Source of the DNA: Aphrocallistes beatrix
Taxonomy: Eukaryota > Porifera > Hexactinellida > Sceptrulophora > Aphrocallistidae
NCBI GenBank assembly: GCA_963281255.1
Contig: OY725500.1
Location: forward strand, 2,475,184-2,539,183
DNA: 64,000 bases
Direction of reading: 5' to 3'
A program made the position numbers and the translations under genes. Within the stretch, counting starts at the first letter, position 1. Each line of letters starts with the position of its first letter. The notes below the pieces were generated by a model that was given only the letters and a program-made list of their open reading frames with translations, was not told the origin of the DNA and did not search any database. Shown here in pieces: positions 1 through 64,000 of this stretch.

Positions 1-753
1 ACAACCTTGGTTGGAATGTCTATACATTCCTCAGTTGCTATGGAAACAAAAAATTACATGTTTAAGCCATAACTCGAAAAGTATAGATCGTAGACACTAA
101 AAAATTATACCATTTGGTCCGTAATCTTCCTATTTGAGAATAATACTAGTCACATGTCTATTTTCAATATGTTATGAGTTATCTAGGATTTTGTCACATC
201 TCATTACTTTTCTATAGATCGTGATAAAATCCTAGATAACTCAGAACTTATTGAAAATTGACATGTGAATAGTATTATTCTCATATATAAAGTAATAGAT
301 TATGGTTTAAATGGTATACTTTCTTAGTGTCTACGATCTATACTTTTCGAGTTATGGCTTAAACATATAATTTTTTGTTTCCATAGCAACTGAGGAATGC
401 ATAGACATTCCAACTAACATTTTCAGATTTTTGGCTTGAGGTCTTCCTATTGTTGCTCTATCAAAAAATCAAGCATTAGAAATGCAGATAACGATGTTTA
501 ATATGAGCTGGAACGGCAACATTTTCCGTTCTAAAAAGACCCCATTGCGCAATCACATGATGACATATCAAATTTTTGACAGCGGAATTGGATACTCTGA
601 TACAATGTTTGTATATGGTAATGATACATTTCAAATGTCTATCGGAAGCGGTTTTTGATTTATCGGTCTAATTAAATTTTGACTTTGTTAAAACTGGATT
701 CATATTTTTACTATGATTCGGCAGCATGTATAGCCGTGTTATAGTAGGCCATG
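1..753. mobile_element. P-type foldback element, cut by window start
   Basis: Bases 1-205 and about 225-420 are inverted copies of each other (both contain a TGCTATGGAAAC / GTTTCCATAGCA motif and a TCGTAGACACTAA-type motif). The sequence then continues into an outer right arm that ends with GGCCATG at 753. Arm order and the GCGCAATCA..ATGATGAC block match the full copy at 6068-7126, so this is the same family with its left end outside the window. No coding capacity is seen. Confidence 0.7.
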
Positions 754-845
754 AGACGAGTTAAATATACAAATATAACTATAGCAGTCTATATTCTCCC
801 TTTTAGTCTCTCATTCCTCTCCAGGCGAAGTGGCCTGACAATCAT

Positions 846-930
846 ATATTAAAACCCTAGGATTTTTTTCCCATATGTTTGTCCGAATTGATTGAAGGAT
901 TGGCAAGTCGTAAAGATACGAAAATTGGCA
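846..930 (+). repeat. R2 dispersed repeat, copy 1
   Basis: Shares the pattern ATTAAAAC..AGGATTTTTTT..TTTGTCCGAATTGATTGAAG..TTGGCAAGTCGTA with 10640-10725 and 27520-27604 (both reversed). The order TTAAAAC then AATTGATTGAAGAA also occurs at the 5' end of R1, so R2 may be a sister family. Confidence 0.55.
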
Positions 931-1439
931 TGTAGGTGTCAATGATGAATTACGATTAAGCTCTAATAATTTAGCTTGTAGTTGTACCTTCTACCGCATC
1001 CCTGGACCATTTAAGAGATTCAGATGGCCGGCCTTATAGACAGAAGGATACTACTACACCAGGCAAATTCGGATCCTGCGGAACTGGAAAAGATTAGCAA
1101 CAGATTGATACAGACTGGATTCCAATTTAAACTTATAAATATTGACGACATATTTTTCCCTCTATTAGACAAACTTTGAGGTTTTGTTTAGACTGTCCCA
1201 GTTATATTTGCTTCAGCTGACCTGGTCATCTCCATTAGACTACTTGCTCTGATTTTAACATTAATTAAGTATACGCATATATAGTCTATTTTTCACTTGT
1301 ATAATACTGAATCTATTCTTTAAGTATGTTCTGGCTTGGACTCGTCAGGTACGTTGCCTGTCCAACAATACCAAATGTTCAATAAGTCGATTAAAAGAAA
1401 TATCCTGATTTAAGATTAAGTTGAAATCAATAATTATAA
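931..1439. other. Unassigned DNA upstream of first visible PLC exon
   Basis: No reading frame, RNA gene or recognisable repeat is seen. It probably belongs to the intron preceding the exon at 3634. Exons of the PLC X-Y linker could be hidden here but none is recognisable. Confidence 0.4.
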
Positions 1440-1598
1440 CAACCCAAATGGAGAAATATCTAGATTTTGAGACAATCCTTGTTTCTTGAATTATATGCCA
1501 CAAAACTAAATACCTTGACTCGCTAAATAAATCAGTGTTATAACTATTATTTGGATGGGGAATTATGAGGTGTACTAATACTTTTGTTCAGGCAGTGT
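1440..1598. repeat. Right-arm fragment of palindromic MITE (CCTGAACAAAAG family)
   Basis: Matches the right half of the full copy at 3046-3525, including GACTCGCTAAATAAATCA and the terminal TTTTGTTCAGGCAGTG followed by TA. The left arm is missing. Confidence 0.6.
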
Positions 1599-1617
1599 AT
1601 ATATATATATATATATA

Positions 1618-2134
1618 TCCTTACTATTAAAACTCGATTATTGTATATTTATATATATATATATCTATCTGTAACGAATTGATTGAAGAAACTGCCGGGC
1701 GCAGAAGGCTGATTTTTGGCATGTGGGAGTCTTTTGGCTATGGCTCCAGTAAGTTCTGAGTTCAGAGCAAAATGTCGACTCATCATGGAATTATGACGTC
1801 ATTGTCACATTTTTAAAAGTTAAGCAACACAGTTATTCGGGCATAACTCAGCCATTATAGGAGATAGAAGGTTGAAATTTTAATAGAATCTGTATACTAA
1901 CATACCTCACATTGCGACTTTCATCAAAAAATGATGACTCATCACTTTGTTATGACGTCATCATTACGCATCAAAAAATTTAAAATTTACAAATTTTGAT
2001 TTTTCGAGTGAAATCGATTTTAACTAAGATGGACATATTTAGAGATGTTATCTCCATTATAATTAACCAATGTGACCCCAGGCGGACACGAAGTGTCCGC
2101 CAGCCGCGCAGCGCAAGCAAGCGAAGCGCGCTTG
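1618..2134 (+). mobile_element. R1 Helitron-like element, full copy
   Basis: Begins TCCTTACTATTAAAACTC, is followed by a TA-rich tract, then ACGAATTGATTGAAGAAACT, two TGACGTCA palindromes (1794-1801, 1953-1960), and a GC-rich 3' end. That end has a GGCGGACAC/GTGTCCGCC hairpin and closes with GCGCTTG. It is flanked by A on the left and T on the right, without target duplication. It encodes nothing convincing, so it would be non-autonomous. The 3' GC-rich hairpins contrast sharply with the AT-rich surroundings. Confidence 0.8.
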
Positions 2135-2144
2135 TATATATATA

Positions 2145-2260
2145 TAACGAATCGATTGAAGAAACTGCCAGGCACAGAGAACATACATCTATCATCAAAA
2201 AATGATGGCTCATCACTCTGTTATGACGCCATCATTATGCGTTATTACAAGTATGTACTT
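2145..2260 (+). repeat. R1 fragment, internally deleted
   Basis: Resumes R1 at AACGAATCGATTGAAGAAAC directly after the full copy, then jumps to the ATGATGGCTCATCAC / TGACGCCATCATTA portion. An internal deletion is the simplest reading. Confidence 0.6.
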
Positions 2261-2345
2261 CGTTAAAAGGCATTTTTGAAACACCAACAGCGATAATTTT
2301 GAAGTGGATACCGGAGAATCTATTTGTGCTGAGGTGCTTTTTAGT

Positions 2346-2640
2346 TCTATACACTACCCGGACAAAGGTATTTGTACACTTCATTATTCTACATATATTT
2401 ATTACTAAAATGGGTATATTCATAAAGGTCAAAACTTCTAAATGGTAAGTGATACTACTGATTGGATTCTAGATCTGAGCATTCGAATTAATTATTGTAA
2501 AATATTTCTAATCAATTATTAATTCTCAATGTTTTAAATCATCAATCATTGCCACTTCTTGTACCACAGATTGATAATTTACTTATTGGGTTGAGCAATT
2601 AATAGAAATCTTCAAATTTACTAATTCGAGTATGGAGATT
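2346..2640. repeat. MITE fragment related to the element at 49099
   Basis: Starts CACTACCCGGACAAAGGTAT and contains ACTAAAATGGGTATATTCAT, both matching arms of the palindromic element at 49099-50121. Only part of one arm is recognisable. Confidence 0.45.
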
Positions 2641-3045
2641 TTTAAATCGGGCACTTTGCTATCTCTTAGAGTTTTTCTTTTTCTCATTAAGTGTCCACTG
2701 TCTCAGTTGTAACAATATTTTTTCAAGTTTTCCACTTTATAGTTCCCGGAATTGTCCAGGTTTCCTAATACTTAACATAATCTACTTTACTACTTTATAT
2801 TCGTTAGCTTTTATTATTTGGAGCTAGATAACAAGGCATAATGCACAAAGTTCTCATTATGCGTAGTTTATGCATGTAACCTATCTGAGTAGCTTTTTCC
2901 CGACACACTTTATCGATTGTCATCTACTTTTCTATCTATTTTCAACAAATTCTTGACTAGATAGAAATCAGTGCATTTACTTCATAAGAAGCTACAGTTA
3001 TTTGTATTACTACCTATGCAATACAATAATATATATGCAATTATA
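2641..3045. other. Unassigned AT-rich DNA
   Basis: Nothing recognisable apart from AT-rich sequence between two MITE copies. Confidence 0.4.
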
Positions 3046-3525
3046 CGCTTCCTGAACAAAAGTATTCGTACACCCCATAATTCCCCATACAAATAGTTAT
3101 AATACTGATTTATTTAGCGAGTCAAGATATTTAATTGGTAAGAGATACGCTTAATTTAACTTCAAATTCGAATTCTCCATTTTCGAATTACTCACTTTTT
3201 AATCTTTCAACTTGTTTGCACTCCCACAAGGTTAAAAATGTTCAAACTGTGCCACCTCATACCACCAATGCCATCATATACAATGTTGATCACTCGCGAC
3301 ATGTGGCATAGGAAAGCAAATGCTGAAAATACTTAACCTTGAAGAAGAGTAATAAAGTTGGAAACTTATAAAGTGAGTAATTTGAATTTGGAGAAATTGA
3401 ATTTGAAGTCAAATTAGGTGTATATCTCTAACAAATTAAATATTCTTGAAACGCTAAATAAATCAATATTATAACTATTTGTATGGGGAATTATGGAGTG
3501 TACGAATACTTTTGTTCAGGCAGTG
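3046..3525. mobile_element. Palindromic TA-inserted MITE
   Basis: Inverted ends around CCTGAACAAAAGTATTCGTA and its complement ending GTTCAGGCAGTG at 3525 are flanked by TA on both sides (3044-3045, 3526-3527). Most of the 480 bp is an imperfect palindrome. There is no transposase. TA duplication and ends suggest mobilisation by a Tc1/mariner enzyme. Confidence 0.75.
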
Positions 3526-3633
3526 TATTATACATTGTTGTGTCTATATTCTCTAATTATCCCCATTTACTGTGCATTACCCTCGTTAGTGAGCGATTAG
3601 ATTAAACAAATTGTTAGATTGATCTTTTTTTAG

Positions 3634-3813
3634 CTAAATGCTACAGAATGTCGTCTTTCAGTGAATCGAAGACAGAATCATTTATTAATAAAGAAAATTG
3701 GAAGTTGATTGAGTATAATAAGCGTCAAATTGGAAGAATATACCCTAAAGGCTCAAGAATCGATTCCTCCAACTATAATCCTGTTCCAATGTGGTTCCAT
3801 GGATGTCAAATAG
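3634..3813 (+). CDS. PLC exon A: start of the Y catalytic half
   Basis: Encodes the start of the Y half of the barrel of phosphoinositide-specific phospholipase C, which splits PIP2 into diacylglycerol and IP3 at the membrane. Visible motifs are MSSFSESK, then GRIYPKGSRIDSSNYNP, then MWFHGCQI. The Ser of SSF and the Arg and Tyr of RIY correspond to residues that contact the inositol phosphates in PLC-delta1, so the copy looks active. The acceptor is TTTTTTTAG ending at 3633 and the donor is GTAGGT at 3814. The exon ends in phase 1 (ATA G), and joining to 21597 gives GCQIVALNYQT, exactly the family pattern. The X domain and regulatory N-terminus are not in the window. Subtype (delta, eta or other) is uncertain. 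Confidence 0.9.
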
Positions 3814-5049
3814 GTAGGTTATGTACAATAAAACATCTAATTTGGCTGTTATTTTCGATTATTTTATAAAATATTATTATATTATTTAAGGTCCAATTCC
3901 ACTTATCCTTAAAACTACACTATGTGCACTAAGAAACAGAATCACATTTTGGCTATATCACTTTTAGGAATTATCATATGATGTACCACAGGGATAGAAC
4001 TGGGAATAAAAAGTTGTGCGAATTTTGTTTCCAACCGTTTCCTTGCTGCTTTATTTTACGTATTTTATTGCATAACATAATTGTATAGACTTAATTCTTT
4101 GATGATGACTTTTCATGATATTCTAATTTGCTAAATACATATTATATGTAAACGAGTAAGAAGTTGGCAATGAATTCAATTTTAAAAACCATTTTCACTT
4201 CAATCACATATTTAACCCACTTCCCGTTAGTTAGAGGTCTAAACTTGATATCATTTGAAAGTACAGGGTTGGTGGATTATTTTTCAGATTTTTCTAAATA
4301 TGCCTGATGACTTAGCATGAAGTCATTAAAAAAACGACCATGTCGAACATAATATGCAATTAAAATACTTTATCCTTATTATTTCAATCTCTAAAGTGTG
4401 TAGTTATAAATTCTCGACTCGATCATCAAGCTAAAGTAATATACAATGTATAAGCTTGTACTAGTAAATTGTGACCGCGATAGGGTGTGTGTTCAACTAT
4501 TGATCGCACTTGTACTTTTCGTTGTAATTCCTAAACTTAAGTCATTTAAATTCCTGGCACTAAGAACATCATGTAGGAAATGGATTGAGATCGTTTTTTG
4601 GAATGTAGTTGTGTAATGATTTTGAATCATCACCCCTAAATCAAGAAATCTGTTGTTTTGAGCTCAGTCAGCTTTTAGAATAATCTAATTTAGCATTAAT
4701 CTTATCAATGCCTTACGAAGTTTACTTGCCAGGAAGTTATCCAAATGCTTTGTTGGGGTTGATGATTTGAAGAGAAGATTCTAAGATTAGAATATTGCTA
4801 TTAACTTTTAGAAATCTTCAAATGTGTATTTAAATGAATACCTTAACTGGATGCGAAGGAAGCTGCTTTTCTTGACTGCCTTATAAAATTACGATTAGTT
4901 TTCAACCAATCATCCATCAAGAAAAGTTGTATCTTTCTAAATATACAAGTATTATATTTTATTCGAAGTTGTAATTTATCGAGTTAACTAATATTGCAAT
5001 GGTGAAGTAAAAAAACTATATAAACTAACCAAAAAAATTCTGCAGTAAC
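3814..5049. other. PLC intron, unassigned portion
   Basis: First 1.2 kb of the 17.8 kb intron. I see no open frame of note, no repeat matching others in the window and no RNA gene. Confidence 0.45.
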
Positions 5050-5691
5050 TAGATCTTCAAATTTGAACATGTTTGATGTTCAAAGGACTACTTCCTATTG
5101 GAGGATAATACAACATGAACTTCTAAATTCAACGAGTATTATATATGGTTTGATTTTTAAAATTTTACCAAAATACAAAATTGTCGCATAACTCTAGAGT
5201 CTGTGAATTTAGAAGTTTAAATTGTATCATTACCTAATATGAGTAGCCAATTGCCTATCAAATACGATCAAATTTGAAGAGCTAATTATTACAGTTTGAA
5301 AGAGATAGCTCTAACTAATCAAAATGCTTTACCATAGCAACGTAGGAATGTATCAACATTCCATTTAAAAATTCTAATTTGTCAAATCAACTAGTACTTA
5401 TCTTCTACCCAAACATTATACCTTAATAACATTCAGAAATAGGCTTAAAACAGCTTAGAAAATCGCCAAAATCGTGCTTAAAATGACCTGTTGCGCAATG
5501 ATATGATGACTAATCGAAATTTTGACAACGAATATATGTACTTTGATGCCATGTTTATAGTATATGCTGGTATTACATTCTTAATACCTATTCAGCATGG
5601 GTAACGATTTTAGCATAATCGTGTATTAATCAATTCGGCTATTACTGCATCCTTGGTTATTTAATTGTGATGCATTTTTAGAGTGGCTATG
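5050..5691. mobile_element. P-type foldback element, left end lost
   Basis: From TCTTCAAATTTGAACATG onward the sequence follows the copy at 6068-7126: inner left arm, spacer, full right arm with TGACCTGTTGCGCAATGATA, and terminus GTGGCTATG at 5691. The outer left arm is missing, so no target duplication can be tested. Confidence 0.7.
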
Positions 5692-6060
5692 GAATAGTCA
5701 TATGAATAAATAATCAATCGCCTAACTTGTTCAGTTATTTCCCACAGTTATATCCTCCTTGAGCATATTTGATTGTCCGTTCTGGCCTATAAAATGTCTG
5801 ATGTGGGAAATTAATTGGCCAACTTGTGCAATTATATATTTCAGACACAAAAATGAATATCTAATTATGCCTTAGTCAGTTGGACTCTAATCGGAAGGAA
5901 GTCAATCCTTCCTCCAATTAAATGATTGGATATTCAATGCTTGGATCTGAAACTTATCAAACTTTTCAGAATAATTAATGACCGACACCAGGCATTTCAT
6001 TTTCAAGAGGGAATAAATTCCTTCTTTTGAATGTGATTCATATTCTTTCGACAAATCAAG
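5692..6060. other. DNA between two P-type foldback copies
   Basis: No gene is seen. A weak inverted repeat (TTATTTCCCACAG / TGTGGGAAATTAATT, 5737-5816) is present. Otherwise unassigned. Confidence 0.35.
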
Positions 6061-6067
6061 CCCTAAC

Positions 6068-7126
6068 CATAGCCTACTCTAATAATGCCTCACAGTAGAC
6101 TGAAAATCATGGACTAGGGATGAAGTAATAGCCGAATGGATTAATACACGATTAGCCTGAAATCATTAACCATGCAGAATAGCCATTAAGAATGTATTAC
6201 CAGCATATATAAACATGGTATCAAAGTACATATATCCGTTGGAAAAATTTCGATTAGTCATCATATCATTGCGCAACAGGTCATTCTAAGGACAATTTTA
6301 GCGATTTTCTAAGCTGTTTTAGCCCTATTTCTAAATGGTATTAAGGTGTGATTTTTGTGTTGAACCAAGATTAGTATGAGTTGATTTGAAAAATTTAGAA
6401 TTTTTCGATGGAATGTTGTTACATTCCTGCGTTGCTATGGTAAAGCATTTTAGTCAGTTTGGGCCATATCCTGCAAACTGTAGGAACTAGGTCTTCAAAT
6501 TTGATTTTATTTGATAGGCAATGGCCTACTTCCTATTAGGTAATAATACAACTTGAACTTCTAAATTCAACGAGTTTTGAGTTATGGGTCGATTTTAAGA
6601 ATGTGGCCAAAACACTAAATTGTCTCATAACTCTATAGTCTGCGAATTTAGAAGTTTAAATTGTATTATTACCTAAAAGGAAGTAGCCAATTGCCTATCA
6701 AATAAAATCAAATTTGAAGACCTAGTTCCTACAGTTTGCAGGATATGGCCCAAACTGACTAAAATGCTTTACCATTGCAACGCAGGGATGTAACAACATT
6801 CCATTGAAAAATTTTTCAAATCAACTCGTACTAATCTTGGTTCTACACAAAAATCACACCTTAATACCATTTAGAAATAGGGTTAAAATAGCTTAGAAAA
6901 TTGCCAAAATCGTGCTTAAAATGACCTGTTGCGCAATGATATGATGACGAATCGAAATTTTGACAACGGATATATGTTATTTGATGCCATGTTTATATAT
7001 GCTGGTAATACATTCTTAATGCCTATCCTACATGGTTGACGACATTAGGCTAATCGTGTATTAATCCATTCGGCTATTACCGCATCCTTGGTTATTTACT
7101 GTGAGGCATTATTAGAGTAGGCTATG
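6068..7126. mobile_element. P-type foldback element, complete, 7-bp TSD
   Basis: Starts CATAGCCTACTCTAATAATG and ends with the complement TTAGAGTAGGCTATG. Two roughly 500-bp arms form one long palindrome around a short centre near 6590-6620. It is flanked by a perfect 7-bp duplication CCCTAAC at 6061-6067 and 7127-7133. It has no coding capacity. The same terminal motif and 7-bp duplication occur on the THAP-bearing element at 45800-48828, which places this non-autonomous family in the P superfamily. Confidence 0.85.
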
Positions 7127-7277
7127 CCCTAACTTTGAAAATAATTGCCATTTGGCAAGTATCCCAAAAAATACCCAATTATCAATGTTCAATAATATTG
7201 CAGCCGCAGAAATCTCTAAATCGGCCCCCAAATCCCTGACGTGCCATTCTAGACCTATTTAAAATTGAGGTACATTC

Positions 7278-7825
7278 CTATAATAAGACTAGATAGATAG
7301 TTTTAGAAGTAAGATATCTTGTACAATTGTTTCTCAAAGAATTATTTATATTCGACATTATTATTTGCCTAAGTTGGAAATGAATTTCTTGTGACCTGGT
7401 AAATATCTGTGAGAGTGCACAGAATAAACAATTACCATCTCCAATTGTGGTTTCCATTTTTGTCGAATACGATGGATGCTTCAAGTTCAAATCAAGGTAC
7501 TTTAAATCGTTAACGTTATAAACATATTTTAACCCATATATTGCTTCTATTTGTTTCTACGAAACTGTATCTATTGGATGAAAACAAGGTATTTTATAAG
7601 ATTTTGTGCTAATATAAATCACATTATTTTCATAATTACAATTATCTTGATCCTTTTTGTTATTATATCTTCAAATCTGTTGGAGTCTGCCTCTTTTATA
7701 TTTTTATTGACTGGCAGTTTTTCAAAAATTTTAAGAGGCTCAGTATATTTAGTTACATCACAATTTTTTAAATGACATTCCTTGCCGATTTTCGTTTTTC
7801 TACACTTCCTTGCATTCATAATCAT
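7278..7825 (-). pseudogene. OTU-type cysteine protease fragment, probably transposon-derived
   Basis: The minus strand encodes METTIGDGNCLFCALSQIF, the catalytic Asp/Cys box of OTU proteases (consensus DGNCLFRA), preceded by a Lys-rich open stretch up to 7825 (MNARKCRKTKIGKECHLKNC). A stop and frame changes lie between the two stretches. No His box is found downstream; a P-type element occupies 6068-7126, just beyond the 3' side. OTU domains are known C-terminal parts of Ginger1 and other transposon proteins, so a decayed transposon ORF is more likely than a host deubiquitinase. The fragment is short and inactive as it stands. Confidence 0.6.
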
Positions 7826-7925
7826 CAGGGATTGCTCTCTTTGGTTTTCAAGAAGAGTGAATAACTTTTTCGAAACTGACTTAAATCCAAAGCAAAATGC
7901 TGATATTATACCCTTTAATCCTAGA

Positions 7926-8033
7926 TTATCGAAAACTCGCGATATCGCGGATGTCTCCTGCCATTTTCAATGGGAAAGAAGCCATAAAGTTGTAACACTG
8001 TAGTACATTTCGGTAGTCTTAGGTTAAATGTGG
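7926..8033 (+). repeat. D1 dispersed 110-bp repeat, copy 1
   Basis: Contains CGCGATATCGCGGATGTCTC, CCATTTTCAATGGGAAAGAA and GGTAGTCTTAGGTT. Close copies are at 38497-38620 (reversed) and 53103-53213. Class unknown. Confidence 0.6.
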
Positions 8034-8747
8034 GGACAATGTCCTGATAAAATCTCCTGGTCTAAATTTAGCGCAAGTTTCATTATTGTATGTTTCAAAA
8101 TTCTATTCCAGTTTTCTACTACCGCAATATTCCGCATGAAGAATCATTTTTTAAGCGTTTTGAACTGAAGATCGCTCCTTAATGACAGTATCGGCGAGTA
8201 AGTAAATGTTCGACCATCGTTGGATAATAAAAACAAGCGCACTTCGCTTGCTTGCGCTGCGCGGCTGGCGGACACTTTGTGTCCGCCGGAGGCGCCCGAG
8301 GCGCCCAAAGGGCGCCTCCGGTCACATTGATTAATTAAAAGGGAGATGACATCTCTAAATACGTCTGTCTTACTTTAATAATCGATATCGCTCGAAAAAT
8401 CACCAAATACATGTATATCAATTTTTAAAATTTTGATGCGTCATGATGACGTCATAACAGAGTGATGAGCCATCATTTTTTGATGATAATTGTGAAGAAT
8501 ATTAATATACATATTTTATTAAAATTTCAGCCTTCTATCACTTAAAATGGCTGAGTTATGGTCGATGAACTAAAATTTCTATTTATAAAAAAGGTGACAA
8601 TGACGTCATAATTCCATGATGTGTCGACATTTTGGTCTGAACTCAGAACTTAGTGGAAGCATTGCCAAAAGACTCTCACATGCCAAAAATCAGCTTTCTG
8701 CGCCTTGCAGTTTCTTCAATCATTCGTTACAGTGATATATATATATA

Positions 8748-9981
8748 CAGGGTGCGGCATAAGTTCTGTCAAATTTTTAAGTATTCGTAGTTCTTGATAG
8801 CTTTACAGTATAGCAATATTTAACTACCCATAAGATACTCTACTGTATACTTTTCAATGTCAATTAGTGCCTAGTTCTGTAGTTAGCTCTATACTGATAT
8901 ATTGCAATGACAGAGATACGCTCTACTATTATTAGCCTATTCATGGCTGGAAATTCGAATGGTGAAATTTTTAGAATTCTGAAAACCCAAAATGTTGGGA
9001 GGAGGCTTATCCATCGCACTATTCAGAGTTTCAAAGATACAGGGACTGTACAAGACAGATCCTCGGCGTTCCATCAGGAAAATGGCTCAAGATTTCCAAA
9101 TAAGTGATATATCACTAAGGAGAGTGATTCACGATGATCTGGGCCTTAAGGCTTAGAAGAAAAAAGGTGCACATGCTTACCACAGCTATGCAGCAAAAAT
9201 CGGTCGATAGAAGCAGAGCACTGTTATCGCGTGCCACACCTGAGGTTTTGAACAATATTTTATTCTCTGACGAAAAATTATTCATGATCGAGCAAGCTTC
9301 CAACTCCCAAAACGACAGAATCCTTTCACCCAGTGTTAAAGACATCCCCAAAAATCTTAGATTTGTTCCTCGATGCCAAAAGCCAGCTTCTGTGATGGTC
9401 TGGGCGGGAATTTCCGCTGATTCACGAACGGACCTCATTTTTGTCCCGGAAGGGGTGAAAATAAATGCAAAAACTTACCGAGAACTTATTCTAGATGCGG
9501 AATTCAAAAACGCAGGTTCTAGACTTTTTAATAATAACAATTGGACCTTCCAGCAAGATGGCGCACCGGCACACACCGCTAATATCACTCAGCAATGGTT
9601 TCGGGACCAAAAAATCGATTTTGTTTCTAAGCTGGAATGGCCGCCATCAAGCCCGGACCTTAACCCCATGGACTATTGTGTGTGGTCCATTCTAGAGGAG
9701 AAGGCCTGAGCTAAATCTCATACCAACATCAGGTTTCTGAAAGCTTCACTTCAACGTGAATGGCAAAAAATCCCCCAGGACCTCTTGCGGCGTTCCGTTC
9801 ATCAGTTTCCATCACGTCTTAAGGCTGTAATTCAAAAGAAAGGAGGGTATATTGAATAATTCTATTTGTATTCTTTTAAGTATTGTTATAGTAGTAAACG
9901 TGTGTAATTTTAAGGCTATTAGTTGAGTTTTTGTCAAAATATATTGAATTCCGTATTGGACAGAACTTTTGCCGCACCCTG
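8748..9981 (+). mobile_element. DD37D (maT-like) Tc1/mariner transposon
   Basis: Terminal inverted repeats CAGGGTGCGGCATAAGTTCT and complement, with TA on both sides (8746-8747, 9982-9983). It is 1,234 bp, a normal length for the superfamily, and contains the transposase remnant at 8907-9859. Confidence 0.85.
8907..9859 (+). pseudogene. DD37D transposase, frameshifted
   Basis: Codes for a cut-and-paste transposase of the IS630-Tc1-mariner superfamily. The N-terminal helix-turn-helix part (8907-9105) begins MTEIRSTIISLF. The catalytic part continues in another frame from about 9134. The first Asp is in NILFSDEKLF, the second in FQQDGAPAHT, the third in SPDLNPMDYCVW. The second-to-third spacing is 37 residues and the third acid is Asp, not Glu, hence DD37D. 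Lesions are the frame change around 9045-9134 and an in-frame TGA after LEEKA near 9708. The tail QKKGGYIE then closes normally. Not functional as read. Confidence 0.85.
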
Positions 9982-10044
9982 TAGTATATACACACATACA
10001 CATTAATCGAGTTTTAATAGTAAGGTTTATTCTTTTGCGTAGAT

Positions 10045-10434
10045 TGCTTGGCTGGTGCAGTGGTTAGGGCGTTTGAATACCAAGACTTGGGTCACGGGTT
10101 CTAGCCTCTCTCTAGTCATTTGCATTTTACCCTCAATTATATTGCTTCGGGAATGTAATCTGAGCCTACACTCTTGCAGAATCTTAGTGAGCTGAAAGCA
10201 CTAAGGATGTTATCTCGTTTAAAGGTAAAGTTAGGTCAGGTGCTATCTGTCTTGCCTACTGTTAGCCAAGTTTTTCTCTGTAACACTCTAGCATATACAT
10301 ACAAACATGCCGCATACACTACAGTTAGCAACTATTAGTAGGTTTAGCACCTCACCCAGATTGTAAACCCCCTGAGAACATATTAGCATGGATTCGGGGG
10401 TATATACATCTATAAACCTTTTAACTTTAACTTT
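10045..10434 (+). mobile_element. tRNA-derived SINE, copy 1
   Basis: The 5' part has a Pol III A box (TGGTGCAGTGGTTAGGGCG) and a B box (GGGTTCTAGCC) about 35 bp apart, the layout of a tRNA-related promoter. The body is shared with 14158-14490, and the 3' end is a short CTTTAA tandem tail. It would be transcribed by Pol III and mobilised by a LINE. Confidence 0.75.
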
Positions 10435-10639
10435 AATCATACTTCTCTGCCTTATCAATTTCAATTATTTCTAGCTCATCTATTACTACACCCTTGATGT
10501 GACTATCAAGTATTGAAATCTTTTATGATATCTTGGTTCATAATAGGTTCAGATATTACTTGGAAAAGACACTTAAATATATTTGCTACGCCTTTAAACC
10601 TTACCAAATATAATTAGGAAAATTTCTAAAAATAATTTC

Positions 10640-10725
10640 ATATCTCTACGACTTGCCAATTCTTCAATTAAATCGGACAAACAAACAAAAAAATCCTAGC
10701 GTTTTATTATATAAGATTATTATGG
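10640..10725 (-). repeat. R2 dispersed repeat, copy 2
   Basis: Complement of the copy at 846-930: TACGACTTGCCAATTCTTCA, TCGGACAAAC, AAAAAATCCTAGCG, TTTTATTATATA in order. Confidence 0.55.
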
Positions 10726-10874
10726 TTAACATCAATTTTATATATCAGTGACCCAGTAGCATCCATGTGTAATACGATGGGATATGATTTGAAATAATTC
10801 ATACTCCAAGTTGTTCTTTATTAAACATGTGGATATCGAAAGGCTCTCGAACAAGATATTGTAGTATTATACCT

Positions 10875-11210
10875 CGAAAGTTTGCGGGTGTAATTTTTGA
10901 TGTGCAATGGTGACGTCATAACAAAGTGATTACTATCATTTTTTGATGATATTAATCATATTTTAAATATATTAATATACACATTCTATTAAAATTTTAG
11001 CCTTCTATAGCACCTAAAATGGCTGAGTTATAGTCGAAAAACTGAAATTTCTAATTATAAAAAAGGTAACAATGACGTCATAATTCCATGATGAGTCCAC
11101 ATTTTCGTCTGAGGTCAGAACGAGGTCAGAACTGGAGCCATAGCCAAAAGACATCAGCTTTCTGTGCCTGGCAGTTTTTTCAATCAATTCGTGATATATA
11201 TATATATATT
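10875..11210 (-). repeat. R1 fragment lacking its GC-rich end
   Basis: Follows reverse R1 from the TGACGTCATAACAAAGTGAT block through GGCTGAGTTATAGTCGAAAA to the (TA)n tract, where the foldback MITE at 11212 is inserted. Confidence 0.7.
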
Positions 11211-11211
11211 A

Positions 11212-11862
11212 GGGTACTCCAAAAAATTCGAAAGTTTGAATATTTTAATGCACACTTTTCAAATGGTTTACCTTTATCACAAGTATTGACAACAAATTTT
11301 TCACGCTATTTGGAGATGGTTTAGTGGTCGCGCAAAGCAGCCTCCCATCGTGCTGATTTATAATGAGATATGTCTGGGTTGGGGATAAAAGTTGTAAAAG
11401 AAGTAATTCTGATATTCAAATAAACTAAGAACTTCATTTTTGTGATATTGGGGGTGGTTTTATATCAGCTAATGTTACATTTTAAAAACCTAAAATCTAC
11501 CGGTTCCGAGATATTGGTGAAAACAGTTGGAAACAGCCTTCATAGTTGAAATTATTAATGGTTTCAACTGTTTTCACCAATATCTCGATACCGGGAGATT
11601 TTGGGTCATTAAAATATATTATAAGCTGATATAAAATCACCCCCAAATATCACATAAAAAAATTCCCATTTTATTTGAATATCAGAAGTACGCCTTTTAC
11701 AACTTTTAGCCCCAACCCGGACATATCCCATTATAAATCAGCACGAGGGGGAGACTACTAAACTATCTCCAAATTGATTGAAAATGTATGGTGAATACTT
11801 AGTGATCAAGGTAAACCATTGTGCATCTAAAGTTTCAAACTTTCGAATTTTTTGGAGCACCC
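11212..11862. mobile_element. Foldback MITE, GGGTGCTCC family, copy 1
   Basis: Two arms of about 300 bp form a long palindrome around 11535-11555 (outer ends GGGTACTCCAAAAAATTCG and CGAATTTTTTGGAGCACCC, each next to TA). The inner arms contain TCCGAGATATTGGTGAAAAC and its complement. A second copy is at 52392-53060. No coding capacity. Confidence 0.8.
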
Positions 11863-11871
11863 TAATATAAT

Positions 11872-12401
11872 CAAACGCGCTTCGCTTGCTTTCGATGCGC
11901 GGTTGGCGGACACGCCCTTTGGGCGCCTGTGGTCATCATTGATTAATTATATGGGAAATAACATCTCTAAATACGTCTGTCCTACTGTTACAATCGCTAT
12001 CGCACGAAAAATCACCAAATTTGTCAATTTTGACTATTTTGATGCATAATAATGACGTCATAACAGGTGATGAGTCATCATTTTTTGATGATAGTTATAT
12101 CACATTTGTGGAATATTTATATGCACATTTATTGAAATTTCAGCCTGCTATCGCCTAAAATGGCTGAGTTATAGTCAAAAACTTCAATTTCTAATTATAA
12201 AAAGGTGACAATGACGTCATAGTTCCATGATGAGTCAACATTTTCGTCTGAGGTCAGAACTTAGTGGAGCCATAGCCAAAATACTCCAACATACCAAAAA
12301 TCAGCTTTCTGCGCCCGGAACTTTCTTCAATCAATTCGTTACACAGATATATATATATATATATATATACATATAGATTAATCGAGTTTTAATAGTAAGG
12401 A
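11872..12401 (-). mobile_element. R1 Helitron-like element, near full length
   Basis: Starts CAAACGCGCTTCGCTTGC, contains both TGACGTCA blocks and the (TA)n tract at 12346-12370, and ends TTTTAATAGTAAGGA followed by T. Confidence 0.75.
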
Positions 12402-13140
12402 TAATTAAACTTAGGGCAATATTATGGGAATATCGAAGACATTTTGTCCAACTCGTGTTGTTTTAAGGTTCCAAAGTCATCTGTAACTAATAGATCATTC
12501 CACTCGATACTATTAAAAACGAATCCTCCAGAACTATGTTACCTTAAACTCACTTCGCTAACAATGTCAATATCTTGGGAATAAAATGAACAAGTATCTA
12601 CACAATTAACTTCATGTGAGATGGAATAATCTGCATTCCAACAGTCCATCCTACATAGCATTAAAGATATAGTTAAATAATCGCATTTTGATGCAACATT
12701 GCAGTCATGACTTTCGTGAATCATTGCTACCTCAATACTAATTTTATGACCCAGTTCTACACTAGACAACAAATTAGTGAGAAACACTTTTTTTCAAAAG
12801 AATGTTCTATGCGCAATTCTAGAAACCATCTAATGAAATTATCGACTGTACTGGTTGCTCGATAGTAGTAAACAGAACCAAACAGAGTGATACGAGAATA
12901 ACTTGTATTCTCAAGTAAAATCATAGATCTATACAATTGGAAGATTTTAATATTTTGAATTCCAATAAACCAGATAACTCACTTCTGAAATTCCTATATT
13001 GAGTAGGATGATGCTGAGAACCGAGTAAAGAACAACCGCTATGATATTTGAATTCGCCAAATTGCACTAAATTTCACACTCGTTTTCAAGAATTGTGATA
13101 AATCTGTACCGTTGTATTCCAAAATAAAATCCTGGGCATA
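12402..13140. other. Unassigned intronic DNA with a small minus-strand ORF
   Basis: The minus strand has an 82-codon open frame at 12539-12787 (MFLTNLLSSVELGHKISIEV..) with five cysteines. I do not recognise it, and no splice context or homologous motif supports it as a real exon. Confidence 0.25.
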
Positions 13141-13263
13141 TAGAGGCAAGTTGTGGTGCACTTCTGTCCCTGGTGAAGCTGATACCCGCGCACCCAGGCA
13201 ATCAACATTTTATCGTCTACAATCTCAGACATCAGAAAAATACTATTTTGCAATTCCTTAAAC

Positions 13264-14880
13264 AACTGCAGGAATGTCGCAATATTCTGCTCTCCAAACT
13301 TGGCCGCACCATATCGGCTATGTACACTGAGTTCGAATTAGCTAATATAAACTCTAAACATTAATTTGGGAAAATAATGACAAATAATGATTCATCTGTT
13401 TCACATCAAGGAAATCAAATAAATCAGGAATTTGGTATGATCGAGGCTTAAGCGTAGGGTTTTCTTTATGATAGTAAGATATTCAAACATAGTTGTACTG
13501 ATTGATTAATATCTGCGAATCCAGAATGCTTTGGTAGAATTAGATTGATATATTTTAATATGACGAGAGATTACTATTGCTTAGTATAATTCGTAAAATT
13601 CCTACTTGCATCATTATTTGGTTTCTCGTTTTTAGTTAGATAGCAACCACCAAATTTACTACATTCTGTCCAGCAATTTTAGTTATTATGAATAGTATTC
13701 GGGGGCAGTTGACCGCTACCTCCCAGGATATCGTCCACTCAGTTTATACAATTTACCCTTCTGCAGAGTGTCCTAACATCCCGATTTATTTGGGATTATC
13801 CCCATTTTTGCCTTGAATCCCGAATCCCGACACAACTTCATTCGAAAAATCCCGATTTTGCGTAATATAGCCGAATTTCAATAATATTTAATGCGCGATA
13901 GACCGTAAATATTGACGATGTGATAAACCTGTCAACTCTGACTAATGAATTCAATGAATTCAATAATAAGTGCTAACTTTATTTGTTTTTTAAAAATGTT
14001 TATGTGAATCTATCTGAAGAATAACGTGAATTTTATTACAATTATATTTTTAAAATGACAATCAATTTACCAAACTTTTTGACTTAAATGTTTATCTGAG
14101 AGTGCTGAATTGATGCTTGAGAGCCTCCAGATCTCAAAAATTTCGGTAAAGTAAAGTGTTAATTTGTTAATTTATATACCCCGAATCCTAATATGTTCTC
14201 AAGGGGTTCACAATCTGGGTGGAGTGCTAAACTTACTGCTAGTTGCTGACAGAGGTGTATGCAGCATGTGTGTATATGATACCATGTTTCCAGTGAAAAA
14301 TCAAAAAATATAGCACCTAACTTGTAGCGTATGTAGCGAGATGACATCCTTAGTGCTTTCAGCTCACTAAGGTTCTGCAAGAATGTTGGCTCATATTACA
14401 TTACCCAAGCAATGTAATTGAGTGCAAAATGCAAATGAGTAGGAAGAAATTAGAATCCCTGACCTAAGTTTGCACCACCCAAGCAGAAAACCCAGACAAA
14501 GTACTATCAAAAGGTTGGAGACTCCGCTTCTGAAAAGTGAGGGTAGCTTCCGCTCGCACTTATGTAGAGTAGCGGAGCAGGCTCCCCTAACTTAGAGAAA
14601 GTTTACACTTTACGCTTATGTATCCAACTAGTGCATAAATTTCTAATTTATTTTATTTTTTTGATGTAAAACAGATGAATTATCATTTTAAATAGACTTG
14701 TAGATTAAATGACTGACATGCCAAAATACATGTCGTTATTTTCCTGAATTGAAGTTGAGTTTTATATTAGCAAATTCAAACTCACTGTACATAGCCGAGA
14801 AAAACAAGAGATCACTCGAAAAGGCTGCGGCCAAGTTGGGAGAACGGAATTTTCCCACATTCCTGCATAATACTCGGCCG
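13264..14880. repeat. Inverted repeat pair enclosing a SINE
   Basis: 13264-13440 and 14645-14880 are imperfect reverse complements (shared: GGCTATGTACA.TGAGTT.GAATT.GCTAATATAAA, CTTGGCCGCA). The interval holds a reversed SINE and, at 13788-13855, several AATCCCGA motifs. It may be one decayed transposon with these as subterminal arms. Confidence 0.4.
14158..14490 (-). mobile_element. tRNA-derived SINE, copy 2
   Basis: Reverse complement of the SINE at 10045-10434: CCTTAGTGCTTTCAGCTCAC, ATACCCCGAATCCTAATATG, and the B-box complement near 14446-14465. More diverged in the promoter region than copy 1. Confidence 0.7.
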
Positions 14881-14890
14881 TGTATGTCCC

Positions 14891-15196
14891 CGAGAAGGCC
14901 TGAAAAATAGAAGGCCAGTTTTAACACTGTTCAAAGTGTAATTAGACCGATAAATCAAAAATTCAAGTATAATAATATTTAGTAATGTTAACTTTGTGGA
15001 TTCAAATTGACCATGCAATCAGGATTAGTTGACTTAATACGAAGTAAATTATATTTATCACGAACCAAAATATTCTGCTACAGTTCTGATTTCATTAATG
15101 TAACCGTAGACAAATGACAATTCAACATACTTAGTATACAACAAGAAAGCGACGTATTGCTTTTCTAATATCCCCAAGCGCTCATTGCGTAACTCT
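14891..15196. other. Unassigned DNA with a shared short repeat
   Basis: Bases about 14900-14970 are the complement of 655-720 (ATTTATCGGTCTAATTA..GTTAAAACTGG). Nothing else is recognised. Confidence 0.35.
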
Positions 15197-15247
15197 GCGG
15201 ACACTTAGTGTCCGCAAGCCGCGCAGCACTACCAAGCGAAGCGCACT
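15197..15247 (+). repeat. R1 3'-end fragment
   Basis: CGGACACTTAGTGTCCGC hairpin followed by GCGAAGCGCACTTG, the R1 terminus only. Confidence 0.6.
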
Positions 15248-15422
15248 TGTATATTATATTTTACAATATTTGGATTATGTTGTGTTCTTGTTAACCCATA
15301 ACAGTGACTGTATTTTCAACATTTAATGAAAACCCAGTACGATTTGATTATATTGAACGGATGTATATATACTTTACTAGATATTATATGATTTGCAATC
15401 CGAGGAATTGCTCCAAGAAATA

Positions 15423-15603
15423 CAGTAAAACTCAGAAAAGACGTTCCCCTCCGGGAAGTGGAATAAAGTACGCACTATAAGTAAGTACGTATAAACCGAG
15501 TTGGTCTAACATAAGAATCCATATATTAAATTGCACACAGAAATGATTATATACTAAGCCTAAGTACGTCTTATCCCGAGTACGAACTAACCGAGTTCTA
15601 CTG
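15423..15603. mobile_element. Small TA-inserted MITE
   Basis: Ends CAGTAAAACTCAG and CCGAGTTCTACTG, each next to TA, 181 bp. Terminally related to a diverged copy at about 27736-27910 inside a hAT-like element. Confidence 0.6.
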
Positions 15604-16561
15604 TACTCGAACTTGGCCGACTGCAATGTTACCAAATACCATAATTGCACTGCGTATTTTTGTTGGTTTGCCAGCATCAGTGGCTTAACGGGAACGCACC
15701 TTCAATGTTTGAAGCAAGCTAAAAATGACCATCGTTCAACTATGGGACAAGTGTGTTTAAATGGCCATGTTTAATATCAATTATGATATTGCACGAAGAT
15801 TAGAATTGACCTCATTAATTGATGCATTCGCACATAAAAAGGCTAGAAAAGCATTTATCAATTAAAGTTCGTTTGTATTCACACAATTACACTTATATTA
15901 TCGTATAATACTTATCACTTCTTCTCATGTTTTCATATATTGAAATGGTACTCTAAATTTTAGCAGTGGCCCGGCCCTCTCTGATTCTCCCAGAGGCCCT
16001 GTCTCTTATGGTAAAAAACGAAATTTCTAGACCTTAGAAAGCACTAGAAAATCTAATTCCCAAAGATTGTGCCTAGTAGCAACTACTGATATACTTTTCA
16101 GTGGTGAAGCTTATATGATTTAGACCTCTATATTGACATTGTCCACATGCAAAGAAGGTCATATGAAGGAAATATAATCTATTAAACCATGTAGCAAAGT
16201 CTTTTTAAAACTATATTTAGAGGATAGGTTACCTTGTATTTTTTTAATTTCCTATAATAATTTTGAAATTCTATCTACCGAATTCTCACTACAGGAATGC
16301 TTTTGATGGTAAACAAGTTGACTACGTTCGTCGACTTTAGAGATAGTTCTAACTTCGTGCGGTGGAGGAATTCTCAAGACAGAAGAAGTATAGACATCTT
16401 GATGTGCGCGAAAGTACAATGCTATAGGAAACACCTGCTGGATAGGTTTCAGCAGACTACTTATAAATTCGATTTTTTTCAAAGCGAGGTTTGTGAACAT
16501 CTAAAATTCAATATATCATCGAAAGCTCGAAAAGACAGCTTCAGTTTTCAATTTGCAAATA

Positions 16562-16745
16562 CATTCAGGGTCGCTTATTGTGAACCACCAGGGGGCCAAA
16601 AAATATGTTCATAATAGAGATGCTTCATATTAAGCGAACGTGATTCAATACAAATCCTATCTAAAAATGAAAATGGGACCAGGAGGTTAGTTCATAATAA
16701 ACGAATGTTCATATTAAGCGGGTTCATAATAAGCAACCCTGACTG
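16562..16745. mobile_element. 184-bp MITE (GTTCATAATAAGC family), copy 1
   Basis: Starts CATTCAGGGTCGCTTATTGT, ends AAGCAACCCTGACTG, flanked by TA. Two other copies at 21950-22134 and 32251-32433 are nearly collinear. Confidence 0.75.
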
Positions 16746-16776
16746 TATGATGACCAGATTGGATTCATGCTATTCA

Positions 16777-16935
16777 TTCGGCTCCAGTAAGTTCTGACCT
16801 CAGACGAAAATGTAGACTCATCATAGAATTATGACGTCATTGCCATTTTTTATGATCATTAATTTCAGTGTTTCGACTACTATAACTCCATTTTATGTAC
16901 TAAAAGTCTGAAATTTAATAAGATGTATATATCTA
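16777..16935 (+). repeat. R1 internal fragment
   Basis: Matches R1 from GGCTCCAGTAAGTTCTGA through ATTATGACGTCATTG to the AGTCTGAAATTTAAT region, both ends missing. Confidence 0.6.
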
Positions 16936-17095
16936 AGTTGACTAATTTATGAATTAATGAATAATTCGAATAATTCATAATTCATCAAGCCTGAGAAGAA
17001 TTATTCAAAATAGTTTTTCCAAGAAAATATCATGAATTATATGAATGAATTTTCGAATAATTCATAATTCATATTTCAGGAATTATAAGCAAGTG
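16936..17095. repeat. AT-rich repeat with AATTCATAATTC arms
   Basis: CTAAGTTGACTAATT.. followed by repeated GAATAATTCATAATTCAT. The same motif order, inverted, surrounds the P-like element insertion at 45735-48925, and part recurs at 44345-44385. Confidence 0.4.
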
Positions 17096-18735
17096 CTTGA
17101 TATCCACCAATTTCCACGAACCATTGTGAATGGTTCCTGTTTGAATATTTTCGAAGTGAACGAAATTTGATATACGTCCTTTGCTCTTGCTCAATAACTG
17201 ACGATTGAAGCCATAAATGTATAAGTGGCCAAAACTGACAAGATTGAAATGATTATTATAAGAAAAATACTTACGCTATCTTAAAATTCTTTTAGATATT
17301 GGGAGAGAATGGGTAATGCTATCTGGATTATATTAATGGGTGCATTAGATATACACTAGCTGTCAAAATCAATTGTGATTAGTCCTTTTGAAATGACCTG
17401 AGTAGTATAAAGTTTTCACGAGGAGTTGATGGTTCAGCAGTGATGCATCAAAGAGATGGTCAGTTCCAAGAAATCTGCCATCAAAGGACCAAATATTATC
17501 TCTCCCATGAAGCGTTGAGAGTTTTATAGGCTAAGAAACATATGTTCATGAATTGGAAAAAAGTCTTTTACGAATGAATGTTCTATTTGTCTTTGTGGTG
17601 GGAAATTACTGATGTGGACCATTCCAAGCTCTCTGTATCATACAAAGAAGAACGCACCATTAAATGCATAGATTAAAACCTTAGATTCTGAATTCATTGG
17701 CAACTTTACAAAATCTATGCGTAAGGGGTGCGGTCTTGTGATTGCTGCTCCGAGCAAAAAGATTAATTATTGAACCATTCTAGATTAATTGGTACTAAGG
17801 GGCCATAGAACCATGATAAAACTAGTATATATCAACTTGAGTTATCAAGTTGCATGGTGTATAAGAATTGTAAAAAATTGTGAGACAGACTGTGGTATTT
17901 TAAATCCTGGACAAGTTACGTGATTTTCCTCATAATCAATTACAAATCTTGTAAATTAGATAGGAAATCGAGTCTTATTGGAGTACACTCGAGCGCATAT
18001 TTTCCGCTCTTTTGGACAGCACTTCTTTCAACACAAAGACTATAGCTATTGGTAATTTAGTAAAATTATCCTCGATAAATAGAAATGATCAAGATTTCTT
18101 CCCAAGGATTTTGTCGTGAAGTTCCTGCCCCACCAAATTGAACTGTCCCCATGTTTTGCTAAGTTATGGAGTTTGTTAAACCCTAAATACGAAAATATTT
18201 CATCACGACATAGGGGTTAAAATGTAAAAATTTTTATAAAAATCACCTTCGTGCAGGGATAAAGTCGAAATTTATAGCTTGCTACTCAAAACCTATCAAG
18301 CATCCTTTTGAGAGTATTTTAAACCAAAATACTCGCTAGGTAAATTGACTTCAAATTTACAATTTGACAAAATTCACAATCTTAGAACCTCACTAGTACA
18401 TAATTCCCAAAGTATTGATTACGTGAATCAGATGAATCCCTTTATTTTATGAAACATACATTTAGACTTTGGAATAATGCATTTAATGTAGTTTTAACGC
18501 TGAAAAACTGAAAATGCTTTTTTGAGGTCCTGGGATTTAAGGCTTTTTAACTACCATACGAAGCAATTTTTCAATTATCGATAACAGTATTTCTCTAGTG
18601 GATATGAGAATTTCGTTCATTGGATTTATTTTCCATTTATAATAGCCAGATTTTGTGTATCTATTACTGACTGAATGTTTTTGAGTTTATAAATGGATTA
18701 CTGCTTTAACAATTTAGGTGGGAAGCTATTTGAAT
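17096..18735. other. PLC intron, unassigned portion
   Basis: About 1.6 kb of AT-rich DNA with no frame, repeat or RNA gene that I recognise. Confidence 0.4.
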
Positions 18736-18739
18736 TTAT

Positions 18740-19325
18740 ATGTATCTATCATTGACTCCTTTAAGTAGGCGTTCAATCTCTGGTCCTGGAACTTGGGTCC
18801 ATTTTGTATTATTGATATCTCGTAATCCGCTCAAGTTAGACATATAAAATCTATTATTGTTAAATAAGTCGTATTTTTGGAGTACATTGGTCATGTTGGC
18901 ATACCTCAAATATGTGTGGAATGTGAATTGTGTTTTTTCACACCTGTTTTTCACAGATTTAAGATTCATTTTGGTAATATTCTAACCTGTTTTAAGCCCA
19001 TTTTAAAGTTTTTTATGTATGATTTTCAAAGATAAGGTAGGAGTGGGTTAATTATAATTTTTTTTCGAATTAACCATTCCTACCTTGATTATCTTTGAAT
19101 ATATTAATAACGCTTTAAAATTTGCTTAAAACAGGTCAGAATATTGCAAAATTTTTTCTGAAAATACGACTTTCTATTTTACAAAAAATACATTTCCTAA
19201 GTCTAACTTGAGCGGATTACGAGATATCAATAATACACAATGGACCCAAATTCCAGGACCCGAGATTGAACGCCTACAGTCCTTACTTAAAGGAGTCTAT
19301 GGTATCTACAAGGATCTACTATTTA
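18740..19325. mobile_element. Foldback element
   Basis: Arms 18740-19040 and 19075-19325 are inverted copies (shared TAATCCGCTCAAGTTAGAC / GTCTAACTTGAGCGGATTA and TTTGGGTCCATT.TGTATTA). The centre is a hairpin around 19035-19085 with ATAAGGTAGGA / TCCTACCTTGATTAT. No coding capacity. Confidence 0.65.
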
Positions 19326-19367
19326 AACTTCTTGGCTAAAGGTATTTCAACTTATGAGTTCTCTATA

Positions 19368-20721
19368 CAGTATGTCAAGAAATTGATGATCCCTTGAATT
19401 TAACTTTATTACTTTTAACTAACTTACAAACTCCTATAATTTTACTTTCCTATGTATCCTCCTTCTAATTGTAGACATCTCTTAATTCTATTTTGCATTC
19501 CAGCTATTAAAGCTTCCAGAGTATCAGGTGATATCTGAGACCAGGCCTCCTTGACGTTTTTAATCAGGGTTTCTTCATTGGTTGCAGGTTCCAGTTCTTG
19601 GAGCTTCCCCTTCACGATAGCCCAGAGATTTTCAATAGGCGACAAATCAGGACTATTGCCAGGCCATATACCTTTGATCCAGAATGAAGGAATGTTGCGT
19701 TGCAACCAATTTGGGCAAGGCGGGAGTGATGAGCTGGGGCCCCATCTTGCTGGAAAACGGTCACAGACATGTCAGGAAGCATTTTTCTTATCAGAATAGA
19801 GCCATTTTCTTTCTTTCTGTTGAAGTCAGAATGAAGAGACTTTTTCAAGATCTCTTCCACATAATATTTCCCAGTTACCATTTGTCCTTTGGGAATTACA
19901 TGAAGTTTCCCCAATGCTCGGTAGCTCATCATTCCCCAAACCTGGATTTTCAGAGGATGCTTCAAAGATTCGTTTGGCTTCACATCTTCCCTCTTTGAAG
20001 CCCATATTCGGTCTGTCTGCTTGTTTGGGAGAGAAAATAACTGAAATGGGGACTCATCTGAAAATATAACAGCTTTCCACTCCTCTGCAGTCCAGTTTTT
20101 CCTCTCTTTGCAAAATTTTACTCGATTTTCCTTCTGTTTGATGGTCAACCTGGGCACTGTCTGGGGTTTGTAGCTCTTAAGTTTTAGATTTCCGCGCAAA
20201 TACGTCCTAATTGTCTCATGGGAAACCTTTCGCCCATGTTTCGATAATCTATTAGCTAGTTCTCTGCATGATTGTCTTCTTTTTCCCTTGCTTTTCGAAA
20301 TTTTAATTTTTTCCACTCTGGTCAGCTTCTTTCTCCTGCCACGACCGTTGCGATTCGTCAAACTTTTCCCCTCCCTGTGTCGCCTCCACCATCTTTTTAT
20401 TGTGGCAATTCCAACACCTAACGAATCAGCCACCTCTGTTTGCGACATTCCAGCAGATAATTGTCCAATAGCATGATTTCGGGTAGCCAAAGAATGCTCT
20501 TTCACCATTTTATAACATCAAATCTCTAACTAAAAACAGAATTTTTTTGCAACGTTTCTCTAGTGATTCTTGTTGCGATTATAGTATAGGAAAATTTTAT
20601 ATTTCGTTTTATAGATTCAAGTTAATGGTTCGATAACGACAATTGAGTTAAGAATGTTATATATGAAAATAATTGCAAAAATAAAAATTTTTTAAGGGAT
20701 CATCAATTTCTTGACATACTG
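19368..20721 (-). mobile_element. DD37E Tc1/mariner transposon, copy 1
   Basis: Ends CAGTATGTCAAGAAATTGAT and complement, TA on both sides (19366-19367, 20722-20723), 1,354 bp. Carries the transposase gene at 19442-20508. Confidence 0.9.
19442..20508 (-). pseudogene. DD37E transposase with one frameshift
   Basis: Nearly full-length transposase. Residues 1-110 are a paired-like DNA-binding region with IKRWWRRHREGKSL and a basic GRGRRKK stretch. Asp151 is in VIFSDESPFQ and Asp255 in VFQQDGAPAH. After the lesion the other frame reads PGNSPDLSPIENLW with the catalytic Glu. Counting across the lesion, 37 residues separate the second Asp and the Glu. The lesion is a one-base loss near 19700. The C-terminus LEGGYIGK matches the other two DD37E copies. 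Apart from that single base it looks recently active. Confidence 0.9.
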
Positions 20722-20723
20722 TA

Positions 20724-21596
20724 TTATAAATAATCCTTTGTTGGGTATATTGGTGTATTCTTTGTCATATGTCTTATAAATTATGTGAATACTTTTATTC
20801 ACAGAATATAAGTAATCTTTATTTCATAAGTTTTTTATTCCCTATATACAAGGTTTTGGGTTTGTGGATCCTTACCATGCTGCTAGGAAGCAATTTTGTG
20901 AAATTTTAAATACTTACAAAATACTTGACAGTGCGAGGTCTAGAATGATTTTCTTATGGTCAATAAAGTCTCTCTCCCAAAATATCTATATTAATGCATT
21001 TGGAATAAACTTGGATTACCCATATCAAAAAATTCATAATTTTGAAGTTGTGGGTTTAGTGCTGCTTCGAAATCTGCAAACATAGACAAATATTCACCCT
21101 TTCTTATTTGGTAGCCCAGGTATGATATATCAATAATAATCAAAGGATACGTTTTTTCTCAGCTCTCTTTTCAAAATTATTTCAGGGCATTTGACGAGCC
21201 ATTTTATTGACTCAATGACTCGTGAGTCATCCTGAGTCATCTAGTCAGACCCGATGACTAAAGTCACAAAATTCCATGGATCATAACTCGAGAGTCAGCA
21301 AGTCATGACTCAAGTTATTATAATTATGTGAAGATCCCTGAATTCTTTAACAAAATGTTATTTTTTGGATTTAAGAATGACATGCTTTGTCAATTATTTT
21401 CAAGTTTCTTTATTTTCTGATTTCTAAAAAATTAGCAGTTAATTTATATCAGTTATTTTTCTTAAACTCGTAACATTCCAAAACTTTCAAAAGTGCCAAC
21501 AGTTTTAGTTGATTATTAGCATAACTTTGGCTCTGTATTATGTAAATTATGATTAAATCTTGTATATTCCATTAATTTGTTTATTCAAATTTCTAG
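20724..21596. other. PLC intron, unassigned, with TGACTC cluster
   Basis: A 73-codon open frame at 20864-21085 (MDPYHAARKQFCEI..) is unrecognised and does not fit between the two Y-domain exons. At 21200-21310 the motif GACTC/GAGTC recurs many times just after CAGGGCATTTGACGAG, which could be the tip of a hAT element. Confidence 0.3.
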
Positions 21597-21835
21597 TCGC
21601 TCTTAACTATCAGACAAATGGGGAAGTTATGGATATAAACAATGGATTCTTTGCCCAGAACGGAAAATGTGGCTATATATTAAAACCCCCATGTTTGAGG
21701 GAAACTTTATTGGCTTACGATCCTTCAAAGACTAATGGGAGAGGGGCACCAGGAATTATGTCTCAGTACTTTTCTATTTTAGCGATTTCTGGACAGCAGT
21801 TACCCAAACCATCAGGATCGAATCGAAAGGGAGAG
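21597..21835 (+). CDS. PLC exon B: core of the Y catalytic half
   Basis: Continues phospholipase C after exon A. It reads VALNYQTNGEVMDINNGFF, then CGYILKPPCLRE, and ends in the link to the C2 domain with LAISGQQLPKPSGSNRKGE. The pattern NYQT..M.INNGFF..NG.CGY.LKP is diagnostic of the PLC Y box. The acceptor is TTTCTAG ending at 21596 with two bases completing the codon begun in exon A. The donor is GTGATT at 21836 in phase 0, which joins GAG to GTCATTGAT of exon C. Frame is open throughout and spacing to the C2 domain is as in PLC-delta-like enzymes, with no SH2/SH3 insert as in PLC-gamma. Confidence 0.92.
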
Positions 21836-21899
21836 GTGATTATCTTATAGAGTTAATTCATTTTCTATTCTTGTTAACATTTTTCTGTAGCTATTTTTT

Positions 21900-22839
21900 A
21901 GATTCCAGATTTGTAATATCCGGATATAATCAGGATAGCAAAGTTACTACATTCAGGTTCGCTTATTGTGAACCACCAGGGGACCAAAAATTCTGTTCAT
22001 AATAGAGATACTTCATATTAAGCGAACTTGATTCAATACAAATCTTATCTAAAAATTGAAAATGGGACCAGGAGGTTAATTCATAATAAACGAATGTTCA
22101 TATTAAGCGGGTTCATAATAAGCAACCCTGACTGTACATCTATCCGGGATCCGATTGGTGATTAGTCGGATATCCAGATATTTAAGAAAGCTTAGATACC
22201 TTGGCTGCAATTTATAATTAGTCAAGGATTCATGAGTCATCAAATTATTTACAACTTCACTGATATTGATTTGTTTCAAATATCAGAGATATTTGTTTGT
22301 GTTACTCGCCTTGGAACCCATAATTTCCGTAAAATGCTTATTGTAGAAGCCTAAATGTAAGGTTAGTTAATAAGAATGATATCAGTTAGGATTCTTTCAA
22401 AATATGGCAAACTTAAAAAGTCTGAAGTTTCTGGTCATTTTTCTCGAGGCAGAGATCTAGTAAGATGTAACGCTTGCAATCCCGAAATTTTATTGTATAG
22501 GTGGTTATACAATTTCAATACGAAACCACTACCGTTGCATAAGATTTGCAACTAGAATTTGTAGCTAAATAATAAGTAGGTAGTAGCGACATATTAGATG
22601 GCTTATGTTTTCTAAGAAGTTCTACCGAAAACTAAAGAACTCATTACTATACCTTAGCTCTACTAGAGTCAGATCATCGATAAGCATTTTATTAAATAAT
22701 CTATACTACATGTATCATTGGGTCAATTAACAAATTGTGCAAAATTCAAATAGGCACTGTTTAAAGGATATCCGGATATCTGGCTAAAAAATTATTCGGT
22801 ATCCGGATATATGTGAATGGTGAATACTGGCGAACACTA
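21900..22839. mobile_element. hAT-like non-autonomous element
   Basis: The right part has ATCCGGATAT motifs and ends GTGAATACTGGCGAACACTA. The left end has a weaker AATATCCGGATATAAT. TCCGGATA repeats near both ends fit a decayed hAT element. A 185-bp MITE is inserted at 21950. No target duplication could be confirmed. Confidence 0.4.
21950..22134. mobile_element. 185-bp MITE (GTTCATAATAAGC family), copy 2
   Basis: Collinear with 16562-16745, including the ends CATTCAGG.. and CAACCCTGACTG next to TA. Confidence 0.75.
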
Positions 22840-24006
22840 GTTAAAGCTTTGCTTTACACCCAACTCAATTTTTGATTATTTCAAATCAGCATTATTATAT
22901 CGCGTTTTGTGATTCTGTTCTATTGCAAATACTGTTCACTTCCGAAAACTGGGGCTATCTCCACCCGAGGCAGCCCTCCAAATGATGCTGTCTGGAAAAA
23001 CATAGTCACGCTCCTACACAAGTGATTCTCGGAAACCGGTCCCTTTTTCACCTGGGGCAGGTTTGGATATATTCTTCTTTGTAAGATTCATTTTTCGTCT
23101 AAAATATTTCTTTTATGTTTGCTTAACGTATGAAGAGTTGTTACCGCAATTATGCGTTTGGGTGCCACGAAGGATTTAAGTCAAAGAGTGATATGAATCA
23201 TATGATAATTGGACAACGTTAGTTTCAAGGACCTAAGATCATATCTCTGAAGTGCATTGTATCTCCGAATGATAGATATTTTTTGCAAATATCTAGAACT
23301 GGATAACAAACAAAGTCGATATTTATATTAATGGTAGGTGGTGACTTTAGCTAAAGCATATTTCAGTTTCAAGTAACTCAGATTTTTGGTTAGTGATTTT
23401 CGTTTAATAATTTTGCTATAAAAATTTGCTGTTAAAATTTATATCTCACCATTTTGAAAAGATACAAACAATCGAAGTTTTTGTTGATAAAATTTCCTTA
23501 TGGATTTTCTAGGAAATTATACTAACTTCATTTGCTAACGTAATGATGATGATGCGAAACAAATTCTCTCTTTTTTTGTTCTTAGACACTTGAAATTTAT
23601 ATAGAAGTTTTGATACTTTTGTCTATACACAAATCGAACCTTTCAATCAGTTTTGCTATTTTTCTTATTTTTGTTTCACCATGATCCCTATAAATATTCA
23701 AATTTCAATATCTTTGAAATAAATTTGTTTAAGTTAAACTATGATTTATAAGATTTTGGTTTTTAAAAAACTCACACAGGTTGCACAACATACACGTACG
23801 TTGATTAATAAATCTGAGCATTAGGCAACACACTCTCATCCCGTTTGTAGGTGGATTTTAACAATGAAATCAGTATTTTATATATCTTTAGACTATTTGA
23901 CGATTTTCGGACCTGTTTCAGGATCATTAAAAGAGTTACAAATTTTTTTAAAGAATAATCAAAAGGAAAATAAGTGGTTCTTTTAGATTCAAAATTTTAC
24001 TCGATA
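22840..24006. other. PLC intron, unassigned portion
   Basis: No gene, RNA or shared repeat recognised. Confidence 0.4.
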
Positions 24007-24123
24007 ATTTTAGATGCTATCTCCCTTATAATTAATCAATGTGTCCCCAGGCGCCCACAGGGCGGCTCTGGCGGACACAATATGTCCGCCAGCCGCGCAG
24101 CGCAAGCAAGCGAACCGCGCTTG
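24007..24123 (+). repeat. R1 3'-end fragment
   Basis: From GATGCTATCTCCCTTATAAT to GCGAACCGCGCTTG, including the GGCGGACACAATATGTCCGCC-like hairpin. Confidence 0.7.
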
Positions 24124-25433
24124 TATCTTTAAAACTGCAATTTCTGGACTTTCAAAATTTATTTTATCTCATTTTTTCTTTGTGATATGTGATAATATAT
24201 TTTCTCAGCCATATTCTAAGTTTATCCAGTATTCCGAAAATCTTTTTTCTAAAATATATTGTGTTCTAATTTTTTCAATCAGAAACTTATGCCACTCTAT
24301 CAATCATTTAAGGGAAGCCATACTTTGAGTTTGCTTCTGAACTTCTGGTTGATTACCATGAAGACCCTTCTTCTCGTATTTAAATCCACGGACTATACTA
24401 AAAGTACTAACGACTCTTTCTTACCTACAAATGGCTCAGTGAGAATGTGTCCCAATCCATTTACAAAATTTTCCATAATCTTGCGAACCCTTTTTTATTC
24501 TCAACCTATTTTAAAGTTGTCAATTCATCAAATATATGCACTACCTAGCTAAAAGAATTACCTACACCAACTATTTACTCCATAATTAGTAATAAGATAG
24601 TTTTATCCTTGGATTCAGATCCATTCGAACAATCATAGCCATTGCGTATTTTTTACCAAATCCCTTATCTACACCCCCGATTTGCTCAATTGAATTTCTG
24701 TTCATCATTTCTTTCCAAAAGTAAGTACTATCTATCACATATGCTACTTGTTGCTGGTCGCTACCATTATATATGATGAATGTTGGTTCAAAGATATAGT
24801 TGCAATAGTAATGACCATTGGAGAATAATTAATCGATATAAAACTCGAAATGTGAGTAATTAGAATGTGTAAAATACGAATTTGCGATCAGATACGAATT
24901 ATCTTTCGTAGTTTTAATGAATCATTCTCCATTAAAAACCATTTATTATTTTTCCAGACAGTGTTTAAATACTGAAACATAAATGTTCACCTTATTTTAG
25001 CAGATAATATAAACACAGTAGTAGTATTCTTTTTGTACTCATAAGCTCGTGACTTTTCATAATAAGATGAATGCAATTTACAATCTGCTGTATATAATGA
25101 TAGAATTTCGAATTATCAATATCATACACTATGAATATCTTGGGCTGTAATTACGAAACTAGAATGTATTTTAATTCATCCGAAAATAATACTTAGTATA
25201 ATATAATTATTATAATGGGAGGGGTTGAAATTTTAATTTTAATAATATCAAGGTTCATTTATGTTAAAAATATTCGGATCAGGGGGGGTACTAATATTTG
25301 TAAATAAATTTGATTCTCATTTTACATGCCTTAAATTGATCTAATTTTCTTCAAATCGAAAAATTCCATTCGTTCTGCAAGCTAATGCTTCGAAATGTAC
25401 TTACCAAATTGAATTTAATTTTAATAAATCTAC
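24124..25433. other. PLC intron, unassigned, with an open minus-strand stretch
   Basis: On the minus strand, 24826 down to about 24586 is open for some 80 codons without an early ATG (contains YFWKEMMNRNSIEQIGGVDK). It is not recognised and has no clear splice sites. It may be a decayed transposon exon. Confidence 0.25.
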
Positions 25434-25530
25434 AATCGCGCTTCGCTTGTTTGCGGAGCGCGGCGTAGGCTCACATTGATTAATAATAAGTTAGACAAAA
25501 TCTCTAAATACGCAGAGTCGGTCTACATGC
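25434..25530 (-). repeat. R1 3'-end fragment
   Basis: CAATCGCGCTTCGCTTG start, then TCACATTGATTAATAATAAG, truncated after the CTCTAAATACG block. Confidence 0.6.
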
Positions 25531-25886
25531 GCCTGGAAATTTTATCAAATTCATAATCCCCAATGGATGTTAAAGATTTATACTATCAATATTTCCTTTG
25601 AAATTTGTTTTTTTGATTTGATTGTGAACTTAAAATCGAAAATACGATATTTTAAATCTACACCACAAAAAACCCATGTCAATCATTTGTAGCCAATCTC
25701 TAGCCTATTTTTGAATATTTTACTTTTTGTAACTTGTGAACAAAAGTAAGCAAATAATTTATCATATAGATCAAAATATGATATTCGTACTCTCCATTCC
25801 AAAAACTGTCAACCGTCAACTGTTGGAGGCTAGTCTCTAGAATATTTTTCAAAATTCGTCAAATGTTGTTAAGATTTGTTTATCTA

Positions 25887-27241
25887 CAGTATGTCCCGAA
25901 AGTCTTTTCCTATTTGATTTGAAATTATAAAATTAATAATACGTGTCATAGGGGTTTAATTATTTTCCAATATAACCTCCTTTCATTACTACACACTTCT
26001 TCATTCTGTCTGGCATTCCATCTATCAATCTTCTGAGTAAATCAGGACTGATGTCCGACCACAACGTTTTCAGATTTTTTTCCAGCATATCTAGATTTGT
26101 CGCAGGCGGTATCTCTGATAGGTTTTGTTTAAACACAGCCCACAAATTTTCAATCGGAGAAAGATCAGGAGAGTTGCCTGGCCATACTTCTTTCGCCCAG
26201 TAACCAGGAAGCTTCAATCGACACCATTCCTGGCTCGATTTTGAGGTGTGAGCAGGGGCTCCATCCTGCTGAAAGATGGCATTCGACATGTTTTCGCAAA
26301 GTTTTCTCTCCAGAATCGTCTCTTTTGATCGCCTACGAGCGAAGGCAGATTTACATGGGTCAGCTAGGATGTTATCCACATAATATTTGGCATTTACAGT
26401 GCATTTCTGAGGAAGAATGTTTAATTCTGACACAGCATTAGCTGACATAGCGCCCCATACCATCAAATGTGGGGGGAATTTTGATGTGAGAACCGGAGGT
26501 ATATTATGAGCATCAGAGTCCCAAACGCGATCTGTTTGTCGGTTTGAAGGTTCAAACAGATGAAAAGGAGCTTCGTCCGAGAATACGACGTTAGCCCAAA
26601 CTTAGCTGACCAATTGAGCCTTTCTTTACAAAATTTTAATCTGTGAACCCTCTGTTTTTCCGTTAATCTCGGATTGTGGGGTCGTTTGTAGCTTTTGAGG
26701 CCAAGCTTTTCCCTCAAATAGCGATGTATGGCGGTTTTGGAGGTCTTGTGGCCACGAGCGGTTAGTCTTCTCGCCAGTTTTCTTGTCGACTGGTGTCTCT
26801 TACCAACAGACTTTGAAATCACAATTTTAGCCACTCTCGTTAGTGAAGATGACCTCCCTGATCTGGGTTTATCAATCAGACTTTCACCACACTTATTGCG
26901 CCTCCACCAATTATTTACTGTTTTGATCGTTTTCCCAAGTCTTCTAGCAACGTCTTTCTGTGTAATCCCTGCTTCTAACATAGCTATCGCTTTGACACGC
27001 ACAAGATTTGAGGGAGGATTTATTAAATTTGACATCCAATATCCGAAAAAAAATGAAATTTGTAAATTGCAAAAAAAATTTGAAACGAATACAATGCCTT
27101 GGAAAATATAGCTATTATTTAATTTTTTAACACGTTGCCAAAAGTAAAAATAGTTGTAAGTTTAACTTTGTTGGACTAGATGAGCCAAGGATGCATAATA
27201 TAGTCGAAATTATAATAGGAAAAGACTTTCGGGACATACTG
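25887..27241 (-). mobile_element. DD37E Tc1/mariner transposon, copy 2
   Basis: Ends CAGTATGTCCCGAAAGTCTT and complement, TA on both sides (25885-25886, 27242-27243), 1,355 bp. Terminal sequence resembles but is not the same family as 19368-20721. Confidence 0.9.
25960..27035 (-). pseudogene. DD37E transposase, frameshifted near the first Asp
   Basis: The N-terminal frame (27035 to about 26600) carries the DNA-binding domain (VNNWWRRNKCGESLIDKPRS) and NPRLTEKQRVHRLKFCKER. The frame is lost around 26590-26610 in the region that should hold the first catalytic Asp. The C-terminal frame from 26466 gives MMVWGAMSANA, IFQQDGAPAHTSKSSQEW, WPGNSPDLSPIENLW and GGYIGK at the end. The second Asp to Glu spacing is 37. 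Two frames, hence inactive. Confidence 0.9.
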
Positions 27242-27519
27242 TAAATGTGTAAAAATATATAGACATACCCTTTTTTAATGCTATGCACTAGAAGAAATTG
27301 ATACATCTATATATGTTATTGCTTTGAAGTATTCATAACGGTTACAGCCTACAATAGTGTCGTACAATGATTTCTATTATGAGAGTGAAGCCATACATAT
27401 TAATGTATAGAAAAAGTTTAGAAAATTGTTTTCCAATTTTTTGCAGAGGTGTGAAAATATTTTTTGGATCTTCGTACTTTATCGTAGACTCATTATTTGA
27501 CATCTACATGGCAATTTCC

Positions 27520-27604
27520 TTGTCAATACGACTTTCCAATTCTTCAATCAATTCAGACAAACAAAATAACAAACAACATTAAAAACTTTTCGTTTTAATG
27601 TATG
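27520..27604 (-). repeat. R2 dispersed repeat, copy 3
   Basis: TACGACTTTCCAATTCTTCA then TTCAGACAAACA and CGTTTTAATG. It abuts the R1 end at 27605 directly. Confidence 0.5.
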
Positions 27605-27642
27605 CAAACGCACTTTGCTTGCTTGCGCTGCGCTGCTGGCGG

Positions 27643-28341
27643 CAAGGTTGTTTGATTTAAATCAAGTGATTTAATTCATGATTTAAATCAATGATTTTTA
27701 TTAATAAAAATCATGATTTAAATCATATAATAAAGTAAAGTAGCCTCTCACTAATACGAACACAGATAAGGTAAAATACCGGTTAAAGCGAACAAGGTTT
27801 GATTCCCCAGCATGTACAAATGCATGAAATTAACTTCGGGTAATACGAATTGCGGATAATACGTACACGTTTCGAAGGTTCCCTGATTTGTATTAACGAG
27901 ACTCGACTCTACTCGAATTATAATGATCATGCATATTATTGTGAACAATGTTCATCAATGGCTTTTTTACAATCAAAAATTAAATTATTCAGCTCTGCCA
28001 TCAAGCGCAGGAATTGAGCGGATATTTGCAACATTTGGCTATATACATTCCAGCATAAGGAATAGACTTAGAATCGATAAGGCGGCCAAGATTGTTTAAA
28101 TCTACAGAATGCTCAATCTATCTATATAAAACGTACTAAATTTTCTCTTCTACATTTTCCTATTGCAATTAATCATAAACTTGCTGAATTCAAGCAAAAT
28201 AAAATCGATAATATGCTATTAAACTATCTGATTCTCAATCTTGTGGATTTATTAGCAAAATAATATGACAAAATGTGAAATGAATTGCTAAAAAGCAATA
28301 AAAATCAAAAAATAATGATTTTTATCAACCCTGGGACTCTG
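27643..28341 (+). mobile_element. hAT element remnant
   Basis: Left end CAAGGTTGTTTGATTTAAAT with multiple ATTTAAATCA motifs; right end GATTTTTATCAACCCTGGGA..CTCTG. It is flanked by 8-bp near-duplicates GCTGGCGG (27635-27642) and CCTGGCGG (28342-28349), as expected for hAT insertion. A MITE-like stretch lies at about 27736-27910. Confidence 0.75.
27999..28099 (+). pseudogene. hAT transposase C-terminal dimerisation motif
   Basis: Reads PSSAGIERIFATFGYIHSSI followed by RNRLRIDKAAKIV and a stop. This is the conserved end of hAT transposases (SS..ER.FS..G.....RN.L...K...L), used for dimerisation. Only this tail survives; the catalytic part is absent. Confidence 0.8.
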
Positions 28342-28355
28342 CCTGGCGGACACTA

Positions 28356-28833
28356 TACTGCCTGGACAAATGTATTCGTACACCCCAATATTTTTCACCC
28401 AGATTGTTATAATACTAATCAATTCGTGAAGTCAATAACATCAAATCATAACAGATACACTAAATCTAGTTTAAAATTCGGTTCCTCCACATTCAAATTA
28501 CTCACTTTATAAGCTTTCAACTTAATTACTCTCCTTCAAGATTAAGTATTTTCGGCATTTGCTACCCTATGGCACAGATCATGAGTTATCACCATTGTAT
28601 ATGATGGCATTAGTGGTACGAGGTGGCACAATTTGAAAATATTTAATTTTGTGGGAAAGTAATCAGGTGGAAAGACTATAAAATGAGTAATTCGCATATG
28701 GAGAAATCGAATTTGAAGTTAAATATAGCTTATCTCTCACAAATTAAATGCCCTTGACTCGCTAAATAACTTACTATTATAACTATTTGTATTATGAATT
28801 TTGCGGTTTACGAATACTTTTGTCCAGGCAGTG
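28356..28833. mobile_element. Palindromic TA-inserted MITE, CCTGGACAAA family
   Basis: Ends TACTGCCTGGACAAATGTAT and CTTTTGTCCAGGCAGTG, flanked by TA. Same family and length as 3046-3525. Inserted in the R1 hairpin sequence CGGACAC. Confidence 0.75.
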
Positions 28834-29393
28834 TATGTGTTCATCAGAGGAGCCCTTTGGGCCCCTGGGGTCACATTGATTAATTGTAAGGGAGATACCA
28901 TCTCTAAATACGTCTGTCCTACTGTTATAATCGATATTGCACGGAAAATCACCAAATTTGTCAATCTTTAAAATTTGGATGCTTAATGATTACGTCAAAA
29001 CAGAGTGACGAGTATCCATTTTTGAAGACAAAACTTTCGGTTGAATTTATTTTCAGTCAAATACTGACATCTTCGGATCATTTTTAGCGAGATTAACCAA
29101 TGATCTGCTATCATTACCTATTATTTGACGCTTTTCTCAGAGCCCACCTTCCTCAAAGAGGATTTTTCATTTCTCAGTTTTGAAATGACGATGGATAGTC
29201 CTCTTCGATATGTCGGTTATATGAAGTATTTCCAACTATTAGTTGTGCCTGATTGAAATAGGTCTCTATTCTATTCCTCAGTTCTTGTTCATTCCTTTTG
29301 TGTTTAAAAATGTATTAATTAAGAATGAAAGACCTGAAAAAGTATCCTAGAAGTTCGAAATGGAGTAAAGAAATAGACTTAATATAATATGTA

Positions 29394-29672
29394 CAGGGTG
29401 TTTCAAAAGTCTTGGCCCCTCTAACATTTTAAATTATATATTACATAAAATACATTCACTCTAAATCTCATTTGCATTCACTACATTCACTCTAAATCTC
29501 AAATCTAATTTTTATAATAATCGTGGATAAATGATATTAAATCGTTGTCAATAATGCGTAAGAATGGAAAGCTGTATTATATTATGACAGGAGTGAGATT
29601 TAACTCTGTGAATTTGATTTCTAAGTTTATTGGTTCTATTAGAATAGGTGCCAAGACTTTTGAAACACCCTG
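29394..29672. mobile_element. 279-bp mariner-type MITE
   Basis: Ends CAGGGTGTTTCAAAAGTCTT and complement, next to TA. No coding sequence. Confidence 0.8.
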
Positions 29673-30094
29673 TATATGATAAACCTATTACTATTTATAA
29701 TAGACAATCTCCTTATACGACATACTAATTTTCTTTATTTTGTTTTTGCTTAGATACCAATATACATAATTGCAACCATATGTTGCACAATTAGAGTTGA
29801 TGATTTAAATTCTTACAAGTGATCATTTGCTTGTATTATTTTCCCCAATTTCAATTTGACAGATTGTATTAAATGCAGGTAAAATAATTACATATTTACA
29901 AGTATTTCTATCCAGATATTATTCATGACATATTCGTTATGCTAGCTTCAGAAACTCATCCTTTATGGGTAGAATTTTGTTCCAAATTATTTTTAAATAG
30001 ATTTGGGATCAAGGCCATACTTGAAGATTTCTTTATTTAATAAACTTTTTTCTTAAACCTTAATCTGCATGAGATGGTATTTCTGGAATTGGTA

Positions 30095-31975
30095 TAATAA
30101 TATACATTCATATAGCGCAGATTCCATATTAATATGTTAAAGTGCGCTGTATAATTCAATACAGGTAAGTGTATGTTATGCTCGTAGGGTATGTATATAT
30201 TCCTGAAATTAATTTAATGAGTATTTATTTAAGTGACTGTGTCGTCCGCGATACGGAAAAGATGAGTTTTCTGAAGAGAAGAAATGAGGGGGCAATCTGA
30301 ATGCTCGGAGGGAGAAGATTCCACTCAACAGGTACAGCTAAAGTGACTGCATGATCACCCAAAGTTTTGGAAGATTTGAAAGTAGGATGTTCAAGGAGGA
30401 TGCCATTGGATGATCGTAGAGTGCGATTGGACGTCTTAACCTGTGTGTGTTGGATGATATAGTCCGGAGCAAGAGAATGGATTGCTTTGTAAGTTATGAG
30501 GAGAATCTTGAAGAGGATGTAATGTTTAACAGGCAGCCAGTGGGTTTGATAAGAAGAGATGACAAGAAGGTACGGGAGACATTGTAGATAAGTCTGGCTG
30601 CACTGTTCTGGACTCGCTGGAGTCGAGCTAGATGAATGAAGGTAACCAAACAAGAGGCTTTACAGTAATCAAGACGGAATGTCATAAGAGAATTAACGAG
30701 AGTTTCACAGACTTCCCTAGAGAGATATTTTCAAATGCGCCGGATGTTATATATGTAGTAGAAGCAGGAAGAGGCAACTTTGCTGACCTGAGTAGACATT
30801 GAAGAGTATTGTCGAGCCAAGTTCCAAGATTCCGTACTACTTTGAAAGGAGAGCTTCTCGAATCACCAACAGAGATGCTATCAGTTTGAACCTTCGATAG
30901 TTGTTGACGAGTCCCTATTATAGAATCTTCAGAAGAGATGGAACCGGATTTAAAAGAAAGATAAACCTGAGTATCGTCGGCATAGCAGTGCATGCCCGGT
31001 AGGTGGGACCTAATGAGGTCGAATAGAGGACTAGTATAGAGAGAGACTAAAGAGAAGCGGACCAAGGCAAGAACCCTGAGGTACTCCGTGTACAACCGGG
31101 ATATTGGAGTAATCAGAAACCTTTATCGAGACAAATTGAGTCCTATCAGAGAGGAAAGATTCTAACCAAGACAGAGAATAGCCACAAATGCCGAAATGAG
31201 ACTGGAGACGGTTGAGTAAGATGGTATGGTCGACAGTGTCGAAGGCTGGACTAAGATTAAGAGAACCAGAAGGGATACGTGTTGGCGATTCATGCTTATG
31301 AGGATGTCGTTAGTGACCTTCAGGAGCCCAGTCTTCGTACTGTAGTGTTTACGATTGGCAGACTGCGTCCCGGGGAAGAGATGATGTAATGTAAGATGAT
31401 TCGCAACCTGAATGAAAGCGGCCCTCTCAGTTCTCTTAGAAATTAAAGATTGCTAACTGGACAATAGTTAGAGAAGATGGAATCGAGATTCGTTCTTTTA
31501 AATTTGGGCAAGATGATGCCGCGCTTCCAGGGAAAATGAAAATGACCAGTGGAGAGGGAACCATTTACGATTTTCGTAAGGATGGCTGCTAAGATGGGTG
31601 GAAGTGATTTGTACTGGGATGTTGGACTAGGACCGAGGATGCAAAATTTATTAGGAGCAGAGGAAACAAGGGAAACAATTTAAAGATTGAGAGGTTGATG
31701 GATTTGGAACGATAGGAAACCTCCTGAGAGGAAAGAGAAGGTTTGGAAAGCGAGAGACTACAAGAGATGGAGAAATGGTCAGAGAATAAATGGACAGGAG
31801 ATGGATCAGAGCGAATGATGTTGTCAGCAGAACGGGATATTATCAGATCGAGAATGTGACCCTTCTCATTAGTTGACTGATTCACATGCTTATTATTAGG
31901 GGTTCCTTGCATAAGAGGATGGGTTTGAGGAAGGAAGATAACTGATCAAGGAAGGTAGAAATAGGCCCAGGTGCA
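30095..31975 (-). pseudogene. CR1/L2-type LINE, 5'-truncated and decayed
   Basis: Non-LTR retrotransposon on the minus strand. Remnants in order: the endonuclease end with KGHILDLIISRSADNII (about 31850) and SDHFSISCSL; reverse transcriptase with [14 protein letters not shown] and [12 protein letters not shown], the YADD active site (about 30960-30990); and the C-terminal part with HWLPVKHYILFKILLITYKA and LDHAVT..VPVEWNLLP-like sequence (30225-30653). Frames are broken several times. The 3' end near 30095-30117 reads GCGCTATATGAATGTATATT on the minus strand, a tail typical of L2/CR1-like LINEs. A GC-rich hairpin (CCCCCTCGCTCGC..GGGGG) marks the 5' boundary near 31985. Confidence 0.85.
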
Positions 31976-32250
31976 GAGCACCTGTCCCCCCTCGCTCGCT
32001 GCGCTCACTCGGGGGAGGAGTGCTGTAGACCTATAGTGAGGAATGGTTGGTGGTTGTGGTGGAGTAGGGAAAAGAGGAGAATTGGGATTCCCGAATTATG
32101 CCCGCGCCACGATTTTTTGCGATCGATATGCATATAGTATATTTTGTATGGCCAAGTTGCACCCAAATACATTATTCCTTTTCAATTACTGTGATGAGAT
32201 CAGTCAATCCGGCAATTTGATTAAGTACTTCATAAACATTGAAAGTACTA

Positions 32251-32433
32251 TAGTCAGGGTCGCTTATTATGAACCCGCTTAATATGAACATTCGTTTATT
32301 TTGAACTAAACTTCTGGTTCCAATTTCATTATTTACATAGGATTTGTATTGAATCAAGTCTGCTTAATATTAAGTTCTTTTAATATGAACACTTTTTTGG
32401 TCCTCAGGTGGTTCATATTAAGCGACCTAACTG
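32251..32433. mobile_element. 183-bp MITE (GTTCATAATAAGC family), copy 3
   Basis: Starts TAGTCAGGGTCGCTTATTAT, ends CATATTAAGCGACCTAACTG next to TA. Inverted relative to the other two copies. Confidence 0.7.
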
Positions 32434-32634
32434 TATCTAGTTCTAGTGCGAATTTGGAAGCATAACTACTTAAATGAACTGCATTGATGTTTTTTGTCGT
32501 TTTTCTAAGTACAAGTATGTACGTATAACAATTTTATATCAAACCTCAAGGAATTTATATTGCGTGCTTGGTTGCCAGCAATACTTTTATCAAGTGGCCA
32601 ACAAACAACTATTCAGTTGTAAGTTAAGGAAAGA

Positions 32635-33656
32635 CATAGCCTACTGTATATAAGGCCTCACAGTAACTTGCGGATTTTGGACTAGGGATGCGGTAGAAGA
32701 TGGTTGAACTAATACATGAGCTGTCTTAAATCATTAACCAAGCACAATAGAGCTTAGGAATGTATTACCAGCATATATAAATATGGTGTACACATATCCG
32801 TTGTTAAAATTTAGACTAGTCACTATATGATTGCAATAGGTTATATTTTGGGCGAATTTAGTGATTTTCAGAGGCCGTTTTAGTGATTTTCACAGTGTTT
32901 TTATTATACATTTTTAGCATAGAACTGAGCTATGAATGGGTCGATGCGAAAAATTTGTATTTTTTTCATGGAATGTAGCTACATTCCTGTGTTGCTATGG
33001 AAACGTGTTTTGGTCAATTGGGGTTATATCTTGAAAACCACAAGAGCTAGACATTCGAATATAATTCAATTTGATAGCAGATTGACTACTTCCTATTAAG
33101 TGTTAATATAATTTCGACGTATAAATTCAATGATTTATGAGATATTCGACAAATTACCAAATGTGACCAGTATTATAAATTGACTAATAACTCTTAAACA
33201 ATTGAATTCAGACAAATAAATTATAATAACACGTAGTAGGAAGTCATCAATCCGCTATCAAATTGAATTACATTCGAATGTCTAGCTATTGTGGTTTTCA
33301 AGATATGACCCCAACTAACCAAAACACGTTTCCATTGCAACACTAGAATGTAGCAACATTCTATTAAAAAAATGCAAATTTTTTTATCGACCCATTCATA
33401 GCTCTATTCTTTGCTAAGAATTGTATAATAAAACCACTTTGAAATGCCCTTAAACGGTCTCTGAAAATCAATAAATTTTGACAACGGATATAGGTACTTT
33501 GACACCATATTTCTATATGCTGGTACTACATTTCTAAGCTCTATTGTGCTTGGTTAATGATTTAAGACAGCTCTTGTATTAGTTCAACCATCATCTACCG
33601 CATCCCTTGTCCAAAATCTGCAAGTTTCTGTGAGGCCTTATATACAGTAGGCTATG
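32635..33656. mobile_element. P-type foldback element
   Basis: Ends CATAGCCTACTGTATATAAG and CTTATATACAGTAGGCTATG. Two long arms palindromic around about 33150. Flanked by GGAAAGA (32628-32634) and GTAAAGA (33657-33663), a 6/7 match to a 7-bp duplication. Confidence 0.8.
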
Positions 33657-33663
33657 GTAAAGA

Positions 33664-34590
33664 TAAACACATACATATTGATAGAATATATAATTGCATA
33701 AACAATTTTTAAATAATTAACTTTTTTTAAAAAATTAGAATTAAGTTAACAATGTTTACGGAAGTATTTCAAGATCAATATTTTTTAAAGAATATTTTTT
33801 GTAAATGAAATTTCGATTTCGAGACGATTCCCTTGAATATTTTGTTGAATTGTAATTTGTATACTTAAAGATTTACTGGTTTCCTACAATTTGTTGGAGG
33901 TCATGATGACTTCACTATCTATTGTTTTGCCAATATTTTGTAATTCTTTACAAAATGATGCTACAAATCGTCGAGTTTTAATACCATTTTGATAGTGATC
34001 AATAATTATGAGAAAACCTGTACGTATATATGATCCCTGATAGAATCGCGACGATCTCTTTATTTTGCAAGGCCTCAAAAAATTTCCTTATCATCCTGAG
34101 CAAAATTTCTCCATAAGCCTACCCAGTTCAAGCTTTTGCTTTTTTTAAACACAGATAAGCCATTTTAACTAGTTTTTCTACTAGTATTTCTTAAACTTGA
34201 ATATATTAAGCCGGTAGTTCTTGTAAACTTGTTCAGTTCTGGTCCCTATCAATATTCACTTACTACTCAAAATTTCATAATTCTCATTTTTGAAATCGTC
34301 GAACTCTATATATAAGGTCTCTATAAATGGAAGACTCGTTTAGAATACACATTTAATATAGCTATCAGCTTTCTAGCTTCTGAAAGCCATTGGTGCAAAT
34401 TGTTCTCTTGGATTATGTTATATCTAATAATTTAGATGTTGATTATTAATTAGCTATCCTCTGCCCGCACCCCCATTGAAAACGAGTTTCATTTTAAAAA
34501 TAGCAAACTGTCTTTTGACGAACTTAGCTTGTTGCGGCTAAGTTTAGATTGATTAATTATAGGTAGATTACATTTAGATTACATTGTCTC
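33664..34590. other. PLC intron, unassigned portion
   Basis: No recognisable gene or repeat. A 64-codon minus-strand frame at 33884-34078 is unsupported. Confidence 0.35.
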
Positions 34591-34599
34591 GCTTACTTT

Positions 34600-34949
34600 T
34601 TTAATCGATATCCCCCGAAAAATCACAAGATTTGTCAGTTTGTCACTTTTTGATGCTAAATGATGGAGTCATAACAGAGTGATGAATCTTCATTTTTTAA
34701 AGGGAGTTGTATCATATTTGAGACTAAGTAATAAAATTTCAGCCTTCTATCAACTAAAATGACTGAGTTATAGTCGAAAAACTGAAATTTCTAATTATAA
34801 AAAAGGTGACAATTAAGTCATATTTCCATGATGAGTAGACATTTTCGTGTGAAGTCAGAAGTTAGTGGAGCCACAGCCAAAAACACAACTTTCTGTGCCT
34901 GGCAGTTACTGCAATTAATTCATTACAGAGATGTAAATATATATCCGTA
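34600..34949 (-). repeat. R1 fragment, host of a second R1
   Basis: Reverse R1 from ATCGATATC..GAAAAATCAC through the TGACTGAGTTATAGTCGAAAA block to the TA tract, where the next R1 begins at 34950. Confidence 0.65.
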
Positions 34950-36331
34950 CATGCGCACTTTGGTTGCTTGTGCTGCGCGGATGGCGGGCACCCTTTGGGC
35001 GCCTAAGCTCACATTGAATAATTATATGGTTGATAACATCTCTAAATACGCCTGTCTTACTGTTATAATCGATATCACTCGAAAAATCTCAAAACTTTAC
35101 AATTTTTGATGCGTAATGATGACGTTATAACTGAGTGACGAGTCATCATTTCATGATCAGAGTTGTATCATATTTGAGATATATTAATATACACATTTCA
35201 TAGCCTACTCTATATAAGGCCTGGTATCAATCTCAAAATTTTGGACTAGAGGTGAAATAGTGGATGGGAATTATTAGTAAACCACAACTATTTAGTATGA
35301 ATTTTGCATGGTCAGTATAAGCTCCACAAACTTTCAACCAACCTGCTTGTTTCAACAACTTGATGATTCTGAGAAGAAGAAGAAGAAGAACAGTTGGTCC
35401 GGGACATGACAGTTCATTCAAGAAGACAGTGACCTATTGGGATTGAACATGGTGTTCCTCGTCTTCAGTGATGGATTTATCGTTTTTATAGTCACCAGAA
35501 ACACGGTGCATCTCAACAACACGATAGTCTCCTGACAAAAGAGGTTCACACAGCTTTGGGCGCGCGCAAAGTATGCTAAATGTGTGCTTGTGATTCATAA
35601 TAAAATGCTTCTATTATCTCTAGTTAGTGAATTTTAAAGCTCAAAACTATAATTTCTGATTATGACGTCATACGATGACGTCATAACTTTTTAATGAGAT
35701 GAGCTAGATTATTTCTTTCTGCAGAAATCGTTTTCTTTGGGTTGATATCCTATAGGTTAATAATACATTATGTATCTCTATCTTGCATAGTTTTCCTACT
35801 TCCATTTCACCCCCCAAAAATGCCCACTGTGCGTCATGTCGACCGTTTGAAGCCCCATTTTTCTGATCTCAAATTAAAAGAAGAAAGCCTTAATGGATTC
35901 ATGCTAGTTATGGGAAATTGTAGTCACATCAATTATGGTCATTAATTCCTGGTTTTATCAAAATTGTTTGAGACAGTCATACGCACGAAAGAGTTGGAAA
36001 GAAAATATTGACGAAGACTAAGAGATCGAGAGTAGAATACGAGTTAAAGGATAAAGAGAGATGCAAGCGAACTATCACGAATATCTTGTATTTAGTCTAA
36101 TTTTCACATATTTTGTTACGAATGAAACATAACACTGTTGTTCTGAATGATGTTAAAATTTGTAAAAAGTTGAATTCAATTACATTGTTAGATTTATAGG
36201 TAGATAATATCAGAAAATGTAGTTCTTTAGGACATTAAATTGCTTATAAGCTAAGCAGATATATTTATCAGAATTTAAATTCCCATCCTCTACTTCATCC
36301 ATGCTACATTTTATACCAGGCCTTTTATATA

Positions 36332-37681
36332 CAGGGTGTATCATAAGTGCTGTCGTATTATAAAATTTACATTTATGCTCGTTTATTCAATGTAGAAGAT
36401 TCTATTTTATTTACCAATGTAATCTCCAGATCTATTAATTACTTCACTAATGCGATTAGGCATATCATTTATTAAATTTTGAAGAATCGTAGGTTCAACC
36501 CGTGCCCACTCCTTTTTCAAATTATCTACGAGGGCATTTAGCGTGCAGACTTCAGGGAGTTTACTGAGATTTTCTCCAAGTATAGCCCACAAATTTTCAA
36601 TGGGGTTCAGGTCCGGAGAGTTACCTGGCCAGTCAGCCTTCGCCCAATACCTTGGTAAATTCTCTGAGCACCAAACCTGGGTTAGCTTGGCCGTGTGCGC
36701 TGGAGCACCATCCTGCATAAAAATGGCTTGAGACATGTTTTCAAGCATAGCTCGTTCCAGAATTGTACCAGAATCTGATGTTCGGTTGACTGCATTCATG
36801 CAAGTGAGTTTCAAGATGTTCTCACGATAATACTCTCCTTTTACACTCTGTTTTTGAGGAATAATATGGAGCTCTGACAGTGCCCTATGCGAGCGACATC
36901 ATGCCCCAAACCTGAATTTTCGCCGGAAACTTGACCCTTTTGAAAGGCTGAACATCGATCGAACTATGTGACCATACCCTATCGTTCTGCCGGTTTGGTG
37001 GTGCAAATAGTTGAAAGGGCGATTCATCTGACCATAGAACCTTCTGCCAATCTGTTACATTCCAGTTCTTGTGTTTTAGAGCAAAATTGAGTCGATTTTG
37101 CTTCATTTTCTCTGTAAGGCGGGGGATCTGTTGCCTCTTGTATGGGTAAACATTGATTTAATTTCTCAAATAGCGATGAACAGTTGAATGAGATGCTGTG
37201 TAACCTGAATTGACTAAATTACGCGCTATTGTCCTTGTAGACTTCCCTCTTTTCTCCAAAGTTTTAGAAATGATGATTTTAGGGATGCGAGAGAGGATTT
37301 TTGGGCGTCCGTTTCTGGGCAATGTTCCATGGACTTGCCTAGTATATCCCGACGAGACCGTCTCTGAACCGATCTAAGCGAAACCTCGAGTTTTTCCGAG
37401 ACTATTTTCATTGTCAAACCGGCCTTAAGCATCCCAATGGCTTTACTACGAACTTCAATACCATGGTCATTGACATCCATTTTCTGAAAATAATAATAAA
37501 ATACAAAAGTTGGTGAAAATCGACAAGAAGAGATAAAATAATTGAAATATGTGCTGAGAACTAGCCACAATACTTTAAAATAATAGAATAATAGCAAACA
37601 AATACGTTAAGTATATGGGCGCTGATTAAATTCAAACTGAAAATAGGATTGGATATACGACAGCACTTTTGATACACCCTG
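36332..37681 (-). mobile_element. DD37E Tc1/mariner transposon, copy 3
   Basis: Ends CAGGGTGTATCATAAGTGCT and complement, TA at both sides (36330-36331, 37682-37683), 1,350 bp. Confidence 0.9.
36407..37480 (-). pseudogene. DD37E transposase in three frames
   Basis: The N-terminal part starts MDVNDHGIEVRSKAIGMLKA. The middle part (36885-37106) has VLWSDESPFQLFAPPNRQND with the first Asp and IQVWGMMS. The C-terminal part (36407-36814) has IFMQDGAPAHTAKLTQVW, WPGNSPDLNPIENLW with the Glu 37 residues after the second Asp, and ends SGDYIGK. At least two frameshifts plus losses in the middle. Same subfamily as 19442 and 25960. Confidence 0.88.
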
Positions 37682-38029
37682 TAGTTGGCTATGACACATT
37701 CTATTAAAGTTTCAACCTTTCTATCACCTAAAAAGTTATAGTCGAAAAACTGAAATTTTTAATTATAAATATGGTTTCAATGGCGTCATAAGTCCAAGAT
37801 GAGTCGACATTTTCGTCTGAGGTCAGAACCTTGTGGAGCCATAGCCAAAAGACTCCCACTTGCCAAAAATCGACTTTCTGTGCCTGGCAGTTTCTTCCAT
37901 CAATTCGTTACCAATATCTACATATATCCTTACAATTAAAACTTAATTAATATATATCCTTACTATTAAAACTCGATTAATGTGTATTTATATACACCAA
38001 GGGGAGAAAGGTATTTTAAAATTTCATTA

Positions 38030-38170
38030 TTTACGTACAGATTATACTAAATGGGTCTATTCATGAAGAGGAATACTTCTCAACGGTATATGATGCAGCT
38101 AATCGGATTCCAGATTCGACAAATACTCATTCAAATTAGTCACAGTTGCATTTTTCTAACTAATCATTGA
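38030..38170. repeat. Arm fragment of the 49099-type MITE
   Basis: Contains ATTCATGAAGAGGAATACTT and AATTAGTCACAG in the order of the arm at 49430-49520 (complement). Confidence 0.5.
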
Positions 38171-38496
38171 TTCCTAACTTTTTGCAATAATATAGCAATA
38201 ATTTTGCAACTATTTCCAATACGTACTTTAAATTATGATCATTCATGCGCTAATAATCACATAATTGTAGGTGAGTCTTATACTTAGGAAATTAATCCCT
38301 CTGGTTTACATTAACTATTAGTTTCGCCGCTCGTATTAATTCTCCTAATCGAAATTACCGACAGTAGGCAGGATTTCCAACGATAGCTTCTTCCCCTCAG
38401 CGGAAAGAATCTGGACCGCATAATTTCCAAACTTTTATTCTGAGTATATTTGGCTTTGTCCCTCTCAACTCCTTAGAGGTCATCATGCACGCAACA
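38171..38496. other. PLC intron, unassigned portion
   Basis: Nothing recognised. Confidence 0.35.
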
Positions 38497-38620
38497 ACCT
38501 TGTTAAACCTAAGACTACCGAAATGTATCACAGTTGTACAACTTTATGGCTTCTTTCCCATTGAAAATGGCTGGTGACACCCGCAATATCGCAAGTTCTC
38601 GATAATTTAGGGTTAATGTA
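38497..38620 (-). repeat. D1 dispersed repeat, copy 2
   Basis: Complement of 7926-8033: CCTAAGACTACCGAAATGTA, TTCTTTCCCATTGAAAATGG, CAATATCGCAAGTTCTCGAT. Confidence 0.6.
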
Positions 38621-38989
38621 ACAAATTTGTATCGGTTATACGTCGAAATGTTGCAAGCAACCTTTTACATATTGTGTGTGAATTATTCTATGCGGCTGTG
38701 TTTGCAACGTGTATGACGACTTTTTCATTTAGAGTAATGTTATCTGTTGATAATTTTAATTTCTTCATGCATCCTAAGTTGTAGTGCATCATATCGTAAT
38801 ATCAAAGCAAGATTGGGAAAATGGATAAATCTAGTGGAAATGGGGAAATCCCACCCTACAATTCTCAACCATAATTGCTTATCCTCAATCAAAACAGATA
38901 TAGTGGCGGTTTTGTTTTAGAATGACCTTCTGAGAGTGGTAAATCTTTCGATGCGAGCTATTTACTAACAAATCCTACAAAACTTAATT

Positions 38990-39726
38990 AAAAATGTAAA
39001 TCAGGCTTGTCCAAAGGCTGGAATGAGAAGCATTAAAATATTGATTGTTAACGGCAGTTCCCACACAGCCCAGCCTACCAGGACCAGGGCTGGGGTTGGT
39101 TAACCGATATTCGGGGTCGGTTATTTTGGTTTCATCCAGGGCGGTTAACCGGTCAACCGATTAACCGATGTCAATATTACTAAGTAATTAGTATAATTAT
39201 GGATTTGTCGACTAATATTTAACCAGATATTGAAAAATTTACAATCTTCAGTGGTCTCGAAATATACTTTGGTTAGAAAAATTGTAATATTATTGTAATA
39301 TCAAAATTTTAGAACTAATATTCATGAATCTTCATCGAAAAACAATGAAATTAGTCTAAATAAGTATTTAGAAAATAAAGCAGAACGGCTAACTGATCCA
39401 AAATTTTCTTAACCGTTAACTTGACGGCGGTTAGCCGGTTAACCGGTTAACCGAATCCAGCCTTGCCTGGACTTTTGGGGATTCCGAGGAGATAGAATTA
39501 CTTCCACCCTCTATTCTCACCAGACCTTGCTCCTGTGATTTTTGGCTCTTTCCAAAGTTGAAAATCTATCTTCAAAGTAAAGAAATTGTCACGAAACAAG
39601 CACTCGGAACTGCTTTATACCTGTACTTCCAATTCATCCTGGAAGATGAGTACGGAAAAGTGTTTGTTCAGTGGGTTGAAAGATTGGGAAAGTATGTGGC
39701 AGTAGAAGGAGAATACTTCGAATAAA
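38990..39726 (+). pseudogene. Mariner transposase C-terminus split by a hAT element
   Basis: Before the insertion the frame reads QACPKAGMRSIKILIVNGSS and HTAQ, a decayed second-Asp block. After it come IELLPPSIL..SCDFWLFPKL and QWVERLGKYVAVEGEYFE with stop, the classic mariner C-terminus (third acid region CDFWLF). The catalytic Asp of the second block is not preserved. Only the last third of the gene is visible. Confidence 0.75.
39085..39464. mobile_element. Short hAT-like element with GGTTAACC repeats
   Basis: Left end CAGGGCTGGGGTTGGTTAAC, right end GGTTAACCGAATCCAGCCTT. Many GGTTAACCG motifs lie near both ends. Flanked by ACCAGGAC and GCCTGGAC (6 of 8 identical), consistent with an old 8-bp hAT duplication. 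It cuts the mariner remnant. Confidence 0.65.
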
Positions 39727-39889
39727 AAATCAACTACATTAGTCTCTATAGTGTATATATACAATTACTTTTCTGATATTACGCACATGACCTTTTGAAA
39801 TCCCTAACCCTTCCATCTTTAGGTGATAGAACGCTCTTACATTTTAATAAATTGATAAATTAATATTTTTCAAAATCATTTAACTATCA

Positions 39890-40117
39890 TCAAAAATGAC
39901 TCATCATTCTGTTATTACGTCATCATTATTCATTAAAAAAATTTGACAAATTTGTTGATTTTTCGAGTGATATCGATTATTTCAGTAAGACAGACCTATT
40001 TTTATCTTTTATCTACCTAATAATTATTCAAAGTGAGCCTAGGCGCTCAAATTGCGCCTCTTGCAGGCACAAATGTCTGGCAGCCGTGTAGCGAAAGCAA
40101 GCGAAGCGTGCTTGTAG
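39890..40117 (+). repeat. R1 3' half
   Basis: From ATCATCAAAAATGACTCATC to GCGAAGCGTGCTTG. The (TGACGTCA) site has decayed to TTACGTCA. Confidence 0.7.
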
Positions 40118-40285
40118 TGATTATATGACCGAGATCTGGACCTACATAAGTCGAAATTTAAATATGGCGACAAAAATCACACACACAAATTATTGCTAAT
40201 AATTATGACAATTGACTAAAAATATAGCTAAAAATCAATCGAACTAATACATCCCTCCTTTTGGCTCAGTAATGAAATGATGGTA

Positions 40286-40849
40286 CATTCAGCCCTCGCC
40301 TTTCGCGAGTTTGCTATTCGCGGTTTCGACTATTCGCGAAATTTTTTTGAGTCTTGTCTTGCTATTCGCGACTCGTTCCTCGACTATTCGCGGTTTTCGT
40401 TACTCTTTTCAGTAGTTTCATGGGCTACCATAAGTCGATAACCTTATACGTATCTCCATATTATCCTGGCAATATTATTTACTGTTTCTATTGTTCTATA
40501 CTAACAGTAGACTATATTGTTTCTACGTATACTTATAATTTTCCCAATAATTACATCATGCCTAAGAGGAATTTGGTTGGTGATTGTAAGGCTAGACTTT
40601 ACTATTTAGGTATGGTACTTAGGTTTGCTACTAGGGAATATTATCAATTCACTTGTGCCAGTGTTGGTATCAGTGTTACAGTTCAACTATTAAATCAATA
40701 CGTATTTAGCAAACTGTATCTAGCGTCGTTTTTATAATCTAGGAACGTAACACCACTATTCTCATTGAACTTAAGTCTTGCCGTTTGCGATTTGCCATTC
40801 GCGGCAATTCTCAGGAACGTAACCCCCGCGAACGGCGAGGGATACCTGT
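40286..40849. mobile_element. Tigger/pogo-like non-autonomous element
   Basis: Left end CATTCAGCCCTCGCCTTTCG, right end GAACGGCGAGGGATACCTG, next to TA. The subterminal motif CTATTCGCG is repeated four or more times on the left and TTCGCGG recurs on the right. CCCTCGCC..TTCGCG ends are typical of the pogo/Tigger group. A 127-codon frame (40354-40737) runs across it but resembles no transposase. Confidence 0.6.
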
Positions 40850-41160
40850 ATATCATATATTTTAAAATCCACTGTCTTTTTTACATTGCGTCTTTTAGTT
40901 CCAATTTTGAATCAGATTTCTTCATTGGAGTACAATTGATTATCCCTGAAAATATTTACAAATATTTTCGGTTCTTCGTGATCCATTATCTACCGATATA
41001 ATGCTATCTTTATAATCCCAACATTATATTTAGTACCTAATGATAAACGACCCCAACAATATTTTACATATAAACTTGTCACTATTATTAAAGCCATCAA
41101 TATTTCTCTAGTCAATTTTTATCTACTTTTGAGCATTTTGTTTTATTTTGTTTTTTCTAG

Positions 41161-41344
41161 GTCATTGATCCATACGTGACATTTTCAGTATATGGACCTG
41201 GAATTAATAATAATTTGTTTTTTAAAACTAAAATCATTGATGACAACGGTTTTAACCCGAGTTGGAATGAAACATTCAGTTTTGATATTCAATTTCCTGA
41301 ATTAAGTTTTCTTCGAATTGTGGTCTTTGATTATGACCGATTGA
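41161..41344 (+). CDS. PLC exon C: first part of the C2 domain
   Basis: Begins VIDPYVTFSVYGPGINNN, then KIIDDNGFNPSWNETFSFDI, and ends IVVFDYDRL. This is the Ca2+-dependent membrane-binding C2 domain at the end of PLC. The Asp of VIDPY and the two Asp of FDYD are the positions that bind calcium in PLC-delta C2 domains, so Ca2+ binding is likely retained. The acceptor is TTTTTTCTAG ending at 41160 and the donor is GTAAGT at 41345 in phase 1. The codon is completed by GT of exon D, giving DRLSEDDFIGQ. Confidence 0.92.
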
Positions 41345-41737
41345 GTAAGTTTTAAATAATGTTTGTTATTGGTGTAATAATGTTATCTTTTGGTCCTCGT
41401 AATATGATTAACCAATTTCAGATATAGTCATTTCAATATATCTTAACATGCATTTGATGTTCTGTAAATATTTTAACTTTCGAGTTTATTTCTGTCTTTC
41501 TCGAGTTAATAAAAGTTTTAAAGTATCCAATTAATTAATTTTTATTTTCATTTTATACTCCAAATATCAGATTAAGTGTTGTTAGCATGACCCTTACTAT
41601 CGTTAAAGAGTACATATTTTTCATATATAATACATGTGTTGGCGAATATAAATCCCGCAGCACCTAGATGAATTCCTGGTTTAGAATTTTTGTAAAATTT
41701 CATCTGAATTCATGAGTTTCAATGAAATTACAATTTA
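41345..41737. other. PLC intron, unassigned portion
   Basis: Start of the 14.1 kb intron. Nothing recognised. Confidence 0.4.
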
Positions 41738-41930
41738 AAGTGCTCCGCTTGCATGCATTGAAGGTTTTCGGACACAAAATGCCCGCCCGAGGTGTTTTGT
41801 GGGTGCCTAGGTTCACATTAATTAATTAATTATGGTAGTTAACAATCACTAACTATCTCTGTCTTACTGTTATCATCGATATCAGTTAAAATCACAAAAT
41901 TTGTCAATTTTTCAATTTTTGATGAAAGTA
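41738..41930 (-). repeat. R1 3'-end fragment
   Basis: Degenerate R1 end with CGGACACAAAATGCCCG, TTCACATTAATTAATTA and CACAAAATTTGTCAATTTTT. Confidence 0.55.
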
Positions 41931-43185
41931 GATGCTTGCTCCCCCTCTTGGATGTGAATCTAGTTCTTAGAAATGATCGAAACTGTTCATGAATAATACT
42001 CGAATAGCGACAACTTCCTTTTTAGCGGCTTCCTATATCTTATATAGGATCAATGAACCTATAAACGAGGGGCACGCTGAATTTCTTTAGCCACCCTAAA
42101 GGCAAATTTTCACAGTTTTCAAACTTTTCAAACCAAGCTTGTATGCAAAGTTTCATCCTTCCAAACCACTTTTCAATGATATTACACCACTGTGACCTGG
42201 TAAAGGTCTCAAGGTGGTCTTTATAGGTATCAACTGCTGCTTCAGGAGACTAAACGATCCTTCGCATGAGATCTCTCACTTTAGGGGACGCAAAGTAGTC
42301 GTAGCGCGACGGATCCCCTATGCACGCCCTGTACCTACACAGACCTGTGGCGCACTAAGCCACTCATCTTTCACTTGTCCCACAACTCTTCCACTATTTT
42401 TATTTATTACAGTCAATAAGATATGACCAAATTTAATCATACAATAAACTTTCGAATTAACGACACTAAAAAGGTCACTACATCCGATATGCTTTAAATC
42501 CGAAGTAGTTCCAAATATGCATTATATACCCAAATGTATTCATTTTTATCATGGTGCAACACTAATCCATTCCTACATGATGTAAAGTGCTAAACCTATG
42601 TTTATCAGCAGACCGGATGAAGCTGGTTATTGAGTACTGTTGTGGACTGCTCAGCATATAAAAATCGCTTCCTTTTGCCACCCAGATAGATTCCATAACG
42701 ATGATATATAAATTACATTGTGCTGGCTTTAAAACGTTTATCATTATGGTAAGTTGTGAGCAATGGATTCCAACCAGGTGAACTTTTAATTGGTTGATGA
42801 TTATATGATCAAAACCTAATTATTTACAAATTATACTAATCTCGTCAGGTGCTGCTGGCATGTAGGGTATTCAGTTCTGCATTTCACAGTACAGACTGCC
42901 CCAAAGTCATAATATTCGATAGGATTTGGAGGCAGCGGAAATAGAAAACATGTCGGTGAATTCGAAATGTTAACTGAATGGTCGTTACACCCGAAGTATA
43001 GTGTGTACAAATTCTTCTGCAGAAATATGGGCAAAGGAAAAAGTTGTTGTGTAAGCGATTTTTCGCTAATACCAATGTCTTTAAATCCAAAGTTGACTGT
43101 ATTAAACTCTTCCAGTAATTAATCAACAAGGTACTGTGCGATAATATCTAGCATTCACACCTTCCCACTTGATTAGTCAAAGCAT
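41931..43185. other. PLC intron, unassigned portion
   Basis: Less AT-rich than its surroundings but no frame or repeat is recognised on either strand. Several 60-80 codon frames overlap and are unsupported. Confidence 0.3.
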
Positions 43186-43192
43186 TGCCTAC

Positions 43193-43492
43193 CACATTTA
43201 ATGCCTCGCAGGAGCTTGCGAATTTGAGGCTAGGGATGTGGTAGATGTTTAAACTAGTACATGAACTGCCTTGAATCATTAAGCACGCACAATGAAGCTT
43301 AGGAAAATATTACCAGCATATATAAATATGGTATCAAAGTCATAAATCCGTTGTTAAAATTTATATTAGTGATCATATGATTGCCCTTTAGCTTATATTT
43401 GTGACAAATTTAGTAATTTTCAGAGGCCAACCATCGCATCCCTAGTCCAAAATCCTCAAGGTACTGTGAGGCCTTATTTGTAGTTGGCTATC
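43193..43492. mobile_element. P-type element, internally deleted
   Basis: Left arm from CATTGCCTACCACATTTAAT through TTTCAGAGGCC joins directly to the outer right arm ATCGCATCCCTAGTCCAAAA..GTTGGCTAT. About 700 bp of the family interior is missing. Confidence 0.7.
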
Positions 43493-43748
43493 GCCAGAGT
43501 AAATACTGCAACACTGGACCAGAGGCCATACAAAATATTCCAGGTTAAATATAATCCGGACAAATATATGATTATTATTGTAATAATTTGTAAATTGACT
43601 ACTCTAGTGATACAAATAAATGGAGGAGTTAATATAGGCAGGAGGGTTGGAATAAGCACGAGGTGGTTCGGAAAAACCCATAAATTAAAAAGCTGGGGTG
43701 GGCCATTTATGCGGACTCCTAGAGTAATTTTGTATTAAATTTGCCCCG

Positions 43749-44335
43749 AGTAGAACCTTTTTACAACCGACATAGGGGCAGGGGATGGACATATTGCATA
43801 ACACAACCCAAGATGGACACAACTTCCACAGAGCTTTTTGAACTAGAATATCCCTTAGATTTAAGGTTCTCAGGCAATCTTCTAGTGTACTGGTGTCGTT
43901 TTCCAAGGTATTTGCCAATTATCATTTTAGCGACAGGATTGAGCTTGGTTGGACGGCCGGCGCTAGGTCTATGGAGGAGACTCTCGTTGTTGATATGTCT
44001 CTTCCACCACATTTTGATTGTTCGAATACCTTTAACTAGTCTGCTAGTAACTCCTCTCTGTATTAATCCATCTTCTAGCATGCCTATGGCACGTATGCGA
44101 ATTTCGATGCTCATAAATATAACTCTAAAAACTGAAAAAATTATGCTCAAAAATAATATTTTATCAAAAGAAATATTCAAAATAAATATATGTATACCCA
44201 TTACATTTTAAATATTAGCTATTACCGCGGCGCAATAAAATAATAGGATAGTTAAAAGGATATACAGTATGGTTATACTAAATATGGTAAGTCAAGAATA
44301 ACATCATATGGTGCCAATACTTTCTGGACACCCTG
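43749..44335 (-). pseudogene. DD37E-type transposase N-terminus, truncated
   Basis: The minus strand encodes IRIRAIGMLEDGLIQRGVTS, IKMWWKRHINNESLLHRPSA and KLNPVAKMIIGKYLGKRHQY, the DNA-binding domain of the DD37E group. The catalytic half is gone. The element end ACTTTCTGGACACCCTG with TA is intact at 44335; the other end is not found. Confidence 0.75.
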
Positions 44336-44413
44336 TATATGAAAGAATTTTTCGAATAATTCATAATTCAGGATTCTGAAATATTGAAATCCTTACTATT
44401 AAAACTCGATTAA

Positions 44414-44612
44414 CCGTAAACTGGGGCGACTTTGGCCCTAGGAGGTGACTTTGTCCCACAATAGCAATTTTAATAAAATATACTCAAACTTAGAAATATT
44501 GCGGTTTGAATACCTGTGGATGTATTGAGAGTTTCATTCAACATATTATCAATGTGATTACATTAATTCATAAGTTTGAGTATATCCTTACTATTAAAAC
44601 TCGATGATTGTA

Positions 44613-44643
<31 letters not shown>

Positions 44644-45213
44644 CTGTAACGAATTGATTGAAGAAACTGCCGGGCGCAGAAGGCTGATTTTTTGCATGTG
44701 GGAGTCTTTTGGCTATGGCTCCAGTAAGTTCTGAGCTCAGACGAAAATGTCGACTCATCATGGAATTATGACGTCATTGTCACATTTTTAAAAGTTAAGC
44801 AACACAGTTATTCGGGCAGAACTCAGCCATTATAGGAGATAGAAGGCTGAAATTTTAATAGAATCTGTATCCTAACACGTCTCACATATGATCAATATAT
44901 CCACAACTACCATCGAAAAATGATGACTCATCACTTTGCTATGACGTCATCATTACTTATCAAAATTTTATAAATTGACAAATTTGGTGTTTTTTCGAGT
45001 GATATCGATTTTAAAACTAAGATGGACATATTTAGAGATGATATATCCCGTTTAATTAACCAATCTCACCTCCAGGCGACCGAAGGGAGCCTCCGGCGGA
45101 CACAAAGTGTCCGCCAGCCGCGCAGCGCAAGCAAGCGAAGCGCGCTTGTTTTATTAAAATTGCTATTGTGGGACAAAGTCACCTCTTAGGGCTAAAGTCG
45201 CCCCAGTTTACGG
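44414..45213. mobile_element. Palindromic MITE X carrying R1 copy B
   Basis: Ends CCGTAAACTGGGGCGACTTT and complement. The arms extend inward through AATAGCAATTTTAATAAAA and TACTCAAACTTA. The right arm is split by R1 copy B, so the left arm preserves the empty site. Confidence 0.8.
44585..45148 (+). mobile_element. R1 copy B, full length, precise insertion
   Basis: TCCTTACTATT..GCGCGCTTG, 564 bp, with a long (TA)n tract at 44617-44641. Removing it joins GTTTGAGTATA to TTTTATTAAAATTGC, which is exactly the complement of the other MITE arm. Hence insertion at A|T without duplication or loss. Confidence 0.9.
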
Positions 45214-45734
45214 AATGTGTATGTATGTTTATATATCTCTGTAACGAATTGATTGAATATATATATCTCTGTAACGAATTGATTGAAGAAACTGCAAGAG
45301 GCAGAAAGCTGATTTTTGGCATGTGGGAGTCTTTTGACCATGGCTCCACTAAGTTCTGACCTCAGAAGAAAATGTCTGTTCATCATGGAATTAGGACGTC
45401 ATTGTCACCTTTTTTATAATTCGAAATTTCTATTTTCCGATCATAACTCGACTTTTAGGTGATAGAGGGCTGAAATTATAAACGAATGTGTATATGAATG
45501 TGCCTCACACATGATGCAACTATCATCAAGAAATGAGAACTCATCAATCTGTTATGACATCATCATTACGCACCAAAATTCTAAAAATGACAAATTTGGT
45601 GATTTTCAAATTTGGTGATTTTCCGTGTGATATCGATCATAAGTGACCCCCAGGTACACAAAGGGCGCATCCGGCGGACACAAAGTGTCCGCCAGCCGCG
45701 CAGCGCAAGCAAGCGAAGCGCTTGTAATTTATAA

Positions 45735-45792
45735 TTCTTGAAATCTCAATTATTTAAATTATTCATTAATTGATGTATTACTAGTCAACTTA
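45735..45792. repeat. AT-rich repeat, left part
   Basis: Ends ACTAGTCAACTTA before the P-like element. The rest of the repeat is at 48836-48925 and a related copy at 16936-17095. Confidence 0.35.
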
Positions 45793-46110
45793 GCTTATGC
45801 ATAGCATTCTATACATAAGGCAATGGCAGTCACCCAAAAAATAGTACCATGGATTGCTTAGTATATTCAATCCTAAAATCGCTAAATTAATACTATTATT
45901 ATCAACTATATAATTATTACATATTTTATGTTCATGGGTTGATTAAATATTCATTTTTGAAAATATTATGTAACCACAATATTTATATTTACTCTACAAA
46001 CAACACTAGTGTATTACATTTACGTATTGTTTTATTGTATATCATTTCTATTACTCATTTATAATACCTCATTTGACAACACTAGTTGCATGAATTAATA
46101 TTTGGACGAG

Positions 46111-46266
46111 ATGTCTTGTGTCGCGCCTGGCTTTACTTCCAATTACAGAGAAGAGTAGAACACTCCATGAAGTTTTTTACTTTACCAAAAGATGGTGCTC
46201 TTCGTGAAAATGGTATCGAGCCATTGCAAGAGCTGTGATTACTACTAAAACTGCAAGATTCCAAAG
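46111..46266 (+). pseudogene. THAP DNA-binding domain exon, frameshifted
   Basis: Starts MSCVAPGFTSNYREE, continues in another frame as MKFFTLPKDGALRE, and in a third as WYRAIARAVITTKTARFQ. It is followed by a GTGAGT donor at 46267. The order CxxP..SNY, F.LPKD..LR..W..A, TKTAR matches a C2CH THAP zinc domain, the DNA-binding part of P-element transposases and THAP9. The second zinc Cys is Phe (GFT). Inactive. Confidence 0.75.
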
Positions 46267-46656
46267 GTGAGTGGTTTCTTAAGTGATGTAATTATTCTAG
46301 AATCATGCATATACTCAAGTTTGTTAGAAACAATTTACTGAATTTAAAAGACTACGAAAAAGTGTTTACTTTCCCCCAATTTAGTGAATGCAATCCTCGT
46401 TCTCCAAAAACATGTCCATAAAAACCTTATTTAATTTGGATAAATGCAATTTATTTAGAAGTGCCCCAAATTAACATCGAAAGCCTGCTGGCTATCATCT
46501 TTGAAAGGTTTTTTGCCCCTAAGTTTTGACCCTTAAGGTTTCCCATGAGTCAACTTTCAGGCGAACAATTAGCTTATAACATGGAAAAAACAACTGTTAA
46601 GTTCTTGAAATTCATCAATGATGTTTGTTCTTGGTGGAATTGGGTAGAGAAGAATA

Positions 46657-48010
46657 CAGTGCCGGTCAAAAAGAATTGCTCAAAATGAATTTACTCAAAA
46701 TTTTTAAGTCCCTGATTAGTTTTGACAGTAATTCTTTATCATAATCGAATAAATTGTCATTAGTATTTAGTAGAACATCCCCTTGCTTGAATTACAGCCT
46801 TACATCTTTTGCGGCATGCTATCTATCAGAGTATGGAGCTGGTTAATGTCGATACTGTCCCAAGTACTCAATATAGCATTCCACAACTCCGAGTGGTTGG
46901 ATGGGCTTTTCTCTTGAATTCTTAGGTAAATTCGATCCCAAAGGTTCTCAATCGGGTTTAGATCAGGTGACTGTGCCGGCCAATCCATTACCTCTATTTT
47001 TTGCTCATCAAACCACTGCTTAGTACCCTTTGACCTGTGGCATGGGGCGTTGTCCTGCTGAAATGTCCATCCAGAGTGAAGAGAATGCAAATCAACGCTT
47101 GGAATTAGAGCATTTTCCAAAATATCAATGTAGGAATCTGTCTTGAGGTTCCCAGATACTTTACACAAGAGTCCCACGCCACTCCAGCAAAAACATCCCC
47201 AAACCATGATGCCACCTCCACCAAATTTGCAGGTTTTCTGAATACACCTCTCCGAAAACTCCTCCCCTTTCATTCTCCTTACGTACACTCTCCCGTCATT
47301 GGTATAGAGAAGGAATCGAGATTCGTCACTGAACATAATTCTTGCCCATTCTTCAGTACTCCAGTCCTTGTGTGCCCTTGCGAAGGCAAGACGGTCTCTC
47401 TTATGCTTGGGAGTTAGGCGGGGCTTCCTTCGTGGTTTCCGTCCGAACAGTCCAGCCCCTCTTAACCTTCTCTGGACTGTTGAAGTGGAAAGTTTTAGCG
47501 AATATTCTGATAATACTTCGGCTCTGATCTGAGTAGCAGTCTTAAATCGATCCGTTTTGCATTTTCTGACTAACAAACTGTCTTGCCTTTTGGTTGTGAC
47601 TCGAGGCCTCCCCGGAATAGTGATGTCTCTTACCGAACCTGTAAGTCTATGTTTCTTTAGGATCTCAGCTACACTCTTTTGGCTGCACCCAACCATTGTA
47701 GCTACCTCCCTCTGAGTATGGCCGCTTTTTGATAACAATATTAGGTTTGCTCGATTTTCAATGGAAATTCGGGGTTTCGAAGGCATCGAAAATTGGAGAA
47801 ATACTGTAAAATTGTAAATAAAGAGAGAGAAGTGAAATGGCGAAGTTGTACAAAGATAATGAATGGAATATCTGTATTTGGGTGTTACTTATCAAAATAA
47901 CCAAAGAAGTATATGGTTTCGCAAGAAACAAACAATCTAGTGAGTTGAGACTATTCAACATTACTATACTGTATACATTGATTTTGAGCAATTCTTTTTG
48001 ACCGGCACTG
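46657..48010 (-). mobile_element. Tc1 (DD34E) transposon, nearly intact
   Basis: Ends CAGTGCCGGTCAAAAAGAAT and complement, TA on both sides (46655-46656, 48011-48012), 1,354 bp. Inserted in the P-like element. Confidence 0.92.
46760..47786 (-). pseudogene. Tc1 transposase, intact except for its last codons
   Basis: Cut-and-paste transposase, 328 codons open. A bipartite paired-like DNA-binding region (residues 1-115) has the GRPR hook in ITIPGRPRVTT and a basic stretch GRKPRRKPRL. Catalytic Asp154 (MFSDESRF), Asp245 (FQQDNAPCH) and Glu280 (SPDLNPIENLW) are all present, with 34 residues between the last two. The normal C-terminus is lost because the frame shifts after DSMPQKM; in the other frame the expected AVIQARG..STKY tail follows and stops at 46760. 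This looks like a two-base loss. It is the best-preserved transposase here, so activity in this genome may be recent. Confidence 0.92.
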
Positions 48011-48430
48011 TAGTCTTTTAACGACGATGTATCAGCACCCTTAGCAGAAATTTTAAAACTTTATTCTGGCTCTTCCCATACTAATCTTATTCATTTGGCA
48101 TGTGCTACTCTGGAATTATAACATTGTATACTTTGAGGAATTTTCACATGCAGTACGTCACGGTTTGACATTCTACCAAAGCTTTTTTACTGTATTCAAC
48201 TGTTCATTATCTAATAAAGCTAAGACCTCTATATAATGCACTACCGTAGTATTGAAACATGATAATAGTAAACTAAACTTACTAAATTCAGGAACTGATT
48301 TAATACTATTATTTTGTTTATTTAGTCAACCTCATCAGGCTGTAGCGGTCCGAAATGTGTGACTATATCCTATTGGAAGGCCAGGGTGTGTGATTGTTCC
48401 TTACTCGTAGAAGTATATTGTTTCCTTATG

Positions 48431-48535
48431 ACGTCTCAGGTCAAGTCTGTCTCTCAAGCTAAGTCAAGCCTATCTCAAGCTAAGTCAAGTCTATCTCTCA
48501 AGCTAAATCGAGCCTATCTCAAGCTAAGCCAAGCC
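48431..48535. repeat. Minisatellite, 21-23 bp unit
   Basis: Four to five tandem units of TCTCAAGCTAAGTCAAGCCTA with small variations, inside the P-like element. It explains the SQAKSSL-type repeats in the overlapping frame, which is not a gene. Confidence 0.75.
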
Positions 48536-49098
48536 ATAGTCTGCCATCAGAAGTAGAAGTCCGTCTCATTAGTACTTCTCGAAATCCAATGTTTATTTTG
48601 TATTTATGAGCTTAATATTTATATTATGTTATATTTGTTTTCTCCGGAATAAAAATAATTACAAAGATCAAATATGACAATTAATGGTCATATTTGTTAG
48701 TGGGGTCACTTAAAATACTTAATTAATCATATATAACGTATAAAGGATGAATGTAATTTGAATATACTAAGCAATCCCTGGTCCAAAAAAAATAGTGACT
48801 GCCATTGCCTTATTTATAGAATGCTATGGCTTATGATTGACTAATTCATAATTGAATTATGAATTATTCGAATTCATAATACGAGTATTTGCCATTGTTT
48901 GCTGAATTAGTCAACTTAGGTCTATATTGATTAATTAGATAGTAGATAACATCTCAAATAAATCTGTCTTACTGTTATGAACGATATCACTCAAAACTCA
49001 CAAAATAAGACAATGTTTGATGCATAACGATGACGTCATAACAGAGTGATGAGCCATCTTTTTTATGATAGTTGAATCATTTTTGAGATATATTAATA

Positions 49099-50121
49099 CA
49101 CTAAGCGGACAAAAGTATTTCAACACTTGATTCTTTCCCATACAAATAATACTAAATCAGATTTTTTCATGAAGGGCAATACGTTCAAATTCAAAGAGAT
49201 ACTAAAAATCTGATTTCAGATTCGAAATCTGCACTTTCGAATTGGTCATAGTTGAACATAACTAATAAATTACTCAACTCAATGAACACTCTTATCAGCC
49301 TGAGCCACCATGGGTAATTCATTGCCATCATGTATAGTGGTCAAAATGGGTTTATGTGGCATAAGGTGGCACTGATTGATAATTACAAAAAGTTATGAAT
49401 GAATGATTAATTAGTAAGATTTACCTGTGACTAATTTGAATGCGTATTATTCGAATCTGGAATCCAATTAGCTGTATCCCATATCGTTTAGAAGTAACCC
49501 TCTTCATGAATACACCCATTTTAGTATTATTTGTACAAGCGCGCTTCGCTTGCTTGCGCTGCGCGGCTGGCGGACACTTCGTGTCCACCGGAGGCTCCCT
49601 TCGGTCGCCTGGGGTCACATTGATTAATTATAAGGCAGAGAGCATCTCTAAATTTGTCTGTCCTACTGTGAAAATCGATATCACTCGAAAAATCACCAAA
49701 TTTGTCAATTTTTAAAATTTTGATGAGTAATGATGACGTCATAGCGAAGTGATGAGTCATCATTTTTTGATGATTGTTGCATCATATGTGAGGTGTGTTA
49801 GTATACAGATTCTATTAAAATTTCAGCCTTCTATCTCCTATAATGGCTGAGTTATGTCCGAATAACTGTGTGCTTAACTTTTAAAAAGGTGAAAATGACG
49901 TCATAATTCCATGATGAGTCGACATTTTGCTCTGAGCTCAGAACTTACTGGAGCCATAGCCAAAAGACTCCCACATGCCAAAAATCAGCTTTCTGCGCCA
50001 GGCAGTTTCTTCAATCAATTCGTTACAGATATATATATATATATATACACAAACATTAATCGAGTTTTAATAGTAAGGATGGGAAAGAATCAAGTATTGA
50101 ATTACTTTTGTCTGCTTAGTT
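49099..50121. mobile_element. Palindromic MITE Y carrying an R1
   Basis: Ends CACTAAGCGGACAAAAGTAT and CTTTTGTCTGCTTAGTT next to TA. Long arms (GATTCTTTCCCATACAAATA and complement). The right arm is split by R1 at 49536-50079. Confidence 0.8.
49536..50079 (-). mobile_element. R1 copy in MITE Y, precise insertion
   Basis: CAAGCGCGCTTCGC..AATAGTAAGGA, 544 bp. Its removal joins TATTATTTGTA to TGGGAAAGAATC, exactly the complement of the intact left arm. Read on the minus strand: A|TCC..CTTG|T, no duplication. Confidence 0.9.
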
Positions 50122-50453
50122 TATACACCTCCATTAAAATTTCAGCCTTCCATCTATTCGACTGGCTGAGTTATAGCAAAAAACTGAAATTTCTAATTAT
50201 AAAAAAAGGTGAAAATGACGTCATAATTCCATGATGAGTCGACATTATCATCTGATCTCAGTACTGAGGTCAGAAGCCAAAATACTCCCACATGCCTAAA
50301 ATAGCTTTCTGTGACTTGGAGTTTCTTCATTCATTTCGTTGCAGATATACAGTAGGGTGACATAATTATTTAGACTAGTTTAAATGATCCTATCTGTAAA
50401 CAAATAACGTTAAGAGATTTAATTTTCATTCACTTCTTACAAAATACAGTATA

Positions 50454-51194
50454 CAGGGTGGCCCATAGGTTCTGTCCCAAGCTTTATTAGGTATAAAACT
50501 TTTTATACTCAAACAGTCTTAGTTATTATGGTGTTTAGAGATTGTAATTCAAATATTCTCAATGATTTTATAAGATTTTTCGAGTCTAAGAACTGGAACT
50601 GTGTTTTGTATGGTGAGTTTTGTGGAAAAAATATGTGTCCTGGCTCGCAGCGAAATTCGAGAATCAGGGTCACTGCTTCTGTAAAAAATGTCTCTATAAT
50701 CGATGTTTATGACGATTTAGCACCAGATACCTTTCATTCATAATGGAGATATTTCACAAATCCATGAATGCTTTATCAGAAACGAGATAAAGTTATTATT
50801 TAACGTTCAAATTAGGTACATTTTGCAAAATCACCAAAAATGGCACTTTTTTTCACATTACTAAAAATCTGATCCAAATGGTTCTCAATATACACTGATC
50901 TGACGTGTTCGAGGAAATGCGAGAGCTAATTTGTCCTAGAATTTAGATACTCTAGAAAGATAATTTGAAAAGCAGTGGGCCCTGATTCTCGTTTTTCACT
51001 GCGAGTCAGGACACATTTTTTCTCGACAAAACTCACAATACAAAACACAGTTCCTGGTCTTCGACTCGAAAAATATTTTGAAGTCATTGAGAATTTTCGA
51101 ATTACAATCTCTAAAGACAATAATAACTAATATTGTTTGAGTATAAGAAATTTATACCTAATAAAGCTTGGGACACAACCTATGGGCCACCCTG
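50454..51194. mobile_element. Foldback MITE nested in the Tc1
   Basis: Ends CAGGGTGGCCCATAGGTTCT and complement next to TA. Arms 50454-50740 and 50930-51194 mirror each other, including a stretch with CTGGAACTGTGTTTTGTAT that gives similar short frames on opposite strands. Confidence 0.8.
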
Positions 51195-51229
51195 TAAATA
51201 AATAGTTAATTTTGAATCCATTGTTTTCA

Positions 51230-52182
51230 AGTAGTTTGCAACGGCGAGGCATTGAGCTCCAATAAGGCTTGAGGAAGTCAGGGTTTATCTCATCCCAAAT
51301 ATAATATAATTTCTTTTTGAGATCATAAATATATTTGGGCTTCGATGTGGTAATCTATATTTAACTGGTATTTGATCCACGCGAATAAATTCTCGATTGG
51401 TTTGAGATCCGACTTTGACATGGCCATTCTATAAGCATTTTCGGCATGTTAACTTCCATCTAGTTTTTAACCACGTATGTTTAAGATCATTATCTTGCTC
51501 TAATCCCCATTTATTTTCATGAAATACATTGGCTTGGGCAAGTAAATGTGGATTGAGAATCTTTGTCTATAATAATCCTGTAAGATTTTGAGTGAAAATG
51601 CATAATTGAAATGAGCCTACTGAAGAAAATGCTGCCCAAATGTGGACCTTTGGAGAATGCTTGGGCACAGTGAGCCACTGAGTTTTACCATACTTTGTCC
51701 ACATCTTTACTCTACCACTTGTCAACAGAAAAGAGGCTTCATCAGAGAAAATAATCTTGTTCCACTGTTTATTCATGTTCTTTTTAGCAAAATCAAGTCG
51801 TTTTATTCGATTTCTTTCGGAGGCTAGTAAGAGTATTTTTTGGCGAAAACATTCTGGTACCGCAACTTTTTAAGGGTTCTCTGGATTGTCCGTTTGGATG
51901 AGAAAATACATTTACGGTCGAGAAGTTTAGGCTTCATTTCATTGAGAGTGGTTGCTCCTCTTGATCGTCGAATTTGTTGAACTAAAGTAACCTTGATCGC
52001 ATTAGATTTTACTGCCGGTCTAAATTGCACCTCTGCTGTGTGCTCTTGCCATTCTTCAATCTTTTGATGACATTGAAGACAGTGGCACGGGAGACGCCTG
52101 GTATATTTTGAATGTCATTGATAGTATGTACACCTGTTTCCCATAGTACCTTTATGCGTATACACTTTTCAGAATGTGACAT
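51230..52182 (-). pseudogene. Tc1 (DD34E-type) transposase, decayed
   Basis: Begins MSHSEKCIRIKVLWETGVHT and has a helix-turn-helix (VSRATVFNVIKRLKNGK). A second frame (51824-52030) carries IRRSRGATTLNEMKPKLL. A third (51567-51776) has KIIFSDEASFLLTSGRVKMW with the first Asp. Further down come EQDND.KHT and SDLKPIENLFAW with the second Asp and the Glu, separated by stops. It differs from the 46760 copy in sequence and ends. Confidence 0.8.
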
Positions 52183-52391
52183 TAGGTTGATACCAAGCAA
52201 CAAAATATGGAAAGAGATATAAAATGGAAAATGCCCGGTCACTGTCAGAAAATGTAAATTTTGAATCAATGCAAGAACAAGAACCGCTATAATCATTGAA
52301 TAATACATGCGTTCAAATTCGGCTTTTGGGTCAATAAGAAGCTTACAGTATTCTAAATAGTTATGTCACCCTACTGTATATATACAGGGTA

Positions 52392-53060
52392 GGGTGCTCC
52401 AAGAAATTCCAAAGTTTGAATCTTATAATGCACACTCTTCAAATAGTTTACCTTGATCACCAAGTATTCACCATCAAATTTTCATGCAATTTGGAGATGG
52501 TTTAGTGGTCGCGCAAGGGATCCTCCCCCTCGTGCTAATTTATAATGGGATATGTCCGGGTTGAGGCCAGAAGTTGTAAAAAGCGAACTTCTGACATTTA
52601 AGTATACTAGTAGGTTGATTTTTGTGATATTTGAGAGTGGTTTTATATCAGCTGTTAATACATTTTAATAACCTAAAATCCACCGGTTCCGAGATATTGG
52701 TGAAAACATTTGGGACCAATCTTCATACTTGAAATTATTAATGGTCCCAACTGTTTTCACCAATATCTCGGGACCGGTAGATTTTAGGTTATTAAAATGT
52801 ATTATTAGCTGATATAAAACCACCCTCAAATATCACAAAAATCAACCTACTAGTATATTTAAATGTCAGAAGTTCGCTTTTTACAACTTCTGACCTCAAC
52901 CCGGACATATATCCCATTATAAATAGCACGAGGGGGAGGATCCCTTGCGCGACCTCTAAACCATCTCCAAATTGCATGAAAATTTGATGGTGAATACTTG
53001 GTGATCAAGGTAAACAATTTGAAGAGTGTGCATTATAAGATGGAATTTTTTAAAGCACCC
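52392..53060. mobile_element. Foldback MITE, GGGTGCTCC family, copy 2
   Basis: Second copy of the element at 11212-11862. Arms mirror around 52735 (TTCATACTTGAAATTATTAA). Ends GGGTGCTCCAAGAAATTCC and complement next to TA. Confidence 0.8.
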
Positions 53061-53065
53061 TAATA

Positions 53066-54563
53066 CAGGGTGATCCACGGCTAATCTGCTGATTTAACCG
53101 TAAATTACCGAAAAGTCGCGATATCGCGAATGTCTCCAGCCATTTTCAATAGGAAAGAAGCCATAAAGTTGTCCCCACTGTGGTACATCTCGGTAGTCTT
53201 AGGTTTAAAATGTTATATTTCAGGAATTTCATCTCAGATTTTTAGGAATGACCACTCGTTTTATTGCCCAAACTTATGCATTTTGATATTTACTATCAAA
53301 AAATACCGTTGAATTATGTCATTGCATGTAGAGACTGAAATCTAAGTCAACATTGTGAATTGATACGATGAAAACGTTATGAGTATAGTCAGAACACAAA
53401 GGACTTTCAAGAGAATTTACAAGTGTAAAACAGCTCCATGTGGACAAACAATCAGGATTTTTGTTTAGAAATTCGAAGAGAATAGTTCAGTTGCCATTAA
53501 ACCAGCACCTGGTCGAGTTTTCACTACAAGAACCACCCAAAAACATAGCAAAAATGAAGAAGAAAATTGAAGAATCCCCACGACACTCGCAAAGAATGCT
53601 TTCGAGAAGGACGAAAATATCAAAGTCAACAGTCAGGAGGATACTTGTGGAGGATTTGTCCCTCTTCCCCTATAAGATACAAGTGTTACATAAATGTGGC
53701 AGAGAAGAGACTATGCTAAGCGTATTTCACATGTGATTGAGGATGATATTCTTTACATCGGAAAAGTTCACTAGTCTGATGAAGCCAATTTTAACCTCTC
53801 AGGCCATTAACAAGCAGAATATGAGATTCTGGGCTTTAGAACAACCTGAGCCAGACTCTAACAAGTCTCTAAGTAGAGAGAAGATGATTGTGTGGTATGC
53901 AATCGCCAACAACAGAGTCATATGGCCATATTTTTTTGAGAATAGTGATGGAGCATCGTAACGATGCTCTTATGCTTACTTATTATGCATTTACGGTTAA
54001 CGATGCTATCGTTAACCGTAAATTCTGAGAGATATTTGAACATGCTGAAGAAATTTTACCTCCCTGCTTTGAGAAATAAGTGGATGATGAAATATTCAAG
54101 CAAGTCAGAGCACCTCCATATTATGCTGTAGTTGTTAGAAATTGGCTGGGAGAGAAGTTTCGTGACAAAGTCATTTCGTGTGGATTTGACAATTTCTGGC
54201 CGCCCTACTCACCTGACCTGAATCCTTGTGATTTAATCTTTGGGCTACCCTAAGTCTTAGGTATATAAATCCTATTTCCGAAGCAAGTGAACAAGTTAAA
54301 AAGAACATTCGAAGAGAAATTAAGAAGATAAACAATGAAACATTTGCTCTTGTTTACGATAATGTACTCGTTAGACTCCAAATATGTATCGGTCAGTGTG
54401 GGAGTTGGATTGAGGGCACATTATAAATAGCTAGTTATAATTTGAGTGGTAGTTCACAAAAGGAATTGTTTATTTAATATTTAACTTATTATAGAAATGA
54501 GTTTTATTGCTTCGTTTAAAAATTATAGCAAAATGATATCGGTAGATTATCCATGGACCACTC
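53066..54563 (+). mobile_element. DD41D-type mariner transposon
   Basis: Left end CAGGGTGATCCACGGCTAAT, right end ATTATCCATGGACCACTC, TA on both sides. Contains D1 repeat copy 3 (53103-53213) and the transposase remnant. Confidence 0.75.
53440..54426 (+). pseudogene. DD41D-type transposase, heavily decayed
   Basis: The N-terminal piece has KISKSTVRRILVEDL. The middle (53737-53961) has AINKQNMRFWALEQPEP and REKMIVWYAIANNRVIWPYF. The C-terminal part has RAPPYYAVVVRNWLGEKF, then FWPPYSPDLNPCDLIFG. The third acid is Asp in NPCD, and counting back 41 residues lands on the position of the second Asp, which is Val here (KQVRAPP). Several stops and frame changes, so inactive. The NKQN.R.WA and APP.YA..VRNWL motifs place it in the group called DD41D. 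Confidence 0.75.
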
Positions 54564-54599
54564 TATATATACACATTAATCGAGTTTTAATAGTAAGGA

Positions 54600-55425
54600 T
54601 ATATCTTTCTTCTAGTGAGTTAATTTAAATCTTGACCATTAATTATTGTTGTATGCATTTGATAACTCATTTCATTCTCAGCAATGCAGAATGACTCGGA
54701 TTTAATCTCAATTCTTCGTTTTGTTCCTGTTAGGTTTTATGTATTTAATTTATCTTCTGCATCGCCATTTGATTTTCATTTAAGAAAAAGACAAACTGAT
54801 AATTTCGCAGTCCAGAGGCGTAGAATTGCAAAATTAACATCAGAAATGAATTATTTTAAATCAATTTAGTCAAAAAGGAATAACTAAACGGTTAATATTG
54901 AATTTTATCAAAAGTTTTATGTTCTATTTGACCGCCGTACCTTTCGGACAGCCCTACAAATTTTTCCTTAACTTTCCCGACTTATTTTTCGACTAATGAT
55001 CCAAAGTACCAAAATCCACCGGCAAACCTTACTAGTCGGTGGTGGGTCACGGAACCTTCGATTTTGACCCTACTATTAATCTTTTTTTTCATTGAAATTC
55101 CCTTTTTGTAGTGCCACCTTCGGAGCTATAGTTCGTTTATAACAATAAAAGTTCGCTAAAACTCCTCGGATCACCAAGGGTAAACCTCAAAAATCATGAA
55201 ATGCACATAAGAAAAAATATTTTAGATTCTGATCCAGTAATCAAGGAAGTCAATAATACGTCGATTGGTACCAAAATGTTAGTAATGGTGGGTAGATGGA
55301 ATGGATCATTTCAAAATTTGACCAAAACCCACTTCCAACTTAAATAACCATCCGGGCTTTTTATTTTAATAAATCTGCCAATTATTCATTCCTGTATATC
55401 GATATTTATCTTCCCTCTTTTCTAG
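54600..55425. other. PLC intron, unassigned portion
   Basis: Single-copy looking DNA before exon D. A 61-codon frame at 54684-54869 is unsupported. Confidence 0.4.
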
Positions 55426-55585
55426 GTGAAGATGATTTTATTGGTCAATACACTCTTCCCCTTAGCTGCGTAAATAACGGTTATCGACAGATACCTCTTC
55501 TAACTAAAGAAGGGAATGTTATCGAATTTGCATCAATTTTTGTACATGTATTTGTTGAAGATCGTTTTATTCTCGAAAGCAAAAG
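55426..55585 (+). CDS. PLC exon D: second part of the C2 domain
   Basis: Reads SEDDFIGQYTLPLSCVNNGY, then QIPLLTKEGN, and FASIFVHVFVEDRFILESK. DDFIGQ.TLP..C...GYR is the conserved second half of the PLC C2 domain, and the ASIFV strand normally closes the protein in PLC-delta. The acceptor is CTTTTCTAG ending at 55425. Two bases complete the Ser codon begun in exon C. The donor is GTAAAT at 55586 in phase 2. Because the frame stays open to a good donor instead of a stop, this PLC has a C-terminal extension, unlike a minimal PLC-delta. Confidence 0.92.
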
Positions 55586-57022
55586 GTAAATCATGTTTCA
55601 TTCGATAATTTAAAATAGGGTAAAAAAATTTACTGCTCAATAAAAAGTCTTTTATGTCATAAATAAAAAGGGCTAAAATTTGATAATGCCCCTGTTGCTA
55701 TTCTAGTTTATACGATATATTTTCCCTGACAAGAATATTACTGCGAGCTCTACATATTTTTTAATTTTACAACGGATCAATATTTTCTTCCTTATCTTAA
55801 TTCTGCGAAAGCAACTTTTTGCTAATATCTTTCTTTGGTTGAACATGTTGATAGAATCTTATAGATAGAACAACATATTTCAACATCTCTTTGTAAAAGG
55901 TGGACTCGTTTTGCAATCCTCAATTTTTTTTTTTTTTTCCTCAAATTGACTATTCGCTATTCTCGTTTCTAGGATCACATATCTATTGGTTTCAGACCGC
56001 AAAAGTAACTGTTTCAAGATATAAATTTTTTTTGATGTAAAATTCATCAACATTTCATTAACTATAAAAATCCATTTTTAACTGAAATGATTTTTATTTA
56101 AGATATAACCATGTCGTGCTTCATAACCATACACTGATTCACTTGACTCGGTCACTAATTTTACTCCTCTTTTCACTGCTTGTGTATGACAATGTATTAA
56201 TTGAATGCTTCCCAGTGTATCAATATATGATCTGAGGTGATTGTCTGTATATTCATTTAGTTAAAGGTGGTGAGGTAACACATTGATTATACTCTTTCAT
56301 TTTGAAATAGCTCGTTGCATCGAAATCAATCTTAGAGAGGATAAATTTCTCACATCTAACTAATGTTCATTTCTAGCATTTTCTCTGGCGCGAATGACTT
56401 TGAAAATGGCATCTTGTCTAATAAAATTGTCGTCATCATGTATTGTCATAACAAAATGTTTTCTGGATGTGCTCAGAATGAGTTACTACGTTGGAGCACT
56501 TGTCTAATTAATTCCTGAATTTGTGGAGGTTGGTTCTTTACTAGTTGTTGCATGAAGAAACTTTTGGCGCCATCGATACAACTAGAGTATTATTCCTTGA
56601 TGTGAAACCAGATTGGAGCATAGAATGTAAGAATGTTTGATGGTCTTATCGTGTCCATATAGAAATATTCCCCTCTTCTACTTCTTACTACATAGTACAA
56701 TTATAGATAAACTGTATTATTGGAAGTTTTCGTAAAATATATTTATTGAGTTATTTTGTGCAATTATCAGTATTTCATAATTTCTAAAAAGGTTGATGCA
56801 TATATTTCAATGTTGTCTCTTACAAAGTATTAGGAACCTTTTATTCAAGCGGCTATCTAATAGCGCTAGACAATCCTTTAGGGGAATGGTTTTAAGTCCA
56901 AAGTGTTTCGGAAAGTCGATGTCGATGGAATAAATGTTTCATTAAACACACACTGACGGCGAAATCATTATTTTATCAAAAAAACTACTTTGTAACCATA
57001 TGAAACTATCAATTATATCTAC
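55586..57022. other. PLC intron, unassigned portion
   Basis: No repeat shared with the rest of the window and no supported frame. A T-rich run lies at 55925-55940. Confidence 0.4.
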
Positions 57023-57468
57023 TAAAGCGAGCTTCGCTTGTTTGCGGAGCGCGGCTGGCGGACACAAAGTGTTCACCGGAGGCGCCCTTTGGGTGCCTAC
57101 GTTCAGAATTGATAAATTTTCGATATCACTCGAATAATCACAAAATTTGTCAATTTTTCAATTTATGATGCTCAATGATGACGTCATAACAGTGTGATGA
57201 GTCATCAGGTATTGATGATAGTTGCATCATAGTATTTGAGATATATTAATAATTTAATATGCACATTCTCTTAAAATGTCGTCAGCCTTCTATCAACTAA
57301 AATAGCTGAGCTATAGCCGAAAAACTGCCTGGCACAAAAAGCTGATTTTTGGCATGTGGGAGTATTTTAGCTGTTGCATTGTCACCAATAATTAGTAATT
57401 TCTGGTTTTCGACCCTAACTCAGCCACTTTAGGTGATAGAAGGCTGAAATTTTGATAGAATGTGTATA

Positions 57469-57577
57469 TGCTACGGAACATGTTGACATTTGGAAGATGT
57501 TAACATCTACCATGGTAGATGTTAGCATCTACCGCGGTAGATGTTAACATTTTATTTTCAATTTGTTTAATGTATTT
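57469..57577. repeat. Left TIR of the Ginger-like element
   Basis: Built from overlapping palindromes: AGATGTTAACATCT, TACCATGGTA and TACCGCGGTA alternate. They may be transposase binding sites. Confidence 0.85.
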
Positions 57578-57856
57578 ATACGACTACCGAAATAGTTTCA
57601 ATTTCATTTTTTTACCTGGTGTTTAATTAAAACTTTCATCGTAACTACCTCACACTTTTATAGGTTCCGAAAACCGCACCCCCACGCAAATGCCATATTA
57701 ATTAATCCAAGTCCTCTTCAGTTAATTATAAAAGCTAATTAGGTACTAATCTATACTTTATTATTACAGTTGTGACATACAGTAGTATATATGTATGTAT
57801 GCTAAGACAGATAATGTAACGATGATCCAAGAATACTGAGGAATGTTATCAATTAA

Positions 57857-58811
57857 TTAAACGACTGAGATAAATGCGATAAAATTAATTTTAGAGATTT
57901 CGGGAAATTTAGATGGTTCTTCAGCTTGAATCTTAGGACTTCTGATTCCATCATATGAGACGAGCTTTTCATTTATAAAGGTTTGGAGTGTGAAGTGGTT
58001 TCCATAGATAAGTGAATGACCAATATGCTTGAAAGTCAATATTGTATCTTCATGCTCCAAGGTAATGTATGGATCAATATCATTCACTTCCACTCGCAGG
58101 TGTCCTGCCTCTATGAATAACAATGGCGAAAGTTGAGGAAACATACTTCCCATTTTTTGAAAGTTTTCATTTTTACATTGACATATCTTGCACTTTTTAG
58201 GGATTAGTTTAGAGTCAATAGTGTGTTGAAAACTTGTGAGAAAATTTTTGAAATAGTTGATGCGTTCCTTCATTGTAAACACCCCTGAACAGTGTGAACA
58301 CTTATATGTACGTTCATATTTCTGGACGATTAGTCCAGCATTAACGAAAATCTGAACAATTATATATTCGGATCCAAAGAAATCGAATGTGCCAGTCTCA
58401 AACTTGACTTGTAATTTTCTCGCTAGCCAGAAACGTAACGAATCGAATTTCAATTTACGAATATCGGATATAATTTTCCTCATGTCATCTTGGATCGTTA
58501 TTTCAAGCCAGGTCAGTATTCTTTGTAATTCGTGAAGTCGGAGACTAATTAGAGTTATGAAATTATCAACATTACATGTGTTACACAAGTTGATGCCTTT
58601 GTAACAACCTCCCCAGCTTGCGCAATACTGCTCAATCTCAGCGAATGGAATGCTTAATCTCCCAGTATCAATTATAAAAGGTTTACTATCAGAACTATCG
58701 GTATCTAATATGTTGTCATTAAATATTTCATCTTTTTTTACAAGTCCATTGATGAAATCTTCATTACCTGAAATATCAACTATTTCCTTGCTATATTTAC
58801 GTTGTTTTTTA
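57857..58811 (-). CDS. Ginger-like transposase, exon 3: USP-like cysteine protease
   Basis: No ATG opens this frame. A 43-nt GT-AG intron (58812-58854) links it in frame to the CXC exon (E-D-K-K-Q-R). Numbered on the open frame: GINLCNTCNVDNFI (Cys85) matches the Cys box of ubiquitin-specific proteases (NL.NTC). Two CxxC knuckles, YKCSHC (177/180) and KKCKICQC (213/216), match the USP zinc finger. YGNHFTLQTF (His278) and VSYDG (Asp293) fit the His box. Order Cys-zinc-His rules out Ulp1, and the Cys box is not OTU-like. Predicted role is cutting ubiquitin-like modifiers or self-processing; this is inference. Stop after IAFISVV at 57857. Confidence 0.65.
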
Positions 58812-58854
58812 CTGAATTCATTGTACAAGTATAACTCTCAATTTTATATTTCAC

Positions 58855-59475
58855 TCTTCGTGTTGCTCACTAGGAGATCCTGGTGGTGAGATTGCATTAT
58901 TACATTTACCTCTTATTTTGGAATGGCAGTTGCTGGAACATGTGATACCAGATCTTCTACATGAACAGTAATGTCTATTACATTTTCCCCTACACTGACA
59001 AGAAGTTCTTTTACCTAAGGTAACTGATCTGGCAATGGTGTGCATTGTGCTTTCAGTTTTAGGAATATCACTAACTTGAAGAAATGTAGAACCATTCAAA
59101 GTTCAAATTCGCCTCTGGTATATTTTCGATTCAGGACACCTTCTTTTGTTCCAATTGTGTAATAGATTCCACTTATATCAGTGATAACACCTAATAAGTG
59201 TTTATCTCCAAGTTTTCCCTTAGCAACCTTGGGAATTGAGACCCTGACATTATCGCCAATGGTAACTGCTGGTAAATTCTTTGCAGTATCAGAAAGCATC
59301 TTTTCTGCTTGCCTCTTTTGGCCCCTTTGAGCAAGTGTGCATATTTTGCTTTGGTTCAGTATTTTAGCGCAATATGGACTTTCGCAAAAATGGTGTAATG
59401 TTACCAAATCTCGGCTAAAACAATACTTATGCCCAACGTTTGAACGTGAAAACCAAGTCACGAATTCGCTTCCTA
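58855..59475 (-). CDS. Ginger-like transposase, exon 2: linker and CXC zinc region
   Basis: Continues from exon 1 through VGSEFVTWFSRSNVGHKYCF, a Cys-containing block LHHFCESPYCAKIL, and a small barrel-like region (VTIGDNVRVSIPKV..GVITDIS..GVLNRKYTRGEFEL). There the frame breaks: CTTTGAATGG at about 59097 appears to lack one base. The next frame gives STFLQVSDIPK and a Cys-rich block with pattern CxCx3Cx4CxCx6Cx3C (SCQCRGKCNRHYCSCRRSG). This CXC motif is common in KRBA2-like transposon proteins and probably binds zinc and DNA. The exon ends at a GTGAAA donor (58854). One apparent single-base lesion, or a sequence error, separates it from an intact gene. Confidence 0.65.
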
Positions 59476-59507
59476 CTGAAAAATTGCATATATTGAACAA
59501 GACATAC

Positions 59508-60732
59508 CTTCAGATATTTGATCCATTGTAGTTCCCAATGTTGTAAGATCAAAATTCATCGTTACATCATAATGGTCCGAGCCATTATCACTATCGATAT
59601 TTTCAGAAAGAGATACTGATTCCATTTGGGAGGTATTTGGGATAAAAGGTGAACCAACATCCTCTACGCTGTATGTAATGTCTTCGTTATCGCTTAATAG
59701 TTCAGTTTCAAAACTTGAGAACTTTGAACTAAGATCTTCAACTGTATTGATTGAATGGTGAAGTGTAGAAGGAATATCAAAATCTCGAAGTCCTCGGGGT
59801 GGATCTCTACCATATAGAACCTTATATGGGCCGGTACTCAGAATCGTATGTAGTGTTGTGTTTTTCATATATGCTACTCTGTTCAATTCCTTAGCCCAAT
59901 GAGAATGGCTTTCTTTTTCTAACAAACTTTGAAGAATATTCTCAACACGACCATTTGCATTCTCAACAGAGCCTTGGGATTGTGGCTTTCTAGGTTTTCC
60001 ATGTATTATTTTGGTTGATGGCCACAATGCATTTAGAGTTTCCAATAGAAGCCTATTATCAAACTCCTTGCCATTGTCACTCTGGAGTATGTTCGGTGCA
60101 CCAAGTGAATAGAAGATTGTGACAAGATTGCTGGCAACTTCTTTCGCACATTTTTGTTTTAATGGTTTTAATACTGCCCACTTAGTGAAGTGATCCTGGT
60201 AATTTAAAATCCACTTAAATCCGATATCTGGCACAGTACGCATATCGATAAGATCAACCTGTCCCCGTGAGCCAAAGCTTGTAGACAGAATTGGATTTGT
60301 TACTAAAGATTTCTGACTCTTTTTGGAAATTCTTGCCTGATGGCTCGGGCTGTGCTCTAAGAATAGCCTCACTAACCCAACACTGATATAGATACCTTGT
60401 TTCCTTAAATTATGGTGAATTGGTTTCCATCCTGCAAATCCTGTCTGTTCCCACGACCAATATAATTTATCGAACAGGTCTTCGAACGAAACAACTTGGA
60501 AGGACTTATCTTTATTGTAAGGATCTATATAGCGCAATTCCTTTACTTCCAAGGCCTTAAGAACGCGAAAATGCTGAAGGGATCGATCATACGTCCCGCT
60601 TGGATCGCAGAGTTGCTCGATTATCCCTTCTATCTCTTTATTATTCCAGATACGACACTTTGGCTCCTGTTTTTTAGCCAGTACTTCGTCTTCAAACTTT
60701 CGACAGTGGTAATTTAAACGAATATCAGACAT
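59508..60732 (-). CDS. Ginger-like transposase, exon 1: integrase core
   Basis: Catalyses cut-and-paste transposition by an RNase H-fold DDE domain. Starts MSDIRLNYHCRKFEDEV. The catalytic residues are Asp160 (GQVDLIDM), Asp219 (LQSDNGKEF) and Glu257 (GSVENANG), with 37 residues between the last two. TGPYKVLYGRDPP at 300-312 is the GPY/F-like motif of Gypsy-type integrases. GYK/GWKPIHHNLRKQG-type sequence precedes the core. The acidic C-terminal tail is followed by ATATCTGAAG and a GTATGT donor at 59507; splicing 32 nt to 59475 keeps the frame (E-V-G-S-E-F). Resembles the integrase of KRBA2-like proteins. All catalytic residues are present. Confidence 0.82.
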
Positions 60733-61040
60733 ATGAACAAAAGTACGTGTAGGAAAATAAGATTTTTTATATGTACTTATAATTTATTTGGCTTTTATAA
60801 CAAACAGGAAAGATAGATCATCCATCTGCCCCATCTGTACCAGGACGAAAGCAGTAAAGAAAATAAGATCTATCATTATTTTTATAATTTTTTTAAATTT
60901 GATTCTCGATAGTTCGATTATTGCACCTGTTCCTCTCATCTGTATCAGGTAGTAAACATATTTAGAATGTAAACAGTTACAAAATCGACATATCAAAGAT
61001 GTTTATCATGTGAAAGTGAAAGCATTAGGGAAGCCGTCTA

Positions 61041-61149
61041 AAATACATTAAACAAATTGAAAATAAAATGTTAACATCTACCGCGGTAGATGTTAACATC
61101 TACCATGGTAGATGTTAACATCTTCCAAATGTCAACATGTTCCGTAGCA
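61041..61149. repeat. Right TIR of the Ginger-like element
   Basis: Reverse complement of 57469-57577 with one mismatch (the left copy has GTTAGCATC where the right has GTTAACATC). Confidence 0.85.
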
Positions 61150-61536
61150 TATATATTAATATACACATTCTATCAAAATTTCAGCCTTCTATCACCTAAA
61201 GTGGCTGAGTTATGGTCGAAAACCTGAAATTACTAATTATTACCTCACATATGATGCAACTATTGTCATGAAATGATGACTCATCACTCTGTTATGACAT
61301 TACGCATTAAAAAATTTAAAATGTTGACAAATTTGGTGATATTTCGAGCTATATCGATTTTGACAGTAAGTCAGATATATTTAGAGATGTTATCTACCTT
61401 ATACTTTATCAATGTGAGTCTAGGCCCCCGCAAGGTGTCTCTGGGGGCCACAAAGTCTCTGCCAGCTGTGCAGCGTAAGCAAGCGAAGCGTGCTTGTATA
61501 TATAAAAACACATTAATCGAGTTTTAATTGTAAGGA

Positions 61537-61905
61537 TAATTTTCAAAACTTTATTTGGTTTTATGGACACTGTGCTTGACCAAAGTCATTTGAATTCCTC
61601 ACTTATTCACCGGATAATTAAGATTATAATAGGTATTCTATGACTGATAATTCATTCAAAACACGACGTCTATGGCATATCTGATGTCAAATTTATAGCC
61701 TAATCATTCTAGTGACACACTTTTAGAAACTTTATCTTTACTCATTTTCCCTAAAGGTCATTACTATTGTGTTAAATTCTTTGATTCGCTATTCAATTCT
61801 TTCAGAAGATTATGGATGGAAGATTCAAAATTGCTCAAATAGAATGTATAGATTACTTATCTGACACCAAACAACCTTGTTTTACTATTCAATTTATGTT
61901 TTTAG
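61537..61905. other. PLC intron, unassigned portion
   Basis: Short single-copy looking stretch leading to exon E. Confidence 0.4.
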
Positions 61906-62050
61906 GCACGATGAATTTCCAAGTCAAATCAGAAAGATATCTCGAATTATTCCATCAGAAATAAACGAATTCCTTTCGAAAAATGAGAATCATATGAATG
62001 AGAGCTTTATTCTATTTGACGAGTATCATGATAGATTTTCCGAATTAAAG
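61906..62050 (+). CDS. PLC exon E (putative): C-terminal extension
   Basis: Open for 48 codons: HDEFPSQIRKISRIIPSEIN, then EFLSKNENHMNES and FDEYHDRFSELK. The acceptor is TATGTTTTTAG ending at 61905. One base (G) completes the Arg codon left in phase 2 by exon D, giving ESKR-HDEF. The donor GTAATA follows at 62051 in phase 0. Phase agreement and a charged, non-repetitive sequence support a real exon. I do not recognise a domain; it would be part of a linker or coiled extension after the C2 domain. The next exon is not identified. Confidence 0.6.
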
Positions 62051-62686
62051 GTAATATTTCATTTTTCAAATTTGGTTTTTCCATATAAATGAATTTAATT
62101 TAGATTCAATTTGATGTAATATGAAGCAAGTATCTTATTTTTCTGACTAAGCAATCATTGAATTTCTATTAACCGAAGTAACGTCCGATTATCCTTTTAC
62201 GTATAATTAGATCGTTCTAACTTTTCCCGATTAAGCAAACATCCCGATTATCCATCTGTCTTATGCGGTTTCCACTTTACTAACAAATTTATATTGCATT
62301 TGACAAATTCTTTCTAGATTAGAAACGAGCCCAACGATTAATATGGTGTATTTCAGTATAGTTTTGGAAAATTTAAATTCTAAACCGTCTTTTGATGATC
62401 ATCGAGTTATGAATGCATACATATTGGATATTAACTGCGATTTTTATTAATTATCAAAACCATAACGTCTAGAATTAATTGATTAAGTATCGGCAATAAA
62501 AGAAAATGAATGCTGCATTTTCAATATTTGCTAAAAATTTGAGATTTGAGATTCCTCCCCGAAGGAATACTTCATTTGAAATATACCAAATTAGCTAATA
62601 CAGTGGATATTGTATATAGTGATAGTACCGAGGGCAGGGATTTTTTGATAAAATTATCACTAGTAGTACAATAAAGTTAGTATGGT
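62051..62686. other. Intronic or downstream DNA, unassigned
   Basis: Contains CGATTATCC motifs at 62185-62250 that hint at a decayed pogo-type element. Otherwise nothing. Confidence 0.3.
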
Positions 62687-62914
62687 ATGTCATCGACTTT
62701 GGGCACCACAAACCGAACAAATTATCACATATACAACATCTACTGTAGTGCTCCGAGTTATTTTGTCGCTATTTATTTATTGATTAATATTGTATACATC
62801 ACTCGGGAATGGATTCGTAAATTTTCAGATTTCAAATTTCATACCTGGATAATGTTAATTTCTTTTTATGCCATTGAAACTTTGTGGATTATTTCTTCTT
62901 TAAGTCTGCTCTAA
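62687..62914 (+). CDS. Possible small two-helix membrane protein or exon
   Basis: 75 codons from ATG to TAA. The N-terminal part is polar with Cys (NYHIYNIYCSAPS), then a hydrophobic segment (YFVAIYLLINIVYI), a basic loop (REWIRKFSDFK), and a second hydrophobic segment (TWIMLISFYAIETLWIISSL). A TTAG lies just upstream (62676-62679), so the frame could follow exon E in phase 0, but a membrane tail would be odd for PLC. No homology recognised. It could be chance in AT-rich DNA. Confidence 0.25.
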   Translation: MSSTLGTTNRTNYHIYNIYCSAPSYFVAIYLLINIVYITREWIRKFSDFKFHTWIMLISFYAIETLWIISSLSLL

Positions 62915-62955
62915 TCACTTGACAGTTGCAAAACCTTTCAGCGATTTCGTTTTAA

Positions 62956-63105
62956 CATAACCCGCTGTATATAAGACCGGCCATCTGAAAATGGAACAGA
63001 TTACGGTAAAAGATGGAATAGTAAAGTACGATATCAATCATTTTATTTATTTTAATAGATTATTAAGTAAAATCGTAGCATTCTGTATATTTACAGAGGG
63101 CTATG
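62956..63105. mobile_element. Miniature P-type element
   Basis: Ends CATAACCCGCTGTATATAAG and GTATATTTACAGAGGGCTATG-like complement, 150 bp, same terminal pattern as the larger P-type family. Confidence 0.5.
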
Positions 63106-63207
63106 GCAAAATTAATTTATTTTAGCTTCAATCAGACAATGCAGATAATGTCTTTATTTGATTTATATTATTAAACACCACTAATATATATATAACATTG
63201 GTACATA

Positions 63208-64000
63208 CATATCCCTCTGTATATAAGGCCTACCATCTAAATCTCAAGAATGGACCATGGATGCGCTCGAAGATGGAATTAATACATGATCTGCATAAAA
63301 TTATTTACGACGCAGAATAGAGCTTTAGATTAGTCTTCATATAATTGCACAATAGGTTATTTTGGGGACATATTTATTGATTTTCAGAGCCTGTTTAAGA
63401 TCATTTCTGAGTGTTTTTAATATAGGTTTTTCTCGTAGTGCCCCGAGGTGTGTGGATCAGTTGATTTTTTCAGGAATGTTGCTACATTCCAGCGTTGCTA
63501 TGGAAACTTATTTGAGCCAGTTGGGGTCATATCTTGTAAACCACAAGAGCTAGATTTTCAACTCCATTTGATATCGAATAGACTACCTCTTATTAAGCAA
63601 TAATATAATTTCTACATCTTAATTCCTTGGTTTACGAGATATTCGACAAATTACCAAATGTGACCATTATGATAAATTGTCTAATAACTCGAAAACCATT
63701 CAATATAGACGTTGAAATTATATTATGGCTTTATAGGAGGTACTCTATTGACTATCAAATAAGATCAAATTTGAATGCATAGCTGTTGCGGTTTTCGATA
63801 TATGACCTCAACTGAGCGCATTTTCACATCAACGCTGGAATGTAGCAACATTCCATGAAAATGTTTAAAATTTTTCGCTTCAACCCATTCACAAATCAGG
63901 TCTAAGCGGAAAATTTATAATAAGAACACTTTGATGTGCCCTTAAGCAGCCTCTGAAAATAAAATTTTAACAACGGATATAGGTATTTTGACACCATATT
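63208..64000. mobile_element. P-type foldback element, cut by window end
   Basis: Starts CATATCCCTCTGTATATAAG and follows the 32635-33656 copy: TGCTACATTCCAGCGTTGCT, CCACAAGAGCTAG, palindromic centre near 63670, and second arm to the window edge. Confidence 0.75.

Follow-up and report, generated by a model that had tools for sequence, protein, structure and literature searches.

A Ginger2/TDD-type transposon of the sponge Aphrocallistes beatrix probably carries a USP-like protease that is shared with a second transposon lineage

The Ginger transposons are the closest described systems to the locus analyzed here. In the sections of PMC2836005 (Bao et al. 2010) that deal with them, Ginger2/TDD elements have a 4-bp TSD in RTATAY, TIRs of ~50-180 bp, TGTNR termini, an H2C2 finger and a DDE integrase without GPY/F, and Ginger1 elements have GPY/F, a TSD of CCGG or CCGT, and a C-terminal OTU or Ulp1 protease. 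The VTD deubiquitinases of Helitrons and Helentrons (Nat Commun 2022, PMC9741609, cited here in part) are a further case of a transposon bearing its own deubiquitinase domain, in that case with real activity. A Trichomonas protein that joins transposase_11 to a Peptidase C19 domain likewise has a USP-class domain and a transposase in one protein, although its transposase is of another type and it is not a Ginger element. In the literature searched, this protein, as given in the part of PMC2836005 cited, was the sole case of a transposase with a C19 domain attached.

The window, meaning the whole stretch of DNA that was analyzed, is 64,000 nt of the A. beatrix assembly GCA_963281255.1 (contig OY725500.1, positions 2,475,184-2,539,183 of the forward strand). 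Collagen matches, 128 among the 150 candidates scored, fit an animal genome; the collagen search also gave hits in 3 of 14 prokaryote controls. A sequence-only reading of the window had proposed a Ginger-like transposon at 57469..61149 that makes an integrase, CXC and USP-like protease polyprotein. Those coordinates proved exact, with a perfect 25-base end at both limits (57469-57493 on the plus strand and 61125-61149 on the minus strand; chance expectation 0), and the features found within them are listed in Table 1. With the TSD included, the inverted arms (57465-57577 versus 61041-61153) span 113 nt and are 99% complementary. The ends of the TIRs vary among copies within the 22-bp palindromic units, which are possible binding sites for the transposase or the CXC block. 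The element sits within another inverted repeat family. Larger inverted repeats at 57120-57231 and 61250-61357 were considered as parts of the element and were rejected because the homology between copies ends at the limits of the element; several other copies also lie between related outer repeats.

Table 1. Features of the transposon and their positions in the window.
Feature	Position	Strand	Details
Whole transposon	57469..61149	(-)	3681 bp; ends TGCTACGGAACATG...CATGTTCCGTAGCA
TSD TATA, one side	57465..57468	none	
TSD TATA, other side	61150..61153	none	
TIR	57469..57577		~109 bp without TSD
TIR	61041..61149		~109 bp without TSD
Tandem 22-bp palindromic units in TIR	57494..57553		Repeat families D1, I8, I9, I12
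22-bp palindromic units in other TIR	61065..61124		Repeat comparison
Integrase/transposase frame, 436 aa	59473..60783	(-)	DDE core ~60031-60261; first likely ATG 60730-60732
Zinc-finger-like stretch, position of SCAND3-like zinc finger	59350..59510	(-)	Frame broken in window copy
Domain GDNVRVxIPKxxxGKxGD...GVLxRxYxRGEFE in GPY/F place	59096..59266	(-)	
CXC (Tesmin/TSO1-like) cysteine block	58896..59006	(-)	PF03638 (TCR) E 0.01, below cut-off
USP-like cysteine protease frame, 326 aa	57857..58837	(-)	Cys88, CxxC 180/183, CxxC 216/219, His281, Asp296
Codons of three protease residues	Cys88 58574-58576; His281 57995-57997; Asp296 57950-57952	(-)	

Matches to the element ends numbered 23 across the genome. 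Ten copies were read at both ends, all of which hold integrase and protease matches inside, and perfect 4-bp TSDs flank nine of them, eight at RTATAY targets and one at AGATAC; the tenth has no matching TSD (by eye). In a sister subfamily on C12, the ends are TGTTA and the TSD is TGTA (by eye). Set against the published descriptions, the RTATAY target, the 4-bp TSD and the lack of GPY/F point to Ginger2/TDD and not to Ginger1. The Ginger-like label holds as far as a DNA transposon related to the Gypsy integrase is concerned, but the fit is with Ginger2 and SCAND3-type transposases rather than with Ginger1. Compared to the Ginger2 text of PMC2836005, the element is similar in its Gypsy-integrase-related DDE domain without GPY/F (by eye), its TIRs of ~110 bp and its 4-bp TSD at RTATAY. 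It differs in having TGCTA instead of TGTNR termini (TGTTA in the sister subfamily) and a degenerate H2C2 finger, and its zinc finger, CXC block and USP-like protease are not mentioned in the Ginger2 section or in Table 2 of that paper. With Ginger1, as described in the same source, it shares a 4-bp TSD and a transposase that ends in a putative cysteine protease of the ubiquitin/SUMO class; unlike Ginger1, it targets TATA instead of CCGG or CCGT and has neither GPY/F nor an OTU or C48 match.

The claim of a Gypsy-type DDE integrase on the minus strand was borne out by matches of the frame to rve (E 2.9e-5, below the Pfam cut-off) and to IS481 (E 5.7e-16, below the curated cut-off). The GPY motif that had been reported was a misassignment: TGPYKVLYGR near 59840 is the ordinary motif that follows the DDE core, and the place of GPY/F is held by the GDNVRVxIPK...RGEFE domain. 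A stretch resembling this domain was seen by eye in L022, L054, L059, L061 and L065. Integrase_H2C2 matched below cut-off in L065 and L059 and was not among the matches listed for the window frame, and the H2C2 Cys pair is replaced in the window type (by eye). SCAND3 and KRBA2 are mammalian host genes in which no protease is known. Relatives of the element resemble the SCAND3/KRBA2 type (PF23663; PMC3257199, cited in part) in that L059 and L061 match Znf_SCAND3 above cut-off and a CXC-like block forms the end of L061 and L065 (by eye). In L011, the zinc-finger-like stretch matched zf-RING_16 at E 0.0037, below cut-off. The proposed CXC zinc block was confirmed as CXC-like, and such a block is also present in the sister subfamily (by eye).

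In the sequence-only reading, the frames were joined through two GT-AG introns with only one lesion. This intron model was rejected by the alignment of copies at 59476-59507 and 58812-58854, since other copies read through and both sites are frameshifts in the window copy. At 59476-59507, one frame is kept in five of the six other copies with full coverage (the sister copy aside), and the C17 copy has an indel of its own (by eye); at 58812-58854, the read-through sequence is common to seven of eight other copies (by eye). Four small indels, not one lesion, are present at ~58.8-59.5 kb, shared only with the sister copy on C12 (99.3% identical) and absent from all other covering copies. As judged from the protease and integrase matches, none of the ten copies appears open end to end. 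On the proposed polyprotein, the evidence goes as far as one continuous frame in the relative L011, stop-free over 813 aa from the integrase core to the protease end; the frames are separate in the window copy. In the sister locus L054, a continuous frame of 258 aa links the IPK domain, CXC and the protease Cys box.

Copies with the same domain order, which had been named as a check, were found in the same genome, with the order integrase, CXC, protease kept. The protease-like domain has 123 matches in the genome, a number in which fragments of a single copy are counted repeatedly. The pairing of integrase and protease used 102 of the 123 protease, 93 of 101 integrase and 12 of 150 rve matches (the last chosen by eye) and is a lower bound because only parts of the match lists entered. 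The separate frames of the window copy and its position inside another inverted repeat family would agree with a nested insertion that brought the frames of two elements side by side. This is highly improbable: the TIR-bounded arrangement is alike in 10/10 copies, the frames of L011 and L054 are continuous, and the protease is joined to a different integrase type too. Unrelated elements lying side by side were rejected.

The NLCNTC box, two CxxC pairs and NHF box described for the third frame are all present. The boxes follow the USP order: Cys box, CxxC, CxxC, IPxLxxIExGHL (LPxLxIxLxRF in USPs), HF and Asn/Asp. The Cys, His and Asn/Asp are found in 9/9 members down to ~26% identity, and both CxxC pairs in eight of the nine (L081 retains one). 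The spacing from His to Asn/Asp is 15 residues in the nine members, with a Trp at 11 in 6/9, as in the host USPs L070 and L071. An Asn five residues before the Cys, which has an oxyanion role in USPs, is present in the window protein and absent from diverged members. In 35 of 36 pairs of nine members, with L011 replacing the window protein, pS was 0.72-0.90 versus a pN of 0.22-0.49, and the domain looks to be under selection; an unaligned N-terminal piece that trimming had left on L030 stood outside the pair counts.

When a profile of nine members including the window protein (eight after filtering; L080 is a near-copy of L025) was compared by hhalign with ten host USPs, the alignment was colinear, with a score of 41.2 (P 5.5e-5, probability 66%). 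The reversed USP profile scored 20.3, 100 family shuffles at most 21.0, integrase frames 17.0, and 99 of 100 USP shuffles at most 23.6, the remaining one (133.7) being a 7-column edge artefact. The probability drops to 33-36% with smaller USP sets, and single sequences score mostly near control level (family members 18.4-31.4, USPs 12.9-29.5). Pfam UCH, UCH_1, OTU, C48 and C98 gave no match at E <=10 in seven members, a limit at which HMMER filters remove most matches above ~0.1, so the HMM search suggested for the third frame returned none of its four families (UCH, UCH_1, OTU, Peptidase_C48). Because these are unmatched, it is the profile and the motif order that tie the domain to USP family C19. 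The protease had no match in PDB by phmmer or profile or, as a frame, in NCBIfam, and IMG/VR and GTDB contigs, whose scope does not extend to eukaryote genomes, held no relative of the family.

Pfam gave weak Zn-ribbon hints only for the protease frame, and an AlphaFold model with a single sequence as sole input had a pLDDT of 31, too low for a fold to be read from it, both of which would be compatible with a structural zinc domain that lacks catalysis and resembles the USP boxes by coincidence. The invariance of Cys, His and Asn/Asp, a pN far below pS and the colinear, controlled profile match make this improbable. An isopeptidase of another papain-like class, either directed at SUMO in the manner of C98/USPL1 or Ulp1 or forming a class of its own, is a less remote alternative and still an unlikely one. 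It would account for the lack of a sequence-level match to UCH/USP models and for the C-x-[VI]-D-[NS] box, which is unlike the C-[YF]-x-N-S-like box that most host USPs have and presumably resembles that of USPL1. In Ulp1, the His precedes the Cys, which argues against that class; PF15499 (C98) was unmatched in seven members and a search of the host genome gave none. As single sequences, one Ulp1 and two OTU proteins of the host reach scores of 11.5-15.6, although single USPs are also low; with host USPs, the family profile lines up across the zinc-finger, LP, His and Asn/Asp boxes. On the side of another class, the Ginger1 proteins described in the cited part of PMC2836005 use Ulp1 or OTU, as the sequence-only reading had stated when it called a USP-like protease non-standard. 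VTD, as described in the cited part of PMC9741609, has an Asp-x-His motif without an aromatic gatekeeper, unlike the His-Phe and the Asn/Asp 15 residues later seen here. The USP-like protease proposed after CXC is thus upheld by the domain order in copies and a moderate profile link to host USPs and not by Pfam, and judged from its sequence a divergent isopeptidase of the USP class, a putative deubiquitinase, is the most likely identity of the domain.

The protease module is not peculiar to the window element: it also occurs in a second TIR lineage, whose integrases, where seen, have GPY/F as in Ginger1. Among 58 protease matches chosen by eye, all 14 TIR pairs >3.8 kb of this lineage (11/11 and 3/3) have the module inside. 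TSDs of 4 bp were found in eight of ten tested, seven of the eight perfect ones being GNNC and one ATAC. GPY/F was seen by eye in L030, L031, L033 and L038, with GQY in L025, and a 911-aa frame of L033 holds both rve and protease matches. The pair at C13:1883857-1887740 has these matches on opposite strands, and no integrase frame was seen within 1.5 kb upstream of the protease match of L026. Compared with Ginger1 in the cited part of PMC2836005, the lineage is alike in GPY/F and in the TGTTG ends of one subfamily and differs in its mostly GNNC targets (CCGG/CCGT in Ginger1).

In summary, at a probability of about two in three, the window contains a defective cut-and-paste DNA transposon of the Ginger2/TDD type, whose transposase is joined to a USP-like protease in a module shared with the second lineage. 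From its relatives, the gene is predicted to encode a DDE integrase, a SCAND3-like zinc finger, the IPK-type C-terminal domain, CXC and the USP-like protease in one protein. The integrase would cut and join TIR-flanked DNA into RTATAY with a 4-bp duplication, a reaction taken from knowledge of the family, the anatomy being seen here. The putative protease may act on its own transposase in cis, or on proteins bearing ubiquitin at the chromatin of the donor or target site, and deubiquitination would make the transposase-DNA complex longer-lived or ease repair. More tentatively, with odds somewhat short of even, the protease is a distinct family of USP-like isopeptidases that lies on mobile elements in every case where copies were inspected, takes the place of OTU/Ulp1 in Ginger1, and was passed between two Ginger-type lineages, one RTATAY/SCAND3-like and one with GPY/F.

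Ubiquitin/SUMO proteases are thus carried by Ginger1 (OTU/Ulp1), by Helentrons (VTD, some with OTU) and, USP-like, by the Ginger2-type and GPY/F elements described here (PMC2836005 and PMC9741609, in the parts cited). That they were recruited separately points to deubiquitination bound to the transposase as a functional part of transposition rather than an ornament, and its role can be tested on the numerous relatives whose frames are open in this genome, such as L033 with 911 aa. If the transfer between two lineages is true, animal cut-and-paste transposition of the integrase type would repeatedly need ubiquitin/SUMO stripping joined to the transposase, and the enzyme in the protease slot would be interchangeable.

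The interval proposed from the sequence alone as a Ginger-like transposon coincides exactly with a transposon on the minus strand. Its 25-base ends are identical, and each terminal inverted repeat (TIR) arm contains 22-bp palindromic units in which the sequence differs among copies. The genome comprises 28 contigs totalling 100.5 Mb, the window being C14:2475184-2539183, and collagen matches mark it as probably that of an animal. The end sequence of the window element occurred 23 times in it when up to 2 mismatches were allowed. For ten copies both ends were examined, and for one more a single end; integrase and protease matches lay between the ends in 10 of 10. Inspection by eye revealed perfect 4-bp target site duplications (TSDs) in 9 of the 10, with 8 located within RTATAY and 1 in AGATAC, while the copy at C1:6333955 had no matching TSD. 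DNA identity to the window copy was 93.6-99.3% in the main matches and lower in some shorter ones. Judging by the protease and integrase matches, no end-to-end open copy was apparent among the 10.

Another inverted-repeat family encloses the window transposon. Because related repeats adjoin several other copies and a separate sister subfamily on C12, the TATA-rich centres of repeats may be favoured targets.

Coordinates of features (window positions unless a contig is named)
Feature	Position	Detail
Window element, minus strand	57469-61149	3681 bp
TIR arms, window element		~109 bp each; 113 bp including TSD, 99% complementary
TSD, window element		TATA at either side
Sister copy	C12:3073542-3079456	99.3% identical to window copy
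Enclosing inverted repeats	57120-57231; 61250-61500	
First proposed intron	59476-59507	
Second proposed intron	58812-58854	
Presumed Tc1/mariner-like frames	9128-9709; 19612-20517; 25960-27161; 36407-36898; 46800-47888	
Protease and rve in one open frame	C3:5436684-5438927	911 aa
Second-lineage pair	C13:1883857-1887740	rve and protease on opposite strands
Short end-bounded stretch	C4:5443477-5443542	66 bp
Short end-bounded stretch	C1:8456956-8457071	116 bp
Short end-bounded stretch	C13:735402-735969	568 bp
UCH/USP cluster	C17:3630818-3668145	fifteen matches

In the window copy, the integrase, the zinc-finger/IPK stretch, the CXC block and the protease each lie in a separate frame, an arrangement that the sequence-only reading had attributed to two GT-AG introns and only one lesion. 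Neither explanation survived the alignment of ten copies, some of which lack parts of the region. By eye, other copies read through both sites: a single frame was kept across the first proposed intron in 5 of the 6 copies that cover it fully, the sister copy being set apart and the C17 copy having its own indel, and the read-through sequence at the second was common to 7 of 8 copies. The window copy carries four small frame-breaking indels that are common to its C12 sister and absent from every other copy covering those places. At the relative locus L011, one continuous stop-free frame of 813 aa runs from the integrase core to the protease end, with the integrase N-terminus in a different frame. 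No longer duplication surrounds the window copy and its sister; therefore, an already broken copy was probably mobilised in trans, or the lesions spread by conversion.

The 326-aa protease frame gave no protease match by sequence in Pfam (UCH, OTU and others), NCBIfam or PDB, and AlphaFold with one-sequence input returned a worthless model (pLDDT 31). The domain belongs to a family with 123 matches in the genome (fragments of one copy counted separately) and identity as low as 25%. Codon comparison of nine members resulted in pN (0.22-0.49) far below pS (0.72-0.90) in 35 of 36 pairs, all of them saturated or almost saturated at synonymous sites; the 36th pair consists of near-copies. All nine members conserve the catalytic-type residues Cys, His (with Phe directly after it) and Asn/Asp, and eight conserve both CxxC pairs. 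The His lies 15 residues from the Asn/Asp, with a Trp at 11 in 6 of 9, and the same is observed in the host USP loci L070 and L071.

Ten host USPs identified with Pfam UCH were made into a profile; a profile of nine family members, the window protein among them, scored 41.2 against it (P 5.5e-5, probability 66%). The alignment spans the CxxC regions, the His box, the Asp region and the stretch in which family IPxLxxIExGHL is paired with USP LPxLxIxLxRF; for the Cys boxes there is just a second hit, short and insignificant. Among the controls, the reversed USP profile scored 20.3, the integrase frames 17.0, and single host sequences (two OTU, one Ulp1) 11.5-15.6. None of 100 column-shuffled family profiles exceeded 21.0; column-shuffled USP profiles reached at most 23.6 in 99 of 100, and the remaining score of 133.7 was a 7-column end artefact. 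Smaller USP sets lowered the probability to 33-36%, and single sequences mostly scored near control level. The profile alignment and the conserved boxes moderately favour the earlier designation as USP-like. UCH/USP matches are clustered on C17, where one match, L077, is missing the Cys of the Cys box.

At L030, L031, L033 and L038, by eye, the same protease lies downstream of a GPY/F-containing integrase; L025 has GQY at the GPY/F position. On C3, protease and rve matches were both reported in one open frame. A genome search with patterns from the ends of these loci identified them as TIR elements: the first pattern gave 14 pairs, with the protease inside all 11 longer than 3.8 kb and absent from three of 116-568 bp, and the second had it inside 3 of 3, with 23 and 11 further unpaired ends, respectively. 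Perfect 4-bp TSDs were found in 8 of the 10 elements with flanks fetched, 7 of these 8 being GNNC. Integrase was read in a minority of these elements, and none was seen upstream of the L026 protease in the stretch examined. Outside the window family, the protease is also paired with the window-type integrase in at least 6 diverged elements and with rve matches in at least 5. Two transposase types thus have this protease module in common. Facing element ends enclose three very short pieces of DNA, which are candidate MITEs of the two carrier families.

The window DDE frame matched IS481 (E 5.7e-16) and rve (E 2.9e-5), both below the cut-off (curated for IS481), and foamy virus integrase (8.1e-8). 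The GPY motif noted earlier does not represent a GPY/F module, which the window type lacks, and the canonical H2C2 residues are also absent from it. Integrase relatives in the same genome (L059, L061 and L065; 35-43% identity) carry an H2C2-like finger in L065 and L059 (PF17921, below cut-off), a Znf_SCAND3 finger in L059 and L061 (above cut-off) and, by eye with no Pfam match, an IPK-type domain in the lineage and a C-terminal CXC-like block in L061 and L065. Their SCAND3/KRBA2-type frames (595 aa in L059, 603 aa in L065, two frames in L061) are apparently repeats; they may be transposons akin to the source of the mammalian SCAND3/KRBA2 genes. Five other window frames are, by their motifs, presumed Tc1/mariner-like transposases.

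The marks of Ginger2 given in PMC2836005 are RTATAY targets, 4-bp TSDs and no GPY/F, all of which the window element shares; however, it ends in TGCTA whereas Ginger2 ends in TGTNR. The C12 sister subfamily (119-bp arm, TSD TGTA) has TGTTA ends. Ginger2-type is thus a diagnosis by anatomy.

PMC2836005 and PMC9741609 describe transposons that bear OTU, Ulp1 or VTD domains, and the former mentions a Trichomonas transposase_11 protein with a C19 domain. A search of the open-licence literature, mostly by title and abstract, brought up no USP-like domain for Ginger1 or Ginger2 elements. OTU gave 149 matches among 150 scored candidates genome-wide, several of them within open frames of ~1040-1100 aa that lie in more than one location; these probably represent a further repeat family that bears a protease.

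DDE integrases cut and join DNA, CXC blocks bind DNA, and USPs take off ubiquitin. For Ginger1, Bao et al. suggested that OTU and Ulp1 contribute to transposition, e.g. through DNA repair (PMC2836005). In the sponge elements, the protease, for which SUMO would be a less likely substrate than ubiquitin, may strip ubiquitin from the transposase itself or from donor- or target-site proteins.
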